A stretch of DNA of 64,000 nt from the NCBI GenBank assembly GCA_001898645.1, contig MKUQ01000027.1:1-64000 (forward strand), given 5' to 3'. Every line of letters starts with the position of its first letter. Positions within the stretch are counted from its first letter, which is position 1. The DNA is from Burkholderiales bacterium 70-64. Lineage in GTDB: Bacteria > Pseudomonadota > Gammaproteobacteria > Burkholderiales > Burkholderiaceae_E. The notes beneath the pieces are model-generated. The model was given only the letters and a program-made list of their open reading frames with translations. It searched no databases and was not told the origin of the DNA. The position numbers were made by a program, and so were the translations under genes. This document shows positions 1 through 64,000 of this stretch, in pieces.

Positions 1-177
1 GGAGAGGCCCAGGGCGCCGTAGTCGAAGACCTTGGGGTCGATGCGGCGCCGGGCGAGCTCGGCGCGCGCGACATGGGCGGCGAACTCGATGCTGTGCAGG
101 TTGGCGAAGCTGCCCTGCCAGCGTGCGAACGGCGTGCTCCAGTACGCGCCGTAGGGGATCTGGGCCTTGTAGGTCAT
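1..177 (-). CDS. Thiolase family protein (N-terminal 59 residues, cut by window edge)
   Basis: The reading frame opens at an ATG at 177 and runs off the left edge, so only the N-terminus is visible. It begins MTYKAQIPYGAYWSTPF and continues with a stretch typical of SCP2-like or acetyl-CoA acetyltransferase thiolases of betaproteobacteria. The catalytic cysteine and histidine would lie outside the window. It follows the GntR regulator on the same strand after a 58-base gap, so the two are probably cotranscribed. A thiolase next to an acetoacetate-activating ligase fits cleavage or formation of beta-ketoacyl-CoA. The family call rests on the N-terminus alone. Confidence 0.6.
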   Translation of the reverse strand, partial: MTYKAQIPYGAYWSTPFARWQGSFANLHSIEFAAHVARAELARRRIDPKVFDYGALGLS

Positions 178-235
178 GGCTGTTTCTCGGATGAATGCGG
201 GGCCGCACCGGGGCGGCGAGCAAGGCGGCGCGGCT

Positions 236-964
236 TCATACTGCCGCCGCGCGTGTACCGTCGATGGTCGGCCGATCGAGGCCGATCGCCACGATGAACG
301 CATGCCTGGCCTGCGCCAGGTGCTCGCGCATGGCGGCGGCGGCGCCGGGGCTGTCGCCGCGGCGCAGGGCCACCGTGACGCGCTCGAGACCGCGCAGCAC
401 GATGGCGCGGATCGCCGCGTCGTCGAGAGTGAGGGCGCGGATGCGCTGCATGTGGTCGGCGTATTGCTCGATGACCTTCACCAGGCGCGGATTCGGCACC
501 AGCGCGAGCCAGGCGCTGCGAAACCGCACGTTGGTCTCGCGGAAGCTCTCGGTGTCGCCGGCGCGGTGGGCGGCGAAGGCGGCGGCCAGGGCCTCCTCGA
601 TCGGTGCCCGCAGCTCCGGATCGGCGCTGCACTCGGCAACCCGGGCAATGGCTGCCGGCTCGATCAGGAAGCGCACCTCATAGATGTCGTCGACGTCCTC
701 GAGCGTGAGGGACGGCACCACGAAGCTGCGTCCACCCGAAACCAGCAGCCCCTCGCTGGCCAGCCGGGTGAGTGCCTCCCGTACCGGGGTGCGCGAGACG
801 CCCAGCTGCTTGGCCAGCGGGACCTCCTGCAGCGGCTGGCCGGCGACGATCGCCCCGTTGCGCAGGTGCGTGCGCAGGGTGTGATAGACCTGCTCGCCAA
901 GGGCGACGGGGCGATCGACGGGTTCCAGCGACGGCACCAAGAGCAGGTCTCCGGGATGCGACAT
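236..964 (-). CDS. GntR family transcriptional regulator (FCD subfamily)
   Basis: This is a 242-residue DNA-binding regulator. Residues 25–90 form a GntR winged helix, with the characteristic PLAKQLGVSRTPVREAL recognition helix, and the rest is an all-helical FCD ligand-binding domain. I chose the ATG at 964, which gives the normal family length; the frame stays open further upstream but that stretch looks non-coding. The gene is divergent from acetoacetyl-CoA synthetase and precedes a thiolase gene, so it probably controls both in response to an organic acid or acyl-CoA. A TGTATACA palindrome lies inside its own predicted promoter, which suggests autoregulation. The effector cannot be read from sequence. 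Confidence 0.88.
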   Translation of the reverse strand: MSHPGDLLLVPSLEPVDRPVALGEQVYHTLRTHLRNGAIVAGQPLQEVPLAKQLGVSRTPVREALTRLASEGLLVSGGRSFVVPSLTLEDVDDIYEVRFLIEPAAIARVAECSADPELRAPIEEALAAAFAAHRAGDTESFRETNVRFRSAWLALVPNPRLVKVIEQYADHMQRIRALTLDDAAIRAIVLRGLERVTVALRRGDSPGAAAAMREHLAQARHAFIVAIGLDRPTIDGTRAAAV

Positions 965-985
965 TCGGGTCAGCGCACCGTGGAT

Positions 986-1014
986 ACTGTATACACGAAA
1001 CCTTGAGTTGTAAA
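986..1014 (-). promoter_or_regulatory. Promoter of the GntR gene with overlapping TGTATACA operator
   Basis: On the minus strand TTTACA (1014–1009) and TACAGT (991–986) are separated by 17 bases, a good sigma-70 arrangement. The perfect palindrome TGTATACA (988–995) overlaps the -10 element. GntR proteins of the FCD type often bind such TNGTATACNA-like sites, so repression by the neighbouring regulator is a reasonable inference. The palindrome is about 120 bases from the start of the divergent ligase gene, so it could influence that gene too. Confidence 0.5.
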
Positions 1015-1117
1015 GCATTGCCCGCATTCGCGGCCGGCCGGCAACCGTGGGCAAACACCGAGAGAGGGGGCACGCGGCGCTCGGTATAGTCGGCGGAATC
1101 CGGAGGAGGCAGGACCC

Positions 1118-3205
1118 ATGTCGACGCCCGAAGTCCTGTGGCGGCCGAGCCGCGAACGCATTGCCGAAGCGGGCATCACCCGCTTTCGCGCCTGGCTGCA
1201 GCAGACCCGCGGCCTGACCTTTGCCGACTACGAGGCCCTGTGGACCTGGTCCGTCGAGCAGCTGGAAGACTTCTGGGAAGCGCTGCACGAATGGGCCGGG
1301 GTGAGGGCGCATGCGCCCTTCCGGTCCGTGCTGGCCGAGCGCGTCATGCCCGGCGCACGCTGGTTCGAGGGCGAGACGCTCAACTACGCCGAGCAATTGC
1401 TGGCGCCGGCGCTGGCCCCCGGCCGTGCGAACCGTCCGGCGCTGGTGTTCGAGTCCGAGCTGCGCCCGCGCACCGAGATCGCCTGGGCCGAACTGCGCAC
1501 CCGCACCGGCGCGCTCACGGCCACGCTCGAGCGCCTGGGCGTGCAGCCGGGCGACCGTTGCGTGGCCTACATGCCGAACATCCCCGAGACGGTGGTCGCG
1601 CTGCTGGCCACCGCCAGCGTCGGGGCCATCTGGTCCAGCTCCTCACCCGACATGGGGCCGGTCAGCGTGCTCGATCGCTTCCGCCAGATCGAGCCGGTGG
1701 TGCTGTTCGCCGTCGACGGCTACCGTTACGGAGGCAAGGACTTCGACCGGCGCGAGGTGGTGCGCGAACTGGTGCGCCAGCTGCCGACGCTGCGCACCGT
1801 GATCTTCGTGCCCTATCTCGACCCGGATGCCGCCATCGGGGAGGTCGAGGCCGAAGCCGCGCGCGCCGGGCGCCGCGTGACGGCGCTGCCGTGGTCGCAG
1901 GCGCTGGCCGAGCCCGCCGAGTGCGCGTTCAGGCCGGTGCCGTTCCAGCATCCGCTCTGGGTGGTCTACTCCTCCGGGACCACCGGCATGCCCAAGGCCA
2001 TCGTGCACGGCCATGGCGGCTTCGTGCTCGAGACGATGAAGACCAACCTGCTGCATCTCGACGTGAGCGAGCGCGACCGCTACTTCTGGTTCTCCTCGAC
2101 CAACTGGATCATGTGGAACCTGTGGGTCTCGACCCTGATGTCCGGCGCCACCCTGCTGCAATTCGACGGCAATCCGGGCCATCCGGACCTCGATACGCTG
2201 TGGCGGCTCGCCGAGCGCGAGCGGCTTACCTTCTTCGGCACCAGCCCGGCCTTCATCGGCCTGTGCATGAAGGCCGGCATGAAGCCGCGCGAGCGCTTCG
2301 ACCTCTCGGCGCTGCGCACGATCGGCACGACCGGCTCGCCGCTGACTGCGGGGGCCTGCCGCTGGATCTATGGCGAGGTGCACCCCGACGTCCTGCTCGC
2401 CTCGATCTCGGGCGGCACCGACCCCGGCACGGCCTTCCTCTCCGCCTGCCCGATCCTGCCGGTGTATGCCGGCGAGATGCAGTGCCGCGGGCTGGGAGCA
2501 TCCATCCACGCCTGGAGCGATGCCGGCGAGCCGCTGATCGACGAAGTCGGCGAGCTGGTGTGTACCCAGCCGATGCCGTCGATGCCGCTGCACTTCTGGG
2601 GCGATGCCGACGGACGCCGCTACTTCGAGAGCTACTTCGAGGCCTTCCCCGGGCCGCCCAACGTCTGGCGCCACGGCGACTGGCTCAAGCTCACGCCGCG
2701 GGCCGAGTCGGTGACGGCGATCATCTACGGCCGCTCTGATTCCACCATCAACCGCCACGGCATCCGCATGGGCACCAGCGAGCTGTACCGCGTGGTGGAG
2801 GAATTCGACGAGGTGGCCGATTCGCTGGCGATCGACCTCGAGTATCTCGGGCGCGAGTCGTTCCTGGCGCTGTTCGTGGTGCTGCGCGCCCCGGGCAGCG
2901 CCGGCGGGAAAGGGGCGGCGCCCGAAGGTGCGGCCGCCGCGCGCGGCGACACCGGCGTCGACGAGACGCTGCGGCGGCGTCTGCTCGATGCGCTGCGCAC
3001 CCGGCTGTCGGCGCGCCACGTGCCCAACGAGGTCTACGCGATTCCCGAGGTGCCGCGCACGATCTCGGGCAAGAAGCTGGAAGTGCCGGTGAAGAAGATC
3101 CTGCTCGGGCAGCCGGTGGAGAAGGCGGTGAACCGCGACTCCATGGCCAATCCGGCCTCGATCGAATGGTTCGTGGAGTTCGGCCGGGCGCGCGCCGCCT
3201 CCTGA
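1118..3205 (+). CDS. Acetoacetate–CoA ligase (acetoacetyl-CoA synthetase)
   Basis: A 695-residue ANL-superfamily ligase that should convert acetoacetate, ATP and CoA to acetoacetyl-CoA in the cytoplasm. The P-loop YSSGTTGMPKAIVHGHGG lies near residue 282, and the C-terminal catalytic lysine is in TISGKKLEVPVKK. The N-terminal region and overall length match acetoacetyl-CoA synthetases better than acetyl-CoA synthetases. A Gly/Ala-rich insert near residues 591–615 makes it slightly longer than usual. A strong GGAGGAG ribosome site sits before the ATG, and TATAGT at 1085–1090 is a possible -10 element. Together with the thiolase on the other side of the regulator it forms a ketone-body or short-chain acyl-CoA module. 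Confidence 0.93.
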   Translation: MSTPEVLWRPSRERIAEAGITRFRAWLQQTRGLTFADYEALWTWSVEQLEDFWEALHEWAGVRAHAPFRSVLAERVMPGARWFEGETLNYAEQLLAPALAPGRANRPALVFESELRPRTEIAWAELRTRTGALTATLERLGVQPGDRCVAYMPNIPETVVALLATASVGAIWSSSSPDMGPVSVLDRFRQIEPVVLFAVDGYRYGGKDFDRREVVRELVRQLPTLRTVIFVPYLDPDAAIGEVEAEAARAGRRVTALPWSQALAEPAECAFRPVPFQHPLWVVYSSGTTGMPKAIVHGHGGFVLETMKTNLLHLDVSERDRYFWFSSTNWIMWNLWVSTLMSGATLLQFDGNPGHPDLDTLWRLAERERLTFFGTSPAFIGLCMKAGMKPRERFDLSALRTIGTTGSPLTAGACRWIYGEVHPDVLLASISGGTDPGTAFLSACPILPVYAGEMQCRGLGASIHAWSDAGEPLIDEVGELVCTQPMPSMPLHFWGDADGRRYFESYFEAFPGPPNVWRHGDWLKLTPRAESVTAIIYGRSDSTINRHGIRMGTSELYRVVEEFDEVADSLAIDLEYLGRESFLALFVVLRAPGSAGGKGAAPEGAAAARGDTGVDETLRRRLLDALRTRLSARHVPNEVYAIPEVPRTISGKKLEVPVKKILLGQPVEKAVNRDSMANPASIEWFVEFGRARAAS

Positions 3206-3377
3206 GGCGGGGCCCCTGCGTGCTGGGTCCGGTCCGGCAGGCTGCCGACCCGTGTCGCCAGCCGGTCAACGTCACACCAGCAGCTGGTCGCGCCGCTGTC
3301 GGCGCGCTTTACACCGAGGCTGAGAGCCGGTCCGGCAAGCGGCCGGAATGTTCGCGGAAACAGTCGCTTGCAGGCCA

Positions 3378-3393
3378 GGGAACGCCTTTTGCT
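3378..3393 (+). promoter_or_regulatory. Candidate sigma-54 (-24/-12) promoter
   Basis: The 16 bases GGGAACGCCTTTTGCT have the invariant GG and GC doublets ten bases apart and match the TGGCACG-N4-TTGCW consensus at all but two defined positions. Transcription would start near 3404, about 34 bases before the PEP-CTERM hydrolase gene. Exosortase/PEP-CTERM systems commonly include a sigma-54-dependent response regulator (PrsR), so such a promoter makes biological sense here. It has not been tested. Confidence 0.5.
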
Positions 3394-3437
3394 TGCTCCG
3401 CCGGATTGTCGCCGCTACGCACCCCATGGAGGTTCCG

Positions 3438-4457
3438 ATGAGACGCCCGATCCCGCAGACGTTCCACCGCCGCTGGGCGGCCGTGCGCACCGGCCTGGCC
3501 GCGGTGCTGCTGGCCGGCGCGAGCTGCCTGGCCCAGGCAGCGCCGTTCTCGAGCGTGTACGTGTTCGGCGACAGCCTCAGCGATGCGGGCAACAACGCGG
3601 TGGCCCTGGGCGGCAGCACGACGCCGCTGCCGATCGCGGGCAATTCCTTCGTGCCCGCCTATCCTTACGCCTCGGGGCATTACACCGACGGAGCCGTATG
3701 GGCCCAGACGTTCGCGGCCTATTTCGGTACGTCGGCCGCGCCATCGCTGCTGGGCGGCACCGACTACGCCTACGGCGGCGCGCGCACCGGGCCGTCCGGT
3801 GCGGGGTTCCCGCCCAGCCTGCTCGACCAGGTGACCCAGTTCCTCACTCCGCTGGGGCCCGGCGGCAAGGTGCCGACCGATGCGCTGTTCGTGATCGCCG
3901 GCGGCGGCAACAACGCGCGCGATGCGCTGGCCGCGGTCGCCGGGGGTGCCGATCCGACGGCGACGCTGCTGGCCGCCGCTGCCGGCTTCGTCACCGACAC
4001 GCTGACCATGGTGTCGCAATTGGCCAGTGCCGGTGCCGCCGACATCGTCGTGTGGACGGCGCCGAACATCGCGCTGGCGCCCGCGGTGCGGGCACTGGGC
4101 AACCCCGCTGCCAGCGCCTTCGCCACTGCGCTCGCCGGGGCCATGAACCAGTCGCTGGCCGCTGCGCTCGCGCCGTTCGGCGACGTGCGCATCTTCGACC
4201 TGGCCGGCCTGCTGGAGGACGCCGTGGCCGATCCGTCGGCGTTCGGCCTGGCGAACGTCACCGATGCCTGCGCGGCGCTGGTGTCGTGCGACCCGTCGGC
4301 TTACCTGTTCTGGGACGGCATCCATCCCACCTCGGCGGGGCAGGCCCTGATTGCCCGGGGCATGATCGCGCTGGTGCCCGCGCCCGGATCGCTGGCGCTG
4401 ATGCTCGCGGCGCTCGGCCCTGTGCTGCTGTTGACCTCCAGGCGGCGCGCCGCCTGA
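3438..4457 (+). CDS. SGNH/GDSL hydrolase with PEP-CTERM sorting signal
   Basis: A 339-residue exported esterase or lipase-like protein. A basic N-terminus and hydrophobic core ending near SCLAQAA form a signal peptide. The GDSL block VFGDSLSDAGNN supplies the nucleophile Ser46, the GGGNNA block supplies the oxyanion Asn, and DGIHP (293–297) supplies the catalytic Asp and His. The C-terminus VPAPGS, a hydrophobic stretch, then RRR is a PEP-CTERM-type signal with Glu replaced by Ala, so the protein is probably sorted by an exosortase and released to the envelope or exopolysaccharide. I used the ATG at 3438 because GGAGG lies five bases before it; an in-frame ATG at 3426 is an alternative. The substrate is unknown. 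Confidence 0.85.
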   Translation: MRRPIPQTFHRRWAAVRTGLAAVLLAGASCLAQAAPFSSVYVFGDSLSDAGNNAVALGGSTTPLPIAGNSFVPAYPYASGHYTDGAVWAQTFAAYFGTSAAPSLLGGTDYAYGGARTGPSGAGFPPSLLDQVTQFLTPLGPGGKVPTDALFVIAGGGNNARDALAAVAGGADPTATLLAAAAGFVTDTLTMVSQLASAGAADIVVWTAPNIALAPAVRALGNPAASAFATALAGAMNQSLAAALAPFGDVRIFDLAGLLEDAVADPSAFGLANVTDACAALVSCDPSAYLFWDGIHPTSAGQALIARGMIALVPAPGSLALMLAALGPVLLLTSRRRAA

Positions 4458-4508
4458 GGGCCGTCGCGCATCAGGTGCCTCCGCGCCGGGGTCTGCCGGG
4501 TCGGGGTA

Positions 4509-5822
4509 CTAGCGCGCCACGCCTGCCGGCAGCGGCCGAGCCGGGCCTGCCGGTACGTGCGTGCGCGCACCGGCGTAGCGCTCGGGGCCCAGCCCGGTGC
4601 TGACGATGCCCGGCTGGCGGCCCGCGATCAGGTCGGCCAGCAACCGGCCCGAACCGCAGGCCATGGTCCAGCCGAGCGTGCCGTGGCCGGTGTTCAGCCA
4701 CAGGTTGCGCTGCGGCGCGCGCCCGACGATCGGGGTGCCGTCGGGCGTCATCGGACGCAGGCCGGTCCAGAACGTCGCGGCGCGCAGGTCGCCGGCACCG
4801 GGGAAGAGGCTCTCGACGACCATCTCCAGCGTTGCGCGGCGGCGCGGATCGAGCGACAGGTCGAAGCCGGCGACCTCCGCCATGCCGCCCACGCGGATCC
4901 GCTCGTCGAAGCGTGTGATGGCGACCTTGTACGACTCGTCCATCACCGTGGAGACCGGGGCGATGGAGGCATCGACGATCGGCAGGCTCAGCGAATAGCC
5001 CTTGAGCGGATATACCGGCAGCGACAGGCCGATCGCCTTCGCCATGGCGCGCGAGTAGCTGCCCAGCGCCATCACGTAGTGGTCGGCGCGGCGCAGGCTG
5101 CCGTCGATCATCACGCCCTCGATGCGCTCGCCGCCGGTGCGCAGCGCCTCGACGGAGCGGCCGAACTCGAACTGCACGCCCATGGCGCGGCAGCGCTCGG
5201 CCAGCCGCGTCGTGAACAGATGACAGTCGCCGGTCTCGTCACCGGGCAGGCGCAGCGCGCCGACCAGCTTGCCGCGCACGCGCGCCAGCGCCGGCTCCGC
5301 GCCCGCGAGCGCGTCGGCGTCGAGCAGCTCGAACGCCACCCCGACCTCGCGCAGCACTTCGATGTCGCGCGCCGCGGCCTCCAGCTGCCGGCCGGTGCGG
5401 AACACCTGCAGCGTGCCGCGCTGGCGGCCTTCGTATTCGATGCCCGTCTCGGCACGCAGCGCGCGCAGGCACTCGCGGCTGTATGCCGAGAGGCGCAGCA
5501 TCCGTTCCTTGTTGACGGCATAGCGCGAGGCGGTGCAGTTCATCAGCATCCGGGTCATCCACTGCAGCTGGAACAGCGTGCCGTCGGGGCGGATCGCCAG
5601 CGGCGAGTGACGCTGCAGCAGCCACTTCACCGCCTTGAGCGGGATACCGGGCGCTGCCCAGGGGGTGGAATAGCCGAACGACACCTGGCCGGCGTTGGCG
5701 AAGCTGGTTTCCAGCGCCGGCGCCGGTTGCCGATCGATCACCGTCACCCGCATGCCCGCATGGGCAAGGTACCAGGCGCTGGTCACGCCAATGACGCCGC
5801 CGCCGAGGATGAGGACATGCAT
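4509..5822 (-). CDS. dadA: D-amino acid dehydrogenase
   Basis: A 437-residue FAD-dependent dehydrogenase that oxidises D-amino acids to 2-oxo acids at the membrane, feeding electrons to the respiratory chain. The Rossmann dinucleotide motif [19 protein letters not shown] is at residues 4–22, followed by the DadA-typical stretch [22 protein letters not shown]. Near the C-terminus, [16 protein letters not shown] and [17 protein letters not shown] complete the fold. An AAAGGAG ribosome site precedes the ATG. The gene is divergent from an Lrp-type regulator across 116 bases, the usual arrangement for a dad locus. Length and motifs match the family fully. Confidence 0.95.
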
Positions 5823-5938
5823 CGCAAACGCTCCTTTCGATGGAGGAATTGTGCGATGGATGCAGCAGAAATGTTTGTCGTATTTATTGATTACGCTAGA
5901 ATTTCTCGTGTCAAGACATAGACATAGTTGAAAAACCC
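5823..5938. promoter_or_regulatory. Divergent dadA / Lrp-family promoter region
   Basis: This 116-base gap is clearly AT-richer than its surroundings. For the rightward regulator, TTGTCG (5875–5880) and TAGAAT (5897–5902) are 16 bases apart and would start transcription about 30 bases before the GTG. For dadA, a perfect TTGACA lies at 5914–5909 on the minus strand, but no good -10 follows, which suggests the promoter needs an activator. The Lrp-type protein encoded next door is the obvious candidate. I could not define its binding site. Confidence 0.5.
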
Positions 5939-6442
5939 GTGAAAGCTCAGCCTCGGCAGGGAAGGGAGCTCGACCGCATCGACCGCAACATCCTGCGCCT
6001 GCTGCAGGGCGACGGCCGGATGTCGGTCACCGACCTCGCCGAGCGCGTCGGCCTGTCGGTCACGCCGTGCAGCGAGCGCGTCAAGCGCCTCGAGCGCGAC
6101 GGGTTCATCCTCGGCTACCACGCGCGCCTGAACCCCCAGGCGCTCGGGCAGTCGCTGCTGGTGTTCGTGGAGATCCGGCTCTCGGCGAAGTCGGGCACGA
6201 TCTTCGAGGAGTTCCGCCGCGAGGTGCGCAAGCTGCCCTACGTGCTCGAATGCCACCTCGTGTCGGGCGAGTTCGACTACCTCATCAAGGCGCGCATCCC
6301 GGGCATGGAGGCGTACCGTAAACTGCTCGGCGACATGCTGCTCGCCCTCCCGGGGGCGCGCGACTCGCGCAGCTACATCGTGATGGAAGAGATCAAGGAA
6401 AGCCTCGTGCTGCAGGTGCCCGAGCCGGAGCCGCGGCGGTGA
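5939..6442 (+). CDS. Lrp/AsnC family transcriptional regulator
   Basis: A 167-residue leucine-responsive-type regulator starting at a GTG. Residues 10–60 form the AsnC helix-turn-helix ([19 protein letters not shown] and [18 protein letters not shown]), and the rest is the ligand-binding RAM domain with [17 protein letters not shown]. It sits divergent to dadA, so it most likely senses amino acids such as alanine and controls D-amino acid catabolism, as DadR/Lrp proteins do elsewhere. Its stop codon overlaps the start of the next gene (GTGA), so the two are translationally coupled. Global Lrp versus local DadR function cannot be decided from sequence. Confidence 0.9.
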
Positions 6443-7398
6443 GCGCGCCGCGTATCGAGGTCATCGCGCCCTCGGGCGCGCACCTTTCGCTGGAAGCCTT
6501 CGATGCGGCGCTCGCCGCCCTGCGCGCGCGCGGCTATGCGGTGCGCTGCACGGTGCCGCGCGAGCCGTGGCAGCGCTTCTCCGATACCGATGCCGGCCGC
6601 CTCGAGCAGATCCATCGCGCGGCACGCGCCGAGGACATCGACGCGGTGATGATCGTGCGCGGCGGCTACGGTTTGTCGCGGCTGCTCGATCGCATCGACT
6701 GGGCGCTGGTGGCCGCCTCGGCGGTGCGCGGCGTGCGCTGGATCGGCTACAGCGACTTCACCGCGTTCCAGCTGGCGCTGCTGGCGCGCACCGGCGCGGC
6801 GAGCTACGCGGGCCCAGGCGTGAGCGGCGATTTCGGCCGCGTGCCGCCGGATCCTTTCATGCTCGCGCAGTTCGATGCCCTGATGGCCGGGCAGCTGCCG
6901 GCGGTGCAGTGGAGCGCGGCGGCGGCGGGCACGGTGGACGGCGCGGGCGGTGAGGCGACCGGTGAGGCAACCGGCACCGTGGGCAGCAGGGTGGGCGGCA
7001 CTCCCCTCGAAGGCACGCTGTGGGGCGGCAACCTCTCGCTGGTGGCCGCGGCGGTCGGCACGCCCTGGCTGCCGCAGGTCGACGGCGGGCTGCTGTTCCT
7101 CGAGGACGTCGCCGAGCATCCCTACCGCGTCGAGCGCATGCTGCACCAGCTCCTCTATGCCGGCGTGCTCGCACGCCAGCGCGCCATCGTCCTCGGCGCC
7201 TTCTCCGAATGGCGGCCGGCGCCGCACGACAACGGCTACGACCTGCAGTCGGTGATCGAGTACTTCCGCGGCCGGTTGACGGTGCCCATCGTCGCCGGCC
7301 TGCCGTTCGGGCACGTGCCGCGCAAGGCGTTGCTCGGCGTGGGCATGCGTTACCGGCTCGAGCCGCGCGGCGATGGCTGGCGCCTGGCGCCGGCCTGA
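6439..7398 (+). CDS. ldcA: LD-carboxypeptidase (peptidase S66, murein tetrapeptide recycling)
   Basis: A 319-residue S66 serine peptidase that removes the terminal D-alanine from tetrapeptides during peptidoglycan recycling in the cytoplasm. The nucleophile is Ser105 in IGYSDFTAF, the same position as in E. coli LdcA, and the acid and base fall in GGLLFLEDVAEHPYRVERM and GLPFGHVPRK. The GTG start overlaps the stop of the Lrp-type gene. Release of D-alanine makes the company of dadA and its regulator sensible. A Gly/Ala/Thr-rich insert around residues 155–185 looks like a flexible loop. The MccF subgroup of the same family is a less likely alternative. Confidence 0.88.
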   Translation: MSAPRIEVIAPSGAHLSLEAFDAALAALRARGYAVRCTVPREPWQRFSDTDAGRLEQIHRAARAEDIDAVMIVRGGYGLSRLLDRIDWALVAASAVRGVRWIGYSDFTAFQLALLARTGAASYAGPGVSGDFGRVPPDPFMLAQFDALMAGQLPAVQWSAAAAGTVDGAGGEATGEATGTVGSRVGGTPLEGTLWGGNLSLVAAAVGTPWLPQVDGGLLFLEDVAEHPYRVERMLHQLLYAGVLARQRAIVLGAFSEWRPAPHDNGYDLQSVIEYFRGRLTVPIVAGLPFGHVPRKALLGVGMRYRLEPRGDGWRLAPA

Positions 7399-7420
7399 TG
7401 CGGTTTTGCGTTCGTTCGCA
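7396..7420 (+). repeat. Short stop-anchored repeat, copy 1
   Basis: From the ldcA stop codon onward, 25 bases closely match a stretch starting at the recX stop codon (39021–39044). The two copies share TGAT, CGGTTT and TTCGTTCGCA and differ by two substitutions and one missing base. Two short copies are weak evidence for a family, but both begin exactly at a TGA stop. Confidence 0.35.
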
Positions 7421-7441
7421 TGACTGCGCTGCGCGGCCGGT

Positions 7442-8632
7442 TCAGCGCGCGGCCAGCCAGCGTTCTGCCAGACGCACCCAGTAGGCGGCGCCGATCGGGA
7501 TCAGCTCGTCGTTGAAGTCGTAGTTCGGGTTGTGCAGCATGCACGGGCCCAGCCCGTGGCCCCCTTCGCGGTGCGCGCCGTCGCCGTTGCCGATGAGCAC
7601 GTAGCAGCCCGGCTTCTCGAGCAGGAAGTAGGCGAAGTCCTCCGAACCGAGCGTCGGCTCGAACTCGGACACGTTCGCCTCGCCCACCAGCTCCTTCATG
7701 ACCTCGCGGCAGAAGTCGGTCTCGGCGGCGTGGTTGACGGTCGGCGGATAGTTGCGCACGAATGCCAGCTCGGCGTTGCAGTCGAACGCCGCTGCGGTGT
7801 GCTCGACGATGGCGCGCATGCGCTGCTCGACCAGGTCGATGGTCTCGACCGTGAAGGTGCGCACCGTGCCCTGGATCTCGGCGGTGTCGGGCACCACGTT
7901 GGTGGCTTCGCCCGCGTGGATCATGGTGACCGAGAGCACCGCGGCCTCGACCGGGCGCTTGTTGCGCGTGATGATGGTCTGGAATGCCTGCACCATCTGG
8001 CAGGCCACCGGCACCGGATCGGCGCCGTTGTGCGGCAGCGCCGCGTGCGAGCCGCGCCCGCGCACGGTGACCTTGAACTCGGTCGACGAGCCCATCACCG
8101 GGCCGGCCTTGAGCGCGAACCGGCCCGCGGCGAGGCCGGGCCAGTTGTGCATGCCGAACACCGCTTCCATCGGGAACTTCTCGAACAGGCCGTCGCGGAT
8201 CATCTCGCGCGCGCCCCCGCCGCCTTCCTCGGCCGGCTGAAAGATCAGGTACACGGTGCCGTCGAAGTTGCGCTGCGTCGAGAAGTGGCGGGCTGCGGCC
8301 AGCAGCATGGCGGTGTGGCCGTCGTGGCCGCAGGCGTGCATGCGGCCCGGGTGCCGCGAGGCGTGCGGGAAGCGGTTGAATTCGGTCATCGGCAGCGCGT
8401 CGATGTCGGCGCGCAGCCCGATCGCGCGCGCGGAGCTCCCCGCCTTCACGATGCCGACCACGCCGGTGCCGCCCAGCCCGCGGTGCACCGGGATGCCCCA
8501 GGCCGCCAGTTGCGCGGCGATGCGGTCGCTGGTGCGGAATTCCTCGAACTTCAGCTCCGGGTAGGCATGCAGGTCGCGGCGGAATTCGCGGATCTCGGCC
8601 TGGAACTCGGCGATCTGTTCGACCAGCTTCAT
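7442..8632 (-). CDS. M20 family amidohydrolase (hippurate hydrolase / aminoacylase-like)
   Basis: A 396-residue zinc-dependent amidohydrolase that should cleave N-acyl amino acids or related amides. The metal-binding motifs are HACGHDGHT and FQPAEEGGGGA, and the lid-domain histidine is in RGSHAALPHNGADPV. C-terminal TLGSEDFAYF and GHGLGPCMLHNPNYDFND agree with the HipO branch of M20D. I placed the start at the ATG at 8632, giving the standard MKLVEQIAEFQAEIREFRRD beginning; the frame continues upstream but then overlaps the divergent gene further. The start of the divergent peptidase lies only 49 bases away, so the promoters must be compact. The natural substrate is unknown. Confidence 0.88.
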   Translation of the reverse strand: MKLVEQIAEFQAEIREFRRDLHAYPELKFEEFRTSDRIAAQLAAWGIPVHRGLGGTGVVGIVKAGSSARAIGLRADIDALPMTEFNRFPHASRHPGRMHACGHDGHTAMLLAAARHFSTQRNFDGTVYLIFQPAEEGGGGAREMIRDGLFEKFPMEAVFGMHNWPGLAAGRFALKAGPVMGSSTEFKVTVRGRGSHAALPHNGADPVPVACQMVQAFQTIITRNKRPVEAAVLSVTMIHAGEATNVVPDTAEIQGTVRTFTVETIDLVEQRMRAIVEHTAAAFDCNAELAFVRNYPPTVNHAAETDFCREVMKELVGEANVSEFEPTLGSEDFAYFLLEKPGCYVLIGNGDGAHREGGHGLGPCMLHNPNYDFNDELIPIGAAYWVRLAERWLAAR

Positions 8633-8681
8633 GGGGCTACCCGGTACGGCGCATCGACAAGAGGGTAGATTAGCATCGAGT

Positions 8682-9890
8682 ATGTCTGCGAATTTCCTTG
8701 GACTTCGCCTCGTGCGGGTCATGGCGCTGGTCGCCGCGCTGCCGGCAACCGCTACCCTGGCAGGATGCGCGGCCTGGACCGACGGGCCCGGCTACTACCT
8801 GCAGTCGATCGCCGGACAGCTGGCGATGATGCGTGCGGCGCGCCCGATCGACGACCTGCTGCGCGACCCGTCGCTCGACCCGGACTTGCAACGCAGGCTG
8901 ACGGAAGTGGTCGGGATCCGCCGCTTCGCCTCGGCCTCGCTCGACCTGCCGGACAACGCCAGCTATACCGGCTACGCCGACCTGAAGCGCCCGTTCGCGG
9001 TCTGGAACGTGTTCGCCGCCCCCGAGCTGTCGCTGCGGCTCGAGCAGTGGTGCTTCCCGGTGGCCGGCTGCGTCGGCTACCGCGGCTACTTCGACCAGGG
9101 CGCGGCGCAGCGCTACGCCGCGCGCCTTGCTGCCGAGGGCTACGAGACCTACGTGGCGGGGGTGCCGGCCTATTCCACCCTGGGCTGGTTCGACGACCCG
9201 GTGCTCAGCACCTTCGTGCGCCAGCCCGAGGCCGAGGTGGCGCGGCTGATCTTCCATGAGCTGGCCCACCAGCTGCTGTACGTCAAGGGCGACATGACCT
9301 TCAACGAGTCGTTCGCCACCGCCGTCGAGCAGGCCGGCCTCGAGCGCTGGCTCGCTGCGCGCGAGGCGGCCACCGGCGACCGCCGGCTGCGCGAGGCATG
9401 GCAGGCATTCGCGGCGCGGCGCAGCCAGTTCCTGGCGCTGCTCGCGCGCCATCGCCTCGCGCTCGAGGCGGTGTATGCCTCGGACGCTTCCGACGAGGAC
9501 AAGCGCGCGGCCAAGCAGGCGAATTTCGCCGCCTTGCGCAGCGAATACGAAGCCCTGAAGCGGCAGTGGGGCGGCTACGCCGGCTACGACCGCTGGTTCG
9601 CCCAGCCGCTGAACAACGCCCACCTCGCCTCGGTCGCCTCGTATACCGCCGACGTGCCAGCGTTCCGGGCGCTGCTCGCGCAGGAGCACGGCAGCCTGCC
9701 GGCGTTCTACGCGGCGGTGCGCCGCCTCGCCTCCCTGCCCAAGGCGCAGCGCGACCAGGCGCTGGCCGCGTTGGCGCCGCCGGCCGCCGTGCCGGCCCCG
9801 GGGGCGCCGCCTCCGGTTGCGCCCGCCTCGGATGAGTCCGCCCCGAGCGTATCGACCTTGACCGCGCACAGGCCGGGAAGCGGCGATTGA
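8682..9890 (+). CDS. Lipoprotein aminopeptidase family protein (HELAH zinc peptidase)
   Basis: A 402-residue protein of the putative aminopeptidase family found mainly in proteobacteria. The N-terminus is a lipoprotein signal with lipobox LAGC near residue 27, so it should be anchored to the outer membrane facing the periplasm. The zinc motif HELAH is at residues 192–196, followed by the supporting glutamate in NESFATAVEQ. The C-terminal 40 residues are Pro/Ala-rich and probably unstructured. I chose the ATG at 8682 because it gives a normal signal peptide; an in-frame ATG at 8631 would add 17 residues that spoil it. The substrate is not established for the family. Confidence 0.82.
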   Translation: MSANFLGLRLVRVMALVAALPATATLAGCAAWTDGPGYYLQSIAGQLAMMRAARPIDDLLRDPSLDPDLQRRLTEVVGIRRFASASLDLPDNASYTGYADLKRPFAVWNVFAAPELSLRLEQWCFPVAGCVGYRGYFDQGAAQRYAARLAAEGYETYVAGVPAYSTLGWFDDPVLSTFVRQPEAEVARLIFHELAHQLLYVKGDMTFNESFATAVEQAGLERWLAAREAATGDRRLREAWQAFAARRSQFLALLARHRLALEAVYASDASDEDKRAAKQANFAALRSEYEALKRQWGGYAGYDRWFAQPLNNAHLASVASYTADVPAFRALLAQEHGSLPAFYAAVRRLASLPKAQRDQALAALAPPAAVPAPGAPPPVAPASDESAPSVSTLTAHRPGSGD

Positions 9891-9975
9891 AGCCACAATT
9901 GCCGGCATAATCGTTCACATACGTGGTCCGGGCGAGCATCCGGCCCGCATCCAGCCCCCAAGGAGAGAAGGCGAC

Positions 9976-11673
9976 ATGGATCGTTTCTGGCTGAAGCATT
10001 ACCCGGCCGGCGTGCCGCACGACATCGACCCGTCGCGCTACGAGTCGGTGGTTCAGCTCTTCGACGAGAGCTTCGAGAAGTTCCGCAAGCGCAAGGCCTA
10101 CGTCGGCTTCGGCAAGGAGATCAGCTACGGGGAGGTCGACGAGATGTCCCGGGCCGTCGCGGCCTGGCTGCAGTCGCGCGGCCTGAAGAAGGGCGACCGC
10201 GTGGCGCTCATGATGCTCAACGTGCTGCAGTTTCCGGTGGCGATCGCCGCCGTGCTGCGCGCCGGCTTCGTGGTGGTCAACGTCAACCCGCTGTACACGC
10301 CGCGCGAGCTCGAGCACCAGCTGCGCGACTCCGGCGCCAAGGCCATCATCATCCTCGAGAATTTCGCCAGCACGCTGCAGCAGGTGCTCGCGCGTACCGC
10401 CGTCGAGCACGTCGTCGTCGCCTCCATCGGCGACATGCTCGGCTTCGCCAAGGGCAACCTGGTGAACTTCGTGGTGCGCCACGTCAAGAAGATGGTGCCG
10501 GCGTTCGAGCTGCCGCGGGCCACGCGCTTCAACACCGTGCTGGCCGAAGGCGCCAGGCTGCCCTTCACGCCGGTGCCGCAGACGCACGACGACGTCGCCT
10601 TCCTGCAGTACACCGGCGGCACCACCGGCGTGGCCAAGGGCGCCACGCTCACTCACCGCAACATCATCGCCAACGTGCTGCAGGCGGAGGCCTGGATCCA
10701 GCCGGCGCTCGTCGACACCCGCAAGGGGCCGGTGCCCGAGCAGCTCATCTGGATCGCGGCGCTGCCGCTCTACCACATCTTCGCGCTCACCGCCTGCATG
10801 CTGATCGGCCTGCGCATGGGCGGGCTGAACATCCTGATCGTCAATCCGCGCGACCAGGCGGCCCTGATCAAGGAGGTGCGGCCCTACAAGTTCAACCTGT
10901 TCCCGGCGGTGAACACGCTGTTCAACGCACTGGCCAACAATCCCGAGTTCGCCAAGCTCGACTTCTCCCAGCTGCGCGTGTCGCTGGGCGGCGGCATGGC
11001 GGTGCAGGAGGCCGTGGCGCAGCGCTGGCTGGCCGTCACCGGCTGCCCCATCTGCGAGGCTTACGGTCTCTCCGAGACCTCGCCGGCGGCCACCGGCAAC
11101 CCCATCGATACCGACAAGTTCAGCGGCACCATCGGCATACCGTTCCCCTCCACCGACGTGATCATCCTCGACGACGACGGCAAGCCGGTGCCGCTCGGCG
11201 AGCGCGGCGAGATCGCGATCCGCGGCCCGCAGGTGATGGCCGGCTACTGGAACCGCCCGGACGAGACGGCCAAGGTCATGACGCCCGACGGCTTCTTCAA
11301 GACCGGCGACATCGGCATCATGGACGAGCGCGGCTACACGCGCATCGTCGACCGCAAGAAGGACATGATCCTGGTCTCGGGCTTCAACGTGTATCCGAAC
11401 GAGATCGAGGCCGTGGTGGCCCTGCATCCCGGCGTGCTCGAGGTGGCGGCGGTAGGCGTGCCCGACGAGAAATCCGGCGAGGCGGTCAAGCTGTTCGTGG
11501 TGCGCAAGGACCCGGCCCTCACCGAGCGCGATCTCATGCAGTACTGCGCCGAGAACCTCACCGGCTACAAGAAGCCCAAGTACATCGAGTTCCGCACCGA
11601 CCTGCCCAAGACCAACGTCGGCAAGATCCTGCGGCGCGAGCTGCGCGACGAGGCGTTGAAGAAGGCGGCCTGA
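9976..11673 (+). CDS. fadD: Long-chain fatty acid–CoA ligase
   Basis: A 565-residue ANL-superfamily ligase that activates fatty acids to acyl-CoA for beta-oxidation at the inner membrane. The AMP-binding P-loop YTGGTTGVAKGATLTH starts near residue 211, the fatty acyl-CoA signature region lies around GFFKTGDIGIMDERGYTRI, and the terminal catalytic lysine is in TNVGKILRREL. The N-terminal MDRFWLKHYPAGVPHDID is typical of betaproteobacterial FadD. AAGGAG precedes the ATG. The stop codon abuts, in a convergent arrangement, an out-of-frame coding-like tail from the opposite strand; GGCCTGATCAGGCC at 11667–11680 is a perfect palindrome that may help termination. Confidence 0.94.
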   Translation: MDRFWLKHYPAGVPHDIDPSRYESVVQLFDESFEKFRKRKAYVGFGKEISYGEVDEMSRAVAAWLQSRGLKKGDRVALMMLNVLQFPVAIAAVLRAGFVVVNVNPLYTPRELEHQLRDSGAKAIIILENFASTLQQVLARTAVEHVVVASIGDMLGFAKGNLVNFVVRHVKKMVPAFELPRATRFNTVLAEGARLPFTPVPQTHDDVAFLQYTGGTTGVAKGATLTHRNIIANVLQAEAWIQPALVDTRKGPVPEQLIWIAALPLYHIFALTACMLIGLRMGGLNILIVNPRDQAALIKEVRPYKFNLFPAVNTLFNALANNPEFAKLDFSQLRVSLGGGMAVQEAVAQRWLAVTGCPICEAYGLSETSPAATGNPIDTDKFSGTIGIPFPSTDVIILDDDGKPVPLGERGEIAIRGPQVMAGYWNRPDETAKVMTPDGFFKTGDIGIMDERGYTRIVDRKKDMILVSGFNVYPNEIEAVVALHPGVLEVAAVGVPDEKSGEAVKLFVVRKDPALTERDLMQYCAENLTGYKKPKYIEFRTDLPKTNVGKILRRELRDEALKKAA

Positions 11674-11741
11674 TCAGGCCTTCAGCGCGTCGACGACATC
11701 GGTTTCGGTGAAGTCGGTGCCCTGGAAAGAGACGCCGGGGC

Positions 11742-13355
11742 TCAGCCGCTGCGCAGCCGGAACCGCTGCAGCTTGCCGGTCTCGGTGCGCGGCAGCCCGT
11801 CGCGGAACTCGATTGCACGTGGGTACTTGTAGGGCGCGATGGTCTGCTTGACGAATTCCTGCAGCGCCGCCGCCATGGCGTCGTCCTCGGCGTGGCCGGG
11901 CTTGAGCACGACGAACGCCTTGACGATCTGGCCGCGATCGGCGTCGGGTACGCCGATCACGCCGCACTCGGCAACCGCCTCGTGCATCATCAGCGCGGCC
12001 TCGATCTCGGGCCCGGCGATGTTGTAGCCGCCCGAGACGATCATGTCGTCGGAGCGCGCCTGGTAGTAGAAGTAGCCGTCCTCGTCCATCGCGAAAGTGT
12101 CGCCGGGCAGGTTCCAGCCGTCCTTCACGTACTGCAGCTGACGCTCGTCGGCGAGATAGCGGCAGCCGGTCGGCCCTTTCACCGCCAGCCGGCCCACCTC
12201 GCCGCGCGGCACTTCGCGCATCGCGTCGTCGACGATGCGCGCCTGGTAGCCGGGCACCACCTTGCCGATCGAGCCGCGGCGCACCTCTTCGGGAGTTGAC
12301 GAGATGAAGATGTGGATCATCTCGGTCGAGCCGATGCCGTCGATCATCTCGATGCCGGTGGCTTCCTTCCACAGCTGGCGGGTGGCATCGGGCAGGGCCT
12401 CGCCCGCCGACACCGACTTCCTCAGAGAAGCGAGATCGAAGCGCTGCGCCATCGGTGCCATCTGGCGATACATGGTGGGCGCGGTGAAGACGATGGTGGC
12501 GCGATGGCGCTCGATGGCCGCCAGCAGCGATTCGGGCGTGCCGCGCTCGATGAGCAGCACCGAGGCGCCCACCCGCATCGGGAAGCACAGCATGCCGCCC
12601 AGCCCGAAGGTGAAGGCGAGCGGCGGCGTGCCGCAGAAGATGTCGTCGGGGCCCGGCTTGAGCACGTGGCGCGGGAACAGGTCGCACATCGCGATGATGT
12701 CGCGATGGAAGTGCATCGTGCCCTTGGGCGTGCCGGTGGTGCCCGAGGTGAAGGCGATGAGCGCCACGTCGTCCTGCGCGGTGTCGCAGGCGGTGAAGCG
12801 CGTGGGCGCGGCGGCCAGATGCGTTTCGAGCGCATCGGGTGCGCCGCTGCCGTCGTTGAAGAGCATCGCCTGTCCGATCGCGCCGCCTTGCGCGCACAGC
12901 GCATCGAGCTCGTCGCGCAACCGCAGGTCGCACAGCGCGGCCGATACCTTCGCCTTGGCCGCCACCGGGGCGAGATCTTTCGCGCGCAGCAGCGGCATGG
13001 TCGGCACGGCGACCAGTCCCGCCTTGATCACCGCGAGCAGGCACGCCGCCATCATCGGGTTGTTGCTGCCGCGCAGCAGCACGCGGTTGCCCGGCACCAG
13101 CCCCATGCGCTCGCGCAGCACGTGCGCGATCTGGTTCACTCGCACGTAGAGCTGGTAGTAGGTGCAGTTCGCCTCGTCGGTGCGCAGGGCGATCGCGTCG
13201 CCGAAGCCGCCTTCGACCATCCGGTCGAGCAACTCCACCGTCGCGTTCAGCCGTCCGGGGTACTGCGTGTCGGGTGATTGCAGCAGCTCCGGCCACTGCT
13301 CCGGCGGGGGCAGGTGATCGCGCGCGAAGGTGTCGACATGTGCGGAAGGATGCAT
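11742..13355 (-). CDS. Aromatic acyl-CoA ligase, 2-aminobenzoate-CoA ligase type
   Basis: A 537-residue ANL-superfamily ligase. The P-loop is FTSGTTGTPKGTMHF, the middle motif is SSTPEEVRRGSIGK, and the C-terminal catalytic lysine lies in RTETGKLQRFRLR. The N-terminus DTFARDHLPPPEQWPELLQ is characteristic of 2-aminobenzoate/benzoate-CoA ligases, which start aerobic CoA-dependent degradation of aromatic acids. GGGAG precedes the ATG at 13355 by seven bases. It follows a MarR regulator by 34 bases on the same strand, so they form an operon. After its stop the plus-one frame continues with coding-like codons for about 22 residues, so the true C-terminus may have been frameshifted. The exact acid substrate is inferred. 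Confidence 0.85.
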   Translation of the reverse strand: MHPSAHVDTFARDHLPPPEQWPELLQSPDTQYPGRLNATVELLDRMVEGGFGDAIALRTDEANCTYYQLYVRVNQIAHVLRERMGLVPGNRVLLRGSNNPMMAACLLAVIKAGLVAVPTMPLLRAKDLAPVAAKAKVSAALCDLRLRDELDALCAQGGAIGQAMLFNDGSGAPDALETHLAAAPTRFTACDTAQDDVALIAFTSGTTGTPKGTMHFHRDIIAMCDLFPRHVLKPGPDDIFCGTPPLAFTFGLGGMLCFPMRVGASVLLIERGTPESLLAAIERHRATIVFTAPTMYRQMAPMAQRFDLASLRKSVSAGEALPDATRQLWKEATGIEMIDGIGSTEMIHIFISSTPEEVRRGSIGKVVPGYQARIVDDAMREVPRGEVGRLAVKGPTGCRYLADERQLQYVKDGWNLPGDTFAMDEDGYFYYQARSDDMIVSGGYNIAGPEIEAALMMHEAVAECGVIGVPDADRGQIVKAFVVLKPGHAEDDAMAAALQEFVKQTIAPYKYPRAIEFRDGLPRTETGKLQRFRLRSG

Positions 13356-13389
13356 CGGGCGTCTCCCTTTCTTGTGTTCGAAGCGGGGT

Positions 13390-13923
13390 TTACTTCTTCC
13401 CGTCACCGGTATGGTGCGCGCGGCGCGCGCGCTCGGCCAGCCCCGGCTTGAGCTTGCCCAGCAGGCGCAGCAGCTCCTGCTGCTCCTCGCGCGACAGGGT
13501 ATCGAGCAGCTCGATCACGCAAGCCTCGTTGCCGGCGGCCATCTCGGCGAAGCGCCGGCGCCCGGTCGGCGAGAGCTTGAGGCGGATGGCGCGCCGGTCG
13601 TCGGGCACCGGCTCGCGGGTGAGCCAGCCCTCGGCCTCGAGCTGATCGGCCAGCCCGGTGACGTTGCCGCCGGTCACCATCAGGCGCTGGGAGAGCTCGC
13701 TCATCTTCAGCCCCTGCGGATAGCGCTCGAGCTGAGCGAGCAGGTCGAAGCGCGGCAGGGTCGAATCGAAGCTCGTGCGCAGCATGCGGCGCACCGCGCC
13801 CTCGATCAGGTTGGTGCAGGTGATCAGGCGCAGCCACAGCCGCAGCGCCGTATGGTCGCCCGCGCGCAGCCGCGTCTCCGGGTCCGGCGGCAGGGGGACG
13901 GTGCTCGCGTCGGGAGCCTGCAT
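13390..13923 (-). CDS. MarR family transcriptional regulator
   Basis: A 177-residue winged-helix repressor. The helix-turn-helix and wing lie in LKMSELSQRLMVTGGNVTGLADQLEAEGW and VPDDRRAIRLKLSPTGR, here cited in parts of the same domain at residues 70–125. MarR proteins beside aromatic acyl-CoA ligases usually bind the CoA thioester and release the promoter. The start at 13923 is preferred over an ATG 36 bases upstream because the latter would extend through the AT-rich operator. The downstream ligase gene is the presumed target. Ligand identity is unknown. Confidence 0.87.
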   Translation of the reverse strand: MQAPDASTVPLPPDPETRLRAGDHTALRLWLRLITCTNLIEGAVRRMLRTSFDSTLPRFDLLAQLERYPQGLKMSELSQRLMVTGGNVTGLADQLEAEGWLTREPVPDDRRAIRLKLSPTGRRRFAEMAAGNEACVIELLDTLSREEQQELLRLLGKLKPGLAERARRAHHTGDGKK

Positions 13924-13930
13924 GCCAAAT

Positions 13931-13955
13931 AGTTTAAGGCTGAAATTTTTAAACT
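13931..13955. promoter_or_regulatory. Inverted-repeat operator before the MarR–CoA ligase operon
   Basis: AGTTTAA (13931–13937) and TTAAACT (13949–13955) form a perfect 7-base inverted repeat with an 11-base spacer in an island of AT-rich DNA directly before the MarR start codon. Such near-palindromes ahead of MarR genes are usual self-regulatory sites. The spacing is longer than the common two-to-four bases, so it may be two half-sites or overlap another repeat. Confidence 0.5.
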
Positions 13956-14045
13956 TCAAAGGGTTTCGTCGGCGGCCGGGAACCGTCGCGGATCCATGCT
14001 GCCACGACCCGCACGACGGCCTACACGCACCGGATCGATTCGAAC

Positions 14046-14075
14046 AAAAAAAACGCCGGGCGAACCCGGCGTTTT
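14046..14075 (-). terminator. Intrinsic terminator after the porin gene
   Basis: The stem AAAACGCCGGG (14050–14060) and its complement (14065–14075) enclose a CGAA loop. On the minus strand the hairpin is followed by a run of eight U residues. It lies 39 bases past the porin stop codon and separates that gene from the MarR operon. Confidence 0.9.
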
Positions 14076-14113
14076 CAAGCCTGCTTCGGAAACCGGCTCG
14101 CGCCGGTCGCCGA

Positions 14114-15208
14114 TCAGAACGTGTGGCGAATGCCCAGGTACAGCTGCTTCTGGTCCTGGCCGGCGGTCGGAACCGGATGGCCGCCCAGGGCTGCGCTGGT
14201 AAACATTGCGTAGTTGGCGTTGGTGTCGTTGTTCAGGACCGCATACGAAACACCCAGCGAGGTCCGTTTGGACAGCGGGTAGTCGTAGCCCAGCGAGTAC
14301 ATCTTCGCGCCGGTGTCGCCCAGCTTGCCGGCGACCGAGCTGTCCACGTCGCGAGCCTGCGAGTACGTGAGGAGCACGGTGCCCGGGCCCAGCTTGGCAG
14401 TGACCGGAATCGACCATGCGCCACGCTTGGCATCGCCACCTGCGCCGCCGCTCATCACTTTCGACTGGTCGAAGGTGAGGCCGACCTTGGCCACGCCGAA
14501 GTCCCACGAACCATAGAGGCGCCAGGATTTCTGGCCGTCGCCGCTCGGCGGCGAGCCTTCGAACTTGGCATCCCAGTACGCCGCACCGACCACGAACGGA
14601 CCGCCGCGATAGGCAAGGTCAGCCGACCACGCCTGGCCCTTGGCCGGGTCGCCGAGCAGGCCGTCGTTGCCGAACGGGTTGCTCGAGTAGGTCAGCCCAC
14701 CGCTGAAGCCACCCATGGCCGGCAGGTCGTAACGCAGGACGTTGTTGATCCGCGTGGCGGCCGCGATGGCGGGTACGCCGACGCTGCCCACCCAGCTCAG
14801 GATCGAGATGTTCGAAGCCTGCAGGGCCGTGGCGCGCGCGCCGTGCTCGTCGGTGCCGAAGCCGTAGTAGGTGTCCAGGCGACCCATACGGAACGAACCC
14901 CAGTTGCCGGCCAGGCCGACGAAGGTGTTGCCGCTGGCCAGCGTGCCGCCGCCTTCTTCCACGCGGAAGCGCGTGTCGATCATGAAGATGCCGCGCATGC
15001 CGCCGCCGAGATCCTCGGAGCCGCTGATGATGAAGCGCGAGGAACCGTCATCGAGCGACGTGCCGCTGTCGTTGCCGGCGGCGCCATTCGAGTACTTGGT
15101 GAAGGCCAGGCCGCCCTTGACGATACCCGACAGCGTGACGTTCGTCTGCGCGAACGCCGCTGCGGGCAGCGCCGCCGCGACTGCAACCGCGAGAAGTGAT
15201 TTCTTCAT
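14114..15208 (-). CDS. Gram-negative porin
   Basis: A 364-residue outer-membrane general porin. It has a typical signal peptide (MKKSLLAVAVAAALPAAAFA) followed by TNVTLSGIVKGGLAF, the first beta strand of betaproteobacterial porins, and ends in the outer-membrane insertion signature YLGIRHTF with terminal Phe. The constriction-loop-like PGTVLL and repeated short amphipathic strands fit a 16-stranded barrel. AGGAGA precedes the ATG. It is a single-gene unit with its own terminator. The neighbouring aromatic ligase operon may use it for uptake, but there is no direct evidence of that. Confidence 0.92.
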   Translation of the reverse strand: MKKSLLAVAVAAALPAAAFAQTNVTLSGIVKGGLAFTKYSNGAAGNDSGTSLDDGSSRFIISGSEDLGGGMRGIFMIDTRFRVEEGGGTLASGNTFVGLAGNWGSFRMGRLDTYYGFGTDEHGARATALQASNISILSWVGSVGVPAIAAATRINNVLRYDLPAMGGFSGGLTYSSNPFGNDGLLGDPAKGQAWSADLAYRGGPFVVGAAYWDAKFEGSPPSGDGQKSWRLYGSWDFGVAKVGLTFDQSKVMSGGAGGDAKRGAWSIPVTAKLGPGTVLLTYSQARDVDSSVAGKLGDTGAKMYSLGYDYPLSKRTSLGVSYAVLNNDTNANYAMFTSAALGGHPVPTAGQDQKQLYLGIRHTF

Positions 15209-15334
15209 TGAGAGATCTCCTAGGTTTCTGAATCGATCGACGGCCTGCGCGCCGCCGCAACTCCCCGAAGCGGCTGGAAGGCCTTCCCCGGTCAGAAGTC
15301 CTGCGTATTCTCGCCAAATTCAGGAGGGGGGGAT

Positions 15335-15364
15335 AGCAACGAGGCGCTTGGGCGTTGTTTTTTT
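15335..15364 (+). terminator. Weak orphan terminator-like hairpin upstream of coq7
   Basis: AGCAACG (15335–15341) can pair with CGTTGTT (15353–15359), with one G·U pair, and a run of T residues follows to 15364. No rightward gene lies upstream within 3 kb, so it would end a short transcript or attenuate coq7. The stem is short and the loop is 11 bases, so this may be chance. Confidence 0.3.
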
Positions 15365-15409
15365 GAGTATGCTGTCGTTCCCGCACAACATTCTTCGCCG
15401 GAGTCCATC

Positions 15410-16057
15410 GTGGACGATTTCCGCCTGGCCACCCCCGCCGACCGCCTGCTGTCCGGGCTTTCCCGTGCCATGGCGGCCCTGGCCGGCGTGGTGCCGGCTG
15501 GCCGGCCGGCGCCGGGGGCGGTCAGTGATCCCGCCGAGCCCGCCGAAGCCGGACAGCGGCAGTTGTCGGCGGCGCTCATGCGGGTCAACCACGTTGGCGA
15601 GATCTGCGCCCAGGCGCTCTACGAGGGCCAGGCGGCCTCGACCGCCGACCCCGCGCTGGCGCGCGAGTTCCGCCGGGCCGCGCGCGAGGAGGGCGATCAT
15701 CTTGCCTGGACGCACGGGCGTCTGCAGGAGCTCGGCGCGCGGCCGTCGCTGCTCAACCCGTTGTGGTACGGCGGCGCGCTGCTGCTCGGGCTCGCCGCCG
15801 GGCGTGCCGGCGACCGGGTGAGCCTCGGCTTCATGGCCGAGACCGAACGGCAGGTGGAGCAGCACCTGGCAGGCCACCTGGAGCGGCTGCCCGAAACCGA
15901 CCACCGTTCGCGCGCCATCGTTGCGGCGATGAAGGACGACGAAGTGCGCCACGGCCAGACCGCATTGCGCCTGGGCGGCGCCGAGATGCCGGCCCCGGTG
16001 CGCGCGCTGATGCGTGCGGCAGCCAAGGTGATGACGACCACGGCGTATTACATATAG
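15410..16057 (+). CDS. coq7: 2-polyprenyl-3-methyl-6-methoxy-1,4-benzoquinol hydroxylase (Coq7)
   Basis: A 215-residue di-iron carboxylate hydroxylase that adds the last hydroxyl group in aerobic ubiquinone synthesis at the inner membrane. The first half of the ferritin-like metal site is Glu64 in [16 protein letters not shown] with the EEGDH motif (93–97), and the second half is [11 protein letters not shown] and [10 protein letters not shown]. The start is a GTG at 15410 with CGGAG six bases upstream. Residues 25–50 are a variable Ala/Pro-rich segment before the conserved core. Coq7 instead of UbiF for this step is common in betaproteobacteria. It appears monocistronic and convergent with the OsmC gene. 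Confidence 0.95.
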
Positions 16058-16074
16058 ATAGGCAAGAACAGGAA

Positions 16075-16497
16075 TCAGTCCTCCACGACCTCCCAGTCGT
16101 GCGTCAGCTCGGCCGTCTTGCCGAGCATGATCGAGGCCGAGCAGTACTTGTCGTGCGACAACCGGATGGCGCGCTCGACGATGCGCGGCGCCAGACCGCG
16201 GCCGCGCACGATGAAGTGGAAGTGGATGCGGGTGAACACCTTGGGGTCGGTCGGCGCGCGCTCGGCCTCGAGCCGCACCTCGCAGCCGCGCACGTCCTGG
16301 CCGCTCTTGCGCAGGATCACCACCACGTCGGAGGCGGTGCAGCCACCGGCGCCGGCGAGCAGCATCTCCATGGGGCGCGGCCCGAGGTTGCGCCCGCCGG
16401 ACTCCGGCGCTCCGTCCATGACTACGGCGTGGCCGCTGCCGGCTTCAGCGATGAAGCTCATGCCGCCCTGGCCGGTCCACTTCACTGTGCACTGCAT
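16075..16497 (-). CDS. OsmC family peroxiredoxin-like protein
   Basis: A 140-residue OsmC/Ohr-fold protein. The two redox cysteines are Cys53 in LAGAGGCTASDV and Cys119 in SHDKYCSASIML, as in thiol-dependent peroxidases. Sequence features (MQCTVKWTGQGGMSF and GRNLGPRPMEMLL) place it with the YhfA-like branch rather than Ohr. AGGAG precedes the ATG at 16497. It probably reduces small hydroperoxides in the cytoplasm. It is convergent with coq7, with only 17 bases between stops, and no terminator is visible between them. Confidence 0.9.
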   Translation of the reverse strand: MQCTVKWTGQGGMSFIAEAGSGHAVVMDGAPESGGRNLGPRPMEMLLAGAGGCTASDVVVILRKSGQDVRGCEVRLEAERAPTDPKVFTRIHFHFIVRGRGLAPRIVERAIRLSHDKYCSASIMLGKTAELTHDWEVVED

Positions 16498-16803
16498 GCC
16501 TGCTCCTGTTCGGTGCCGTGGCCGTGCCGCGAATGCGCTCCGCGGCCACGGGCGTGTGATTGTAGGGGGCGGCCGTCTCTGCGCGGCAGATGTGCGGCCA
16601 TGAGCGCCAGGGGTTGGATGCTGCAATGCCGCAACGGGCTGCGCCGGGAGGTCCTGAATCAGGGATTTCCCGCGGATGGGATCGGGGCCTCGCCAGAAGC
16701 TTGGTCCATGGGAATATGTTTAGCTATATCAAATAGATAGGATTTGATTCGACCACCACCCCAGGTGCCCTGAACCCCGGCCAAGGGTGTTTACGCCTCT
16801 CTA
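16498..16803. other. Intergenic region, no gene
   Basis: No credible coding region lies here. A 9-base perfect inverted repeat, CCGTGGCCG (16516–16524) with CGGCCACGG (16543–16551), lies just upstream of the OsmC start and could be in its leader. From about 16695 to 16755 the DNA becomes AT-rich, with several TATA-like hexamers but no convincing -35/-10 pair on either strand. The sRNA promoter begins at 16804. Confidence 0.5.
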
Positions 16804-16832
16804 TTGCAATGCACAACGAGTTCGGGTATATT
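16804..16832 (+). promoter_or_regulatory. Sigma-70-type promoter of the candidate sRNA
   Basis: TTGCAA (16804–16809) and TATATT (16827–16832) are 17 bases apart, the optimal spacing, with four and five matches to the consensus hexamers. Transcription would begin near 16839, just ahead of the CU-rich hairpin. Confidence 0.6.
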
Positions 16833-16838
16833 GCGTCT

Positions 16839-16899
16839 GTCTCCTCCACCCTCCTCCTTTGGTGGATTCAGCCCGAACCCAGCGTTCGGGCTTTTTTTT
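16839..16899 (+). ncRNA. Candidate small RNA with anti-Shine-Dalgarno loop
   Basis: A predicted transcript of about 61 nucleotides has no open frame. It folds into two hairpins. The first has stem TCCACC (16845–16850) with GGTGGA (16861–16866) and a loop CTCCTCCTTT, which imitates the CACCUCCUUU end of 16S rRNA. A second CTCCTCC lies at 16841–16847. The second hairpin is the intrinsic terminator with a U tail, the usual Hfq-binding end. C/U-rich loops that pair with Shine-Dalgarno regions are known in several proteobacterial sRNAs. Identity with a named family was not established. It could also be a short leader, but the nearest downstream gene, rplM, has its own promoter after the terminator. 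Confidence 0.6.
16870..16899 (+). terminator. Intrinsic terminator of the candidate sRNA
   Basis: AGCCCGAAC (16870–16878) pairs with GTTCGGGCT (16884–16892) around a five-base loop, followed by an uninterrupted T run to 16899. This is one of the best intrinsic terminators in the window although no protein gene ends here. Confidence 0.92.
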
Positions 16900-16994
16900 G
16901 GGTTCAGGCGCCGGCACGATCCCGGTCCGGGTTTCTTCCCGACCGCTACGCCGCCCTCCATCGGCGCGAGATACGCCGGTCCCAAAGGCGCCTT

Positions 16995-17024
16995 TTGACT
17001 CGTCCCGGCCGATGGATCTACAAT
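16995..17024 (+). promoter_or_regulatory. Promoter of rplM–rpsI
   Basis: TTGACT (16995–17000) and TACAAT (17019–17024) each match five of six consensus bases with an 18-base spacer. The start would be near 17032, giving a leader of about 100 bases. A palindrome AAAGGCGCCTTT overlaps the region just before and into the -35 element. Confidence 0.65.
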
Positions 17025-17031
17025 AGAAAGC

Positions 17032-17131
17032 TTTCCATGGTCGCCGAGGCTGCGTATCGATCCCGGCCGCTCCGTGGGTTTCCGAAGGCGGCGCCTTTCC
17101 GTAGAGAGAAGGCGCCCTCCCAGAGAGAATC
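17032..17131 (+). promoter_or_regulatory. rplM mRNA leader with hairpin before the ribosome site
   Basis: GGCGCCTT (17090–17097) pairs perfectly with AAGGCGCC (17109–17116), ending 15 bases before the ATG. In E. coli the L13–S9 operon is repressed by L13 at the rplM leader, so this hairpin is a candidate autoregulatory site. I inferred this by position; the binding determinants are not known to me in this lineage. Confidence 0.4.
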
Positions 17132-17560
17132 ATGAAGACCTTTTCTGCCAAGCCGCACGAGGTGAAGCGCGACTGGTTCGTGGTCGACGCCTCCGACAAG
17201 GTGCTGGGGCGTCTGGCCGCCGAGATCGCGCATCGCCTGCGGGGCAAGCACAAGCCCGAATTCACGCCGCACGTGGATACCGGCGACTTCATCGTCGTGG
17301 TCAATGCCGCGAAGATACGCGTCACCGGCAACAAGGCCGAAGGCAAGAAGTACTATCGGCACAGCGGCTATCCCGGGGGCGTGAGCGAGACCACCTTCGC
17401 CAAGATGCAGGGGCGCTTCCCCGGCCGTGCGCTGGAGAAGGCGGTAAAGGGCATGCTGCCCAAGGGCCCGCTGGGCTATGCGATGATCAAGAAGCTCAAG
17501 GTATACGCGGAGGCCACGCATCCGCACGCGGCGCAACAGCCGAAGGCTCTGGAGGTCTGA
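17132..17560 (+). CDS. rplM: 50S ribosomal protein L13
   Basis: A 142-residue protein of normal length and sequence for L13, an early-assembly 50S protein. It begins [20 protein letters not shown] and contains the conserved [22 protein letters not shown] and [11 protein letters not shown] stretches. It is the first gene of the conserved two-gene L13–S9 operon and has a clear promoter and leader. The next gene starts four bases after its stop. Confidence 0.98.
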
Positions 17561-17564
17561 CCCG

Positions 17565-17957
17565 ATGATCGGCGATTACTACTACGGCACCGGCCGGCGC
17601 AAGACTTCCGTCGCGCGGGTGTTCCTCAAGCGCGGCACCGGCAAGGTGGTGGTCAACGGCAAGCCGCTCGACGACTACTTCGCGCGCGAAACCGGCCGCA
17701 TGGTGGTACGCCAGCCGCTGGACCTCACCGACAACCTGCAATCGTTCGACATCATGGTCAACGTCTCCGGCGGCGGTGAATCGGGCCAGGCCGGGGCGGT
17801 GCGTCACGGCATCACGCGCGCGCTGATCGACTACGACGCGGCGCTCAAGCCGTCGCTCTCCGGCGCCGGGCTGGTCACGCGCGACGCGCGCGAGGTCGAG
17901 CGCAAGAAGGTCGGCTTCCACAAGGCGCGACGCCGCAAACAGTTCTCGAAGCGCTGA
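17565..17957 (+). CDS. rpsI: 30S ribosomal protein S9
   Basis: A 130-residue S9 protein. [15 protein letters not shown] marks the N-terminus and the conserved tail [17 protein letters not shown] reaches the ribosomal P site. The ribosome site GGAGG lies in the last codons of rplM, so translation is coupled. An intrinsic terminator follows 29 bases after the stop. Confidence 0.98.
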
Positions 17958-17985
17958 TCCGCGCAGTCACGCACGCTTCGAGAAC

Positions 17986-18011
17986 AGGCCGCCGGCAAGG
18001 CGGCCTTTTTT
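17986..18011 (+). terminator. Intrinsic terminator of rplM–rpsI
   Basis: AGGCCGCC (17986–17993) pairs with GGCGGCCT (17999–18006) around a five-base loop and is followed by a T run to 18011. Confidence 0.92.
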
Positions 18012-18033
18012 CTGTCCCGTCGCCGTCGCGCGC

Positions 18034-18071
18034 ACGAGGGGAGTCGCACCGTAGTACGAGGGGAGCCGCAC
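18034..18071 (+). repeat. Direct duplication of the argC ribosome-binding region
   Basis: The 16-base unit ACGAGGGGAGYCGCAC occurs at 18034–18049 and 18056–18071 with one mismatch, a 22-base period. The second copy ends directly before the argC ATG and carries its Shine-Dalgarno sequence; the first is a spare copy upstream. Confidence 0.8.
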
Positions 18072-19133
18072 ATGATCAGGATCGGAATCGTCGGGGGCAC
18101 GGGATACACCGGGGTGGAGCTGCTCAGGCTGCTGGCCCAGCATCCGCAGTCCGAGCTGGTGGCGATCACCTCGCGCAAGGAAGCCGGCATGCCGGTGGCC
18201 GAGATGTTCCCGTCGCTGCGCGGGCACGTGGATCTGGCCTTCTGCGAGCCAGCCGAAGCTCCTCTCTCGCGCTGCGACGTGGTGTTCTTCGCCACGCCGC
18301 ACGGCGTGGCCATGTCGCAGGCGCGCGAGCTGCTCGCCGCGGACGTGCGGGTGATCGACCTGGCCGCCGACTTCCGGCTGAAGGACCCCGCCGAGTTCGA
18401 GCGCTGGTACAAGATGCCGCATGCCTGCCCTGATCTCCTCGCCGAGGCGGTCTACGGCCTGCCCGAGATCAATCGCGAAGCGATCCGCACCGCGCGCGTG
18501 GTCGGCCTGCCGGGGTGCTATCCCACCTCGGTGCAGCTCGGCTTCCTGCCGCTGCTCGACCCGGCCGCGGCGGCCGCGGCCGGCGGCGACATCGTCGAGC
18601 GCGACAGCCTGATCGCCGACTGCAAGTCGGGTGTCTCGGGGGCCGGCCGCAAGGCCGAGGTGCATACGCTGCTGGCCGAGGCGTCCGACAACTTCAAGGC
18701 CTACGGCGTGGCCGGCCACCGGCACCTGCCCGAGACGCGCCAGGGACTGGCGGCGATCGCCGGCAAGCCGGTCGGCCTGGTCTTCACGCCTCATCTGGTG
18801 CCGATGATCCGCGGCATCCATTCGACCCTCTATGCCCGCCTGACGCCGGCCGGACGCAAGCTCGACCTGCAGGCGCTCTACGAACGGCGCTACGCGAACG
18901 AGCCTTTCGTCGACGTGATGCCGCCCGGCTCGACGCCGGAAACGCGCTCGGTGCGCGCCTCCAACGTCGCACGCATCGCCGTGCACCGGCCGCCCGACAG
19001 CCAGCTCGCGATGGTGCTGGTGGTTGAGGACAACCTGGTCAAGGGGGCCTCGGGGCAGGGGGTTCAGGCGATGAACATCATGTTCGGGCTGCCGGAAGGC
19101 ACCGGACTGGGGCAGGTACCGGTGCTACCCTAA
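18072..19133 (+). CDS. argC: N-acetyl-gamma-glutamyl-phosphate reductase
   Basis: A 353-residue NADPH-dependent reductase of the arginine pathway. The Rossmann motif [18 protein letters not shown] is at the N-terminus, the catalytic cysteine is in [15 protein letters not shown], and AGHRHLPE carries the supporting histidine. [18 protein letters not shown] completes the family signature. Length is normal for the type 1 form. It is read alone from a duplicated ribosome site and is followed closely by the DUF6776 gene. Confidence 0.97.
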
Positions 19134-19137
19134 GCCG

Positions 19138-19878
19138 GTGAAATGGAAGCTGCTGGCGCGCCGCCTGTCGGTGAGCGCACCCCGGATGGCCGTCCGCCGC
19201 TACGTGCCCTGGCCCGTGCGGCTGCTCACCCTCGCGCTGGCGGCTGCCATCGGCGCGGGTGCGGGCCTGTGGCTGTGGCGCACGGTGCTCGATCGCAATG
19301 CCGCGAGCCGGGCGCAGTTGGCGGCGCAGGTGGGCGAACTGCGCGCCCGGTTGGCCGAGGAGAGCGGCGAGCGCGAACGCCTGGCGGCACGTCTGGTCGC
19401 GGGCGATAGCGCCCTGCGCGTCGACGAGGCTGCCGCCGAGCGCCTGGCGCAGCAGCTCAAGGCGCTCGAGGCCGAGAACGCCGAGTTGAAATCCGACCTG
19501 GCCTACCTCGAGAGCCTGCTGCCTGCCGGCGACGAGCGGGGCCCGGTGGCCGTTCGTCGGTTCGAGGTCCGGCCCGACAGCAGCGATTCCGGCCGGATGC
19601 GCTATCGTGCCCTGGTGATGCAGACCGGACGCGGCGACCGGGTCTTCACCGGTTCGCTGCAACTGGTGGTCACCACCGCGCAGGACGGGCGCACCGCTAC
19701 GTTCACGCTGCCCGAGGCGGGTGCGGCCGAGGCGCGCGAGCGCATGCAGCTGTCGTTCCGGCGCCTGCTGCGCGTGCAGGGGCGCTTCGACGTGCCGCGG
19801 GGCGCGACGGTGAAGTCGGTCGAGCTGCGCGTGCTCGAGCGTGGGGCGGTGCGGGCCCGCCAGTCCGTGGCGATGTGA
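19138..19878 (+). CDS. Membrane-anchored coiled-coil protein (DUF6776-like)
   Basis: A 246-residue protein starting at GTG 19138, four bases after argC. A basic N-terminus is followed by one membrane helix (about residues 28–50), then a coiled coil (about 55–125) rich in Glu, Ala, Leu and Arg, then a beta-rich domain of about 110 residues. The topology suggests a periplasmic domain held by a single anchor. It matches what I know as DUF6776, which in betaproteobacteria travels with bactofilin and erpA. A role in envelope or cell-shape scaffolding is inferred from that company only. Confidence 0.7.
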   Translation: MKWKLLARRLSVSAPRMAVRRYVPWPVRLLTLALAAAIGAGAGLWLWRTVLDRNAASRAQLAAQVGELRARLAEESGERERLAARLVAGDSALRVDEAAAERLAQQLKALEAENAELKSDLAYLESLLPAGDERGPVAVRRFEVRPDSSDSGRMRYRALVMQTGRGDRVFTGSLQLVVTTAQDGRTATFTLPEAGAAEARERMQLSFRRLLRVQGRFDVPRGATVKSVELRVLERGAVRARQSVAM

Positions 19879-19919
19879 GCCGCGCCGTGCGCTCCCGGGC
19901 CCGCAAGAGGGAGGACACG

Positions 19920-20321
19920 ATGTTCGGCAGGAAGAAAACCACTCCCGGTACCATCGACTGCCTGATCGGCGCAGGCACCGCGGTGCGCGGCGACATCCGC
20001 TTCAAGGGCGGGCTGCGCATCGACGGCAGCGTGTGCGGCAGCGTGATCGCCGAGGACGGCGCGCCCAGCATGCTGGTGCTCTCGGAAAGCGCGCGCATCG
20101 AGGGGGAGGTGCGCGCCGCGCACCTGGTCGTCAACGGCACCATCGTCGGCCCGGTGCAGGCCGACGAGCTGCTCGAGCTGCAGCCCAAGGCGCAGGTGAC
20201 CGGCGAGATCCGCTATCGGGCCATCGAGATGCACCACGGCGCGGTGCTCGACGGATCGCTCGCGCACCTGGGCGAAGGCCGCGCCGGCCAACGGCTCGAG
20301 CTGGCTGCCAGCAACGAATGA
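19920..20321 (+). CDS. Bactofilin family cytoskeletal protein
   Basis: A 133-residue bactofilin. The N-terminal tail is short and basic, and residues 15–115 form the repetitive beta-helix with regularly spaced glycine and hydrophobic positions ([18 protein letters not shown] and so on). Bactofilins polymerise without nucleotide into membrane-bound filaments that localise cell-wall enzymes. The ATG at 19920 has GGGAGG seven bases upstream; an in-frame ATG 45 bases earlier would add residues atypical of the family. The M23 peptidase further downstream on the other strand is the sort of partner bactofilins have elsewhere. Confidence 0.92.
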
Positions 20322-20382
20322 CCCCCCTGTAGCGCGGGTTTCGGCGCCCGCCTACAATATCCACCTCACGGAGGTTACTTTC

Positions 20383-20730
20383 ATGAGCGCTGTCGCCGAG
20401 ATGCCCGCCCCGCTGCTGTTCACCGACAGTGCGGCCGCCAAGGTCAAGCAGTTGATCGACGAAGAGGGCAACCCGGCCCTGAAGCTGCGCGTGTTCGTGC
20501 AGGGCGGTGGCTGTTCCGGTTTCCAGTACGGATTCACCTTCGACGAGGAAACCAACGAGGACGACACCATCATGGAGAAGGGCGGCGTGACGCTGCTCAT
20601 CGACGCGATGAGCTTCCAGTACCTGGTCGGCGCCGAGATCGACTACAAGGAAGACATCCAGGGCGCGCAGTTCGTCATCAAGAACCCCAACGCCAGCAGC
20701 ACCTGCGGTTGCGGGTCCTCGTTCTCCTGA
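20383..20730 (+). CDS. erpA: Iron-sulfur cluster insertion protein ErpA
   Basis: A 115-residue A-type carrier that hands iron-sulfur clusters to apo-enzymes. The three ligand cysteines are Cys44 in [11 protein letters not shown] and Cys108 and Cys110 in the terminal [10 protein letters not shown]. The length and the [10 protein letters not shown] stretch fit ErpA rather than IscA. It stands alone between bactofilin and a convergent anmK. A 122-bp palindromic element begins five bases after its stop codon. Confidence 0.95.
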
Positions 20731-20735
20731 TCAGA

Positions 20736-20857
20736 GAACGTGTGAAGGAACCGTAGCGAGCGGCCCGAGGTCGTGCCGAGAAGCGCAGCCGTACGAGAGT
20801 ACGGCGAGCATCGCAGGCGCGAGATCGGGCCGCGCAGTAGGTTCATTCATACGTTCA
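20736..20857 (-). repeat. 122-bp palindromic element, copy A
   Basis: This copy is in minus orientation between the convergent genes erpA and anmK. Read on the minus strand it begins TGAACGTATGAATGAACC, where the TGA is the anmK stop codon, and ends GGTTCCTTCACACGTTC. It differs from copy C at three of 122 positions. The outer 17-base arms, a middle GCGGCCCGA/TCGGGCCGC helix and an apical GCCGTAC-TCTC-GTACGGC hairpin let the whole element fold on itself. No open frame or transposase is associated. Confidence 0.95.
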
Positions 20858-21973
20858 GCACCGCGGTTCGGACAGAACGCCAAGCACCCGTGGGCCGCGC
20901 GCACCGGTGACCGAAGCCAGGTTGCCGGGCGCGCCGTCGACGCGCTGCGCGGCCAGCCACGCGAAGGCGGCCGCTTCCACTGCCTGCGGGTCGATTCCCG
21001 CTTCCTGCGTCGTCGCCACCGGCGCGGGCGCGGCATGGGCGGCCAGCCGCTGCACCAGGAAGCCGTTACGCGCCCCGCCTCCGCACACCAGGATGCGCTC
21101 GGCCCCGTAGTCACGGCAGGCGCGCGCCACGCTGACGGCGGTCAGCTCGACCAGCGTAGCCTGCACGTCGCGCGGCGCGACCGGCGCGTGCCGGCCGAGC
21201 GCGCGCTCCAGCCAGAGCGCTCCGAACAGCTCGCGCCCGGTGCTCTTGGGCGGCGCCCGCCCGAACCACGGATCGGCCAGCAGGCTGTCGAGCAGGGCCG
21301 CGTCGATCCGGCCGCCGCGCGCCCACCGGCCGTCGTCGTCGTAGTCGCTCCCCGTGTGGCTGCGACACCAGTGATCGAGCAGCAGGTTGGACGGACCGGT
21401 GTCATAGCCGAGCACCGGCTCGCCGGCGCATGCGCCCGGCGGCAGCAGGCTCACGTTGGCGATGCCGCCGAGGTTCACGACGGCCCGCCGCTCGCTCGGG
21501 TGGCGGAACATCTGCGCGTGGAAGGCCGGCACCAGCGGGGCGCCCTGGCCTCCGGCGGCGACGTCGGCCGCACGCAGGTCGGAGACCACGGCGATGCCGC
21601 AGGTCTCGGCGAGTCGCGCCGGGTTGAGCAGTTGCAGGGTGTAGCCCAGGTCCGGACGATGGCGCACGGTCTGGCCGTGCGCGCCTACGGCAACGATGTC
21701 CGCCGCGGCGCATCCGGCCCGGGCCAGGAGGTCGGCCACGACCGCCGCGTACGCGTCGGCGAGGCGGTTGGCCGCCACCGCGGCACGCGCCAGCTCGTCG
21801 TGGCCCGGGGCCTGCAGCGCGATGAATTCCTGGCGCAGGTCGGCCTCCAGCGGCCGGCTGGCGAAGGCGGCGGTGCGGATGGGCTGCGCGGTCCGCTCCG
21901 GGGCGAGCTCGAGGAGGGCTGCGTCGACCGCGTCGAGGCTGGTCCCCGACATGAGGCCGATGAACCGGCGCAC
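20855..21973 (-). CDS. anmK: Anhydro-N-acetylmuramic acid kinase
   Basis: A 372-residue kinase that phosphorylates and opens 1,6-anhydro-MurNAc in peptidoglycan recycling. The N-terminal FIGLMSGTSLDAVDAALLE is the ATP/sugar signature, with GHDEL and AVGAHGQTVRHRP following, and VLGYDTGPSNLLLD and VCGGGARNGFLVQRLA later. Length is typical. The last codons and stop are the first bases of a 122-bp palindromic element. The upstream M23 peptidase gene on the same strand is 26 bases away, so the pair is likely cotranscribed. Confidence 0.96.
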   Translation of the reverse strand: MRRFIGLMSGTSLDAVDAALLELAPERTAQPIRTAAFASRPLEADLRQEFIALQAPGHDELARAAVAANRLADAYAAVVADLLARAGCAAADIVAVGAHGQTVRHRPDLGYTLQLLNPARLAETCGIAVVSDLRAADVAAGGQGAPLVPAFHAQMFRHPSERRAVVNLGGIANVSLLPPGACAGEPVLGYDTGPSNLLLDHWCRSHTGSDYDDDGRWARGGRIDAALLDSLLADPWFGRAPPKSTGRELFGALWLERALGRHAPVAPRDVQATLVELTAVSVARACRDYGAERILVCGGGARNGFLVQRLAAHAAPAPVATTQEAGIDPQAVEAAAFAWLAAQRVDGAPGNLASVTGARGPRVLGVLSEPRC

Positions 21974-21998
21974 GGCGGGGCCTGCCCGTGCGATGCCG

Positions 21999-23345
21999 CT
22001 ACTCGAAGCGGGCTGCCAGCTGCAGGCCGTCGAGCTGCGCGATCCGCGTGCGCAGGCCGGCGGTCTGCTCCAGGAAGCGCGTGCGTTCGGCGGCGTCGAG
22101 CGGCGTCGAGGCCGGCATCGCTACCGAGATCGGGTCGACCTGCTCACCGTTGACGATGAACTCGTAGTGCAGGTGCGGGCCGGTCGCCCACCCGGTGGAG
22201 CCGACGAAGCCGATCACCTCGCCCTGGGCCACCTTGGTGCCCACCGAGAGGCCGGACGCGAACTCGCTCAGGTGCGCATAGAGCGTGGAGATGCCGTTGC
22301 GATGGTGCACCACGATCATGTTGCCGTAGCCGCGCTGCTGGCCGACGAAATCGACGATCCCGTCGCCGGAGCTGCGTACCTTGGTGCCGGTGGGCGCCGC
22401 AAAATCGACCCCCTTGTGCTCGCGCGTGTACTTCAGGATCGGGTGCATGCGCGCGTTGCTGAAGCCCGAGGAGATGCGGCTGAATTCGACCGGATGGCGC
22501 AGGAACGGCTTGCGCAGGCTGCGCCCGTCGAAGCGGAAGTATCCGCCGTGCTCGTCGGCGTCGGCGTTCGCGTCGCGGTCGAACCAGACCGCTTCATGGC
22601 GCTTGCCGGCGTTGGCGAACTCCAGGGCGAGGATGCGGCTGACCACGGGCGGATCCAGGCTGTCGGCCTCGCGCACCAGCTCGTAGACCACGCGCAGCGT
22701 GTCGCCGCGGCGCAGGTCGTGGTTGAAATCGACCTCGCCGTCGAGGATGTCGGCCACCTGCGTGGCCACCGATTCAGGGATGCCCGCGGCGTCGGTGGCG
22801 GCGAACAGCGACGAGCGCACCTCGGCCACGCCTATCGCCACCTGGCGCTCCAGCGCCGCCGGCTCCTCGACGGCCTGCAGCCGGTTGTCGTCGTCGCGGC
22901 GGATGGTCAGGCGCACGGGCGGCTGAGCGGCATCGGGAGCGAGGCTGCCGTAGCGATACTGCAGGACGCGCACCCGACCGGCGGCGTCGATGCCGGCGGT
23001 CACGGTGCGGCCGGGCTGCAACTGGAGGAGCTTGCGCGCCCTGGGGTCGGCGGCGACGAACTTGTGGAACTCGCTGTCGTTGACCCCGAGGCGGTCCAGC
23101 AGCGAGGCGAGCGTTTCGCCGCGCTGGATCCGCTGCGACTGCACGAAGGCCTCGGGGCGCTCGCCGGGGCGGCGCGCCGGCTCGGCCTGCACGGCGACGG
23201 CTACCGGCTCGATCACGAACTGCATCAGCGGCGGCGGCACATCGCGCAGCGGCGCCGTGCCGAAGGCCGTGACCGCGGCCAGGGCGAGCGTCACGGCGAC
23301 CGCTGCCGCCACCTTGGGGAAGCTGGGACGGGGCAACTGGTTCAT
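21999..23345 (-). CDS. M23 family peptidoglycan endopeptidase
   Basis: A 448-residue LytM-type metallopeptidase that cleaves peptide cross-links in the cell wall. Residues 12–32 form a signal anchor. A LysM/OapA-like region sits around IQRGETLASLLDRLGV, and the catalytic domain begins near residue 290. Zinc ligands are in HPILKYTREHKGVDFAAPTG and GPHLHYEF, with the base in YGNMIVVHHRNG. It resembles MepM/YebA. The gene lies divergent to tyrS and upstream of anmK, a usual order in betaproteobacteria. The bactofilin nearby could direct it, by analogy only. Confidence 0.92.
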   Translation of the reverse strand: MNQLPRPSFPKVAAAVAVTLALAAVTAFGTAPLRDVPPPLMQFVIEPVAVAVQAEPARRPGERPEAFVQSQRIQRGETLASLLDRLGVNDSEFHKFVAADPRARKLLQLQPGRTVTAGIDAAGRVRVLQYRYGSLAPDAAQPPVRLTIRRDDDNRLQAVEEPAALERQVAIGVAEVRSSLFAATDAAGIPESVATQVADILDGEVDFNHDLRRGDTLRVVYELVREADSLDPPVVSRILALEFANAGKRHEAVWFDRDANADADEHGGYFRFDGRSLRKPFLRHPVEFSRISSGFSNARMHPILKYTREHKGVDFAAPTGTKVRSSGDGIVDFVGQQRGYGNMIVVHHRNGISTLYAHLSEFASGLSVGTKVAQGEVIGFVGSTGWATGPHLHYEFIVNGEQVDPISVAMPASTPLDAAERTRFLEQTAGLRTRIAQLDGLQLAARFE

Positions 23346-23536
23346 CGGGTGGCGGATCCGTCCGGTTGGTGGTTCTTGCTGGGCGCTCGTGCGGCTCGGC
23401 CGCGAGCGCGGGCCCCTCGGCTAGAATCTGACCCTTCGGCCCGGCGCGCAGCGATGTGCTGCCCGGGCGGCTCGCCCGGCGGATCCGGCAGGATGGGGCG
23501 CATTCTAACGGAACATTCCAGGAAACCTGTCACGAA

Positions 23537-24787
23537 ATGGAGATGGACGGCGGCAAGGCCCCGACGGGGGCGGTTTCGGAGCGCATCCGGGAGGCGCTGG
23601 CGATCACCCTGCGCGGCTGCGAGGAGCTGCTGGTCGAGTCCGAGTGGCTGGCCAAGCTGGCGCGCAGCGAGGCCGCCGGGACGCCGCTGCGCATCAAGCT
23701 GGGGCTGGACCCGACCGCCCCCGACCTGCACCTCGGCCATACCGTGGTGCTGAACAAGATGCGTCAGCTCCAGGATCTCGGCCACACGGTGATCTTCCTG
23801 ATCGGCGACTTCACCGCCATGATCGGCGACCCCTCGGGGCGCAACACTACCCGGCCACCGCTCACGCGCGAGCAGATCGAGGCCAACGCCCGCACCTATT
23901 TCCAGCAGGCCAGCCTGGTGCTCGATCCGGCGCGCACCGAGATCCGCTACAACTCCGAATGGTCCGATCCGCTCGGTGCGCGCGGCATGATCCAGCTGGC
24001 CGCGCGCTACACGCTGGCCCGCATGATGGAGCGCGACGACTTCACCCGGCGCTTCCGCGCCGGGCACCCGATCTCGGTGCACGAGCTGCTCTATCCGCTG
24101 ATGCAGGGCTACGACTCGGTGGCGTTGAAGGCCGACATCGAGCTCGGCGGCACCGACCAGAAATTCAACCTGCTGGTGGGCCGCGAGCTGCAGCGCGAGT
24201 ACGGGCAGGAGGCGCAATGCATCCTGACCATGCCGCTGCTGGTGGGCCTGGACGGCGTCGAGAAGATGTCGAAGTCGAAGAACAACTACGTCGGCATCAC
24301 CGATGCGCCGGACGAGATGTTCGGCAAGCTGATGTCGATCTCCGACGTGCTGATGTGGCGCTACTTCGAGCTGCTGTCGTTTCGCCCGATGGCGGCCATC
24401 GAAGTCCTGCGCGCCGAGTGCGAGGCGGGGCGCAATCCGCGCGACGCGAAGGTGATGCTGGCGCAGGAGATCGTCGAGCGCTTCCATTCGCGCGCGGCCG
24501 CCGAGGCCGCGCTGGCGCGGTTCGAGGCGCGCTTTCGCCAGGGGGCCCTGCCCGAGGATATGCCCGAGCAGGTGCTGCACGGCGCGCCGATACCGGTCGC
24601 CCAGTTGCTCAAGCAGGCGCAGCTCGTGCCCTCCACCAGCGAAGCCAACCGCAACATCGACCAGGGCGGCGTGCGCATCGACGGCCAGCGCATCGCCGAC
24701 AAGGGGCTGGAGCTGCCCGCCGGCACCTATGTCGTGCAGGTCGGCAAGCGCCGCTTCGCGCGGGTGACCGTCCGGGCTGCTTCGTGA
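23537..24787 (+). CDS. tyrS: Tyrosine–tRNA ligase
   Basis: A 416-residue class I aminoacyl-tRNA synthetase of the TyrZ-like subgroup. The HIGH motif is HLGH (65–68), KMSKS is at 243–247, and the C-terminal S4 RNA-binding domain contains [19 protein letters not shown]. Tyrosine recognition is seen in [22 protein letters not shown] chose the ATG at 23537; one two codons later is equally possible. The last codons and stop are the first unit of a tandem minisatellite that fills most of the gap to dtd. Confidence 0.95.
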
Positions 24788-24859
24788 AGCGGGCTGCCTC
24801 GTGAGCCGGGTCGCCCCTCATGAGCCGGGCTGACTCATGAGCCGAGCCACCCCGTGAGC
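24773..24859 (+). repeat. Five-unit minisatellite at the tyrS stop codon
   Basis: Five degenerate units of 17, 17, 19, 17 and 17 bases run from 24773 to 24859, with consensus CGGGCTGCCTCGTGAGC. Unit 1 is the last four codons and stop of tyrS; every unit carries a TGA at the same place. The array ends 26 bases before dtd. Confidence 0.85.
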
Positions 24860-24885
24860 CGGGCGGCGCCCGGGGCGGGGCGGCG

Positions 24886-25335
24886 ATGATCGCCCTGCTG
24901 CAGCGCGTGGCCAGCGCCGAGGTGCGCATCGAGGGCGACGTCGTCGGATGCATCGGCCGGGGACTGCTGGTGTTCCTGTGCGCCGAGCGCGGCGATACCG
25001 TCGCCGAGGGCGAACGCCTGCTGCTCAAGGTGCTCGGGCTGCGCTGTTTCGACGATGCGGCCGGGCGCATGAACCGCAGCGTGCAGGACGTGGCCGGCGG
25101 CCTGCTGGTGGTTTCCCAGTTCACGCTGGCGGCCGACACCGGGAGCGGAAACCGGCCGGGGTTCTCGCGCGCGGCCGCGCCCGAGGAGGGCCGGCGCCTG
25201 TACGAGGAGTTCGTCGCGGCCGCGCGCGCCCGCCACCCCGAGGTCGCCGCCGGCCGCTTCGGCGCGCACATGCAGGTCGGCCTGGTGAACGACGGCCCGG
25301 TGACGCTGTGGCTGCGTATTCCCCCACAGCCTTGA
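24886..25335 (+). CDS. dtd: D-aminoacyl-tRNA deacylase
   Basis: A 149-residue DTD proofreading enzyme that hydrolyses D-aminoacyl-tRNA, including D-Tyr-tRNA. The catalytic SQFTLAADT motif and the cross-subunit NDGPVTLWL motif are both intact. It directly follows tyrS, the classic pairing, separated by a minisatellite. The ribosome site is G-rich but weak. D-amino acid metabolism is also represented at the other end of the window by dadA, without sequence evidence of a link. Confidence 0.96.
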
Positions 25336-25459
25336 CCGGCCGCAATTTGCCCCGCGGCGCTTCTGGTCGACAATGCAGGATGTGCCGATGTGTCGCGCCG
25401 TCGCGTCGTCCTGCCCGCGCCGCGATTGCGCGGGCGTGAGCCCCAGGGAGAGCGTTCCG

Positions 25460-26086
25460 ATGAAACTGTTCAGTGAATCCTTCGCCGACGGCCGGCCGAT
25501 TCCGCCGGAGTTCGCCTTCGGGCGCATCGATCCGAAATCGCACGTGGCGCTGTCGTCCAATCGCAATCCGCACCTGGCGTGGTCGGGGGCGCCGGTGGGC
25601 ACCCGCTCGTTCGCCATCATCTGCCATGACATCGACGTGCCCAGCCGCGGCGACGACGTCAACCAGGAAGGCCGCGAAATCCCGGCCACGCTCCCGCGAG
25701 TCGACTTCTTTCACTGGGTGCTGGTCGACCTGCCGGCCGATCTCGACAGCGTGGCTGCCGGCGAGTTCTCCGACAAGGTCACGCCCAAGGGCAAGGCGGG
25801 CCCGGCCACCCGCCACGGCGCGCGCCAGGGCATCAACGACTACACCGCCTGGTTCGCCTCCGACCACGACATGAGCGGCGACTATTACGGCTACGACGGG
25901 CCGTGCCCGCCGTGGAACGACTCCATCGTCCATCGCTACGTGTTCACGGTGTACGCCCTCGACGTCGAGCGCCTGCCGCTGATGGGCCGCTTCGGCGGCG
26001 CCGACGCGCGCAAGGTGATCGCCCACCACCGGCTGGGCGAAGCGTCGATCACCGGCACCTACACCCTCAACCCGAGGCTCGCCTGA
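25460..26086 (+). CDS. YbhB/YbcL family PEBP-like protein
   Basis: A 208-residue phosphatidylethanolamine-binding-like protein of the YbhB/YbcL group. The ligand-pocket motifs LAWSGAPVGTRSFAIICHDID and the later YGYDGPCPPWND and HRYVFTVYALD are present. The start at 25460 follows GGGAGAG; the frame continues upstream without a good start. No signal peptide is seen, so it is probably cytoplasmic. The function of the bacterial family is unclear. The histidine phosphatase gene follows closely, so the two may be cotranscribed. Confidence 0.88.
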   Translation: MKLFSESFADGRPIPPEFAFGRIDPKSHVALSSNRNPHLAWSGAPVGTRSFAIICHDIDVPSRGDDVNQEGREIPATLPRVDFFHWVLVDLPADLDSVAAGEFSDKVTPKGKAGPATRHGARQGINDYTAWFASDHDMSGDYYGYDGPCPPWNDSIVHRYVFTVYALDVERLPLMGRFGGADARKVIAHHRLGEASITGTYTLNPRLA

Positions 26087-26136
26087 AGGAGCGCCGCGCA
26101 GCGGCCGCGGCCCCGCCGGCGCCCACTGCCGGGGCG

Positions 26137-26811
26137 GTGTCTGCGGCGCCATCGAGGCGCGCGGCCGGGCCGGCACCGGCTGCGGTCACCGAGCTGGTGA
26201 TGATCCGCCACGGCGTCACCGCCTGGAACCGCGACCGCCGCTTCCAGGGCCAGACCGACATCGTGCTCGACGAGGAAGGATTGGCGCAGGCGCTGCGCAC
26301 CGGCCGGCGGCTGGCCGACTGGCCGCTCGCCGCCGTCTACACCAGCGACCTGGCGCGTGCGCGCCAGACCGCCGAGCCGATCGCCGCCGCCCACGGCCTG
26401 CCTCTGCTCGTCGACGAGCGCCTGCGCGAAAGGCGCTTCGGCTGCTTCGAGGGCCTCACCCACGACGAGATCCGCCTCGAGCAGGCCGGGAGCTGGCAGC
26501 GCTGGCAGGCGCGCGAGCCCGATTTCGCACCGCCCGGCGGGGGAGAATCGCTGCGCGCGTTCCATGCGCGCGTCGAATCGGTGATGCGGGATCTGGCGCG
26601 GCGCCACGCCGGCCATACCGTCGTCGCCGTCACCCACGGCGGCGTGCTCGACTGCGTGTTTCGCGTCGCCACCGGCCTGGCGCTGGAAGCCCCGCGCGGG
26701 CACGAGCTCCTCAACGCGAGCCTGAACCGCATCGCCTGGGACGGCCTCGCGTTCAGCCTGCTGGCCTGGGGCGATGTGGCGCACCTGGGCGGCACGGACG
26801 ACGCAGGGTAG
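26137..26811 (+). CDS. Histidine phosphatase family protein
   Basis: A phosphoglycerate-mutase-like phosphatase with the phospho-acceptor histidine in VMIRHGVTAWNRD and the second histidine in VVAVTHGGVLDC. The motif YTSDLARARQTAEPIAA and the glutamate in RERRFGCFEGL complete the active site. The start is uncertain: the frame is open back into the previous gene and I used the GTG at 26137, which gives 224 residues with a 20-residue Ala/Arg/Pro-rich leader. The ATG at 26200 would remove the first beta strand. Its substrate could be alpha-ribazole phosphate, a sugar phosphate or a phosphoglycerate analogue. Confidence 0.8.
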   Translation: MSAAPSRRAAGPAPAAVTELVMIRHGVTAWNRDRRFQGQTDIVLDEEGLAQALRTGRRLADWPLAAVYTSDLARARQTAEPIAAAHGLPLLVDERLRERRFGCFEGLTHDEIRLEQAGSWQRWQAREPDFAPPGGGESLRAFHARVESVMRDLARRHAGHTVVAVTHGGVLDCVFRVATGLALEAPRGHELLNASLNRIAWDGLAFSLLAWGDVAHLGGTDDAG

Positions 26812-27083
26812 GCGCCCGGCCCGCCGGCGCCGGTCACCCGCCTCCCGGCTACCCTGCCGTCCGACTCGCGGTCATCCTCCAGTAGAATTCCGTTTGCCGC
26901 GTGACTGGCGAAGGGCGCTTCGCGGCGCCCAAGGGTGAAACGACACCGTGGAGCGCGGCGCGGCCGGATCCGTCCGGTCTCCTGCCGATCGCCTGGGCGC
27001 TGGGGGAGGGCATGCGCCTTGCTGCGCCTGCTCTCCGATGCGCAACGATCGCCGGCTGCGTCCGGCGCAGCGAGGTTACCCAC

Positions 27084-28328
27084 ATGTTCGACCGCAACAT
27101 CGGCATTTCCCTGACCGACCCGGAGCTCTGGAACGCGATCCGCCTGGAGAACCAGCGCCAGGAGGCGCACATCGAGCTGATCGCCTCGGAGAACTACGCC
27201 AGTCCGGCGGTGATGGCGGCCCAGGGCTGCCAGATGACCAACAAGTACGCCGAGGGGTATCCGGGCAAGCGCTATTACGGCGGCTGCGAATACGTCGACA
27301 TCGCCGAGCGGCTGGCCATCGAGCGGCTGAAGAAGCTCTTCGGCGCCGAGTGCGCCAATGCCCAGCCGCATTCGGGCGCGCAGGCCAATGAAGCGGTGCT
27401 CCTCGCCTTCCTGAAGCCCGGCGACACGATCATGGGCATGAGCCTCGCCGAAGGCGGGCACCTCTCCCACGGCATGGCGCTGAACATGTCCGGCAAGTGG
27501 TTCAACGTGGTGTCCTACGGCCTGAACGAGGCCGAAGAGATCGACTACGACGCCATGGAGCGCAAGGCGCACGAGCACAAGCCCCGGCTGATCATCGCCG
27601 GCGCCTCGGCCTACAGCCTGCGCATCGACTGGGCGCGCTTCGCGCAGGTGGCGAAAGACATCGGCGCGCTGCTCATGGTCGACATGGCGCACTATTCCGG
27701 CCTGATTGCCGGCGGCGTCTATCCCAACCCGGTGCCATACGCCGACATCGTCACCTCGACCACCCACAAGAGCCTGCGCGGACCCCGCGGCGGCTTCCTC
27801 CTCATGCCCGAGCGCCACGAGAAGGCGATCAACTCGGCGGTCTTCCCCGGCCTGCAGGGAGGGCCGCTGATGCACGTGATCGCGGCCAAGGCGGTCGCCT
27901 TCCACGAGGCGCTGCAGCCCGCGTTCAAGGCGTACGCGCGCCAGGTCCTGGTGAACGCGCAGGTGCTCGCGCAGACCCTCATCGAGCGCGGCCTGCGCAT
28001 CGTCTCCGGGCGCACCGAGTCGCACCTCATGCTGGTCGACCTGCGCGCCAAGAAGATCACCGGCAAGGAGGCCGAGCGCGTGCTGGGCGAGGCGCACATC
28101 ACCTGCAACAAGAACGCGATCCCCAACGATCCGGAAAAGCCCATGGTCACCAGCGGCATCCGCCTGGGTACCCCCGCCATGACCACGCGCGGCTTCGCCG
28201 AGGACGAGGCGCGCCAGGTCGGCCACCTCATCGCCGACGTGCTGGAGAAGCCGGACGACGCGGCCACGCTGTCGGCGGTGCGCGAGCGCGTCGGCCAGCT
28301 CACGGCGAAGTTCCCGGTATACGGTTGA
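27084..28328 (+). CDS. glyA: Serine hydroxymethyltransferase
   Basis: A 414-residue PLP enzyme that interconverts serine and glycine while charging tetrahydrofolate with a one-carbon unit. The PLP lysine is Lys229 in [14 protein letters not shown], the same position as in E. coli. [15 protein letters not shown] and [15 protein letters not shown] flank the substrate site. The 272-base region upstream has no gene and no riboswitch that I recognise; TAGAAT at 26883 is an isolated -10-like hexamer. The stop codon TGA is also the first three bases of a 122-bp palindromic element that separates it from nrdR. Confidence 0.98.
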
Positions 28329-28447
28329 ACGTATGAAGGAACCTACTGCGCGGCCCGATCTCGCGCCTGCGATGCTCGCCGTACCCCAGTACGGCTGCGC
28401 TTCTCGGCACGCCCTCGGGCCGCTCGCTACGGTTCCTTCACACGTTC
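28326..28447 (+). repeat. 122-bp palindromic element, copy B
   Basis: This copy begins with the glyA stop codon (TGAACGTATGAAGGAACC) and ends GGTTCCTTCACACGTTC, 56 bases before nrdR. It differs from copy C at six positions, three of them in the apical loop (CCCA instead of TCTC) while the flanking GCCGTAC/GTACGGC stem is unchanged. It lies between two codirectional genes, so it would be transcribed as a long hairpin. Confidence 0.95.
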
Positions 28448-28503
28448 TGATTCGAGCTGCTACCCCGGCAAGCGCGCCCCTTGCGGTGCGTTGATCCCGC
28501 CCT

Positions 28504-28968
28504 ATGCGCTGTCCTTTCTGCGACCATGCCGACACCCAGGTCATCGAGACGCGCGAGTCCGATGACGGCGAGAGCACCCGCCGGCGCCGGCGCTGCCTGA
28601 ACTGCGACAAGCGCTTCACCACCTACGAGCGGGTGGAGCTCTCGCTGCCGACGGTCGTCAAGAAGAACGGCCTGCGCGCCGAGTTCGACCGGCGCAAGAT
28701 GCGCGCCTCGATGGCGCTGGCGCTGCGCAAGCGGCCGGTGAGCGCCGAAGCAGTCGATGCGGCGATCCACCGCATCGAGGAGAAGCTGCTCAGCCTGGGC
28801 CTGCGCGAAGTGCCGAGCGAGCGCATCGGCGAGCTGGTGATGCGGGAGCTGAAGAAGCTCGACAAGATCGCGTACGTGCGCTTCGCCTCGGTCTATCGCA
28901 ACTTCGAGGACGTCGACGAGTTCGCCGACGTGATCCTCGAGGTGCAGACGCGCAAGCGCAAGACCTGA
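28504..28968 (+). CDS. nrdR: Transcriptional repressor NrdR
   Basis: A 154-residue regulator of ribonucleotide reductase genes. The zinc ribbon is formed by Cys3, Cys6, Cys31 and Cys34 (MRCPFC and [14 protein letters not shown]), followed by an ATP-cone domain starting [15 protein letters not shown] that senses ATP/dATP. It normally follows glyA in proteobacteria, as here, but the two are separated by copy B of the palindromic element. No strong Shine-Dalgarno precedes the ATG. Confidence 0.97.
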
Positions 28969-28997
28969 TCGCCCGCTCCGGAAGCCTCCCGGGCTCG

Positions 28998-30704
28998 CTA
29001 CCCTCCCACCCGGATGGCGTCGAGCGTGGCGTTCGGCGTGATCGCCTGCGGATCCACCCTCAGGTGCACCAGCGCCGGCCGGCGCGCCTCGCGCGCGTGC
29101 GCCAGCGCCGCGGCCATCGCTGCCTCGAAGTCCTCCGTGCGCTCCACGCGCACCCCGAAGCCGCCGAAGGCCTCGCCGTACTTGGCGAAATCCGGGTTCG
29201 CGAGGGTCGTGCCCAGCACGCGCGCAGGGTATTCGCGCTCCTGGTGCATGCGGATGGTGCCGTACATCCCGTTGTCGAACACGATCACCACCAGCCCCGC
29301 CTCGTACTGCGCGGCGGTGGCCAGCTCCTGTCCGTTCATCAGGAAATCGCCGTCGCCGGCAAAGCACACCACGGTGCGCTCCGGGCACGCGATCGCCGCG
29401 GCCACCGCGGCCGGAACGCCGTAGCCCATCGATCCCGAAGTGCTCGAGAGCAGGGTACGCAGCCCGGCATACGGCCAGAAGCGGTTGGCCCAGGTGGCGA
29501 AGTTGCCCGCGCCATTGGTGAGGATCGCGTCGGCGGGCAGCAGCCGCTTGAGCGTCTGCACCAGCTGCCACAGGTCGAGCGCCGGCTCGATCCCGGCCCC
29601 GGCGTAGATCGGCGGCCGCGCCTGCCACGCCTCGTATTCCGCCCGCCCCAAGGCGGCCTGGTCGGCCCAGGCCGCGCTGTCGACGCGCACGCCGGCCAGC
29701 GCCGAGGCGATCTCGGGCATCCCGGAGGCGATCATCAGGTCGGCCTGGTAGACGCTGCCCAGCTCCTCGATGCCAGGATGCACGTGCACCAGCTCCTGCC
29801 GCGGCCGCGGCGCTTCGAGCAGGGAGTAGCCCGAGGTGGTCATCTCGCCCAGTCGCGGGCCGATCGCCAGCACCAGGTCGGCGGCCTGTAGCCGCGCCGC
29901 GAGCTTCGGGTTGACGCCGATGCCGACGTCGCCGATGTACTGGGGATGGCGATTATCGAATAGGTCCTGAAAGCGGAACGTGCAGGCCACGGGCAGGCGG
30001 TTGGCCTCGACGAACGTGCGCAGGTCCGCGCAGGCCGCCTGAGTCCAGCCGGTGCCGCCGAGCAGCACCAACGGCCGCCGGGCTCGCGCCAGCATCGCGG
30101 CCAGCCGTTCGACCTGCGCCGCCCCCGGGCTGGCGCGCACCGGCGCATGGCAGGCGGTGTCGGCCACCTCCGCGCTGCAGGCCAGCACGTCTTCGGGCAG
30201 CGCCAGCACCACCGGCCCCATGCGTCCGCTGGTGGCGGCCTGGAACGCATGCGCGACGTATTCGGGGATGCGTTCGACGCGGTCGATCTGGGCGACCCAC
30301 TTGGCCATCTGCCCGAACATGCGGCGATAGTCGATCTCCTGGAACGCCTCGCGGTCGACGAAGCCGGTGCCGACCTGGCCGATGAACAGGACCATCGGCA
30401 CCGAGTCCTGGAACGCCGCGTGCACGCCGATCGAGGCATTGGTCGCCCCCGGGCCGCGCGTCACCATCACCACTCCCGGCTTGCCGGTGAGCTTGGCATA
30501 GGCGTCGGCCATGAACGAGGCGCCGCCCTCCTGGCGGCAGACCACGAAGCGGATGCGGTCGCGGTACCGGTACAGTCCGTCGAGCACCGCGAGGTAGCTT
30601 TCGCCGGGTACCCCGAAGATGGTGTCGACGTCGTGCACCGCGAGCGCGTCGGCAAGGATCCGGCCGCCGGGTCGCGGGCCCGGTGCGGTGGCGAGTCGGC
30701 TCAC
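28998..30704 (-). CDS. Thiamine pyrophosphate-dependent enzyme, acetolactate synthase-like
   Basis: A 568-residue TPP enzyme with the three-domain plan of acetolactate synthase and benzoylformate decarboxylase. The TPP-activating glutamate is in VVCRQEGGASFMADAYAK, and the Mg/TPP motif runs from GDGDFLMNGQELATA to NGMYGTIRMHQ. The start is a GTG at 30704 with CAGGAG upstream. There is no regulatory subunit gene beside it, so biosynthetic IlvB is unlikely; stand-alone relatives decarboxylate or ligate 2-oxo acids. It is divergent from ribD across 54 bases with no obvious link to riboflavin. The substrate is unknown. Confidence 0.85.
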   Translation of the reverse strand: MSRLATAPGPRPGGRILADALAVHDVDTIFGVPGESYLAVLDGLYRYRDRIRFVVCRQEGGASFMADAYAKLTGKPGVVMVTRGPGATNASIGVHAAFQDSVPMVLFIGQVGTGFVDREAFQEIDYRRMFGQMAKWVAQIDRVERIPEYVAHAFQAATSGRMGPVVLALPEDVLACSAEVADTACHAPVRASPGAAQVERLAAMLARARRPLVLLGGTGWTQAACADLRTFVEANRLPVACTFRFQDLFDNRHPQYIGDVGIGVNPKLAARLQAADLVLAIGPRLGEMTTSGYSLLEAPRPRQELVHVHPGIEELGSVYQADLMIASGMPEIASALAGVRVDSAAWADQAALGRAEYEAWQARPPIYAGAGIEPALDLWQLVQTLKRLLPADAILTNGAGNFATWANRFWPYAGLRTLLSSTSGSMGYGVPAAVAAAIACPERTVVCFAGDGDFLMNGQELATAAQYEAGLVVIVFDNGMYGTIRMHQEREYPARVLGTTLANPDFAKYGEAFGGFGVRVERTEDFEAAMAAALAHAREARRPALVHLRVDPQAITPNATLDAIRVGG

Positions 30705-30758
30705 GTCGTGTCTCCTGCTGGATGAACCGGGCGGATTGTAGGGCGATAATGTCGACCC

Positions 30759-31859
30759 ATGTTCACCGCGGCCGATCACGACTTCATGCAGCGTGCGCTG
30801 CGGCTGGCCCATCTCGGGTTGACCACGACCACGCCGAACCCGCGCGTCGGCTGCGTCGTGGTGCGCGACGGCACGATCGTCGGCGAGGGCTGGCACCGGC
30901 GCGCCGGCGAGCCGCACGCCGAGGTGCTGGCCCTGGCGCAGGCCGGCGAGCGCGCGCGCGGGGCCACCGCCTACGTCACGCTCGAGCCCTGCAATCATCA
31001 TGGCCGGACCGCGCCCTGCGTCGACGCCCTGCTGGCGGCGCAGCTCGGGCAGGTCATCGTGGCGATGGAGGATCCGAATCCGGCGGTCAACGGCCAGGGG
31101 CTGGAGCGGCTGCGCGGCGGCGGCATCGATGTGCGCTGCGGGTTGCTGCAGCAGGAGGCGCACGAGCTGAACATCGGCTTCGTGTCGCGCATGGTGCGCG
31201 GCCGCCCGTGGGTCCGGATGAAGGTCGCCATGAGCCTGGACGGCCGTACTGCGCTGCCCGACGGCACCAGCCAGTGGATCACCGGCGAGGCGGCGCGCGC
31301 CGACGGGCATGCCTGGCGCGCGCGCGCATGCGCGGTGCTCACCGGCATCGGCACGGTGAAGGACGACGATCCGCAGCTCACCGTGCGCCACGTTCCCGCC
31401 GCGCGCCAGCCGCTGCGCGTGCTCGTCGATTCCCGCTTCGAGGTCGATCCGGCCGCCCGCGTTCTCGCGGGCGGCGGCACCCTGGTGGCCTGCGCGCTGG
31501 CAGCGCCCGATCGCGCCGCCAAGACGGCCGTGCTGCAGGAGCTCGGCTGCGAGGTGATCACGCTGCCCGGTGCGCGTGGCAAGGTCGACCTGGTCGCGCT
31601 GCTGCGCGAACTGGCGCGCCGCGGCATCAACGAGCTGCACGTCGAGGCAGGCTACCGGCTCAACGGCTCGTTGCTGCGCGAGCAGTGCGTCGACGAGCTG
31701 CTGCTCTACGTGGCTCCCGCGCTGCTCGGCAATGCCATCGGCATGGCCGACCTGCCTGCACCCGACGAGCTCGAGCAGCGCGTGGCGCTGCAATGGCACT
31801 CGGTCGAGCGCATCGGCGACGACCTTCGCATCCTGGCCCGACTTCCCGAGAGGATCTGA
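30759..31859 (+). CDS. ribD: Bifunctional riboflavin deaminase/reductase RibD
   Basis: A 366-residue enzyme carrying out steps two and three of riboflavin synthesis. The N-terminal deaminase has the zinc motif GEPHAEVLAL with EPCNHHGRTAPC. The C-terminal NADPH reductase begins VRMKVAMSLDGRTALPDGTSQWITG and holds ELHVEAGYRLNGSLL. GATAAT lies shortly before the start and may be a -10. It opens the cluster ribD–ribE–(antisense gene)–ribBA–ribH. Length is normal. Confidence 0.96.
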   Translation: MFTAADHDFMQRALRLAHLGLTTTTPNPRVGCVVVRDGTIVGEGWHRRAGEPHAEVLALAQAGERARGATAYVTLEPCNHHGRTAPCVDALLAAQLGQVIVAMEDPNPAVNGQGLERLRGGGIDVRCGLLQQEAHELNIGFVSRMVRGRPWVRMKVAMSLDGRTALPDGTSQWITGEAARADGHAWRARACAVLTGIGTVKDDDPQLTVRHVPAARQPLRVLVDSRFEVDPAARVLAGGGTLVACALAAPDRAAKTAVLQELGCEVITLPGARGKVDLVALLRELARRGINELHVEAGYRLNGSLLREQCVDELLLYVAPALLGNAIGMADLPAPDELEQRVALQWHSVERIGDDLRILARLPERI

Positions 31860-31862
31860 CCC

Positions 31863-32492
31863 ATGTTCACCGGAATCATCGCGGCGGTCGGCCGCATCGA
31901 GAGCGTCGAGACGCTCGGCGAGGGCGCGGGCGTGCGCCTGACGGTCGATGCCGGCGCGCTCGATCTCTCCGACGTCGCCCCCGGCGACTCGATCGCGATC
32001 CAGGGTGCCTGCATGACCGCCATCGACATCCAGGCGCCGCGTTTTCGCGTCGAGGTGTCGCGGGAAAGCCTGTCGCTGACCCGCGGGCTGGATCGCCCGG
32101 GCGAGGTCAACCTGGAGAAGGCCATGCGGCTGGACGATCGCATCGGCGGGCACCTGGTCTCGGGCCACGTCGACGGCCTCGGCACGGTGGTGTCCTTCGA
32201 GCCGGTGGGCGAATCGTGGCGGCTGGTCGTGCGCGCGCCGGCAGGGCTGGCCAGGTACCTGGCCTACAAGGGCTCGATCACCGTCAACGGCGTCAGCCTC
32301 ACGGTGAACCGCGTCGGCGACGTGCCCGACGGCGCCGAGTTCGAGATCAACCTCATCCCGCACACGGTGTCGGTCACCACGCTGGGTGCGCTGCGGCCCG
32401 GGCAGCAGGTCAATCTCGAAGTGGACCTCATCGCGCGCTACGTGGAGCGCATGCTCCCCGCCGCGGCAACGGGCGCTAAGACAGGCCGGTGA
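31863..32492 (+). CDS. ribE: Riboflavin synthase alpha subunit
   Basis: A 209-residue riboflavin synthase, which dismutates two lumazine molecules to riboflavin. It begins with the invariant MFTGIIAAVG and has two lumazine-binding halves, the second marked by GHLVSGHVDGLGTV and KGSITVNGVSLTVN. It starts three bases after ribD, so the pair is coupled. Its last 17 bases overlap, tail to tail, the 3' end of a small gene on the other strand. Confidence 0.96.
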   Translation: MFTGIIAAVGRIESVETLGEGAGVRLTVDAGALDLSDVAPGDSIAIQGACMTAIDIQAPRFRVEVSRESLSLTRGLDRPGEVNLEKAMRLDDRIGGHLVSGHVDGLGTVVSFEPVGESWRLVVRAPAGLARYLAYKGSITVNGVSLTVNRVGDVPDGAEFEINLIPHTVSVTTLGALRPGQQVNLEVDLIARYVERMLPAAATGAKTGR

Positions 32493-32970
32493 CGCTCGCG
32501 CCGATCGCGACCGTCGCCCCGGCCGCCAGCTCGTCGAGCAGCTCGCGCGCCTGGGCGACCGCCTGCTCGTCGAAATCGACGAAGGCGATCGTGCTGTCGT
32601 AGTGCGGGCGCCGCAGCACCACCGTATCGTCGGCCAGCACGAAGCCGCGCGAGAAGCCGCGCACCGATTCCTCGCTGCGCAGGATGCGCAGGCGCGGCGC
32701 ATAGCGGCGTACCAGCGCCACCAGCCGCGGGCAGCGCTGCTCGACGAACGCCGGATCGTGAAGGATGATCTCCACCGTGCGTTCGGGCCCGCGCCCGAGG
32801 AGAGCCTCGAGCGCCTGCGCGAACGCCCTGCGCTCGAAGCCGTAGAACTCGCCGCGATCGTCGGCGATGCGCAGCGAGCGCTGCGCGCGCGAGACGATCC
32901 GGTCCAGCTCGGCACGCGCCTCGGCGCGTGTGTCGAGCCGGCGATAGCCTTCGAGATCGCGCGGATCCAT
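32476..32970 (-). CDS. Conserved-looking hypothetical protein, antisense within the rib cluster
   Basis: I do not recognise this 164-residue frame with certainty. It starts at an ATG at 32970 and reads MDPRDLEGYRRLDTRAEAR. The middle segment (residues 60–130: VEIILHDPAFVEQRCPRLV, then PRLRILRSEESVRGFSRGFV) resembles the half-domain of phospholipase D-like proteins without the HKD motif. Codon use looks coding, with third positions mostly G or C, and it fills the 560-base gap between ribE and ribBA that otherwise has no gene. A DUF7931-type family in betaproteobacteria is a possible match. Confidence 0.6.
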   Translation of the reverse strand: MDPRDLEGYRRLDTRAEARAELDRIVSRAQRSLRIADDRGEFYGFERRAFAQALEALLGRGPERTVEIILHDPAFVEQRCPRLVALVRRYAPRLRILRSEESVRGFSRGFVLADDTVVLRRPHYDSTIAFVDFDEQAVAQARELLDELAAGATVAIGASVTGLS

Positions 32971-33053
32971 GATCGCCGCAGTATCGCAGCACCGCGGCGC
33001 CGGCGGCCCGCCGTCCGGCGGCGCAGGCCCCCCGCGCAGCGTAGAATGCCCGC

Positions 33054-34175
33054 ATGACACTCGCCTCCACGCCCGAGATCATCGCCGAGCTCGCCGCCGG
33101 CCGCATGGTCATCCTGGTCGACGAAGAGGACCGCGAGAACGAGGGCGATCTCGTGCTCGCGGCCGACTTCGTCACGCCCGATGCCATCAACTTCATGGCG
33201 CGCTACGGGCGCGGCCTGATCTGCCTCACGCTCACCGAGGAGCGGTGCCGCCAGCTCGAATTGCCGCTGATGGTGGTCAACAACGGCACTCGCCACGGCA
33301 CCAACTTTACCGTCTCGATCGAAGCTGCCGAGGGGGTATCCACCGGCATCTCGGCGGCCGACCGCGCACGCACCGTGCAGGCCGCCGTGGCTCGCCAGGC
33401 ACGGCCCGAGGATCTGGTGCAGCCCGGGCACATCTTCCCGCTCATGGCGCAACCGGGCGGCGTGCTGATGCGCGCCGGCCACACCGAGGCCGGCTGCGAC
33501 CTCGCCCGCCTCGCCGGCCTGACCCCGGCCACGGTGATCTGCGAGATTCTCAAGGACGACGGCACGATGGCGCGCCTGCCCGACCTGGTCGAGTTCGCGG
33601 CCCGCCACCAGCTCAAGATCGGTGCCATCGCCGACCTGATCCAGTATCGAAGCGCCCACGAGAGCCTCGTCGAGCGCGTCGCCGAGCGCGTGATCCAGAC
33701 GCACTGGGGCGCGTTCCGGATGATCGCCTACCGCGATACCGCGGCGGGCTCGCCGCACCTGGCGCTGGTCCACGGTGAAATCCGGGCCGACGACGACACC
33801 CTGGTGCGGGTGCACGAGCCGCTGTCGGTGCTCGACCTGCTCGAGGCCGACGCGACCACTCATTCGTGGCCCCTCGACCGGGCGTTGGCGGCGATCGCCG
33901 CCGAACCCTCGGGGGTGGCCGTGCTGCTGAACTGCGCGCAGCCGGCCGACGTGCTGTTCTCGCAGCTGCGCGAGTCGGGCGACGACCCCGCGCAGGCGAG
34001 CGCGCGCCGACGCACCGGCAAGTTGGACCTGCGCACCTACGGCATCGGTGCCCAGATCCTCAAGGACGTCGGCGTCGGACGCATGCGCCTGCTCTCGCAG
34101 CCCCGCAAGATGCCCAGCATGACAGGCTTCGAGCTCGAGGTCGCGGGTTTCGAACAGGGATACTCACAACCATGA
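33054..34175 (+). CDS. ribBA: 3,4-dihydroxy-2-butanone-4-phosphate synthase with degenerate GTP cyclohydrolase II domain
   Basis: A 373-residue fusion. The N-terminal DHBP synthase is intact: [34 protein letters not shown], and [14 protein letters not shown]. The C-terminal half has the fold of GTP cyclohydrolase II, ending [20 protein letters not shown], but it lacks the three zinc cysteines of the active enzyme, so it probably does not use GTP. Such degenerate RibBA proteins are common in betaproteobacteria, with a true RibA elsewhere. Its stop overlaps an ATG (ATGA) of the ribH frame. Confidence 0.93.
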
Positions 34176-34195
34176 ACACCCCCAGGGAAGAGAGC

Positions 34196-34813
34196 ATGCA
34201 GATCGAAGTCTTCCAATCCGACCTGGACGGCAGCGGGCTGCGCGTCGGCGTCGTGCAGGCGCGCTTCAACCAGTCGATCGGCGAGGCGCTGCGCGATGCC
34301 TGCCTGGGCGAGCTGGGCGAGCTCGGCGTGGCGGCCGAGGACGTGTTCGTGTGCACCGTGCCCGGCGCGCTCGAGATCCCCGTCGTGCTGCAGCAGCTGG
34401 CCGCCTCAGGGGAGTTCGATGCGCTGATCGCCCTCGGCGCGGTGGTGCGCGGCGAGACCTATCATTTCGAGGTGGTGTCCAACGAGAGCGCGGCCGGCAT
34501 CTCGCGCGTCGCGCTCGACTTCAACGTGCCCATCGCCAATGCGGTGCTCACCACGGAGAACGACGAGCAGGCCGCCGAGCGTGCCGCCGAGAAGGGCGCC
34601 GAGGCGGCGCGCGTGGCGGTCGAGATGGCCAACCTCGCCTCGTCGCTGTCGGCGCTCGGCGACGACGAGTACGACGAGGACGAAGAAGACGACGACGAGG
34701 AAGAAGACGAAGACGACGAGGAGGAGGACGGGGAAGAGGAGGAAGACGAGACCGACGAGGAATCCCGCCGGCGCGCGCGTCGACCGGGTCGCCCGGGAGG
34801 CCGCCACGGATGA
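34196..34813 (+). CDS. ribH: 6,7-dimethyl-8-ribityllumazine synthase with acidic C-terminal tail
   Basis: The enzyme condenses 5-amino-6-ribitylaminouracil with dihydroxybutanone phosphate. The catalytic region has [25 protein letters not shown], and the proton-transfer histidine in [14 protein letters not shown]. The core of about 155 residues is normal, but residues 156–189 are 31 acidic residues out of 34, followed by an Arg/Gly-rich end. The ATG at 34196 has GGGA nine bases upstream; an in-frame ATG at 34172 that overlaps the ribBA stop is an alternative adding eight residues. The stop overlaps the nusB ATG. The tail may be surface decoration of the 60-subunit shell. Confidence 0.92.
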
Positions 34814-35301
34814 CGGCTGCCGGCAAGCCGCGCACGAGCGGGCCGGGGCAGGCGGGGGCGGGTAGCGGCACGCCGCCCAAGAGCGCGCGGCGCCGCTCGC
34901 GCGAGCTGGCCTTGCAGGGAATCTACCAGTGGCTGCTGGCGCACGAGGACGCCGGCGCGATCGAGGCGCACCTGCACGACACGCCGGGGTTCGAGAAGGC
35001 CGATCGCGCCCACTTCGAGGCGCTGCTGCACGGCACGATCCGCGAGGCCGCAGCGCTCGATGCGCTCATCGCCCCGCACCTGGACCGCAAGGTCGCCGAG
35101 CTGAGCCCGGTCGAGCACGGGGTGCTGATGCTGGGTGCCTTCGAGCTGCTGCGCATGCCGGAGATCCCGTACCGCGTCGTGATCAACGAAGCGGTCGAGA
35201 TCGCCAAGACCTTCGGCGGCACCGACGGCTACAAGTACGTCAACGGCGTGCTCGACCGCCTCGCCACGCGCGCGCGCCCGCACGAGGCGCCGGCGCGCTA
35301 G
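34810..35301 (+). CDS. nusB: Transcription antitermination protein NusB
   Basis: A 163-residue NusB, which with NusE binds boxA in rRNA leaders. The conserved core begins [18 protein letters not shown] and ends in [31 protein letters not shown]. The N-terminal 25 residues are a Gly/Ser/Pro-rich extension. Its ATG overlaps the ribH stop (ATGA), the ordinary ribH–nusB coupling. thiL follows 16 bases later. Confidence 0.95.
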
Positions 35302-35317
35302 CCTTCCGCCAGTCGCC

Positions 35318-36274
35318 ATGCCGCTGGGCGAATTCGAGCTGATCCGGCGCTACTTCGATCGCGGGCCGGCGCGCGACGCGATCCTGGGCGTCGGAGACGA
35401 CTGCGCCCTGCTTGCGCCGATCGATGCGCACAACGTGCTGGCCATCTCCACCGACCTGCTGCTCGAAGGGCGGCACTTCTTCGCCGACGTCGAGCCGGCC
35501 GCGCTCGGCCACAAGTCGCTGGCGGTCAACCTCTCCGACCTCGCCGCGATGGGTGCGCGCCCGCGCGCCTTCACGCTCGCTATCGCGCTGCCCGAGGTCG
35601 AAGAGGCCTGGCTGGCCGCGTTCTGCGAGGGGATGTTCGCGCTGGCCGACCGCCACGACTGCGAGCTGATCGGCGGCGACACCACCCGCGGGCCGCGCAC
35701 CGTGTGCATCACCGTGTTCGGGGAGGTGCCCCCGGAAGCGGCGCTGCGCCGCGACGGCGCGCAGCCCGATGACGATCTGTGGGTGTCGGGAACGCTAGGC
35801 GCTGCCGCGTTGGCGGTGCGCGCGCGCAGCGAAGGCCGCCGCCTGGCCGCCGACGATGTCGCCCGCCTCCGCCTCGATCATCCCGAGCCCCGCGTGGCGC
35901 TGGGCCTGGCGCTGCGTCACGTTGCCCGGGCGGCAATCGATCTCTCCGACGGCCTGCTCGGCGATCTCGGCCACATCCTCGAGCGCTCGCGCGTGGCGGC
36001 CGAGCTCGACTGGCCAGCGGTGCCGGTCTCGCCCGCGCTGGCGGCGCTGCCCGAAGCGCAGCGCCGCAGCCTCGCGCTGGCCGGCGGCGACGACTACGAG
36101 CTGCTCTTCAGCGCCGCCCCGGAGAACCGGCTCGCGATCGAGGCGATCGGGCAGCGGCTCGACCTGCCGCTGGCGCGCATCGGACGCATCCTGGCCGGCT
36201 CCGGGCTGGTGGTGCGCGATGCGCGCGGGCAACCGCTGCACATCGAAGCGCATGGATTCGACCACTTCACGTGA
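35318..36274 (+). CDS. thiL: Thiamine-monophosphate kinase
   Basis: A 318-residue kinase that makes thiamine pyrophosphate from thiamine monophosphate. The Mg/ATP motifs are GVGDDCALL, ISTDLLLEGRHF and IGGDTTRGP, with the later AIDLSDGLLGDL and LAGGDDYELLFSA. Length is usual. It is followed by pgpA with a 23-base overlap, so they form one transcription unit. thiE lies 15 kb away on the other strand. Confidence 0.95.
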   Translation: MPLGEFELIRRYFDRGPARDAILGVGDDCALLAPIDAHNVLAISTDLLLEGRHFFADVEPAALGHKSLAVNLSDLAAMGARPRAFTLAIALPEVEEAWLAAFCEGMFALADRHDCELIGGDTTRGPRTVCITVFGEVPPEAALRRDGAQPDDDLWVSGTLGAAALAVRARSEGRRLAADDVARLRLDHPEPRVALGLALRHVARAAIDLSDGLLGDLGHILERSRVAAELDWPAVPVSPALAALPEAQRRSLALAGGDDYELLFSAAPENRLAIEAIGQRLDLPLARIGRILAGSGLVVRDARGQPLHIEAHGFDHFT

Positions 36275-36767
36275 ACGCCGGCTGGTGCCGGTGCCGGTGC
36301 GCGCCGATGCGCGCTTCATGCGCCAGCGCCTGTCGCGGCTGATCGCCCTGGGCTTCGGCAGCGGCCTGTCGCCGTTCGCCCCCGGCACGGTCGGCACGCT
36401 GTGGGCATGGCTGGCCTTTGCGGTGCTCGATCGCTGGCTCGGGCCTGTCGCCTGGGCGGCGGTCATCGTGCTCGGCGTGATCGTCGGCGCCTGGGCGTGC
36501 GAGCGCACCGGGCGCGACCTGGGCACGCCCGATCACGGGGCGATGGTGTGGGACGAGATCGTCGCCTTCTGGCTGGTGCTGCTGTTCGTGCCCGCGGGCT
36601 TCGGCGCGCAGCTCGGTGCCTTCGTCGTGTTCCGGTTCTTCGACATCGTCAAGCCGCCGCCGATCCGTTATTTCGATACGAGGCTGAAGAACGGCTTCGG
36701 CGTCATGCTCGACGACCTGATCGCCGCCGTGTTCACGCTGCTGGTGCTCGCGCTGTGGTATCGCTGA
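36252..36767 (+). CDS. pgpA: Phosphatidylglycerophosphatase A
   Basis: A 171-residue membrane phosphatase that makes phosphatidylglycerol. [19 protein letters not shown] is the N-terminal signature and [16 protein letters not shown] with [16 protein letters not shown] carries the metal and phosphate residues. About four membrane segments are visible. I chose the ATG at 36252, which overlaps thiL by 23 bases and gives the standard length; in-frame starts at 36285 (GTG) and 36318 (ATG) are alternatives. The next gene overlaps its 3' end by 13 bases. Confidence 0.9.
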
Positions 36768-37288
36768 AGACCCCGCCGGCCCATCCCGACCCCGTGGTGG
36801 CCGCTGCGGTCGCGCTCGGGCGCGCGCTCGAGGCACGCGGCTGGATGATCGCGAGCGCCGAATCGTGCACCGGCGGTGCCATCGCGCGCGCCCTCACCGA
36901 GATCGGCGGCTCGAGCCGCTGGTTCGAGCGCGGCTTCATCACCTACACCGACCAGTCGAAGATCGATATGCTCGGCGTGGCGAGCGACACGCTCGTGGCT
37001 TGCGGCGCAGTCAGCCCCGAGGTGGCGCGCGAGATGGCCGAGGGGGCGCTGGCGCGCAGCCGCGCCCGGTGCGCGCTTTCGGTCACCGGCATCGCCGGGC
37101 CGGGAGGCGCGGTGCCGGGCAAGCCGGTCGGTACCGTCTGCTTCGGCTGGGCCGCCCTGCATGCCGAGCCGGTCACGGAGACCCTGCGGTTCCCGGGCGA
37201 CCGGGCCGCGGTGCGGCAGGCCGCCGCCCTGCATGCGCTGCGCCGCGCGCACGAGATGCTCGACAGGTGGCCTACGACCGACAGCTGA
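36755..37288 (+). CDS. pncC: Nicotinamide-nucleotide amidohydrolase (CinA C-terminal type)
   Basis: A 177-residue deamidase that returns NMN to nicotinate mononucleotide. The catalytic Ser and Thr are in [15 protein letters not shown], and [10 protein letters not shown] with [10 protein letters not shown] complete the family core. It is the stand-alone form without the N-terminal CinA domain. The start is taken as the GTG at 36755, overlapping pgpA; a GTG at 36794 is possible. The location just before recA matches the usual neighbourhood of this gene. Confidence 0.9.
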
Positions 37289-37317
37289 TTGTTTATACAG
37301 TAGTTCTGTGCCATACT
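37285..37317 (+). promoter_or_regulatory. recA promoter with LexA-like box
   Basis: CTGATTGTTTATACAG (37285–37300) matches CTGT-N8-ACAG with one mismatch. TTGTTT (37289–37294) and CATACT (37312–37317), 17 bases apart, form the promoter, so the box covers the -35 element. This is the expected SOS-controlled arrangement. Confidence 0.75.
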
Positions 37318-37354
37318 CCGGATCAGTCATTCCTCGACCGGACAAGGCCCAGCC

Positions 37355-38425
37355 ATGGAAAAAGTGATCAAGATGGACGACGCAAAATCCAGAACCGAGC
37401 GCGCCAAGGCCTTGTCGGCCGCGCTGGCGCAGATCGAGAAGCAGTTCGGCAAGGGCTCGGTGATGAAGTTCTCCGACGCCGACGTCACGCGCGACATCCA
37501 GGTGGTGTCCACCGGCTCGCTGGGCCTCGATCTCGCCCTCGGCGTGGGCGGCCTGCCGCGCGGGCGCGTGGTCGAGATCTACGGTCCCGAATCCTCGGGC
37601 AAGACCACCCTCACGCTGCAGGTCATCGCCGAGATGCAGAAGCTCGGCGGCACCTGCGCCTTCATCGACGCCGAGCACGCGCTCGACGTGCAGTACGCGG
37701 CCAAGCTCGGCGTCGACCTCGAGAGCCTGCTGATCTCGCAGCCCGACACCGGCGAACAGGCCCTCGAGATCACCGATGCGCTGGTGCGCTCGGGCTCGGT
37801 CGACTTGGTCGTCATCGATTCGGTCGCGGCGCTCACGCCGAAAGCCGAGATCGAGGGCGAAATGGGCGATTCGCTGCCCGGCCTGCAGGCGCGGCTGATG
37901 TCGCAGGCCCTGCGCAAGCTCACCGGCACCATCAATCGCACCAACACGATGGTCATCTTCATCAACCAGATCCGCATGAAGATCGGCGTCATGTTCGGCA
38001 ACCCGGAAACCACCACCGGCGGCAACGCGCTGAAGTTCTATGCCTCGGTGCGGCTCGACATCCGCCGCACGGGCTCCATCAAGAAGGGCGACGAGGTCAT
38101 CGGCAGCGAGACACGGGTCAAGGTGGTCAAGAACAAGGTCGCCCCGCCGTTCAAGACAGCCGAGTTCGACATCCTGTACGGCGAGGGCACCTCGCGCGAA
38201 GGTGAGATCCTCGATCTCGGCGCCAACTGCAACGTCGTGGAGAAGAGCGGCGCCTGGTACAGCTACAACGGCGAGCGCGTCGGCCAGGGCAAGGACAACG
38301 CCCGCGAGTACCTGCGCGAGCGCCCCGAGCTCGCGCTCGAGATCGAGAACAAGGTTCGCGCCCACTTCGGCGTGGCGGCGCGCGGCGCGACGCCTGGGGC
38401 CGCCGGGGAAGAAGCCGTCGCATGA
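37355..38425 (+). CDS. recA: Recombinase RecA
   Basis: A 356-residue RecA, the strand-exchange ATPase and LexA co-protease. The Walker A motif GPESSGKT is at residues 77–84 and the DNA-binding loops lie in [19 protein letters not shown] and [19 protein letters not shown]. The C-terminal tail is acidic only at its end. A LexA-like box overlaps its promoter. The stop codon TGA coincides with the first bases of copy C of the palindromic element, so recX is separated from recA by a long hairpin rather than a simple terminator. Confidence 0.99.
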
Positions 38426-38544
38426 ACGTGTGAAGGAACCTACTGCGCGGCCCGATCTCGCGCCTGTGATGCTCGCCGTACTCTCGTACGGCTGCGCTTC
38501 TCGGCACGACCTCGGGCCGCTCGCTACGGTTCCTTCACACGTTC
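38423..38544 (+). repeat. 122-bp palindromic element, copy C
   Basis: This copy occupies nearly all of the recA–recX gap. It starts with the recA stop (TGAACGTGTGAAGGAACC) and ends GGTTCCTTCACACGTTC; the outer 17-base arms pair perfectly. The apex is GCCGTAC-TCTC-GTACGGC. Only eight bases separate its end from the recX ATG. Confidence 0.95.
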
Positions 38545-38552
38545 AGAGACGT

Positions 38553-39023
38553 ATGAGTAATTTCGCTGCGCCGCCCGGCCCTGTCGCCTTGCTGAAGGCG
38601 CGTGCGCTGCGCTTGCTCGCGCGCCGCGAGCACAGCCGCATCGAGCTCGCGCGCAAGCTCGCGCGCCATGCCGAGAGCGCCGAAGCGCTCGAAGCACTGC
38701 TCGATCAACTGGCGGAGGCCGGCCTGCTGTCGAACGAACGCTTCGCCGAGTCGCTCGTGCATCGCCGTGCGCAGCGCTACGGCGTGGCCACCATCCGGCA
38801 CGAGCTGCGTACCCACGGGCTCGATGCGCAGCTCGTCGAAGCCCATGTCGGCGCCCTCGAGCGCTCCGAGCTGGCGCGCGCACGGGCTGTCTGGATGCGC
38901 CGTTTCGGCGCGGCGCCCGCTTCTGCGGCCGAGCGGGCACGCCAGTCCCGCTTCCTGCTGGCGCGCGGCTTCTCGGCCGAAACGGTACGGCGGGTCGTCG
39001 GCGGCGACGCCGACGACACCTGA
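38553..39023 (+). CDS. recX: Regulatory protein RecX
   Basis: A 156-residue modulator that inhibits RecA filament growth. The three-helix repeats are visible, first in ARALRLLARREHSRIELARKL, then GLLSNERFAESLVHRRAQRYG and a third ending in RFLLARGFSAETVRRVV. The ATG at 38553 has no convincing Shine-Dalgarno, since the palindromic element ends eight bases before it. Translation may therefore be weak or depend on the hairpin. The usual partner recA is immediately upstream. Confidence 0.93.
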   Translation: MSNFAAPPGPVALLKARALRLLARREHSRIELARKLARHAESAEALEALLDQLAEAGLLSNERFAESLVHRRAQRYGVATIRHELRTHGLDAQLVEAHVGALERSELARARAVWMRRFGAAPASAAERARQSRFLLARGFSAETVRRVVGGDADDT

Positions 39024-39044
39024 TCCGGTTTGTGTTCGTTCGCA
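39021..39044 (+). repeat. Short stop-anchored repeat, copy 2
   Basis: Beginning with the recX stop codon, 24 bases (TGATCCGG and on to TTCGTTCGCA) closely match the stretch starting at the ldcA stop (7396–7420). A GC-rich hairpin follows, CGGGGC with GCCCCG around 39052–39072. Confidence 0.35.
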
Positions 39045-39172
39045 GAACGAGGCGGGGCGACCGCGCTGCCCCGCGGGAAGTGCGTCGTCCCCCTCGGGCG
39101 ACATGCTAAACTGCAAGGCTTTCCGGTCTGGCGGCGCCTCTGGCAACAAGCGCCGGATCCATTCTTTCCAGC

Positions 39173-39781
39173 ATGCCGCTTCCCGAACCCGACTGCCCGC
39201 GCACGCCGATGCACACCCGCTCGGTGCGCATCGATGCGTTCCGCCGCGACGACGGCGCCTGGGATCTCGAAGCGGAGCTGTGCGACGTCAAGCCGCACGA
39301 CGAGGTCCTGCAAAGCGGCGTGTGGCCGGCCGGTGAACCGATCCACCTGATGCGGCTGCGCGTCACCGTCGACGCCGAGTTCGATGTCATCGACGTGGTG
39401 GCCGTCTCCGACGCCGTGCCCTATCGCGGCGTGTGCGAGAACATCGTCGCCGATTACCGGCGGATGCTCGGCCTGAATCTGCTGCGTGGCTTCCGTGCCG
39501 GGCTGCGCGAGCGCCTGGGCGGCGTGGCCGGCTGCACGCACCTGACCGAGCTGGCCCAGTTCCTGCCCACCGCGGCCGTGCAGGCCGCTGCCGGCGACGA
39601 GCAGCGCCGGCGCACCATGTTCGGGCAGGGTGCCGATGCACCGCGCCCTTTCATGATCGATCGCTGCCATGCCTGGCGCAGCGACGGCCCGGTGGTCGAG
39701 CGCTACGAGCCGCGCTGGTATCGGCCGGCCGAAGCAGCGCCGGCACCGAATTCCCCTGTTTCCACAAAGGAACGACCGTGA
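39173..39781 (+). CDS. DUF2889 domain-containing protein
   Basis: A 202-residue protein matching DUF2889. The family hallmarks visible are [23 protein letters not shown] at the N-terminus (residues 14–36), a middle [22 protein letters not shown], and [19 protein letters not shown]. No signal peptide or membrane helix is seen. It sits between recX and sucC, a frequent position in betaproteobacteria, and its stop overlaps the sucC GTG. The function is unknown. Confidence 0.88.
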
Positions 39782-40941
39782 AGATCCACGAATACCAGGG
39801 CAAGGAGATCCTGAAGAAGTACGGTGTCGCCGTGCCGCGCGGCATCCCTTGCTTTTCGGTCGACGAGGCGGTCAAGGCCGCCGAGACCCTGGGCGGACCG
39901 GTCTGGGTCGTGAAGGCGCAGATCCATGCCGGCGGCCGCGGCAAGGGCGGGGGCGTGAAGCTCGCGCGCTCGGTCGAGGAAGTGCGCAGGCTCTCCGGGG
40001 AGATTCTCGGCATGCAGCTCAAGACGCACCAGACCGGCCCCGAGGGCCAGAAAGTGCGCCGCCTGCTCATCGAGGAAGGCGCCGACATCCGCAAGGAGCT
40101 CTACGTCGGCATGGTGGTCGACCGCGTCACGCAGCGGGTGTGCCTGATGGCCTCGAGCGAAGGCGGCATGGACATCGAGGAGGTCGCCGCGCACACTCCC
40201 GAGAAGATCCACAAGGTGTTCGTCGATCCGTCCACCGGGCTCACCGATGCCGAATGCGACGATGTGGCGCGCAAGATCGGCGTGCCCGAGGCGGGCCTCG
40301 CGCAGGCGCGCACCGTCCTGAAGGGCCTGTATGCGGCGTTCTGGGAAACCGATGCATCGCTGGCCGAGATCAACCCGCTCATCGTCACCGGCGACGGCAA
40401 GGTGATCGCGCTCGACGCCAAGCTCAACTTCGACGACAACGCGCTCTTTCGCCACCCCGAGATCGTCGAGCTGCGCGACCTCGACGAGGAGGACCCGGCC
40501 GAGATCGAGGCCTCGAAGTTCGACCTCGCCTACATCCAGCTCGACGGCAACATCGGCTGCCTGGTCAACGGCGCGGGCCTGGCGATGGCCACCATGGACA
40601 CCATCAAGCTGTTCGGCGGCGAGCCGGCGAACTTCCTCGACGTGGGCGGCGGCGCCACCACCGAGAAGGTCACCGAGGCGTTCAAGATCATGCTGCGCAA
40701 TCCGAACCTCAAGGCCATCCTGGTGAACATCTTCGGCGGCATCATGCGTTGCGACGTGATCGCCGAAGGCGTGATCGCCGCCAGCAAGGCGGTCGGCCTG
40801 AAGGTGCCGCTGGTGGTGCGCATGAAGGGCACCAACGAGGAGCTCGGCAAGAAGATGCTCGCCGAGTCGGGCCTGCCGATCATCTCGGCCGATACCATGG
40901 CCGAGGCGGCCGAGCGGGTCGTCGCCGCGGCCGCGCGCTGA
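39778..40941 (+). CDS. sucC: Succinate–CoA ligase (ADP-forming), beta subunit
   Basis: A 387-residue subunit carrying the ATP-grasp domain and the nucleotide site of this TCA-cycle enzyme. [20 protein letters not shown] opens the ATP-grasp domain, [14 protein letters not shown] follows, and the second nucleotide/CoA portion includes [17 protein letters not shown] and [15 protein letters not shown]. The GTG start overlaps the stop of the preceding gene and has AAAGGAAC upstream. Partner sucD starts 14 bases after. Confidence 0.98.
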
Positions 40942-40955
40942 TACGGAGTCACAGC

Positions 40956-41837
<882 letters not shown>

Positions 41838-41850
41838 GCGCCGGGCCGCC

Positions 41851-42576
41851 ATGGAAGCAGCGATCGATTTCCTGGCGACGATGCACTGGGGGGCAGTCTT
41901 CCAGATCATCGTGATCGACATCCTGCTGGGCGGCGACAACGCGGTGGTCATCGCGCTCGCCTGCCGCAACCTGCCCGCGCACCAGCGCATGAAGGGCATC
42001 GTCTGGGGCACGGCGGGCGCGATCGTCCTGCGCGTCATCCTCATCGCCTTCGCGGTGACGCTGCTCACCGTGCCCTTCCTCAAGCTGGTCGGCGGTGCGC
42101 TGCTCATCTACATCGGCGTGAAGCTCCTGCTGCCCGACGGCAACGGCGAGGAGGAGCACGGCAACGTCCAGGGCGGCACCACCCTGTGGTCGGCGGTGAA
42201 GACGGTCATCATCGCCGACCTGGTGATGAGCATCGACAACGTCATCGCGATCGCCGCTGCGGCCCACCAGGCCGATCCCGACCATCAGCTCGGGCTGGTG
42301 ATCTTCGGTCTGGTGGTCAGCATCCCGCTGATCGTCTGGGGCAGCACGCTGGTGCTCAAGCTGATCGAACGCTACCCGGTCGTGGTCCTGCTCGGCGGCG
42401 GCCTGCTCGGCTGGATCGCCGGCGGCATGATGATCAGCGATCCGGTCGTCGTGCGCTTCATCGGCGAACCCGGCCCGGCCCTGCACTATGCCGCCGCCCT
42501 GGGTGGCGCGGTGCTGGTCGTGGTGCTCGGAAGGATACTGGGCGCGCGGCGCAAGCCGGCCGGCCAGCTCGACTGA
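41851..42576 (+). CDS. TerC family integral membrane protein
   Basis: A 241-residue membrane protein with about seven helices. The two acidic motifs of TerC proteins are present: ILLGGDNAVVIALACRNL and VMSIDNVIAIAAAA, which mark two inverted halves. Members have been linked to manganese export or to metallating exported enzymes. Unlike the yybP–ykoY-controlled relatives, there is no room for a riboswitch, as sucD ends 13 bases upstream. Expression therefore follows sucCD. The substrate is inferred from the family. Confidence 0.87.
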   Translation: MEAAIDFLATMHWGAVFQIIVIDILLGGDNAVVIALACRNLPAHQRMKGIVWGTAGAIVLRVILIAFAVTLLTVPFLKLVGGALLIYIGVKLLLPDGNGEEEHGNVQGGTTLWSAVKTVIIADLVMSIDNVIAIAAAAHQADPDHQLGLVIFGLVVSIPLIVWGSTLVLKLIERYPVVVLLGGGLLGWIAGGMMISDPVVVRFIGEPGPALHYAAALGGAVLVVVLGRILGARRKPAGQLD

Positions 42577-42584
42577 AGACAGTC

Positions 42585-42616
42585 GCGGGCTGCGATCGTC
42601 TCCGCTTGCAGCCCGC
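42585..42616 (+). terminator. Terminator-like hairpin after the sucCD–terC operon
   Basis: GCGGGCTGC (42585–42593) pairs with GCAGCCCGC (42608–42616) around a 14-base loop shortly after the terC stop. There is no T run, so factor-dependent termination or mRNA 3'-end protection is more likely than intrinsic termination. Confidence 0.35.
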
Positions 42617-42748
42617 CCACGAAGCCCGGGCGGAGTGTCGCGTGCCCGACGCGGCGGCCCCTGGCATGCACGCCGTCCGACCGAGCCGAACGGCCGTTCA
42701 TGAAATAGTTCCTCGGGGTGATTTCGGCACGACGGTAGCCTGCCTGAC

Positions 42749-43387
42749 ATGGCCGACGCCGAATACCCCGGGATGCAGGACCGCGAGGCCGCGGTAGCGA
42801 TCCGCCTGCTGGTGAGCAGCGGGCAATCGTCGCTGCGCGTTGTGGCCGTCACCAAGGAGTGCCTCACCATCGGCCGTCGACCCTACAACGACATCGAGCT
42901 CGACGATCTCACCGTGAGCGGCGAGCACGCCCTGATCCGCACGCGCGGCAGGGAAAGCGTGGTGCACGACCTCGAAAGCCGCAACGGCACGCTGGTCAAC
43001 GGCATGGCGGTGGCCCGGCGCGTGCTGTGCGAGGGCGATGTGATCGACATCGGCATCTATCGCCTGCGCTACGTGCTCGATCCCCTCCGGCTTGCCGAGC
43101 CGGCATCGTCCGATGCCGCGGCGTCCGTGGCCTTCGTCGATTTCCTGAACGGTCCGCAGGGGGGCGACACGCAGCGCCTGGACCGTGCCGTCAACCGCAT
43201 CGACGGACCTGTCGAGCAGGTGGCGGTGATCGCGCGCCGCCGCAGCGGCTTTCACCTCACGCACCTGGAAGGCCTGGCCTTCCCGCTGGTCAACGGTGAG
43301 CCGATCGGCCTGAGCGCCCATCCCCTGTACGAGGGCGACGTGATCGAGCTGGCCGGCGTGATGCTGCGCTTCCGGCTCGGCCGCTGA
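42749..43387 (+). CDS. FHA domain protein with two FHA modules
   Basis: A 212-residue protein with a complete N-terminal FHA domain: TIGRRPYNDIELDDLTVSGEH and ESRNGTLVNG are the phosphothreonine-binding loops. A second, less conserved FHA-like half starts near residue 148 (VAVIARRRSGFHLTHLEG) and ends with EGDVIELAGVMLRFRLGR. There are no transmembrane helices. It should bind phosphothreonine on a partner. It precedes the nucleotide cyclase by 23 bases, so they are probably cotranscribed. No Ser/Thr kinase is in the window. Confidence 0.87.
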   Translation: MADAEYPGMQDREAAVAIRLLVSSGQSSLRVVAVTKECLTIGRRPYNDIELDDLTVSGEHALIRTRGRESVVHDLESRNGTLVNGMAVARRVLCEGDVIDIGIYRLRYVLDPLRLAEPASSDAAASVAFVDFLNGPQGGDTQRLDRAVNRIDGPVEQVAVIARRRSGFHLTHLEGLAFPLVNGEPIGLSAHPLYEGDVIELAGVMLRFRLGR

Positions 43388-43410
43388 AGCATGGCAGGGC
43401 ATCTCCGGCC

Positions 43411-45438
43411 ATGACCTCCCTGCAGCGCTCGCGATTCTGGCGCGTCGCGGCCGGCCTGGTCGTGGTCGCGATCTTCGCCGCCGCGGACCTGGGCCTGCTG
43501 CACCTGGGTGGGCTGGGCGCGCTCGATCGCGAGCTCTACGACGGGCGCCAGCGCATGCTCGCGCCGGTGCTCGACGATCGCATCGTGATCGTCGACATCG
43601 ACGAGCGCAGCCTCGCCGAGCAGGGCCGCTGGCCGTGGGACCGCGCCAAGACCGGCGCGCTGGCCGAGGCGCTCGCCACGCGCGGGCGGGCCGCCGTGGT
43701 CGGGCTCGACGTGGTGTTCGCCGAGCCGCAGGCCGGGTCCGACGACGATGCACGGCTCGCCGCGGCGCTCGCCGAGCGCCCGGTCGTGCTGGGCTACTAC
43801 TTCAGCAGCGACCGCGGCGGCCGCACCAGCGGGGCGTTGCCCGCGCCCGTCTACCAGGGCGAGGCGGCGAGCGAGCTCGCGGCTCGCCTCACCCACGCCA
43901 ACGGCTTCGGCGCCAATCTCGCCGGCCTGCAGCGCGCTGCCCGCGGCTCGGGCTTCTTCAATCCCTTCCTTGGCGCCGGGCTCGACCCCGACGGCGTGAT
44001 CCGGGCGCTGCCCCTGCTGGCCGGCTACCGCGACGGCGTCTACGAGTCGCTCGCGGTGGCGGTGCTGCGCGAGTATCTCGGCAATGCCACGCTGGCGGTG
44101 CGGAGCGACACCTTCGTGCTCGACGGCGCACGCGGCCGCGTCGAGATCCCGGTTTCTGCGGGCTTCTCCGCCATGGTGCCGCTGGCGGGCCGCGGCGGCG
44201 CGAGCGGCGGCCACTTCCGCTACCTCTCGGCCACCGACGTGCTGGCCGGCCACGTCGACTGGAGCCTGCTGCACGACCGTATCGTGCTGGTGGGCACCAC
44301 GGCGCCCGGCCAGACCGACCTGCGCGCCACGCCGGTGAGCGAAGTGTTCCCGGGGGTAGAGATCCACGCGTCGCTGATCGCCGGCGCGCTCGACGGCCGC
44401 CTCAAGCAGCGGCCGGCCGAAGCCCCCTTCGTCGGCGCCCTGGCGACCCTTGTCGTGGGTGGAGCGCTGGCGCTGGTGCTGCCGGCCCTCGGCGCGATCG
44501 GGGCAGTGATGGTGAGCGTCGTGGCGGCGCTGATGCTGGTCGGCATCAACGCCATCGCCTATTCCAACTCGGCGCTGGTGCTGCCGCTGGCGGCCTCGCT
44601 CGCCACCGTGCTCGCCCTCGGCCTGTTCAACGTCACCGTGGGTTGGTTCGTCGAGGGCCGCGCGCGGCGTGCCATGGAGCAGCTGTTCGGCGAATACGTC
44701 TCGCCCGCCCTGGTCGAGCGCATGGCGCGCGACCCGGTCAACTACCTGGCCGTCAGCACCAACCGCGAGCTGACCATCGTCTTCGCCGACATCCGCGGCT
44801 TCACCCGCATCGCCGAGACGATGGAGCCGGCGGCGCTGCGCGAGTACATCAACACCTTCCTCACCGGCATGACCGAGCTCATCCACGCCCATCGCGGCAC
44901 CGTGGACAAGTACATGGGCGATGCCGTCATGGCGTTCTGGGGCGCTCCGGTGGAGGATCCGGAGCACGCCGACAACGCCGTGGCGTGCGCGCTGGCCATG
45001 CAGAATGAAGTGCGCCGCATGTCCGAGGAGTTCGTCGCCCGCGGCCTGCCGCCGCTTTCCGTGGGCGTCGGCGTGAATACCGGCGTGGTGCGCGTCGGCG
45101 ACATGGGCTCCAGGCGCCGGCGCGCCTACACCGTCATCGGCGACGCCGTGAACCTCGCCTCGCGGCTGGAGGGCTTGACCAAGCGCTACGAGGTCCCGAT
45201 CATCGTCGGCGAGGGCACCGTCCTGCGCTGCCGCCGCTACGCCTTCTTCGAGTTGGCGCGCGCCACGGTGGCCGGGCGCGCCGAGTCGGTCAGGGTGTTC
45301 GTCCCGAACGTCCTGCGTACCTCCCGGCACGATCCGGCGAGCAAGGAGGGTGCGCCCACGGTGCCGCTGATCGTGCCTGATGCTGCGCCGAGGAACGCCA
45401 GGGAAGCCCTTCATGAAGGTTCGAGTCCTGGGTTGTAG
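43411..45438 (+). CDS. CHASE2-domain class III adenylate/guanylate cyclase
   Basis: A 675-residue sensor cyclase. One N-terminal helix (about 13–30) precedes a large extracytoplasmic CHASE2 domain (about 45–325, with DDRIVIVDIDERSLAEQGRWPW), then three membrane helices (about 340–410) and a cytoplasmic catalytic domain (about 445–620). Metal aspartates are in VFADIRGFTRIAE and GTVDKYMGDAVMAFWG, and the transition-state residues in NTGVVRVGDMGS and YTVIGDAVNLASRLEG. The Lys and Asp that would fix ATP over GTP were not scored. It overlaps a phosphodiesterase gene by 26 bases. Confidence 0.92.
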   Translation: MTSLQRSRFWRVAAGLVVVAIFAAADLGLLHLGGLGALDRELYDGRQRMLAPVLDDRIVIVDIDERSLAEQGRWPWDRAKTGALAEALATRGRAAVVGLDVVFAEPQAGSDDDARLAAALAERPVVLGYYFSSDRGGRTSGALPAPVYQGEAASELAARLTHANGFGANLAGLQRAARGSGFFNPFLGAGLDPDGVIRALPLLAGYRDGVYESLAVAVLREYLGNATLAVRSDTFVLDGARGRVEIPVSAGFSAMVPLAGRGGASGGHFRYLSATDVLAGHVDWSLLHDRIVLVGTTAPGQTDLRATPVSEVFPGVEIHASLIAGALDGRLKQRPAEAPFVGALATLVVGGALALVLPALGAIGAVMVSVVAALMLVGINAIAYSNSALVLPLAASLATVLALGLFNVTVGWFVEGRARRAMEQLFGEYVSPALVERMARDPVNYLAVSTNRELTIVFADIRGFTRIAETMEPAALREYINTFLTGMTELIHAHRGTVDKYMGDAVMAFWGAPVEDPEHADNAVACALAMQNEVRRMSEEFVARGLPPLSVGVGVNTGVVRVGDMGSRRRRAYTVIGDAVNLASRLEGLTKRYEVPIIVGEGTVLRCRRYAFFELARATVAGRAESVRVFVPNVLRTSRHDPASKEGAPTVPLIVPDAAPRNAREALHEGSSPGL

Positions 45439-46177
45439 CGGGGGCATCGGCGCACGCGCACGGACGACATCCTTCCTGGTCGACTCCGACGTGCTGCTCG
45501 ATGCGGGCACCGGTGTCGAAGACCTCACGGTCGACGAGCTGGCGGCCATCGACCACGTCTTCCTCACCCATTCGCACCTGGACCACATCGCCGCGCTGCC
45601 GCTGCTCATCGACTCGGTCGGCAACCTGCGCGACAAGCCGCTAGTGGTGCACGCGCTGCCCGAGACCATCGCCGCGCTCAAGACCCACATCTTCAACTGG
45701 GTCATCTGGCCCGACTTCACCGAGATCCCGCACTACGAGCACCCGTGGATGGTCTTCGAGCCGCTGTCCATCGGCTCCATCGTCGACCTCGGCGGGCGCT
45801 GGGTGCGCAGCCTGGCGGCCAGCCACACCGTGCCGGCACTGGCCTTCCATACCTACACCGAGGAGGCCGGCCTGGTCTTCTCCGGCGACACCGGCCCGAA
45901 CGACGAGTTCTGGCGCCAGGTCAACGGTGTGCCCAACCTCAAGTACCTCATCATCGAGACCGCTTTCGCCAACCGCGAGCAGGATCTCGCCGTCACCGCC
46001 AAGCACCTGTTCCCCATCCAGCTCGGCCAGGAGCTGGCCAAGCTGATGCGCGAGCCGCAGATCCTCATCACCCACCTCAAGCCCTCCGACCGGGAGACCA
46101 TCACCAAGGAGATCGAGGCCTGGGCAGGGCGGTTCTCGCCGAAGGTGCTGGTGGGCGGGGAGGTGCTGGAGCTGTAG
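45413..46177 (+). CDS. Class II-type 3',5'-cyclic-nucleotide phosphodiesterase (MBL fold)
   Basis: A 254-residue metallo-beta-lactamase-fold hydrolase. The metal motif is FLTHSHLDHIAALP, with further ligands in AASHTVPALAFH, SGDTGPNDEFW and LITHLKPSDRETI. The opening MKVRVLGCSGGIG is typical of class II cyclic-nucleotide phosphodiesterases (PDEase_II). Its ATG lies inside the end of the cyclase gene, so the enzyme that makes and the enzyme that should destroy a cyclic nucleotide are translationally linked. The alternative is a generic MBL hydrolase. A perfect palindrome GGGGCGATCGCCCC follows its stop. Confidence 0.82.
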   Translation: MKVRVLGCSGGIGARARTTSFLVDSDVLLDAGTGVEDLTVDELAAIDHVFLTHSHLDHIAALPLLIDSVGNLRDKPLVVHALPETIAALKTHIFNWVIWPDFTEIPHYEHPWMVFEPLSIGSIVDLGGRWVRSLAASHTVPALAFHTYTEEAGLVFSGDTGPNDEFWRQVNGVPNLKYLIIETAFANREQDLAVTAKHLFPIQLGQELAKLMREPQILITHLKPSDRETITKEIEAWAGRFSPKVLVGGEVLEL

Positions 46178-46214
46178 GGGGCGATCGCCCCGGGGCGGCA
46201 GGTTCCGGCTGCGC

Positions 46215-46499
46215 TCAGGCGATCCACTTCGACAGCGCAGTGAAGGCGCCGAGCGCCACCACCACGATGCCGCCCAGCCGGATGGTCAGGCGCGGCTCGA
46301 TGGCGCGGACCTCGGCGCGCAGCGCCTGGATCTCGGCCCCGATCGTCAGGGTCGCCTCACGCAGATCGCGGCCGGTTACCAGTTCTGCCGTTTCGTGGGC
46401 GTCGCGCATCGCCTGCGACATCGCCTTGGCCTGCGCTTCCGGCACGCCAGCCTCGCGCAATGTCTCGACGAACTTCAACGTATCGAAAGTGACCACCAT
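46215..46499 (-). CDS. DUF1640 / CCDC90-like coiled-coil membrane protein
   Basis: A 94-residue protein beginning MVVTFDTLKFVETLREAGVP. The conserved part AQAKAMSQAMRDAHE is followed by a predicted coiled coil (about 40–70) and a C-terminal membrane helix (about 75–92). This plan matches small bacterial DUF1640 proteins, often found in several copies and near mobile genes. The ATG at 46499 is preferred over an in-frame GTG 15 bases upstream. Its function is unknown. Confidence 0.75.
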   Translation of the reverse strand: MVVTFDTLKFVETLREAGVPEAQAKAMSQAMRDAHETAELVTGRDLREATLTIGAEIQALRAEVRAIEPRLTIRLGGIVVVALGAFTALSKWIA

Positions 46500-46830
46500 T
46501 GCCTCGATCTCCACCGCGGCAGTCTACCGCACGGTTCGAGGGCACGTTGCATTTGCTCTCCCCTGGCCGGTCTACGACTTGCGGTCGAAGGTCGGTCGAG
46601 TGCGGTGGCCTGCTGGCCGGCACGCGGCAGCCACCAACAACGTGGCGGCTGCGGATACCCGAACTCGTCACTTCGGGGTGACGCAGATCGTCACCATGTG
46701 CACGAATGTTGCCGGCCGCGAAGACCGTCCGAACGCATGCAGCTGCCGGGTGGCCGCCCCGGTGTGACGGATTGCACACGGCCACGTTGCGCCCGCCGTT
46801 CGTCGATGCGCCGCCGCCGTTCGTATGCGG
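46500..46830. other. Intergenic region before pilA, no gene
   Basis: No credible protein or RNA gene is visible. The DNA is less GC-rich than the flanking cyclase genes. The heptamer CACGTTG occurs three times between here and the pilA leader (around 46542, 46781 and 46834), the last within the sigma-54-like promoter. Binding sites of an activator such as PilR would be expected here but I could not define them. Confidence 0.4.
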
Positions 46831-46845
46831 TGGCACGTTGCCTGC
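46831..46845 (+). promoter_or_regulatory. Candidate sigma-54 promoter of pilA
   Basis: TGGCACGTTGCCTGC has the GG-N10-GC spacing, a perfect -24 element TGGCACG and an imperfect -12 element. The start would be near 46857, about 49 bases before the pilin ATG. Type IV pilin genes are often transcribed by RpoN with PilR, so the location supports the call. Confidence 0.55.
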
Positions 46846-46905
46846 GTCTACCCGCGTGAGTCGATGCCCTCGACCCACAACCCAATCACCCAATCGGGAG
46901 TTGAG

Positions 46906-47328
46906 ATGATGAAGATGAGCAGGCAGATGCAGAAGGGTTTCACCCTGATCGAGTTGATGATCGTTGTGGCGATCATCGGCATTCTGGCGGCGGTGGCGCT
47001 GCCGGCGTATCAGGACTACACGGTGCGGGCGCGGGTCAGCGAAGGTCTGTCGCTCGCGAGTGGCGCGAAGGTCACCGTCGCCGAGAACATTGCCAACGAC
47101 GGCGCCACGACCAATGCCTGCCGTGGGGTGAACACGGCTGTCGGCGGTCATGTGGCGACCTTGGCGTGCGCCACGGGCACGCTTACCGTGACGATGGACA
47201 CTACAGCGAAGGGCGTTGCCCTCACGCTCACGCCGGGCACGCCCGGCAGCGGTCCGGTGGCTTGGACCTGCGCCGTCACCAGTAACGCCAACAACAAGTA
47301 CGTCCCTGCGGAATGCCGCATCCCCTGA
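46906..47328 (+). CDS. pilA: Type IV major pilin
   Basis: A 140-residue prepilin. A leader of 11 residues ([11 protein letters not shown]) is cleaved before Phe12 in [28 protein letters not shown], shown here as a motif split over residues 11–38. Glu16 is the conserved Glu5 of mature pilins. Four cysteines are present, the last two (WTCAVT and PAEC) probably bounding the D-region loop at the C-terminus. The ATG at 46906 is followed by a second at 46909. The Pil–Chp chemosensory genes that control pilus motion are 5 kb downstream. A hairpin terminator follows. Confidence 0.93.
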
Positions 47329-47379
47329 TGTAGCAGCAGCTGTCAGGCGAATCCTGGCGGCTGCGTCTAGGCTGAAGAC

Positions 47380-47413
47380 GAAGAGGGGCGCACCGCAAGG
47401 TGCGCCCCTCTTC
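47380..47413 (+). terminator. Hairpin terminator of pilA
   Basis: GAAGAGGGGCGCACC (47380–47394) pairs perfectly with GGTGCGCCCCTCTTC (47399–47413) around a GCAA tetraloop. The U tract is poor, so 3'-end stabilisation of the abundant pilin mRNA is as likely as intrinsic termination. Confidence 0.7.
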
Positions 47414-47502
47414 GCTGCCAGAGACGGCGTTGATGCAGTATCGCGCGGGCTGCCCGAGCCGGCCCGACGGTTGATTGTCAGTCGAGGAAATCTTCAAGCG
47501 CT

Positions 47503-49392
47503 ATGGCGTGGAATCGATCCCGGAACCTCGGTGTGCAGATGGCGGGATTCGTTGCATTCGCCGTCGTGTACTATGCGCCGCATCTGGTCGCGTCGGCTTC
47601 TCTTGTTGACGCCCCGGCCGGGATCCGTACCCTCATGGCCGAGGCGTTGGCACGGCCTACGGTGCAGGCGGAGCTAGCGCGCCACCTGACATTGGGTCAC
47701 CTGCTGCCGTTGTGGGCCTGCTATGCGTTGCTGAGCTGGCTTTCGCGCCGGTTCGCGGCCGCGACTGGCATCAGATCGGCTTTCTCGAAGCTACTATTTC
47801 TCTTGGCCGGATGGGTGGCCTTAGTAGCGGGGAACCGGATTGCGTTTCCCCTCTCCAGCTATTCGATCGTGTTCGAGGCTGTTGCCGGACCAGTCGCCCT
47901 TGTTGCTGCTGCGGCCGCGCTGGCCGCGGCGACGACCGTCGCCCTGTACGCATCGATCCGACCAAGGCGCCTAGCCCGTTTTTCCGGAGCCATTGCAGTT
48001 CTCGGTTTGGTGTTGGGAGCTGCCTTGCCGCGCCATGTCCCCGTCGCTGCCGCGGCGCAGGCGCGCAACGTGATCGTGATCGGCATCGACTCCCTCTCCG
48101 CCCGTGCGATGAAGGACGACGGGGAACTCCTGCCGAATCTGGTTGGGCTTCTTTCGCAAGGGACGGCCTTCGAGCGTGCGTACACGCCGCTCGGACGCAC
48201 TTACCCCGCTTGGGTCTCGATCCTGAGCGGACGCTCTCCCGCGGACCATGGGGCGATCTTCAATCTGCGTGGGCTCGAACAAGCCGATCGATCTGACCTG
48301 GTGTCCAGCACGCTTCAGGCGGCGGGCTACCGGACCGTCTTCGCGATTGACGAGCGCCGATTCTCGAATATCGACGAGTCGTTCGGCTTCGATCGTGTCG
48401 TCGGCCCGAAGGCCGGGGCGCTGGATTTCCTGCTGCAGGGATTCAACGATACGCCGTTGACCAACCTGTTGCTCCAGACCCGTCTTGGGGGCGTGCTCCT
48501 TCCGCACTCCTGGCTCAACAGCGCCTCCTTCGCGAACTACGACGAACAAGGGCTCGTGGACGAGACTGTGGCGGCGCTTTCCGGCGCGCCCAAGGTGTTC
48601 TTGGCGGTACATTTCGAGTCCGCGCACTATCCGTACAAGTCGCGGCATGCGGCACCTCGCACCGGCGATTCCAACCGCTTTCGCGCTGGCTACGTCGCGG
48701 CGCTCACGGTCGTCGACTGGCAGATCGGCCGTCTCATGTCGGCGCTGCGTGACAACGGCTATCTGGAAAACGCGCTGGTCATCGTATTGTCCGATCACGG
48801 CGAGAGCCTAGGCGAGGCTGAAGGCGAGATCAGCAGCGCGTCGGGGAGGTCGCAGATCTCCGGCTATGGACATGGCGCGGACATCCTGAGCGAAGACCAG
48901 AGCCGCGTGGTGCTCGGCCTGGTGCCGTTCGAGAATGGTCGCCCTGCGGCGAGTGCCGGCGTGCGCACCGACCAGGTGTCGCTCACCGATGTGCGCGCGG
49001 CGATCGAACACTATGTCGGGACGGGAGCCGTCAGCCTGGACGCAGCGAGCCGTTGCATGACGGTAGAGACCGGCATCCGATTCGCCGCCGCGGCGAACTT
49101 CCTGACGCTCGACGAGCGCAAGCTTGCCCGCGAAGGGGCGGGTTACTACGAAATCGACGGGCACGGACGGCTGCACCTGCGCGAAAGCATCCTTCCTCCA
49201 CTGGTCCGGGCCAAGGATGTCGGCCTGAGGTGCCGGGACCGGATCACGTATTACTCGCCCGCGTCGGGCCGCTACCTTGCATACAGCCTCGATGCCTCGG
49301 GCAGGCAACTCACCGAAATCCGGCCTGCCCGGGAAGACATCGAGCGCATCGATGCCTACCGGGCCCGCCTCGACCTCGCCGCGAGGGGGTGA
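47503..49392 (+). CDS. Alkaline-phosphatase-superfamily (sulfatase-like) membrane enzyme
   Basis: A 629-residue protein with about five membrane helices in the first 185 residues and a periplasmic sulfatase-fold domain after. The metal site begins VIVIGIDSLSARAM, the probable nucleophile threonine is in PLGRTYPAWVSILSGRSP, and VLSDHGESLGEAEG and GYGHGAD supply further ligands. The plan is that of phosphoethanolamine or phosphoglycerol transferases. It lies between pilA and an O-antigen-ligase-like gene, so modification of pilin or of its glycan is a reasonable inference. The GC content is lower than in neighbouring regions. The substrate is unproven. Confidence 0.8.
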   Translation: MAWNRSRNLGVQMAGFVAFAVVYYAPHLVASASLVDAPAGIRTLMAEALARPTVQAELARHLTLGHLLPLWACYALLSWLSRRFAAATGIRSAFSKLLFLLAGWVALVAGNRIAFPLSSYSIVFEAVAGPVALVAAAAALAAATTVALYASIRPRRLARFSGAIAVLGLVLGAALPRHVPVAAAAQARNVIVIGIDSLSARAMKDDGELLPNLVGLLSQGTAFERAYTPLGRTYPAWVSILSGRSPADHGAIFNLRGLEQADRSDLVSSTLQAAGYRTVFAIDERRFSNIDESFGFDRVVGPKAGALDFLLQGFNDTPLTNLLLQTRLGGVLLPHSWLNSASFANYDEQGLVDETVAALSGAPKVFLAVHFESAHYPYKSRHAAPRTGDSNRFRAGYVAALTVVDWQIGRLMSALRDNGYLENALVIVLSDHGESLGEAEGEISSASGRSQISGYGHGADILSEDQSRVVLGLVPFENGRPAASAGVRTDQVSLTDVRAAIEHYVGTGAVSLDAASRCMTVETGIRFAAAANFLTLDERKLAREGAGYYEIDGHGRLHLRESILPPLVRAKDVGLRCRDRITYYSPASGRYLAYSLDASGRQLTEIRPAREDIERIDAYRARLDLAARG

Positions 49393-49395
49393 ACG

Positions 49396-50652
49396 ATGCA
49401 GCGTTCGGTTGGCTGGCTGCCTCCCTTGGCCTTCGCGTTGCTGGTTTTTCTGGCGATCGATAACTACGGTGCCTCGCCGAACGGCTACAACCGCCAAGTT
49501 GCCGGCTACGTCTTCGTTGCAGCTGCAACGTTGCTCGTCGGTGCCATGATTTCGGAGCGTCGCTTGCACATCGGGCGTCGTCGGTTGTTCTGGACGTGTG
49601 CTTTTGCAGCCTCGGTCGCGGTCTCCCTCTGGGGAACACCCAACCTCTATTGGTCACTCAACCGGATCCATCTCTACTACGGCGTCCTGTTGCTGGGAGT
49701 TGCCCTGTACCTCCTGCATGCCGGCTCCGTGGGCAGTGCGCTGGGCAAGTACCTCTTTCTCGTCCCGCTGGTGCATGTGGTATTTCTCGCCCATGTGGTC
49801 TTCTGGGTCGTCTCGATGCAGGCCGGCCCGGATCTGCCGCCGACCGGCTCTCCGCACTACGCCAATATCCGGCATTTCGCATACCACGGCTTCATCGCAG
49901 CGGCATGTGCGACATCGCTCTTCGTTGTGGCGAGGAAGTTGCAGGCGACGGCGTTTGTACTGACGACTGCGGCGTTGTTTGGAATCATCCTGCTCGGTGG
50001 ACGAGGGGCGCTTGCCGCTTGGCTAGCGTTCGTGGCGGTCATGCTGGTGTTCAGCGCACGCCGCACGGGTTTGCTGGTATTCAGCGGCATGGCATTGCTG
50101 GTCTCTGCAGGAGTGGTCTATTTTCTGGGCGCCACCGAGTTGGTCCGTGCTCCCAGCCTCTTCTATCGGTTCGAGAGCGGTGCCGGTCGCGTCCTTTACG
50201 TTGCAGACCGGCTCGAGGTGTGGGCGCAGTCGGCCGGCGCGATCCTGCAGCGACCCTGGTTCGGATACGGTCCGGAGGGCTTTGCGCTCTCGGGCTGCTG
50301 CAACAGGGCCCTCCTGCAGCCGCACAATTTCGTGCTGCAGTTCCTGCTGGAATTCGGTGTCATCGGATGCACTCTGCTCACGGTGCTGTGTGCGGTCGTC
50401 TGGCGGGAATGCGGCGGCCTGCGTGCTTTTGCCGGCAATCGCTGGTCGGAGGCGCCCCGGGAATTCGTGATCCTCGCCGCAATCCTGGTCGCCTTCCTTG
50501 CCTATGCGCTGATCGACGGACTGCTTTATCACGCGATCCCGCTGGTGCACTTCGCCTTGTTCGTCGCCTTGTTCCTCGGCGCGATGCAGGAACGTCTCAC
50601 CCGACAAGCCGGGCTGCTCGATCCGGCCGCGGCAACCCCCTCGGCCGGGTGA
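49396..50652 (+). CDS. O-antigen ligase / Wzy-family membrane protein
   Basis: A 418-residue polytopic protein with about ten to eleven helices. The large periplasmic loop contains the signature RPWFGYGPEGFALSG and QPHNFVLQFLLEFGVIG, shared by O-antigen ligases, Wzy polymerases and pilin oligosaccharyltransferases (TfpO/PglL). It starts three bases after the sulfatase-like gene, so they are one unit. Being two genes downstream of pilA, like tfpO in Pseudomonas, it may glycosylate pilin. Lower GC supports acquisition from elsewhere. A role in lipopolysaccharide instead cannot be excluded. Confidence 0.82.
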   Translation: MQRSVGWLPPLAFALLVFLAIDNYGASPNGYNRQVAGYVFVAAATLLVGAMISERRLHIGRRRLFWTCAFAASVAVSLWGTPNLYWSLNRIHLYYGVLLLGVALYLLHAGSVGSALGKYLFLVPLVHVVFLAHVVFWVVSMQAGPDLPPTGSPHYANIRHFAYHGFIAAACATSLFVVARKLQATAFVLTTAALFGIILLGGRGALAAWLAFVAVMLVFSARRTGLLVFSGMALLVSAGVVYFLGATELVRAPSLFYRFESGAGRVLYVADRLEVWAQSAGAILQRPWFGYGPEGFALSGCCNRALLQPHNFVLQFLLEFGVIGCTLLTVLCAVVWRECGGLRAFAGNRWSEAPREFVILAAILVAFLAYALIDGLLYHAIPLVHFALFVALFLGAMQERLTRQAGLLDPAAATPSAG

Positions 50653-50841
50653 AAATCGGTTGCGGCTTCGGGACGGAGGAGCGGCTGATACGTATGGCCG
50701 ATACCGCGCCCTGCGCGTGCGCGCTACCGTGTCGCGATGGACCACGATCACGACACCGACTGCAATCTGCGGTGTTCCGGCTGTATTAGGCAAATCTGAC
50801 CGCTCGCTCCGGCGAGGTCGCCAGAGCGGCCGTCGGCGCGC

Positions 50842-51531
50842 TTACCGGACCGCGGAGGAGGGCGGGATAGACGCGCTTTGCTGCGCCGCTTCGAAGGCCT
50901 CGACGATCTTTCGCGCCCGCGATTCGATCTCTGCGAGCCCCGCACACCCGCCCTCACGCCCCTCCCCGAACACCGCCGTGATCACCGCCACCGCCGCCGC
51001 ACCGGCAGCGGCCACCTGCCCGGCATTGCCCGCATCGATGCCCCCGATCGCCACCGGGTACAGCCCCGACGCACGCGCCTGGGCGAAGAGGGCCAGCGGC
51101 GCGCGCACCGCGCCTGGCTTCACCGCCGAGAGGAACACGCTGCCGAAGGCGCAGTAGTCGGCGGCCTGGCGCGCGGCGAGCGCGCGTTCGAGCGAGTCAT
51201 AGCACGACACGCCCACGATCGCATCCGGTCCGAGCGCCCGGCGCGCCGCTGCCGGGTCTTCGTCGTCGCGGCCCAGGTGCACGCCGTCGGCTGCCGTGTC
51301 CTGTGCCAGCGCCACGGAGTCGTTGACGATGAAGAGGGCGCCGCCCGCGCGGCAGGTTTCCGCCAGTCGCCGCGCCTGGCGCAGGCGCGCCGTGCCTTCG
51401 AGCATCTTGCTGCGGTACTGCACCGCCGAGGCGCCGCCCCGCACGGCTGCCGCCACTGCCTCGACGAGCCAGTCGTCGTCCGCGCTGTCCGGCGTCAGCG
51501 CGTACAAGCCCGCAGGAAGGCATTTTTTCAC
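50842..51531 (-). CDS. thiE: Thiamine-phosphate synthase
   Basis: A 229-residue TIM-barrel enzyme joining the pyrimidine and thiazole halves of thiamine. GLYALTPDSADDDWL opens the barrel, VQYRSKM carries the pyrimidine-site residues, and VSCYDSLE with FGSVFLSAVKPGA follow. The start is taken as the GTG at 51531, which has CAGAGGAAAAC seven bases upstream. It is divergent from rubredoxin. A 190-base gap to the O-antigen-ligase-like gene shows no clear feature. Confidence 0.93.
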   Translation of the reverse strand: MKKCLPAGLYALTPDSADDDWLVEAVAAAVRGGASAVQYRSKMLEGTARLRQARRLAETCRAGGALFIVNDSVALAQDTAADGVHLGRDDEDPAAARRALGPDAIVGVSCYDSLERALAARQAADYCAFGSVFLSAVKPGAVRAPLALFAQARASGLYPVAIGGIDAGNAGQVAAAGAAAVAVITAVFGEGREGGCAGLAEIESRARKIVEAFEAAQQSASIPPSSAVR

Positions 51532-51719
51532 GTTGTTTTCCTCTGAGATGCCTGTGCGTTCATCGCAACATCGGGGCCATTGGTCGGCGATGAAAGGTGG
51601 GGGTCGGGGGCCGAGGTTACCATCGGTGCACGGTCCGCCTTCGGGAGGGCCGTGGCGGTACACATAACGCAGCACCGGCCCGACGAGGCGGTGCGATAAG
51701 CCAGCCTGAGAGGACGACG

Positions 51720-51908
51720 ATGAGCGACGCGCCCGGCGCAGGGTTTCGCACGTGGATGTGCCTGATTTGCGGGTGGATGTACGAAGAGGAGAAGGGATGC
51801 CCCGAGGAGGGCATCGCTCCGGGCACCCGCTGGGAGGACATCCCGCCCAACTGGACCTGCCCGGAGTGCGGCGCGCGCAAGGAGGACTTCGAGATGGTGG
51901 AGCTGTGA
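51720..51908 (+). CDS. Rubredoxin
   Basis: A 62-residue rubredoxin that carries one electron on a single iron held by Cys14, Cys17, Cys47 and Cys50 (MCLICGWMYEEEKG and NWTCPECGARKEDFE). The ATG at 51720 begins the pil–chp gene series, with pilG starting two bases after the stop. Rubredoxin before pilG is a recurrent betaproteobacterial order, but no functional link to pili is known to me. It may serve an alkane hydroxylase or oxidative-stress reductase elsewhere. Confidence 0.95.
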   Translation: MSDAPGAGFRTWMCLICGWMYEEEKGCPEEGIAPGTRWEDIPPNWTCPECGARKEDFEMVEL

Positions 51909-51909
51909 C

Positions 51910-52335
51910 ATGAGCGGGGCCGACGGGCTGACGGGCCTGAAGGTGATGGTGATCGACGACAGCAACACCATACGCCGCAGCGCCGAGATCTTCCTGAAGC
52001 AGTCCGGCTGTCAGGTGATCCTGGCCGAGGACGGCTTCGATGCGCTGGCCAAGATTGCCGACCACGATCCCGACCTGATCTTCTGCGACATCCTGATGCC
52101 GCGGCTCGACGGCTACCAGACCTGCGCGCTGATCAAGAAGAGCCCCAGGTTCCGCGCCATCCCGGTGGTGATGCTCTCGAGCAAGGACGGGCTGTTCGAC
52201 CGCGCGCGCGGTCGCATGGTCGGCTCCGATCAGTACCTCACCAAGCCCTTCACCAAGGACGCCCTGCTGCGCGCCGCCGGCGACTTCGCCCGCCGCGCCG
52301 GCGCGCCCGCGGACCTCGCCAGAGGCGCCGCCTGA
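51910..52335 (+). CDS. pilG: Twitching motility response regulator PilG
   Basis: A 141-residue single-domain receiver. The acidic pocket is in VMVIDDSN, the phospho-acceptor is Asp60 in DLIFCDILMPRLDG, and the switch residues are in VVMLSSKDG and TKPF. In the Pil–Chp system PilG promotes pilus extension. It begins two bases after rubredoxin, suggesting tight coupling. The next gene pilH is 44 bases away with its own AAGGAG. Confidence 0.93.
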   Translation: MSGADGLTGLKVMVIDDSNTIRRSAEIFLKQSGCQVILAEDGFDALAKIADHDPDLIFCDILMPRLDGYQTCALIKKSPRFRAIPVVMLSSKDGLFDRARGRMVGSDQYLTKPFTKDALLRAAGDFARRAGAPADLARGAA

Positions 52336-52379
52336 CCCCATTCGTTTCCAGCATCCCGAGTACGCATCAAGGAGCCCGC

Positions 52380-52748
52380 ATGCCCGCACACAAGATCCTG
52401 GTCGTCGACGATTCGCCGACCGAGCGCTATTTCCTCGCCGACCTGCTCACGAAGAAGGGCTACAAGGTGATCACGGCCGAGAACGGCCAGGAGGCAATGG
52501 CGAAGGTCAAGGTCGAACGGCCCGCCGTGGTGGTCCTGGACGTCGTGATGCCGGGGCAGAACGGCTTCCAGGTCACCCGCGCGCTGTCGCGCGATCCCGA
52601 GACGCAGGCCATCCCCATCATCATCTGCACCAGCAAGGGCAACGAGACCGACCGGATCTGGGGCCTGCGCCAGGGCGCGCGGGAATATCTCGTGAAGCCG
52701 GTCAAGCCGGAAGAGTTGCTGGCGCGGGTGGCCGACCTGGCCCACTGA
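52380..52748 (+). CDS. pilH: Twitching motility response regulator PilH
   Basis: A 122-residue CheY-like receiver. It starts MPAHKILVVDDSPTERYFL, with the phospho-acceptor at Asp54 in VVVLDVVMPGQNG, a threonine-containing ICTSKGN segment and the lysine in VKPVKPEEL. PilH is thought to act as phosphate sink or retraction regulator opposite PilG. It is followed two bases later by pilI. Confidence 0.93.
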   Translation: MPAHKILVVDDSPTERYFLADLLTKKGYKVITAENGQEAMAKVKVERPAVVVLDVVMPGQNGFQVTRALSRDPETQAIPIIICTSKGNETDRIWGLRQGAREYLVKPVKPEELLARVADLAH

Positions 52749-52750
52749 TC

Positions 52751-53269
52751 ATGGCCGATCGCAAGAACCTGCGCGAGTTCCAGGCCCGGCTGTCGGAGCG
52801 GCTGCGCCAGGCCGCTTCCGGCCCGCCGCAATCGGCGCGCCTGGGCGTGCAGGTCGGCGCGCGACGCCTGCTGGTCGACCTGTCGGACGCCGGCGAGATC
52901 GTGGCGCTGAACCGGGGGATCACGCCGGTGCCGCTCACGCAGGAGTGGTTCCGCGGCCTGGTGAACCTGCGCGGTTCGCTGTACGGCGTTTCCGATCTCG
53001 CGCGCTTCGAGGGGCACGAGCCGGCGCCGGTGACGAAGGCGACGCGGCTTCTCGCGTTCTCCTCGCGGCTGAATCTCAATGGCGCGATCGTGGTCGATCG
53101 CATGCTGGGGCTGCAGAACACCGCGGCGATGACCGAGGCGGCTGCGGGCGACGAGCCCAAGCCGTCGTGGCTGGGTCGCCACTGGGTCGATGGCGAGAGC
53201 CACCGATGGACGGAGCTGAGACTCGAGGAGCTGGCGGGCGACGAGCGATTCCTCGCGGTGAATCGCTGA
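52751..53269 (+). CDS. pilI: CheW-like coupling protein PilI
   Basis: A 172-residue CheW-domain protein that links PilJ to the ChpA kinase. The core has [19 protein letters not shown] and [21 protein letters not shown], the typical conserved NLRG turn. Sequence order and length match PilI in Pil–Chp operons. pilJ starts 22 bases downstream. Confidence 0.92.
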
Positions 53270-53291
53270 CCCGCATCGTGGAGAAACGACA

Positions 53292-55568
53292 ATGAAAGTG
53301 GCCATCAAGCTACCGGCTTTCCTGCAGCCGCAATCCAGCCGCTACGCCGCCATGGGGCCGGACACGGCGATCATCGACGACCTGCTGCCCGAGGAGCAGC
53401 CGCTTCCGGTGCGTGCGCCGGCCTCGCGGCCCGCCGAGGGTGCGCCGCAGCGGGCGGCACACGCAGACGAGGAAGAACCCGCGCGCGCCGCGACGCCGAA
53501 GGCGCGCGAGCGGTTCCGCATCCCGATCGTCGGCGCCATGTCGTTCCGGCGCCAGATCGAGGTCTGGCTGCCGACGCTTCTGGTATCGGTGCTGGTCGCG
53601 TTCTTCTTCCTCTGGCTCGATTCGCGCCAGGCGACCGATGCGTCGCGCTGGTTCCAGCAGATCGGCGATGCGTTGACCCAGTCGCAACGCGTGGCCAAGG
53701 CGGCCTCGCAGGCGCTCGCCGGCGATCCGCTGGCGTTCGGGCAGCTGAACGACGGTCGCGAGGCCATGAACCGTGCGCTCGGGCGGCTTGCCAACGGCAG
53801 CGGCGAGGAACGCCCGGTGCCGGACGACCTGATGCCCGACATACGCACGCTGGCGCTGGTCTGGTCGCTGTCGGACAACGCGGTGAAGGCGATCGTGAAC
53901 CATGACCTGCTGCTGCAATCGCTCGGCGGGATGCGTCGCGACGTGACGCGGGTCAATCCGCAGATGCTGCGCGACGCGCAGGCCGTGGTGGCGAGCAAGC
54001 TGCGCACGGGTGCGCCGGCGCGCGAGGTGGCGGCCGCAGGCGACCTGGTGACGCTCGCGCAGGGCATTGCCAAGGACGTCAACGAGCTGCTCCTGCCGAG
54101 TGTGCCCGACAAGGCGGCCGAGGCGCGCCTGCGCCAGTCGCTCGGCGAGCTGGCGGTGCTGACCGACGGCCTGCTCGACGGCAACGAGCGCATGCGGCTG
54201 TCGGCGGCCGGTGACCCCGAGGCGCGTCGCGCGCTGGGCGAGCTAAAGCAGATGCTGGCCGCCATCGATCCGACCGTGTCGGACATCATGGCGAGCCTGC
54301 CGCGGCTGCAGCAGGCCAGGCAGGCCGAACGGCACGTGTTCGGCGACAGCGACGTGGTGCAGGCGCTGCTCGAGGCGGTTCGCACGAAGCTGCAGGCACG
54401 CGATTCGCTGCACACCTGGAACCTCATCATCGCCGCGGTGTTCGGCGTGATCGCGCTGCTCGCCGTATACGGCCTGTTCCGCGCATTCCTGTCCGACAGC
54501 GAGCAGCGTGCGGAGGACGCCGAACGCCAGGAGGCCACGGCGAGGCGGCAGGAGCAGCAGGCCAAGGCCGCCAACGACCAGAACCAGGCGGCGATTCTGC
54601 GCCTGATGAACGAGCTGCAGGAGGTGGCCGACGGCGACCTGACGGTGCAGGCCACGGTGTCGGAGGACATCACCGGCGCGATCGCCGACTCGGTGAACTA
54701 CACCGTCGAGGAGCTGCGCAGCCTGGTGGGGCGGATCAACACCACTGCCGACCTGGTGAGCGACGCCTCCTCTCGGGCGCAGATGACCGCGGCGAGCCTG
54801 CAGGCCGCGAGCGAGCAGCAGTCGCGCGAGATTCGCGATACCGGCGAGGCGGTGCTGCGCATGGCCAAGCAGATCGACGAGGTGTCGGTGCGCGCCTCGG
54901 AGTCCGTGCAGGTGGCGCGCCAGTCGCTCGGCGCCTCCGAGGAGGGCTCGCGCGCGGTGAACAACGCCATCTCCGGCATGAACGGGATCCGCGACCAGAT
55001 CCAGGAGACGGCCAAGCGGATCAAGCGGCTGGGCGAGTCGTCGCAGGAGATCGGCGAGATCGTCGAGCTGATCTCGGACATCACCGAGCAGACCAACGTG
55101 CTGGCGCTCAACGCGGCGATCCAGGCCGCGTCGGCGGGCGAGGCCGGCCGCGGCTTCACCGTGGTGGCCGAGGAGGTCCAGCGGCTGGCCGAACGTTCGG
55201 GTGAGGCGACCAAGCAGATCTCGACGCTGATCCGCACCATCCAGACCGATACCCAGGATGCGGTCGCGGCCATGGAGCGCAGCACGCAAGGGGTGGTCGA
55301 GGGTACGCGCCTGTCCGACGAGGCCGGCCGCGCGCTGGGCGAGATCGGTCGCGTGTCGGCCACGCTGGCCGAGCTGATCGAGGACTTCTCCAGCACCACC
55401 TCGCGCCAGGCGGTTTCGGCCGGAACGGTCGCACAATCGATCCAGCGCATCCTGCTGGTCACCGAGCAGACCAGCGAGGGCACGCTGGAGACCGCCGGCT
55501 CGATTCGCCAGCTTTCGGAGCTTGCCCACGAGCTGAAGAACTCGGTATCCCGGTTCAAGGTCGCGTGA
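53292..55568 (+). CDS. pilJ: Methyl-accepting chemotaxis protein PilJ
   Basis: A 758-residue chemoreceptor of the type IV pilus system. About 85 cytoplasmic residues rich in Glu, Ala and Pro precede the first membrane helix (about 93–113). A periplasmic region of about 265 residues with PilJ-type helices follows, then the second helix (about 375–396), HAMP-like segment, and the coiled-coil signalling domain. The hairpin tip is [20 protein letters not shown] and then [18 protein letters not shown]. There is no CheR-binding pentapeptide. The long N-terminal cytoplasmic tail is longer than in P. aeruginosa PilJ. Confidence 0.94.
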
Positions 55569-55611
55569 GAACCGTTCTGAATCGCCGCCGCGGCGGCAGG
55601 GAATTGGGACG

Positions 55612-58600
55612 ATGAGCGAGAACAACGGGTACGACGACCACGATCTTTCCACGCTTTCGTGGTGCATCGGCGAGATCCGCGAATCGCTCGCGGCCAGCGA
55701 GGCCGCCTTGCGCGAGCAGCTCGCCCGCGCCGACGGCGAGGAACGCTCGGCGCTGATGGCCGCGCGCGCCTCGCTGCACCAGGCGCACGGCGCGCTCATG
55801 GTGGTCGACGTGGCCGGCGTGTCGCTCGTCAGCTCCGAGGCCGAGACGCTGCTCGACCTGGTCGAGCGGTCCCAACTGGCGCTGGATGCGCCGCTCGTCG
55901 AGCGCATCGGGCACGCATTCGCCGCGCTGACCGACTATCTCGATGCGCTGCTGCTCGGCGAGCCGGCCCAGCCGCTGTACCTCTTCCCCTACTACCGCGA
56001 GCTGCTCGAGGCGCGCGGTGCCGATCGCATCCACCCGGCGGACCTGTTCGCCGCGCCGGTTTCGGCGCAGCTGGTGCCGGCCGAGGCCGCGACGCAGCAG
56101 CTCGATGCCGCCCGGCTGGCGGGCATCCGCGCCCAGTTCGAGCGCGGGCTGCTGAAGGTGCTGCGCGACCCGGGCGACAGCGCCGCGGTGGCGCAGCTGC
56201 ACGCGGCGGTCGACACCATCGGTGCATCGCAGGTGGGTGCTTCCCATCCGACCTTCTGGAAGGTGGTGCTGGCCTACTTCGAGGCTCTGCGCAGCGATGC
56301 GCTTGCCCTCGACGTCTACGGCAAGCGGCTACTCGCACGGCTGAACCTGCAGCTGCGCCGGTCGATCGACGACGGCGCGCCGGTGGCCGAGCGCCTGATG
56401 AAGGACACGCTGTTCGCGCTGGCACGCGCGCGCGAAACGGAGTCCGCTTCGCCGCTGGTCGCCGAGGTGCGGCGCGCGTTCAGGCTCGCCAGCACAGTGC
56501 CCGACGATTTCGAGGTCGCGCGCTTCGGCCGCATCGATGCGCGCGCCATCACCGCCGCGCGCGAGGCGATCGCGCGCGCCAAGCTCGCCTGGGAGAAGCT
56601 GGTGCGCGGCAGCGCGGCCGAGCTGGCCAGCTTCGCGCAGTCCGTCGCTGCCCTGCGTGCGGCGGTCGCGGCCCTGCCGCTGGAGGGCGTCCGGTCGCTG
56701 GGCGATGCGTTCGCGGAAACCAGCCGTATGCTGGCGCTCGGCTCGGCCGCTCCTTCGGAGGCGCTGGCGCTCGAGGTGGCCTCGGCGCTGCTGTTCGCCG
56801 AGCAGATCTTCGAGCGGGCCCTCAAGGGCGACGACATCGATGTGCGCGCCGCCGAGATGGCGGCGCGGCTGCTGCAGACGGCCGCCGGCACGCCGCCCGA
56901 GGACGAGATGCCGCAATGGCTGCGCACGCTCAGCCACGCCGCGCAGGAACGCCTCACCATGGCCGCCTTCATCGGCGAGGCGCAGGGCAACCTGCGCTCG
57001 GCCGAGCAGGCGCTCGATGCCTTCTTCCGCGATCCGGCGCAACGCGCCGACCTGCCGCAGACTGTGCGCCAGCTGCACCAGGTGGCGGGCGCGCTGCAGC
57101 TGCTCGGCCACCAGGACGCCTCGAGCGCCGCCTCGAGCGTTGCCGATCGCGTGCAGGCTTTTGCCGCGGATGCGGCCGATCCGGACGGCGAGGCGTGCGA
57201 GGCCGTCGCCGGCAGCCTCGGTGCGCTCGGGTTCTTCGTCGACAGCCTGCAGCAGCCGGGCCGCTCCAGCGCGCGCTTCGAGTTCGATGCCGGCAGCGGC
57301 CGGTTCAGCGCAGCATTGACCCAGGCGCGCAGCGAGCGTCCGTCGGTGGTGGTGGCGCTCGAGGCGCGCGCACAGGCCGCGCCGTCGGCGCCGGTCGTGC
57401 AGCGCGCGCCGACCGAGCCGCCGGACACCCTGCCGTCCGCGGCACAACCTGCCGCGCAGGCGACCGCCGAGGCGCTGGTCCTCGAGCATGCGCAGCGGGT
57501 CGGCGAGCTGCTCGACTCGCTCGGCCGCGACCCGCGCGATCCGTCGCTGCGCGATGCGCTGCGCCCGGCGCTGGTGCGCCTGCGCGACGACGCTCAGCTG
57601 GCCGACGACGGCACGCTGAAGTCGCGTGCCGGCGAGGCGATCGCGGTGCTCGATGTCGCGACCGAGGTGGGGAGTACGCCCGATATCGAGGCGCTGCGCA
57701 GGGTGCTCGGCGATCTCGCGGGCGTGCCGTCGCGGGACGCGCCCCCTGCAGTGCCGGAACCCCAGCGCGATGCTGCCGAGATCGACAGCGAGCTGCTCGA
57801 GATCTTCCTCGGAGAGGCGCGCGAGGTCCTGGCCGCGATCGCCGATGCCGTCGTCCGGTCGCGCCTGGCACCGGCCGACTCGATCTCGCTCACCACCATC
57901 CGCCGCGGCTTCCATACCCTGAAGGGCTCGAGCCGCATGGTGGGCCTGTCCGAGTTCGGCGAGGCGGCGTGGTCGATGGAGCAGGTGCTGAACCTGTGGC
58001 TGGCCGAAGAGCGCGTCGCAACCGCTCCGCTGCACGAGCTGATCGAGCTTGCGCGGGCGCGCTTCGAGCGTTGGGTCGATGCGCTGCAGGAGGGCAGTGC
58101 GTCCTTGCGCATCGATCCGGCGCCGATGATCGCGGCGGCGGTCGCGCTGCGCGATGCCCAGCCGCACGAGGCGGCTTTCGCGGTGCTGGCGCTGGAGCCG
58201 GCTGCCGCCGCCGCTACCGCCGATGCCGTCATGGCCGATGGCGCCGCGGCCGATTCGGTCACGGCGGATTCCGTCATGGCCTACGCTGCCCTGATCGATG
58301 AAGCGACAATCGATGCTGCGACGATCCATGTCGCAGCGATCGACGAAACGACGACCGACGCCGTTACGGCCGATATCCCTGCGGCCGAGGCCGCCGCGGC
58401 ACCGTCTGCCGCGGATGAGGTGCGCATCGGCGAGCAGACCGTCAGCCGCCCGCTCTACGAAATCTTCCTGACCGAGGCCGACGACCTCATTGCCACGCTG
58501 AGCAACGACAGCGTGGAGTGGGCCGATGAGCCCGGGCGTCCGGCGAGCGAGCGGGCGCAGCGCGCCATGCACTCGCTCAAGGGCAGCGCGGCGCTGGTGG

Positions 58601-61512
58601 CCCTGCACAACGTGCAGTTGCTGGCCGAGCAGCTCGAGGTGTTCCTCCTGCGCCAGCGTGCCTGCGCTCGTCCGATGCCGGCGCAGGACCTGGATGACTA
58701 CGCGCATGCCATCGAGCGCATGCAGGCGATGTTGCACCGCTTCGCCGCCGGGAGTCCGCCGCGTGAGGAGCCCGAGGCGCATGCGCTTGCGCATGCCCTC
58801 GCCGCGCGCTGGGATCCGCGCATCGTCACGCGCGACGAAATGCACGCCGCCGTGCCGGATTCGCTCGATACACAGGCTGCGCTCGACGCTCCCGATATGC
58901 CTGGAGCTTCCGATGCGCCTGATGCGTCCGATGCGCTCGGCGCGCAGGCGGATGGGACACCGCAGGCGGCTGCGACGGCCCATCCGGTGGACGAGCTTGA
59001 TGCGGAGCTGCTGCCGATCTTCATCGAGGAGGCCGCCGACTACCTGCCGCAGATCGGCGAGAACCTGCGCCGCTGGCTCGAGGCCCCGGCCGACCGTTCG
59101 CTGCAGCAGACCCTGATGCGCCACCTGCATACCGTCAAGGGCAGCGCGCGCATGGCCGGCGCCATGGACCTCGGGCAGCGTGTGCACGAAATGGAGACGC
59201 GCATCGAGGCGGCGAGCGTGCTCACCGTCGTGCCAGGCACGCTGATCGAGGAGCTGATCGCCGATCACGACGAGGTGGTCGGCCTGTTCGAGGCCATCCG
59301 CGATCCCGCGAGACGGGCACCGGCCGTGGCGGCCGGCGCCGTTCCCGCTGCCGCAGCCCCTGCGAACGCTGCCGATTCCGCCCCCGCTACCCTCGCGGCC
59401 CCCGGAATCGCTGCAGCCGTTGCCGCGCCCGCTGTCGCCCCGGCCGATGCCGCATACGCCTCCGCCACGCCCGATGTGGCGGCGCCCGGTGCCGCCGGCG
59501 CACCAATCGCTCCGGATGCCGCGGAAGAGGGCGTGGCGGCGCAGCTTGCGGCCGAGCCGACCGAGCCGGTGCAGTTGGCCGCCGGTCAGCCGCCCGCTGC
59601 CCAGCCGCCGGCCGCGGCTCCGCGTGCCGCTGCCCCGGCGCAGGCGGCCGGCGCCGCGCCCTCGGCTACGGCCCTGGTGCGGGTGCGCGCCGACCTGCTC
59701 GAACGGGTGGTCAACGAATCGGGCGAGGTCTCGATCGCGCGTTCGCGGCTGGACAACGAGCTGGGCCAGCTGCGGCTGTCGTTGCAGGACCTCACCGAGA
59801 ACGTCGGGCGGCTGCGTTCGCAGTTGCGCGAGATCGAGATCCAGGCCGAGTCGCAGATCCAGGCGCGCATCGCGCACCAGCGCGAGAGCAGCGTCGAGTT
59901 CGATCCGCTGGAGTTCGATCGCTACACGCGCTTCCAGGAGCTCACGCGCATGCTGGCCGAGTCGGTCAACGACGTGGCCACGGTGCAGCATAACGCGATG
60001 CGCAACCTCGACGAGGCCGCGCAGGACATGGTGCGCCATGCGCAGGTGCTGCGCGAGCTGCAGCAGAACCTGATGCGCATGCGCATGGTGCAGTTCGGCT
60101 CGATCTCCGATCGCCTCTATCGCGTGGTGCGCCAGGCGGCCAAGGAGCTGGGCAAGCGCGTGAGCCTGGACGTGCGCGGCGCATCGGTGGAAATCGATCG
60201 GGGCGTGCTCGAGCGTATGGCCGGCCCGATCGAGCATCTGCTGCGCAACGCCGTCGCGCACGGCATCGAGCCGCCGCAGGATCGCCTGGCGGCGGGCAAG
60301 TCCGAGGCGGGCGAGATCCGCGTCGAAGTGCGTCAGGAAGGCAACGAGGTCGTGCTGGCCTTCGCCGACGACGGCGGCGGGTTGGACTACGCGAAGATCC
60401 TCGCGCGCGCCAGGAGCCTGGGTCTGGTCGGTGAGCACGCGCAGCCGGGTGAGCGCGAGCTCGCCGACCTCATCTTCGCGCCGGGCTTCTCCACCGCCAG
60501 CGCGGTCACCGAGCTCGCCGGCCGCGGCGTGGGTACCGACGTCGTGCGCTCGGAGGTGCTCGCGCTGGGCGGGCGCATCGACGTCGAATCCAGCGCTGGC
60601 GCCGGCACGCGGTTCACGATCCACCTGCCGCTCACGCTGGCGATCGCCCAGGTGGTGCTGGTGACGGTCGGCCAGGCGCAATACGCCATTCCCTCGTCGA
60701 GCGTCGAGCAGGTGCTGCAGCTCAAGCCGCAGGCGCTGGCCGCGGCCTACGGCGAGGGTTCGGTCCAGTGGCAGGGTGCGCGGGTACCGATGCACTACCT
60801 GGGTGCGTTGGCCGGGCTGCCGGAGTCGCAGCCGGTCGCCCAGCACCTGTCGCCGGTGGTGATCGTGCGTTCGGCGAACCTGCGCCTGGCCATGCACGTC
60901 GATGCGGTCAGCCGCAACCAGGAAGTGGTGGTCAAGAACGTGGGCCCGCAGGCGGCCCGCGTACCCGGCATCGGTGGCGCCACCGTGCTCGGCGACGGCG
61001 AGATCGTGCTGATCCTGAACGCCGCCCGCCTGGCCCAGTCGGTGCTGGGCGACCTGTGGATGGTCGAACGGCCGTCGCCGGGCGTGCAGCGTGCCGCCCT
61101 GGCCGAGGTGCCGCCGACCGTGATGGTGGTGGACGACTCGCTCACCGTGCGCAAGGCGACGCAGCGGCTGCTGGCGCGCGAAGGCTACGACGTGATGCTG
61201 GCCAAGGACGGGGTCGATGCGCTGCGCCAGCTGCAGGATCGCCGGCCCGACGTGATGCTGGTCGACATCGAGATGCCGCGCATGGACGGCTTCGACCTCA
61301 CGCGCAACGTGCGCGGCGACGCCCAGCACGGCGACATCCCGATCGTGATGATCACCTCGCGCATGGCCGACAAGCATCGCAACTACGCGCTGTCGCTGGG
61401 CGTCGACGTCTACCTCGGCAAGCCCTGGCGTGACGACGAGCTGCTGCGGTACATCGCAGGGTTCGTGGCAGCGCGCCGGCGCGCCGCCGGCGCTGCGGCG
61501 CGGATTGTGTAG
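55612..61512 (+). CDS. chpA: Hybrid chemotaxis histidine kinase ChpA (PilL)
   Basis: A 1966-residue CheA-type hub. Three canonical Hpt sites are seen at His768 ([10 protein letters not shown]), His987 ([10 protein letters not shown]) and His1173 ([10 protein letters not shown]), and at least one degenerate module at His489 (HQVAG, lacking Lys). Then come a dimer helix region from about 1365, the ATPase N-box [11 protein letters not shown] (about 1543–1553), a CheW-like domain, and a receiver with Asp1885 in [13 protein letters not shown]. Linkers at about 865–925 and 1235–1360 are Ala/Pro-rich or repeat-like. No pilK or chpB methylation genes follow; the next gene is yqgE. Confidence 0.95.
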
Positions 61513-61540
61513 CCAGGGGGTGCGCCTTTACAATCGGGCC

Positions 61541-62110
61541 ATGGGCGCCCAGACCGTCTCCAACCTGACCAACCAGTTCCTGATCGCCATGCCCGACATG
61601 GCGGATCCGAACTTCGGCGGCACCGTCGTGTTCGTGGTCGAGCACAACGAGAAGGGTGCCCTTGGCTTGGTCATCAACCGGCCGATGGAGATCGATCTGG
61701 CCACGCTGTTCGAGCGCATCGATCTCAAGCTCGAGATCGCGCCGCTGGCCGGTTCGCCGGTGTTCTTCGGGGGGCCGGTCCAGATGGACCGCGGCTTCGT
61801 GCTGCACCAGCCGGTCGGCGAATGGAACTCCACGGTCGCGGTCGGCGACGAACTCGGCCTCACGTCGTCCAAGGACGTACTCGAGGCGGTCGCCGACGGG
61901 GGCGGCCCGCGCCGGATGCTGGTCACGCTCGGCTACGCGGGCTGGGGCCCCGGGCAGCTCGAGGAGGAAATCTCGCGCAACGCCTGGCTCACGGCACCGG
62001 CCGACGCCGATCTCATCTTCGATACGCCGGCCGACGAACGCTTCATGGCGGCGTTCCGTCTCCTCGGCATCGATCCGGCGTTCCTCGCCACCTCGGCCGG
62101 CCACGCTTGA
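61541..62110 (+). CDS. YqgE/AlgH family protein
   Basis: A 189-residue protein of the YqgE/AlgH family, whose fold is known but function is not. It begins [18 protein letters not shown] and has [20 protein letters not shown] and [16 protein letters not shown], with [18 protein letters not shown] late. TACAAT at 61529–61534 may be its -10 element. It leads the conserved yqgE–ruvX–pyrR–pyrB group. Its stop codon is the first three bases of copy D of the palindromic element. Confidence 0.93.
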
Positions 62111-62229
62111 ACGTACGAATGAACCTACTGCGCGGCCCGATCTCGCGCCTGCGATGCTCGCCGTACCCTGGTACGGCTGCGCTTCTCGGCGCGACCTCGG
62201 GCCGCTCGCTACGGTTCCTTCGCACGTTC
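62108..62229 (+). repeat. 122-bp palindromic element, copy D
   Basis: This copy begins with the yqgE stop (TGAACGTACGAATGAACC) and ends GGTTCCTTCGCACGTTC. It differs from copy C at eight positions. One pair of differences, T-A to C-G at the eighth base pair of the outer stem, keeps pairing. The loop is CCTG. It lies between yqgE and ruvX, which are read in the same direction. Confidence 0.95.
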
Positions 62230-62298
62230 TGATCGGTGGGCCACGGCCCTCTGGACCAAGGGACACAACTGAGTGCGTCTGGCGAGCGGGGCGGTGCG

Positions 62299-62688
62299 GT
62301 GGCGGAAACGCTGCTTGGCTTCGATTTCGGCACCTACCGCATCGGCGTGGCGATCGGCAACACCCTGACCGGATCGGCGCGCGCGCTGGCGATCGTCGCC
62401 TCCGAGCCCACCGCCGATCGCTGGGCGGCGATCGCCGCGCTGGTCTCGGAGTGGCAGCCGCAGCGGCTGGTGGTGGGGCGTCCGCGCCACTTCGACGGCG
62501 ACGCCCTGGCCGTCACCGCGCGCTGCGAGCGCTTCGCGCGCCAGCTGGCCGGCCGCCTCGGCCTGCCGGTGGCCCTGGTCGACGAAAGCTATTCGAGCGC
62601 CGAGGCGCGTACCACGGCCGGCCGCGGCAGGCCGGTCGATGCCGAAGCGGCGGCCGTAATCCTGCGACAATACCTCTCCAGCCGATGA
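62299..62688 (+). CDS. ruvX: RuvX/YqgF family Holliday-junction resolvase-like nuclease
   Basis: A protein of 129 residues from the GTG at 62299, with the RNase H-like core: LLGFDFGTYRIGVAIGN carries the first acidic residue, PQRLVVGRPRHFDGDALAVTA follows, and VALVDESYSSAEA and the DAEAAAVIL end carry the others. YqgF proteins process pre-16S rRNA ends. An ATG at 62236 would add 21 residues that look unlike the family, so I preferred the GTG. The stop overlaps the pyrR ATG. Confidence 0.9.
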   Translation: MAETLLGFDFGTYRIGVAIGNTLTGSARALAIVASEPTADRWAAIAALVSEWQPQRLVVGRPRHFDGDALAVTARCERFARQLAGRLGLPVALVDESYSSAEARTTAGRGRPVDAEAAAVILRQYLSSR

Positions 62689-63200
62689 TGAGCCGACCTG
62701 CCGACATGAACCCCGCCCCCGACGCCGAGGCGCTGTACGCGAGCCTGCTGCAGGCGCTGCGCGACGGCATTGCCGGGCGCGAGGTCGCGCTGATCGGCAT
62801 CCACAGCGGCGGCGCCTGGATCGCCGAGCGGCTGCATCGCGACCTCGCGCTGGCGCGCCCGCTGGGCACGCTGTCGACGGCGTTCCACCGCGACGACTAC
62901 GGCCGGCGCGCCCTGCCGGCGGAGATGAAGGCCACCGCCCTGCCGTTCGAAGTGGCCGGGGCCGACATCGTGCTGGTCGACGATATCCTGTACACCGGGC
63001 GCACGGTGCGGGCGGCGATGAACGAGCTGTTCGACTACGGCCGGCCGGCGCGCATCGAACTGGCGGTGCTGCTCGATCGCGGCGGGCGCGAGCTGCCGAT
63101 CGAGGCGCGCTACTGCGGCGCCAGACACCCGCTGGCCGCGCCGCGCAACTTCGCGCTCAGCCGCGACGCCGCCGGCCGCTTCGCCCTACGCATCGAATGA
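62685..63200 (+). CDS. pyrR: Pyrimidine operon regulator / uracil phosphoribosyltransferase PyrR
   Basis: A 171-residue PRT-fold protein. The PRPP motif is [18 protein letters not shown], and [15 protein letters not shown] and [12 protein letters not shown] are conserved. In this lineage PyrR sits ahead of pyrB and has UPRTase activity; whether it binds pyr mRNA is not evident, since the pyrR–pyrB junction is only four bases and holds no attenuator. Two ATGs (62685 and 62688) are adjacent; the first overlaps the ruvX stop. Confidence 0.93.
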
Positions 63201-63204
63201 CCCC

Positions 63205-64000
63205 ATGCCGCTGCGTCATCCCCAGTTGAACGAACACGGCCGGCTGCGCCACCTGCTCACCATCGAGGGCCTGCCGCGCGAGCTGATCCATCACATCCTC
63301 GACACCGCGGCCACTTTCGTCGGCGTCTCCGACCGCGACGTGAAGAAGGTGCCGCTGCTGCGCGGCAAGTCGGTGTTCAACCTGTTCTTCGAGAACTCCA
63401 CGCGCACCCGCACCACCTTCGAGATCGCGGCCAAGCGGCTGTCGGCCGACGTGGTGAACCTGAACATCAACACCTCGTCGACCTCCAAGGGCGAGTCGCT
63501 GCTCGACACCATCGACAACCTGGTGGCGATGCACGCCGACATGTTCGTGGTGCGCCACGCCGAGAGCGGTGCCCCCTTCCTCATCGCTCAACACATCGAC
63601 GCCACGCGCGGGCGCGGGCACGTGCACGTCGTCAACGCCGGCGACGGACGCCATGCGCACCCCACGCAGGGCCTGCTCGACATGTACACCATCCGCCACT
63701 TCAAGGGCGACTTCACCGGGCTCACGGTGGCGATCGTCGGCGACGTGCTGCACTCGCGGGTGGCGCGCTCCGACATCCACGCGCTCACCACGCTGGGCGT
63801 GCCGGAAGTGCGCGTGATCGGCCCGCACACCCTGCTGCCGGGCGCACTCGAGCAGATGGGCGTGCGGGTGTTCACCGACATGCGCGCGGGCCTGCGCGGC
63901 GTAGACGTGGTGATCATGCTGCGGCTGCAGAACGAACGCATGCGCGGCGCGCTGCTGCCTTCGGCGCAGGAGTACTTCAAGCACTACGGCCTGACGCAGG
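63205..64000 (+). CDS. pyrB: Aspartate carbamoyltransferase catalytic subunit (3' end beyond window)
   Basis: The frame starts at the ATG at 63205 and remains open to the right edge, covering about 265 residues of an expected 310–320. It condenses aspartate with carbamoyl phosphate in the first committed step of pyrimidine synthesis. The carbamoyl-phosphate loop [13 protein letters not shown], the 80s-loop-like [13 protein letters not shown] and the [11 protein letters not shown] motif are all present. It follows pyrR after four bases and completes the yqgE–ruvX–pyrR–pyrB order. The C-terminal aspartate-binding loop is not in the window. Confidence 0.97.

Follow-up and report, generated by a model that had tools for sequence, protein, structure and literature searches.

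The window, by which we mean the whole stretch of 64,000 nucleotides from Burkholderiales bacterium 70-64, contains four copies of a 122-bp element, and each of them lies at the 3' end of a gene. The copies and their genes are these:

20736..20857, minus strand: element at the anmK stop, TGA at 20857-20855; the convergent gene erpA ends 5 bp from its far end
20855..21973, minus strand: anmK; its stop codon forms the element's left end
26901..28328, plus strand: glyA (serine hydroxymethyltransferase, SHMT); its stop codon forms the element's left end
28326..28447, plus strand: element at the glyA stop, TGA at 28326-28328; the right flank is again TGA, at 28448-28450
37364..38425, plus strand: recA; its stop codon forms the element's left end
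38423..38544, plus strand: element at the recA stop, TGA at 38423-38425; recX lies downstream in the same direction
61511..62110, plus strand: yqgE; its stop codon forms the element's left end, and its 3' part was used in the family search
62108..62229, plus strand: element at the yqgE stop, TGA at 62108-62110; the right flank is TGA, at 62230-62232, and ruvX lies downstream in the same direction

The copies at 20736, 38423 and 62108 are 94-96% identical to the one at 28326. All four TGAs terminate long GC3-biased frames, which NCBIfam names AnmK, GlyA (SHMT), RecA and YqgE; eight gene names in this work come from NCBIfam and all others from our reading of the sequences. The original prediction was that the end beginning TGAACGT faces the 3' end of a gene, that its first three bases are the TGA stop of that gene, and that the orientation to the gene is the same each time. 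This is true of all four copies in the window.

The element is an imperfect palindrome, GAACGTGTGAAGGAACC ... GGTTCCTTCACACGTTC, and it folds strongly as RNA on either strand. For the 28326 copy the gene strand gives -70 kcal/mol (z -9.0) and the opposite strand -82.9 kcal/mol (z -10.5). The genome of 70-64 (G000; 4.72 Mb in 63 contigs, in the same genus as Zeimonas arvi) holds 31 nearly full-length copies with identities of 88% or higher, together with partial copies and shorter palindromes of 37, 40, 45, 58, 62 and 67 bp, which look like internal deletions of one palindrome. Pairing GAACGTGTGAA arms finds at least 52 elements of 37-376 bp, a lower bound since the pairing drew on the first 100 of 200 places where the arm matches. 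The palindromes themselves range from 37 to 159 bp, and the lengths of 271 and 376 bp occur where another repeat is nested. Inverted ends of 11-17 bp are common to the copies, and there is no space for a gene within. The element is in other words short, non-coding and bounded by terminal inverted repeats (GAACGTGTGAA or GAAGGTGTGAA), as a miniature inverted-repeat transposable element (MITE) would be. Two other repeats touch on these counts. What looks, from its spacing and repeat, like a CRISPR array at C53:33283-34618 contains GAACGCGGGGATGAACC at least 20 times, in most cases at a spacing of about 61 bp, and inflates the number of arm matches in the genome. A second repeat, with ends GGGCCTGTTCACCC and a CTAG-like target, is nested in the loop of two elements (L060:1567-1718 and L061).

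Tabulating every copy against the nearest stop was the check proposed with the original prediction, and in G000 it came out in favor of that prediction. Among the arm matches listed, and after correction by hand, 51 of the 52 pairs have one end at a coding stop; the exception is L030:1914-1972. The automatic count, which takes a coding stop from -4 to +7 of an end, is 48/52. The corrections concern L006, a false pairing whose true copy has its stop at -2, L061 with its stop at -7, and L066 with its stop at +11. Single arms have a stop in 11 of 23 cases, one of which is the true L006 copy, and some of these arms are spurious or are parts of degenerate full copies. The position of the stop takes three common values. 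Leaving out L006 and L030, 50 elements divide into register -1 (20 copies), -3 (14) and +7 (11), with -4 in two and -2, -7 and +11 in one each. The prediction of strict registration on TGAACGT therefore stands as far as the stop lies at the end of the element and fails as a single strict register, because TGAACGT is one of three common ones. The stops at the elements include TAG and TAA besides TGA. Where the register is +7 the protein takes its last residues, often NV, from the element and terminates at a stop that the element itself provides; L003, L010, L023, L024 and L065 show such an added C-terminus, mostly Asn-Val (Asn-Met in L003), followed by the TGA of the element.

The orientation found in the window extends to the genome, where 40 of the 41 copies that can be oriented turn the same arm toward the gene. 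This is 39/40 as computed with L006 added by hand; L009 is the reversed copy, two elements have stops at both ends, and nine, including the stopless copy, are undetermined. The neighboring gene beyond the element is convergent in 27/50 copies and co-directional in 23/50. Of these 23, 13 sit 4-70 bp upstream of that gene, four of them at 4-10 bp.

It is important to ask how many copies would lie at stops by chance. Script-made gene calls, which missed some genes including yqgE, give 42 TGA stops in the window against 103 non-coding TGA or TCA, and 5 stops in a CTNAG context against 4 non-coding CTNAG; TGA accounts for 42 of the 56 stops called. Around ten Variovorax loci CTNAG is found at 18 stops and 5 non-coding places, though at least 7 of the 18 are element sites themselves. 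Choice of such targets, combined with the loss of insertions that break genes, leads us to expect about 30-70% of surviving copies at stops, and 51/52 exceeds this. Among 17 distinct copies of the CTAG-like repeat in the same genome, 6 overlap a stop and 8 are no more than 2 nt from one (counted by hand from 22 loci listed, with nested and duplicate entries dropped), so overlap of stops by a mobile repeat is not unique to our element in G000.

The stops themselves appear to be older than the elements. We compared the C-termini of 14 genes at the protein level with six genomes of the same genus, leaving out PaaY and ferredoxin; three rows of this comparison are mis-framed and one site appears twice. 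The final residue is the same in the relatives for GlyA (4/6 rows), YqgE, Mrp, LspA, RpsJ, RadC, PpiC and Bfr. GlyA ends in PVYG in four of the six relatives, which lack the element, and in PVYGG in the other two, and YqgE ends in SAGHA in all six. RpsP and RecA agree to within a few residues, the RecA tail being variable. In AnmK, Fur and SecB the end is shifted by one to several residues, with the relatives of AnmK ending later, and YejF orthologues range from equal length to about 14 residues longer. No row of the 14 genes in the six genomes has the element in the 57 nt past the orthologue's stop. Since for most of the 14 genes the relatives' proteins finish at, or a few residues from, the same position, truncation of genes by random insertion is rejected.

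Two Variovorax genomes carry copies that are 92-100% identical to the query, mostly placed as TGA, then GAAGGTGTGAA...TTCACACCTTC, then TGA. Of 19 Variovorax loci flanked by TGA left and right, 16 are preceded by C and 15 are followed by G, a context that points to recognition at the level of DNA. A second Variovorax form of 158-159 bp has a different mid-stem with the same ends, a similar apex and the same kind of site; at L275-L280 and L287 this form has TGA flanks and TGA stops, the frame being weak at L277. A set of 12 paired Variovorax loci, which overlaps with the 19, contains ten with TGA at either border, the exceptions being L290 and L293; nine of the ten carry the 159-bp form, full or shortened, and L294 carries the first form.

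We then joined the flanks of nine filled sites, with L256 left out, and searched three genomes for the joined sequence. Seven of the nine match element-free sites in alignments that span the junction, and these sites have one stop (TGA or TAA) in the same place or one codon further on. The alignments of L275 with L328 and L331 are gapless, and that of L280 with L333 is gap-free at the junction. The joined flanks of L244 and L279 have no spanning alignment in the three genomes searched. In V. boronicumulans, L336, which is orthologous to L240, has a short remnant of the element between two TGAs, as if the element had been mostly deleted, and L342 may also retain a short remnant. Because the filled sites have TGA on either side of the element and the orthologous empty sites have one stop, insertion duplicates the stop. 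A target-site duplication of the sort that defines a MITE is thereby seen against empty sites, and it is the TNA duplication of elements derived from IS5/IS1031. The earlier suggestion that the element inserts precisely at stop codons is borne out by the orthologue stops and by these single-stop empty sites. That it supplies the TGA itself is correct for registers -1 and +7 and incorrect for register -3, where the stop is the host's own.

The right-hand side in G000 is less regular. TGA is on the right flank in 20/50 copies, far above 1 in 64, and where it is kept G comes next in 1/6 of the register -1 copies and 6/8 of the register -3 copies. With G next in only 1/6 of the former, the C..G context is not general in G000. 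On a tree of 28 G000 copies the three register classes do not cluster (14 changes, against a shuffled mean of 13.0, with weak branch support), which suggests that sites were hit many times independently. The idea that the register is inherited with the lineage of the element finds no support in this tree, whose branches are weak.

An exact pattern search of GTDB species genomes returns 21 stretches in Polaromonas, Variovorax, Lautropia, Zeimonas, Zoogloea, Rhodoferax and other Burkholderiales, and the core of the element is present in 36 of 300 genomes of the order, covering 21 of 134 genera. In four genomes from Variovorax, Polaromonas and Zoogloea a stop stands at the base of the stem in 25/29 loci as judged by eye, the exceptions being L245, L251, L259 and L261; L263 and L264 represent a single site seen in two genomes. 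Mostly farther genera make up the 25 rows L299-L324, two of which are same-genus. By eye, 15/25 abut TGA, TAG or TAA within about 6 nt and 10/25 have no clear abutting stop; the script over-extended stem lengths here, so stop positions were the only thing read. The outer stems are locus-specific in the farther genera. Adherence to stops is thus strict in G000, strong in Variovorax and related genera, and lower in the mostly farther rows.

Repeats that supply stop codons have been described before. The BOX repeats of Streptococcus pneumoniae are modular, consisting of boxA, boxB and boxC. The available part of one account has them encode the stop of 36/58 overlapping coding sequences, without strong evidence of truncation, and finds them over-represented between convergent genes (PMC3049150). 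These are real likenesses, but BOX, which we set apart by its description, is not this palindrome, and stops in 36/58 fall short of a near-universal rule (PMC3049150). GTAG and CGTC REPs are likewise palindromes by the 3' ends of genes, and the termini of GTAG REPs often provide a TAG stop, according to the portion available (PMC3733652). They differ in being 20-40 bp long with a GTAG or CGTC tag and in having been studied together with tyrosine transposases (PMC3733652, same portion), whereas our element lacks either tag, has the ends GAACGTGTGAA...TTCACACGTTC, duplicates TGA and occurs in G000 without a Y1 gene. The claim that no described repeat family has such registration was therefore too strong, given that BOX and GTAG REPs supply stops in the accessible parts of those papers (PMC3049150, PMC3733652). 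Stop-supplying repeats are known; what is new is the strictness in G000. Among the matches listed in the open PMC literature, taken by titles and the starts of abstracts, no paper names this family.

The closest likeness is to the IS1031 subgroup of the IS5 family and the MITEs derived from it. In the accessible text of PMC12016507 these share a 3-bp TNA duplication, insertion at TGA and ends beginning GAAC.TGT, and one of them, the IS1031-type ISLrh, has an inverted repeat that begins GAACCTGT, prefers a TNA target and was inserted at TGA. The differences are that in our case no transposase copy or donor was found, nearly all G000 copies are at in-frame stops in one orientation, and there is a long internal palindrome. 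NuwaII, a group of IS5-related eukaryotic transposons, shares a TNA target with C before it and G after it, but is eukaryotic, and the available text gives no relation to stop codons (PMC4482050).

Several other identities were tried and rejected. A REP/RAYT system lacks its tag here, there is no Y1 gene in G000, and the lone Y1 gene in each of G017, G041 and G042 has no family copy beside it. PF01609 genes as donors are unsupported, since five loci in four genomes are without element ends; no autonomous element with these ends is present at those loci and no donor among the arm matches listed, the transposase families searched being PF01609 in four genomes and PF01797 in seven. An intrinsic terminator would have a T-run directly past the hairpin, and there is none behind the 20736, 28326 and 38423 copies or in the flank of the 62108 copy, and inspection of 25 nt to the right of the G000 copies showed none either. 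As a known RNA, one 122-bp and one 159-bp element gave Rfam matches far below gathering scores. The sole Rfam match in the window lies elsewhere, at 16838-16899 (RF02278, Betaproteobacteria toxic small RNA, 75 bits). The R' core of an integron attC site is GTTRRRY; the gene content and the right end GTTC, often followed by TGA, fail to fit a cassette. A phage or plasmid passenger is rejected too, since no match was found in phages, plasmids or viral contigs (one exact pattern for the viral contigs).

We believe the element is a short, non-autonomous, palindromic MITE-like transposable element of the Burkholderiales, mobilized in trans and recently active in G000 and Variovorax, which duplicates stop codons and survives there, and we put the probability of this reading at about 0.6. 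On this view a transposase working in trans, and probably an IS5/IS1031-like enzyme that generates TNA duplications, would pick sites containing TGA. Insertion at a stop would regenerate the stop and leave the gene whole, in Variovorax with a 3-bp duplication lying mostly between C and G. As the stop is restored on insertion while most other targets are inside genes, the survivors would be those sitting on stop codons. Changes at the left junction would be tolerated only while a stop remains, which would give registers -1, -3 and +7, and the weakly supported tree looks as if the left junction of the G000 copies was set at or after each insertion. The insertions are not in the relatives examined, are placed at ancestral stops and duplicate the stop in Variovorax, and the ends and target resemble those of IS1031-type elements. 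That CTNAG is scarce outside genes in the window (5 stops, 4 non-coding) and that the 159-bp Variovorax form keeps the same ends and kind of site despite a different mid-stem also argue for this reading. Against it stand the lack of an autonomous donor in the PF01609 and PF01797 searches described above, the C..G context that most register -1 copies with a right-hand TGA do not share, an orientation, fixed in 40/41, that a symmetric target would not be expected to give, the excess of 51/52 over about 30-70%, a right-hand TGA that is absent in 30/50 G000 copies, and the farther genera with their locus-specific outer stems, TAA or TAG stops, and a stop abutted in 15/25 rows. To account for the orientation and the excess at stops, one may have to invoke a target choice that depends on orientation, or else selection acting on the hairpin in the transcript.

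Selection on the hairpin is the basis of another explanation, that insertion is looser and that copies abutting a stop in one direction remain because the hairpin has a role in the mRNA at the stop, such as protection of the 3' end, processing by RNase III/E or slowed termination. This would account for the fixed orientation and for stems that vary by genus while the stop stays at the base (25/29 and 15/25 rows, by eye), and convergent neighbors in 27/50 suit it. It also draws on covariation, which counts against simple transposition. Over 36 copies, 14 of 44 pairs show changes on both sides, where the shuffled mean is 5.2, none of 500 shuffles reaches 14, and slid versions give 0-3. This hints at selection on pairing or at repair of one arm from the other, since palindrome correction could mimic it; a by-eye count of the asymmetry between A.C and G.U pairs on the two strands was mixed. 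Yet hairpins starting at stops are rare otherwise. Among 193 sampled G000 stops that remained after filtering for the family, eight cases are listed in which a stem of 9 bp or longer opens no more than 2 nt from the stop. Six of the eight are copies of the family that had escaped the filter, L015 pairs with a copy close by, and L062 alone is independent; the remaining stems begin 9-77 nt past the stop. There is no T-run behind the window copies, 23/50 copies precede a co-directional gene, four of them by 4-10 bp, and selection on position leaves the TGA on the far side unaccounted for. We regard retention for such a role as unlikely, though it deserves some weight. The narrower proposal that the element is kept as a defined mRNA 3' end gains no support from these observations: the T-run is missing from the window copies, 13/23 copies lie just 4-70 bp before a co-directional gene, and other hairpins rarely start at a stop.

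A fixed orientation, hairpin structure and TGA at both borders would also follow from single-strand mobility (HUH/Y1, of the IS200/IS605 or RAYT-like kind), with the element joined 3' of a TGA-containing tetranucleotide, which fixes the orientation, and the right TGA being its own cleavage site. Nevertheless G000, G007, G002 and G006 (68% complete) have no Y1 (PF01797) match, the Y1 genes of three other genomes lie apart from the family as noted above, and the C..G symmetry around TGA together with the 3-bp duplication at empty sites suits a DDE enzyme better, which makes this route quite improbable in our opinion. A true recognition of stop codons, in which insertion depends on translation termination or on the transcript, making every in-frame stop, and nothing else, a target, would explain 51/52 copies at in-frame stops, the single orientation to the gene and the occurrence of TGA, TAG and TAA alike. 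But TGA makes up 42/56 of the window's stops anyway, the C-before, G-after context in Variovorax indicates DNA recognition with TAG and TAA perhaps being later drift, and 10/25 farther-genus rows have no clear abutting stop. We know of no enzyme that couples insertion to stop codons, and we consider this mechanism very improbable indeed. The broader statement that in several genera of one order insertion is tied to gene polarity and the in-frame stop, beyond the TGA motif, strikes us as doubtful. If it is true, this would be the first transposition system that senses the end of translation, or else the first repeat that selection maintains precisely at stop codons.

On the transposition reading, a duplication that equals the stop codon makes the end of nearly any gene, essential and operonic genes included, a self-repairing safe harbor for a mobile element. 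Such genes hit by the element include glyA and recA, as named by NCBIfam, and further hosts that we take to be rpsJ, hemA and lspA from reading their proteins. Each insertion places a strong hairpin right where the ribosome terminates, and dozens of natural insertions of this kind offer a way to probe termination, mRNA decay and the expression of operons. If the orientation lock is mechanistic, it would represent an unrecognized targeting rule.
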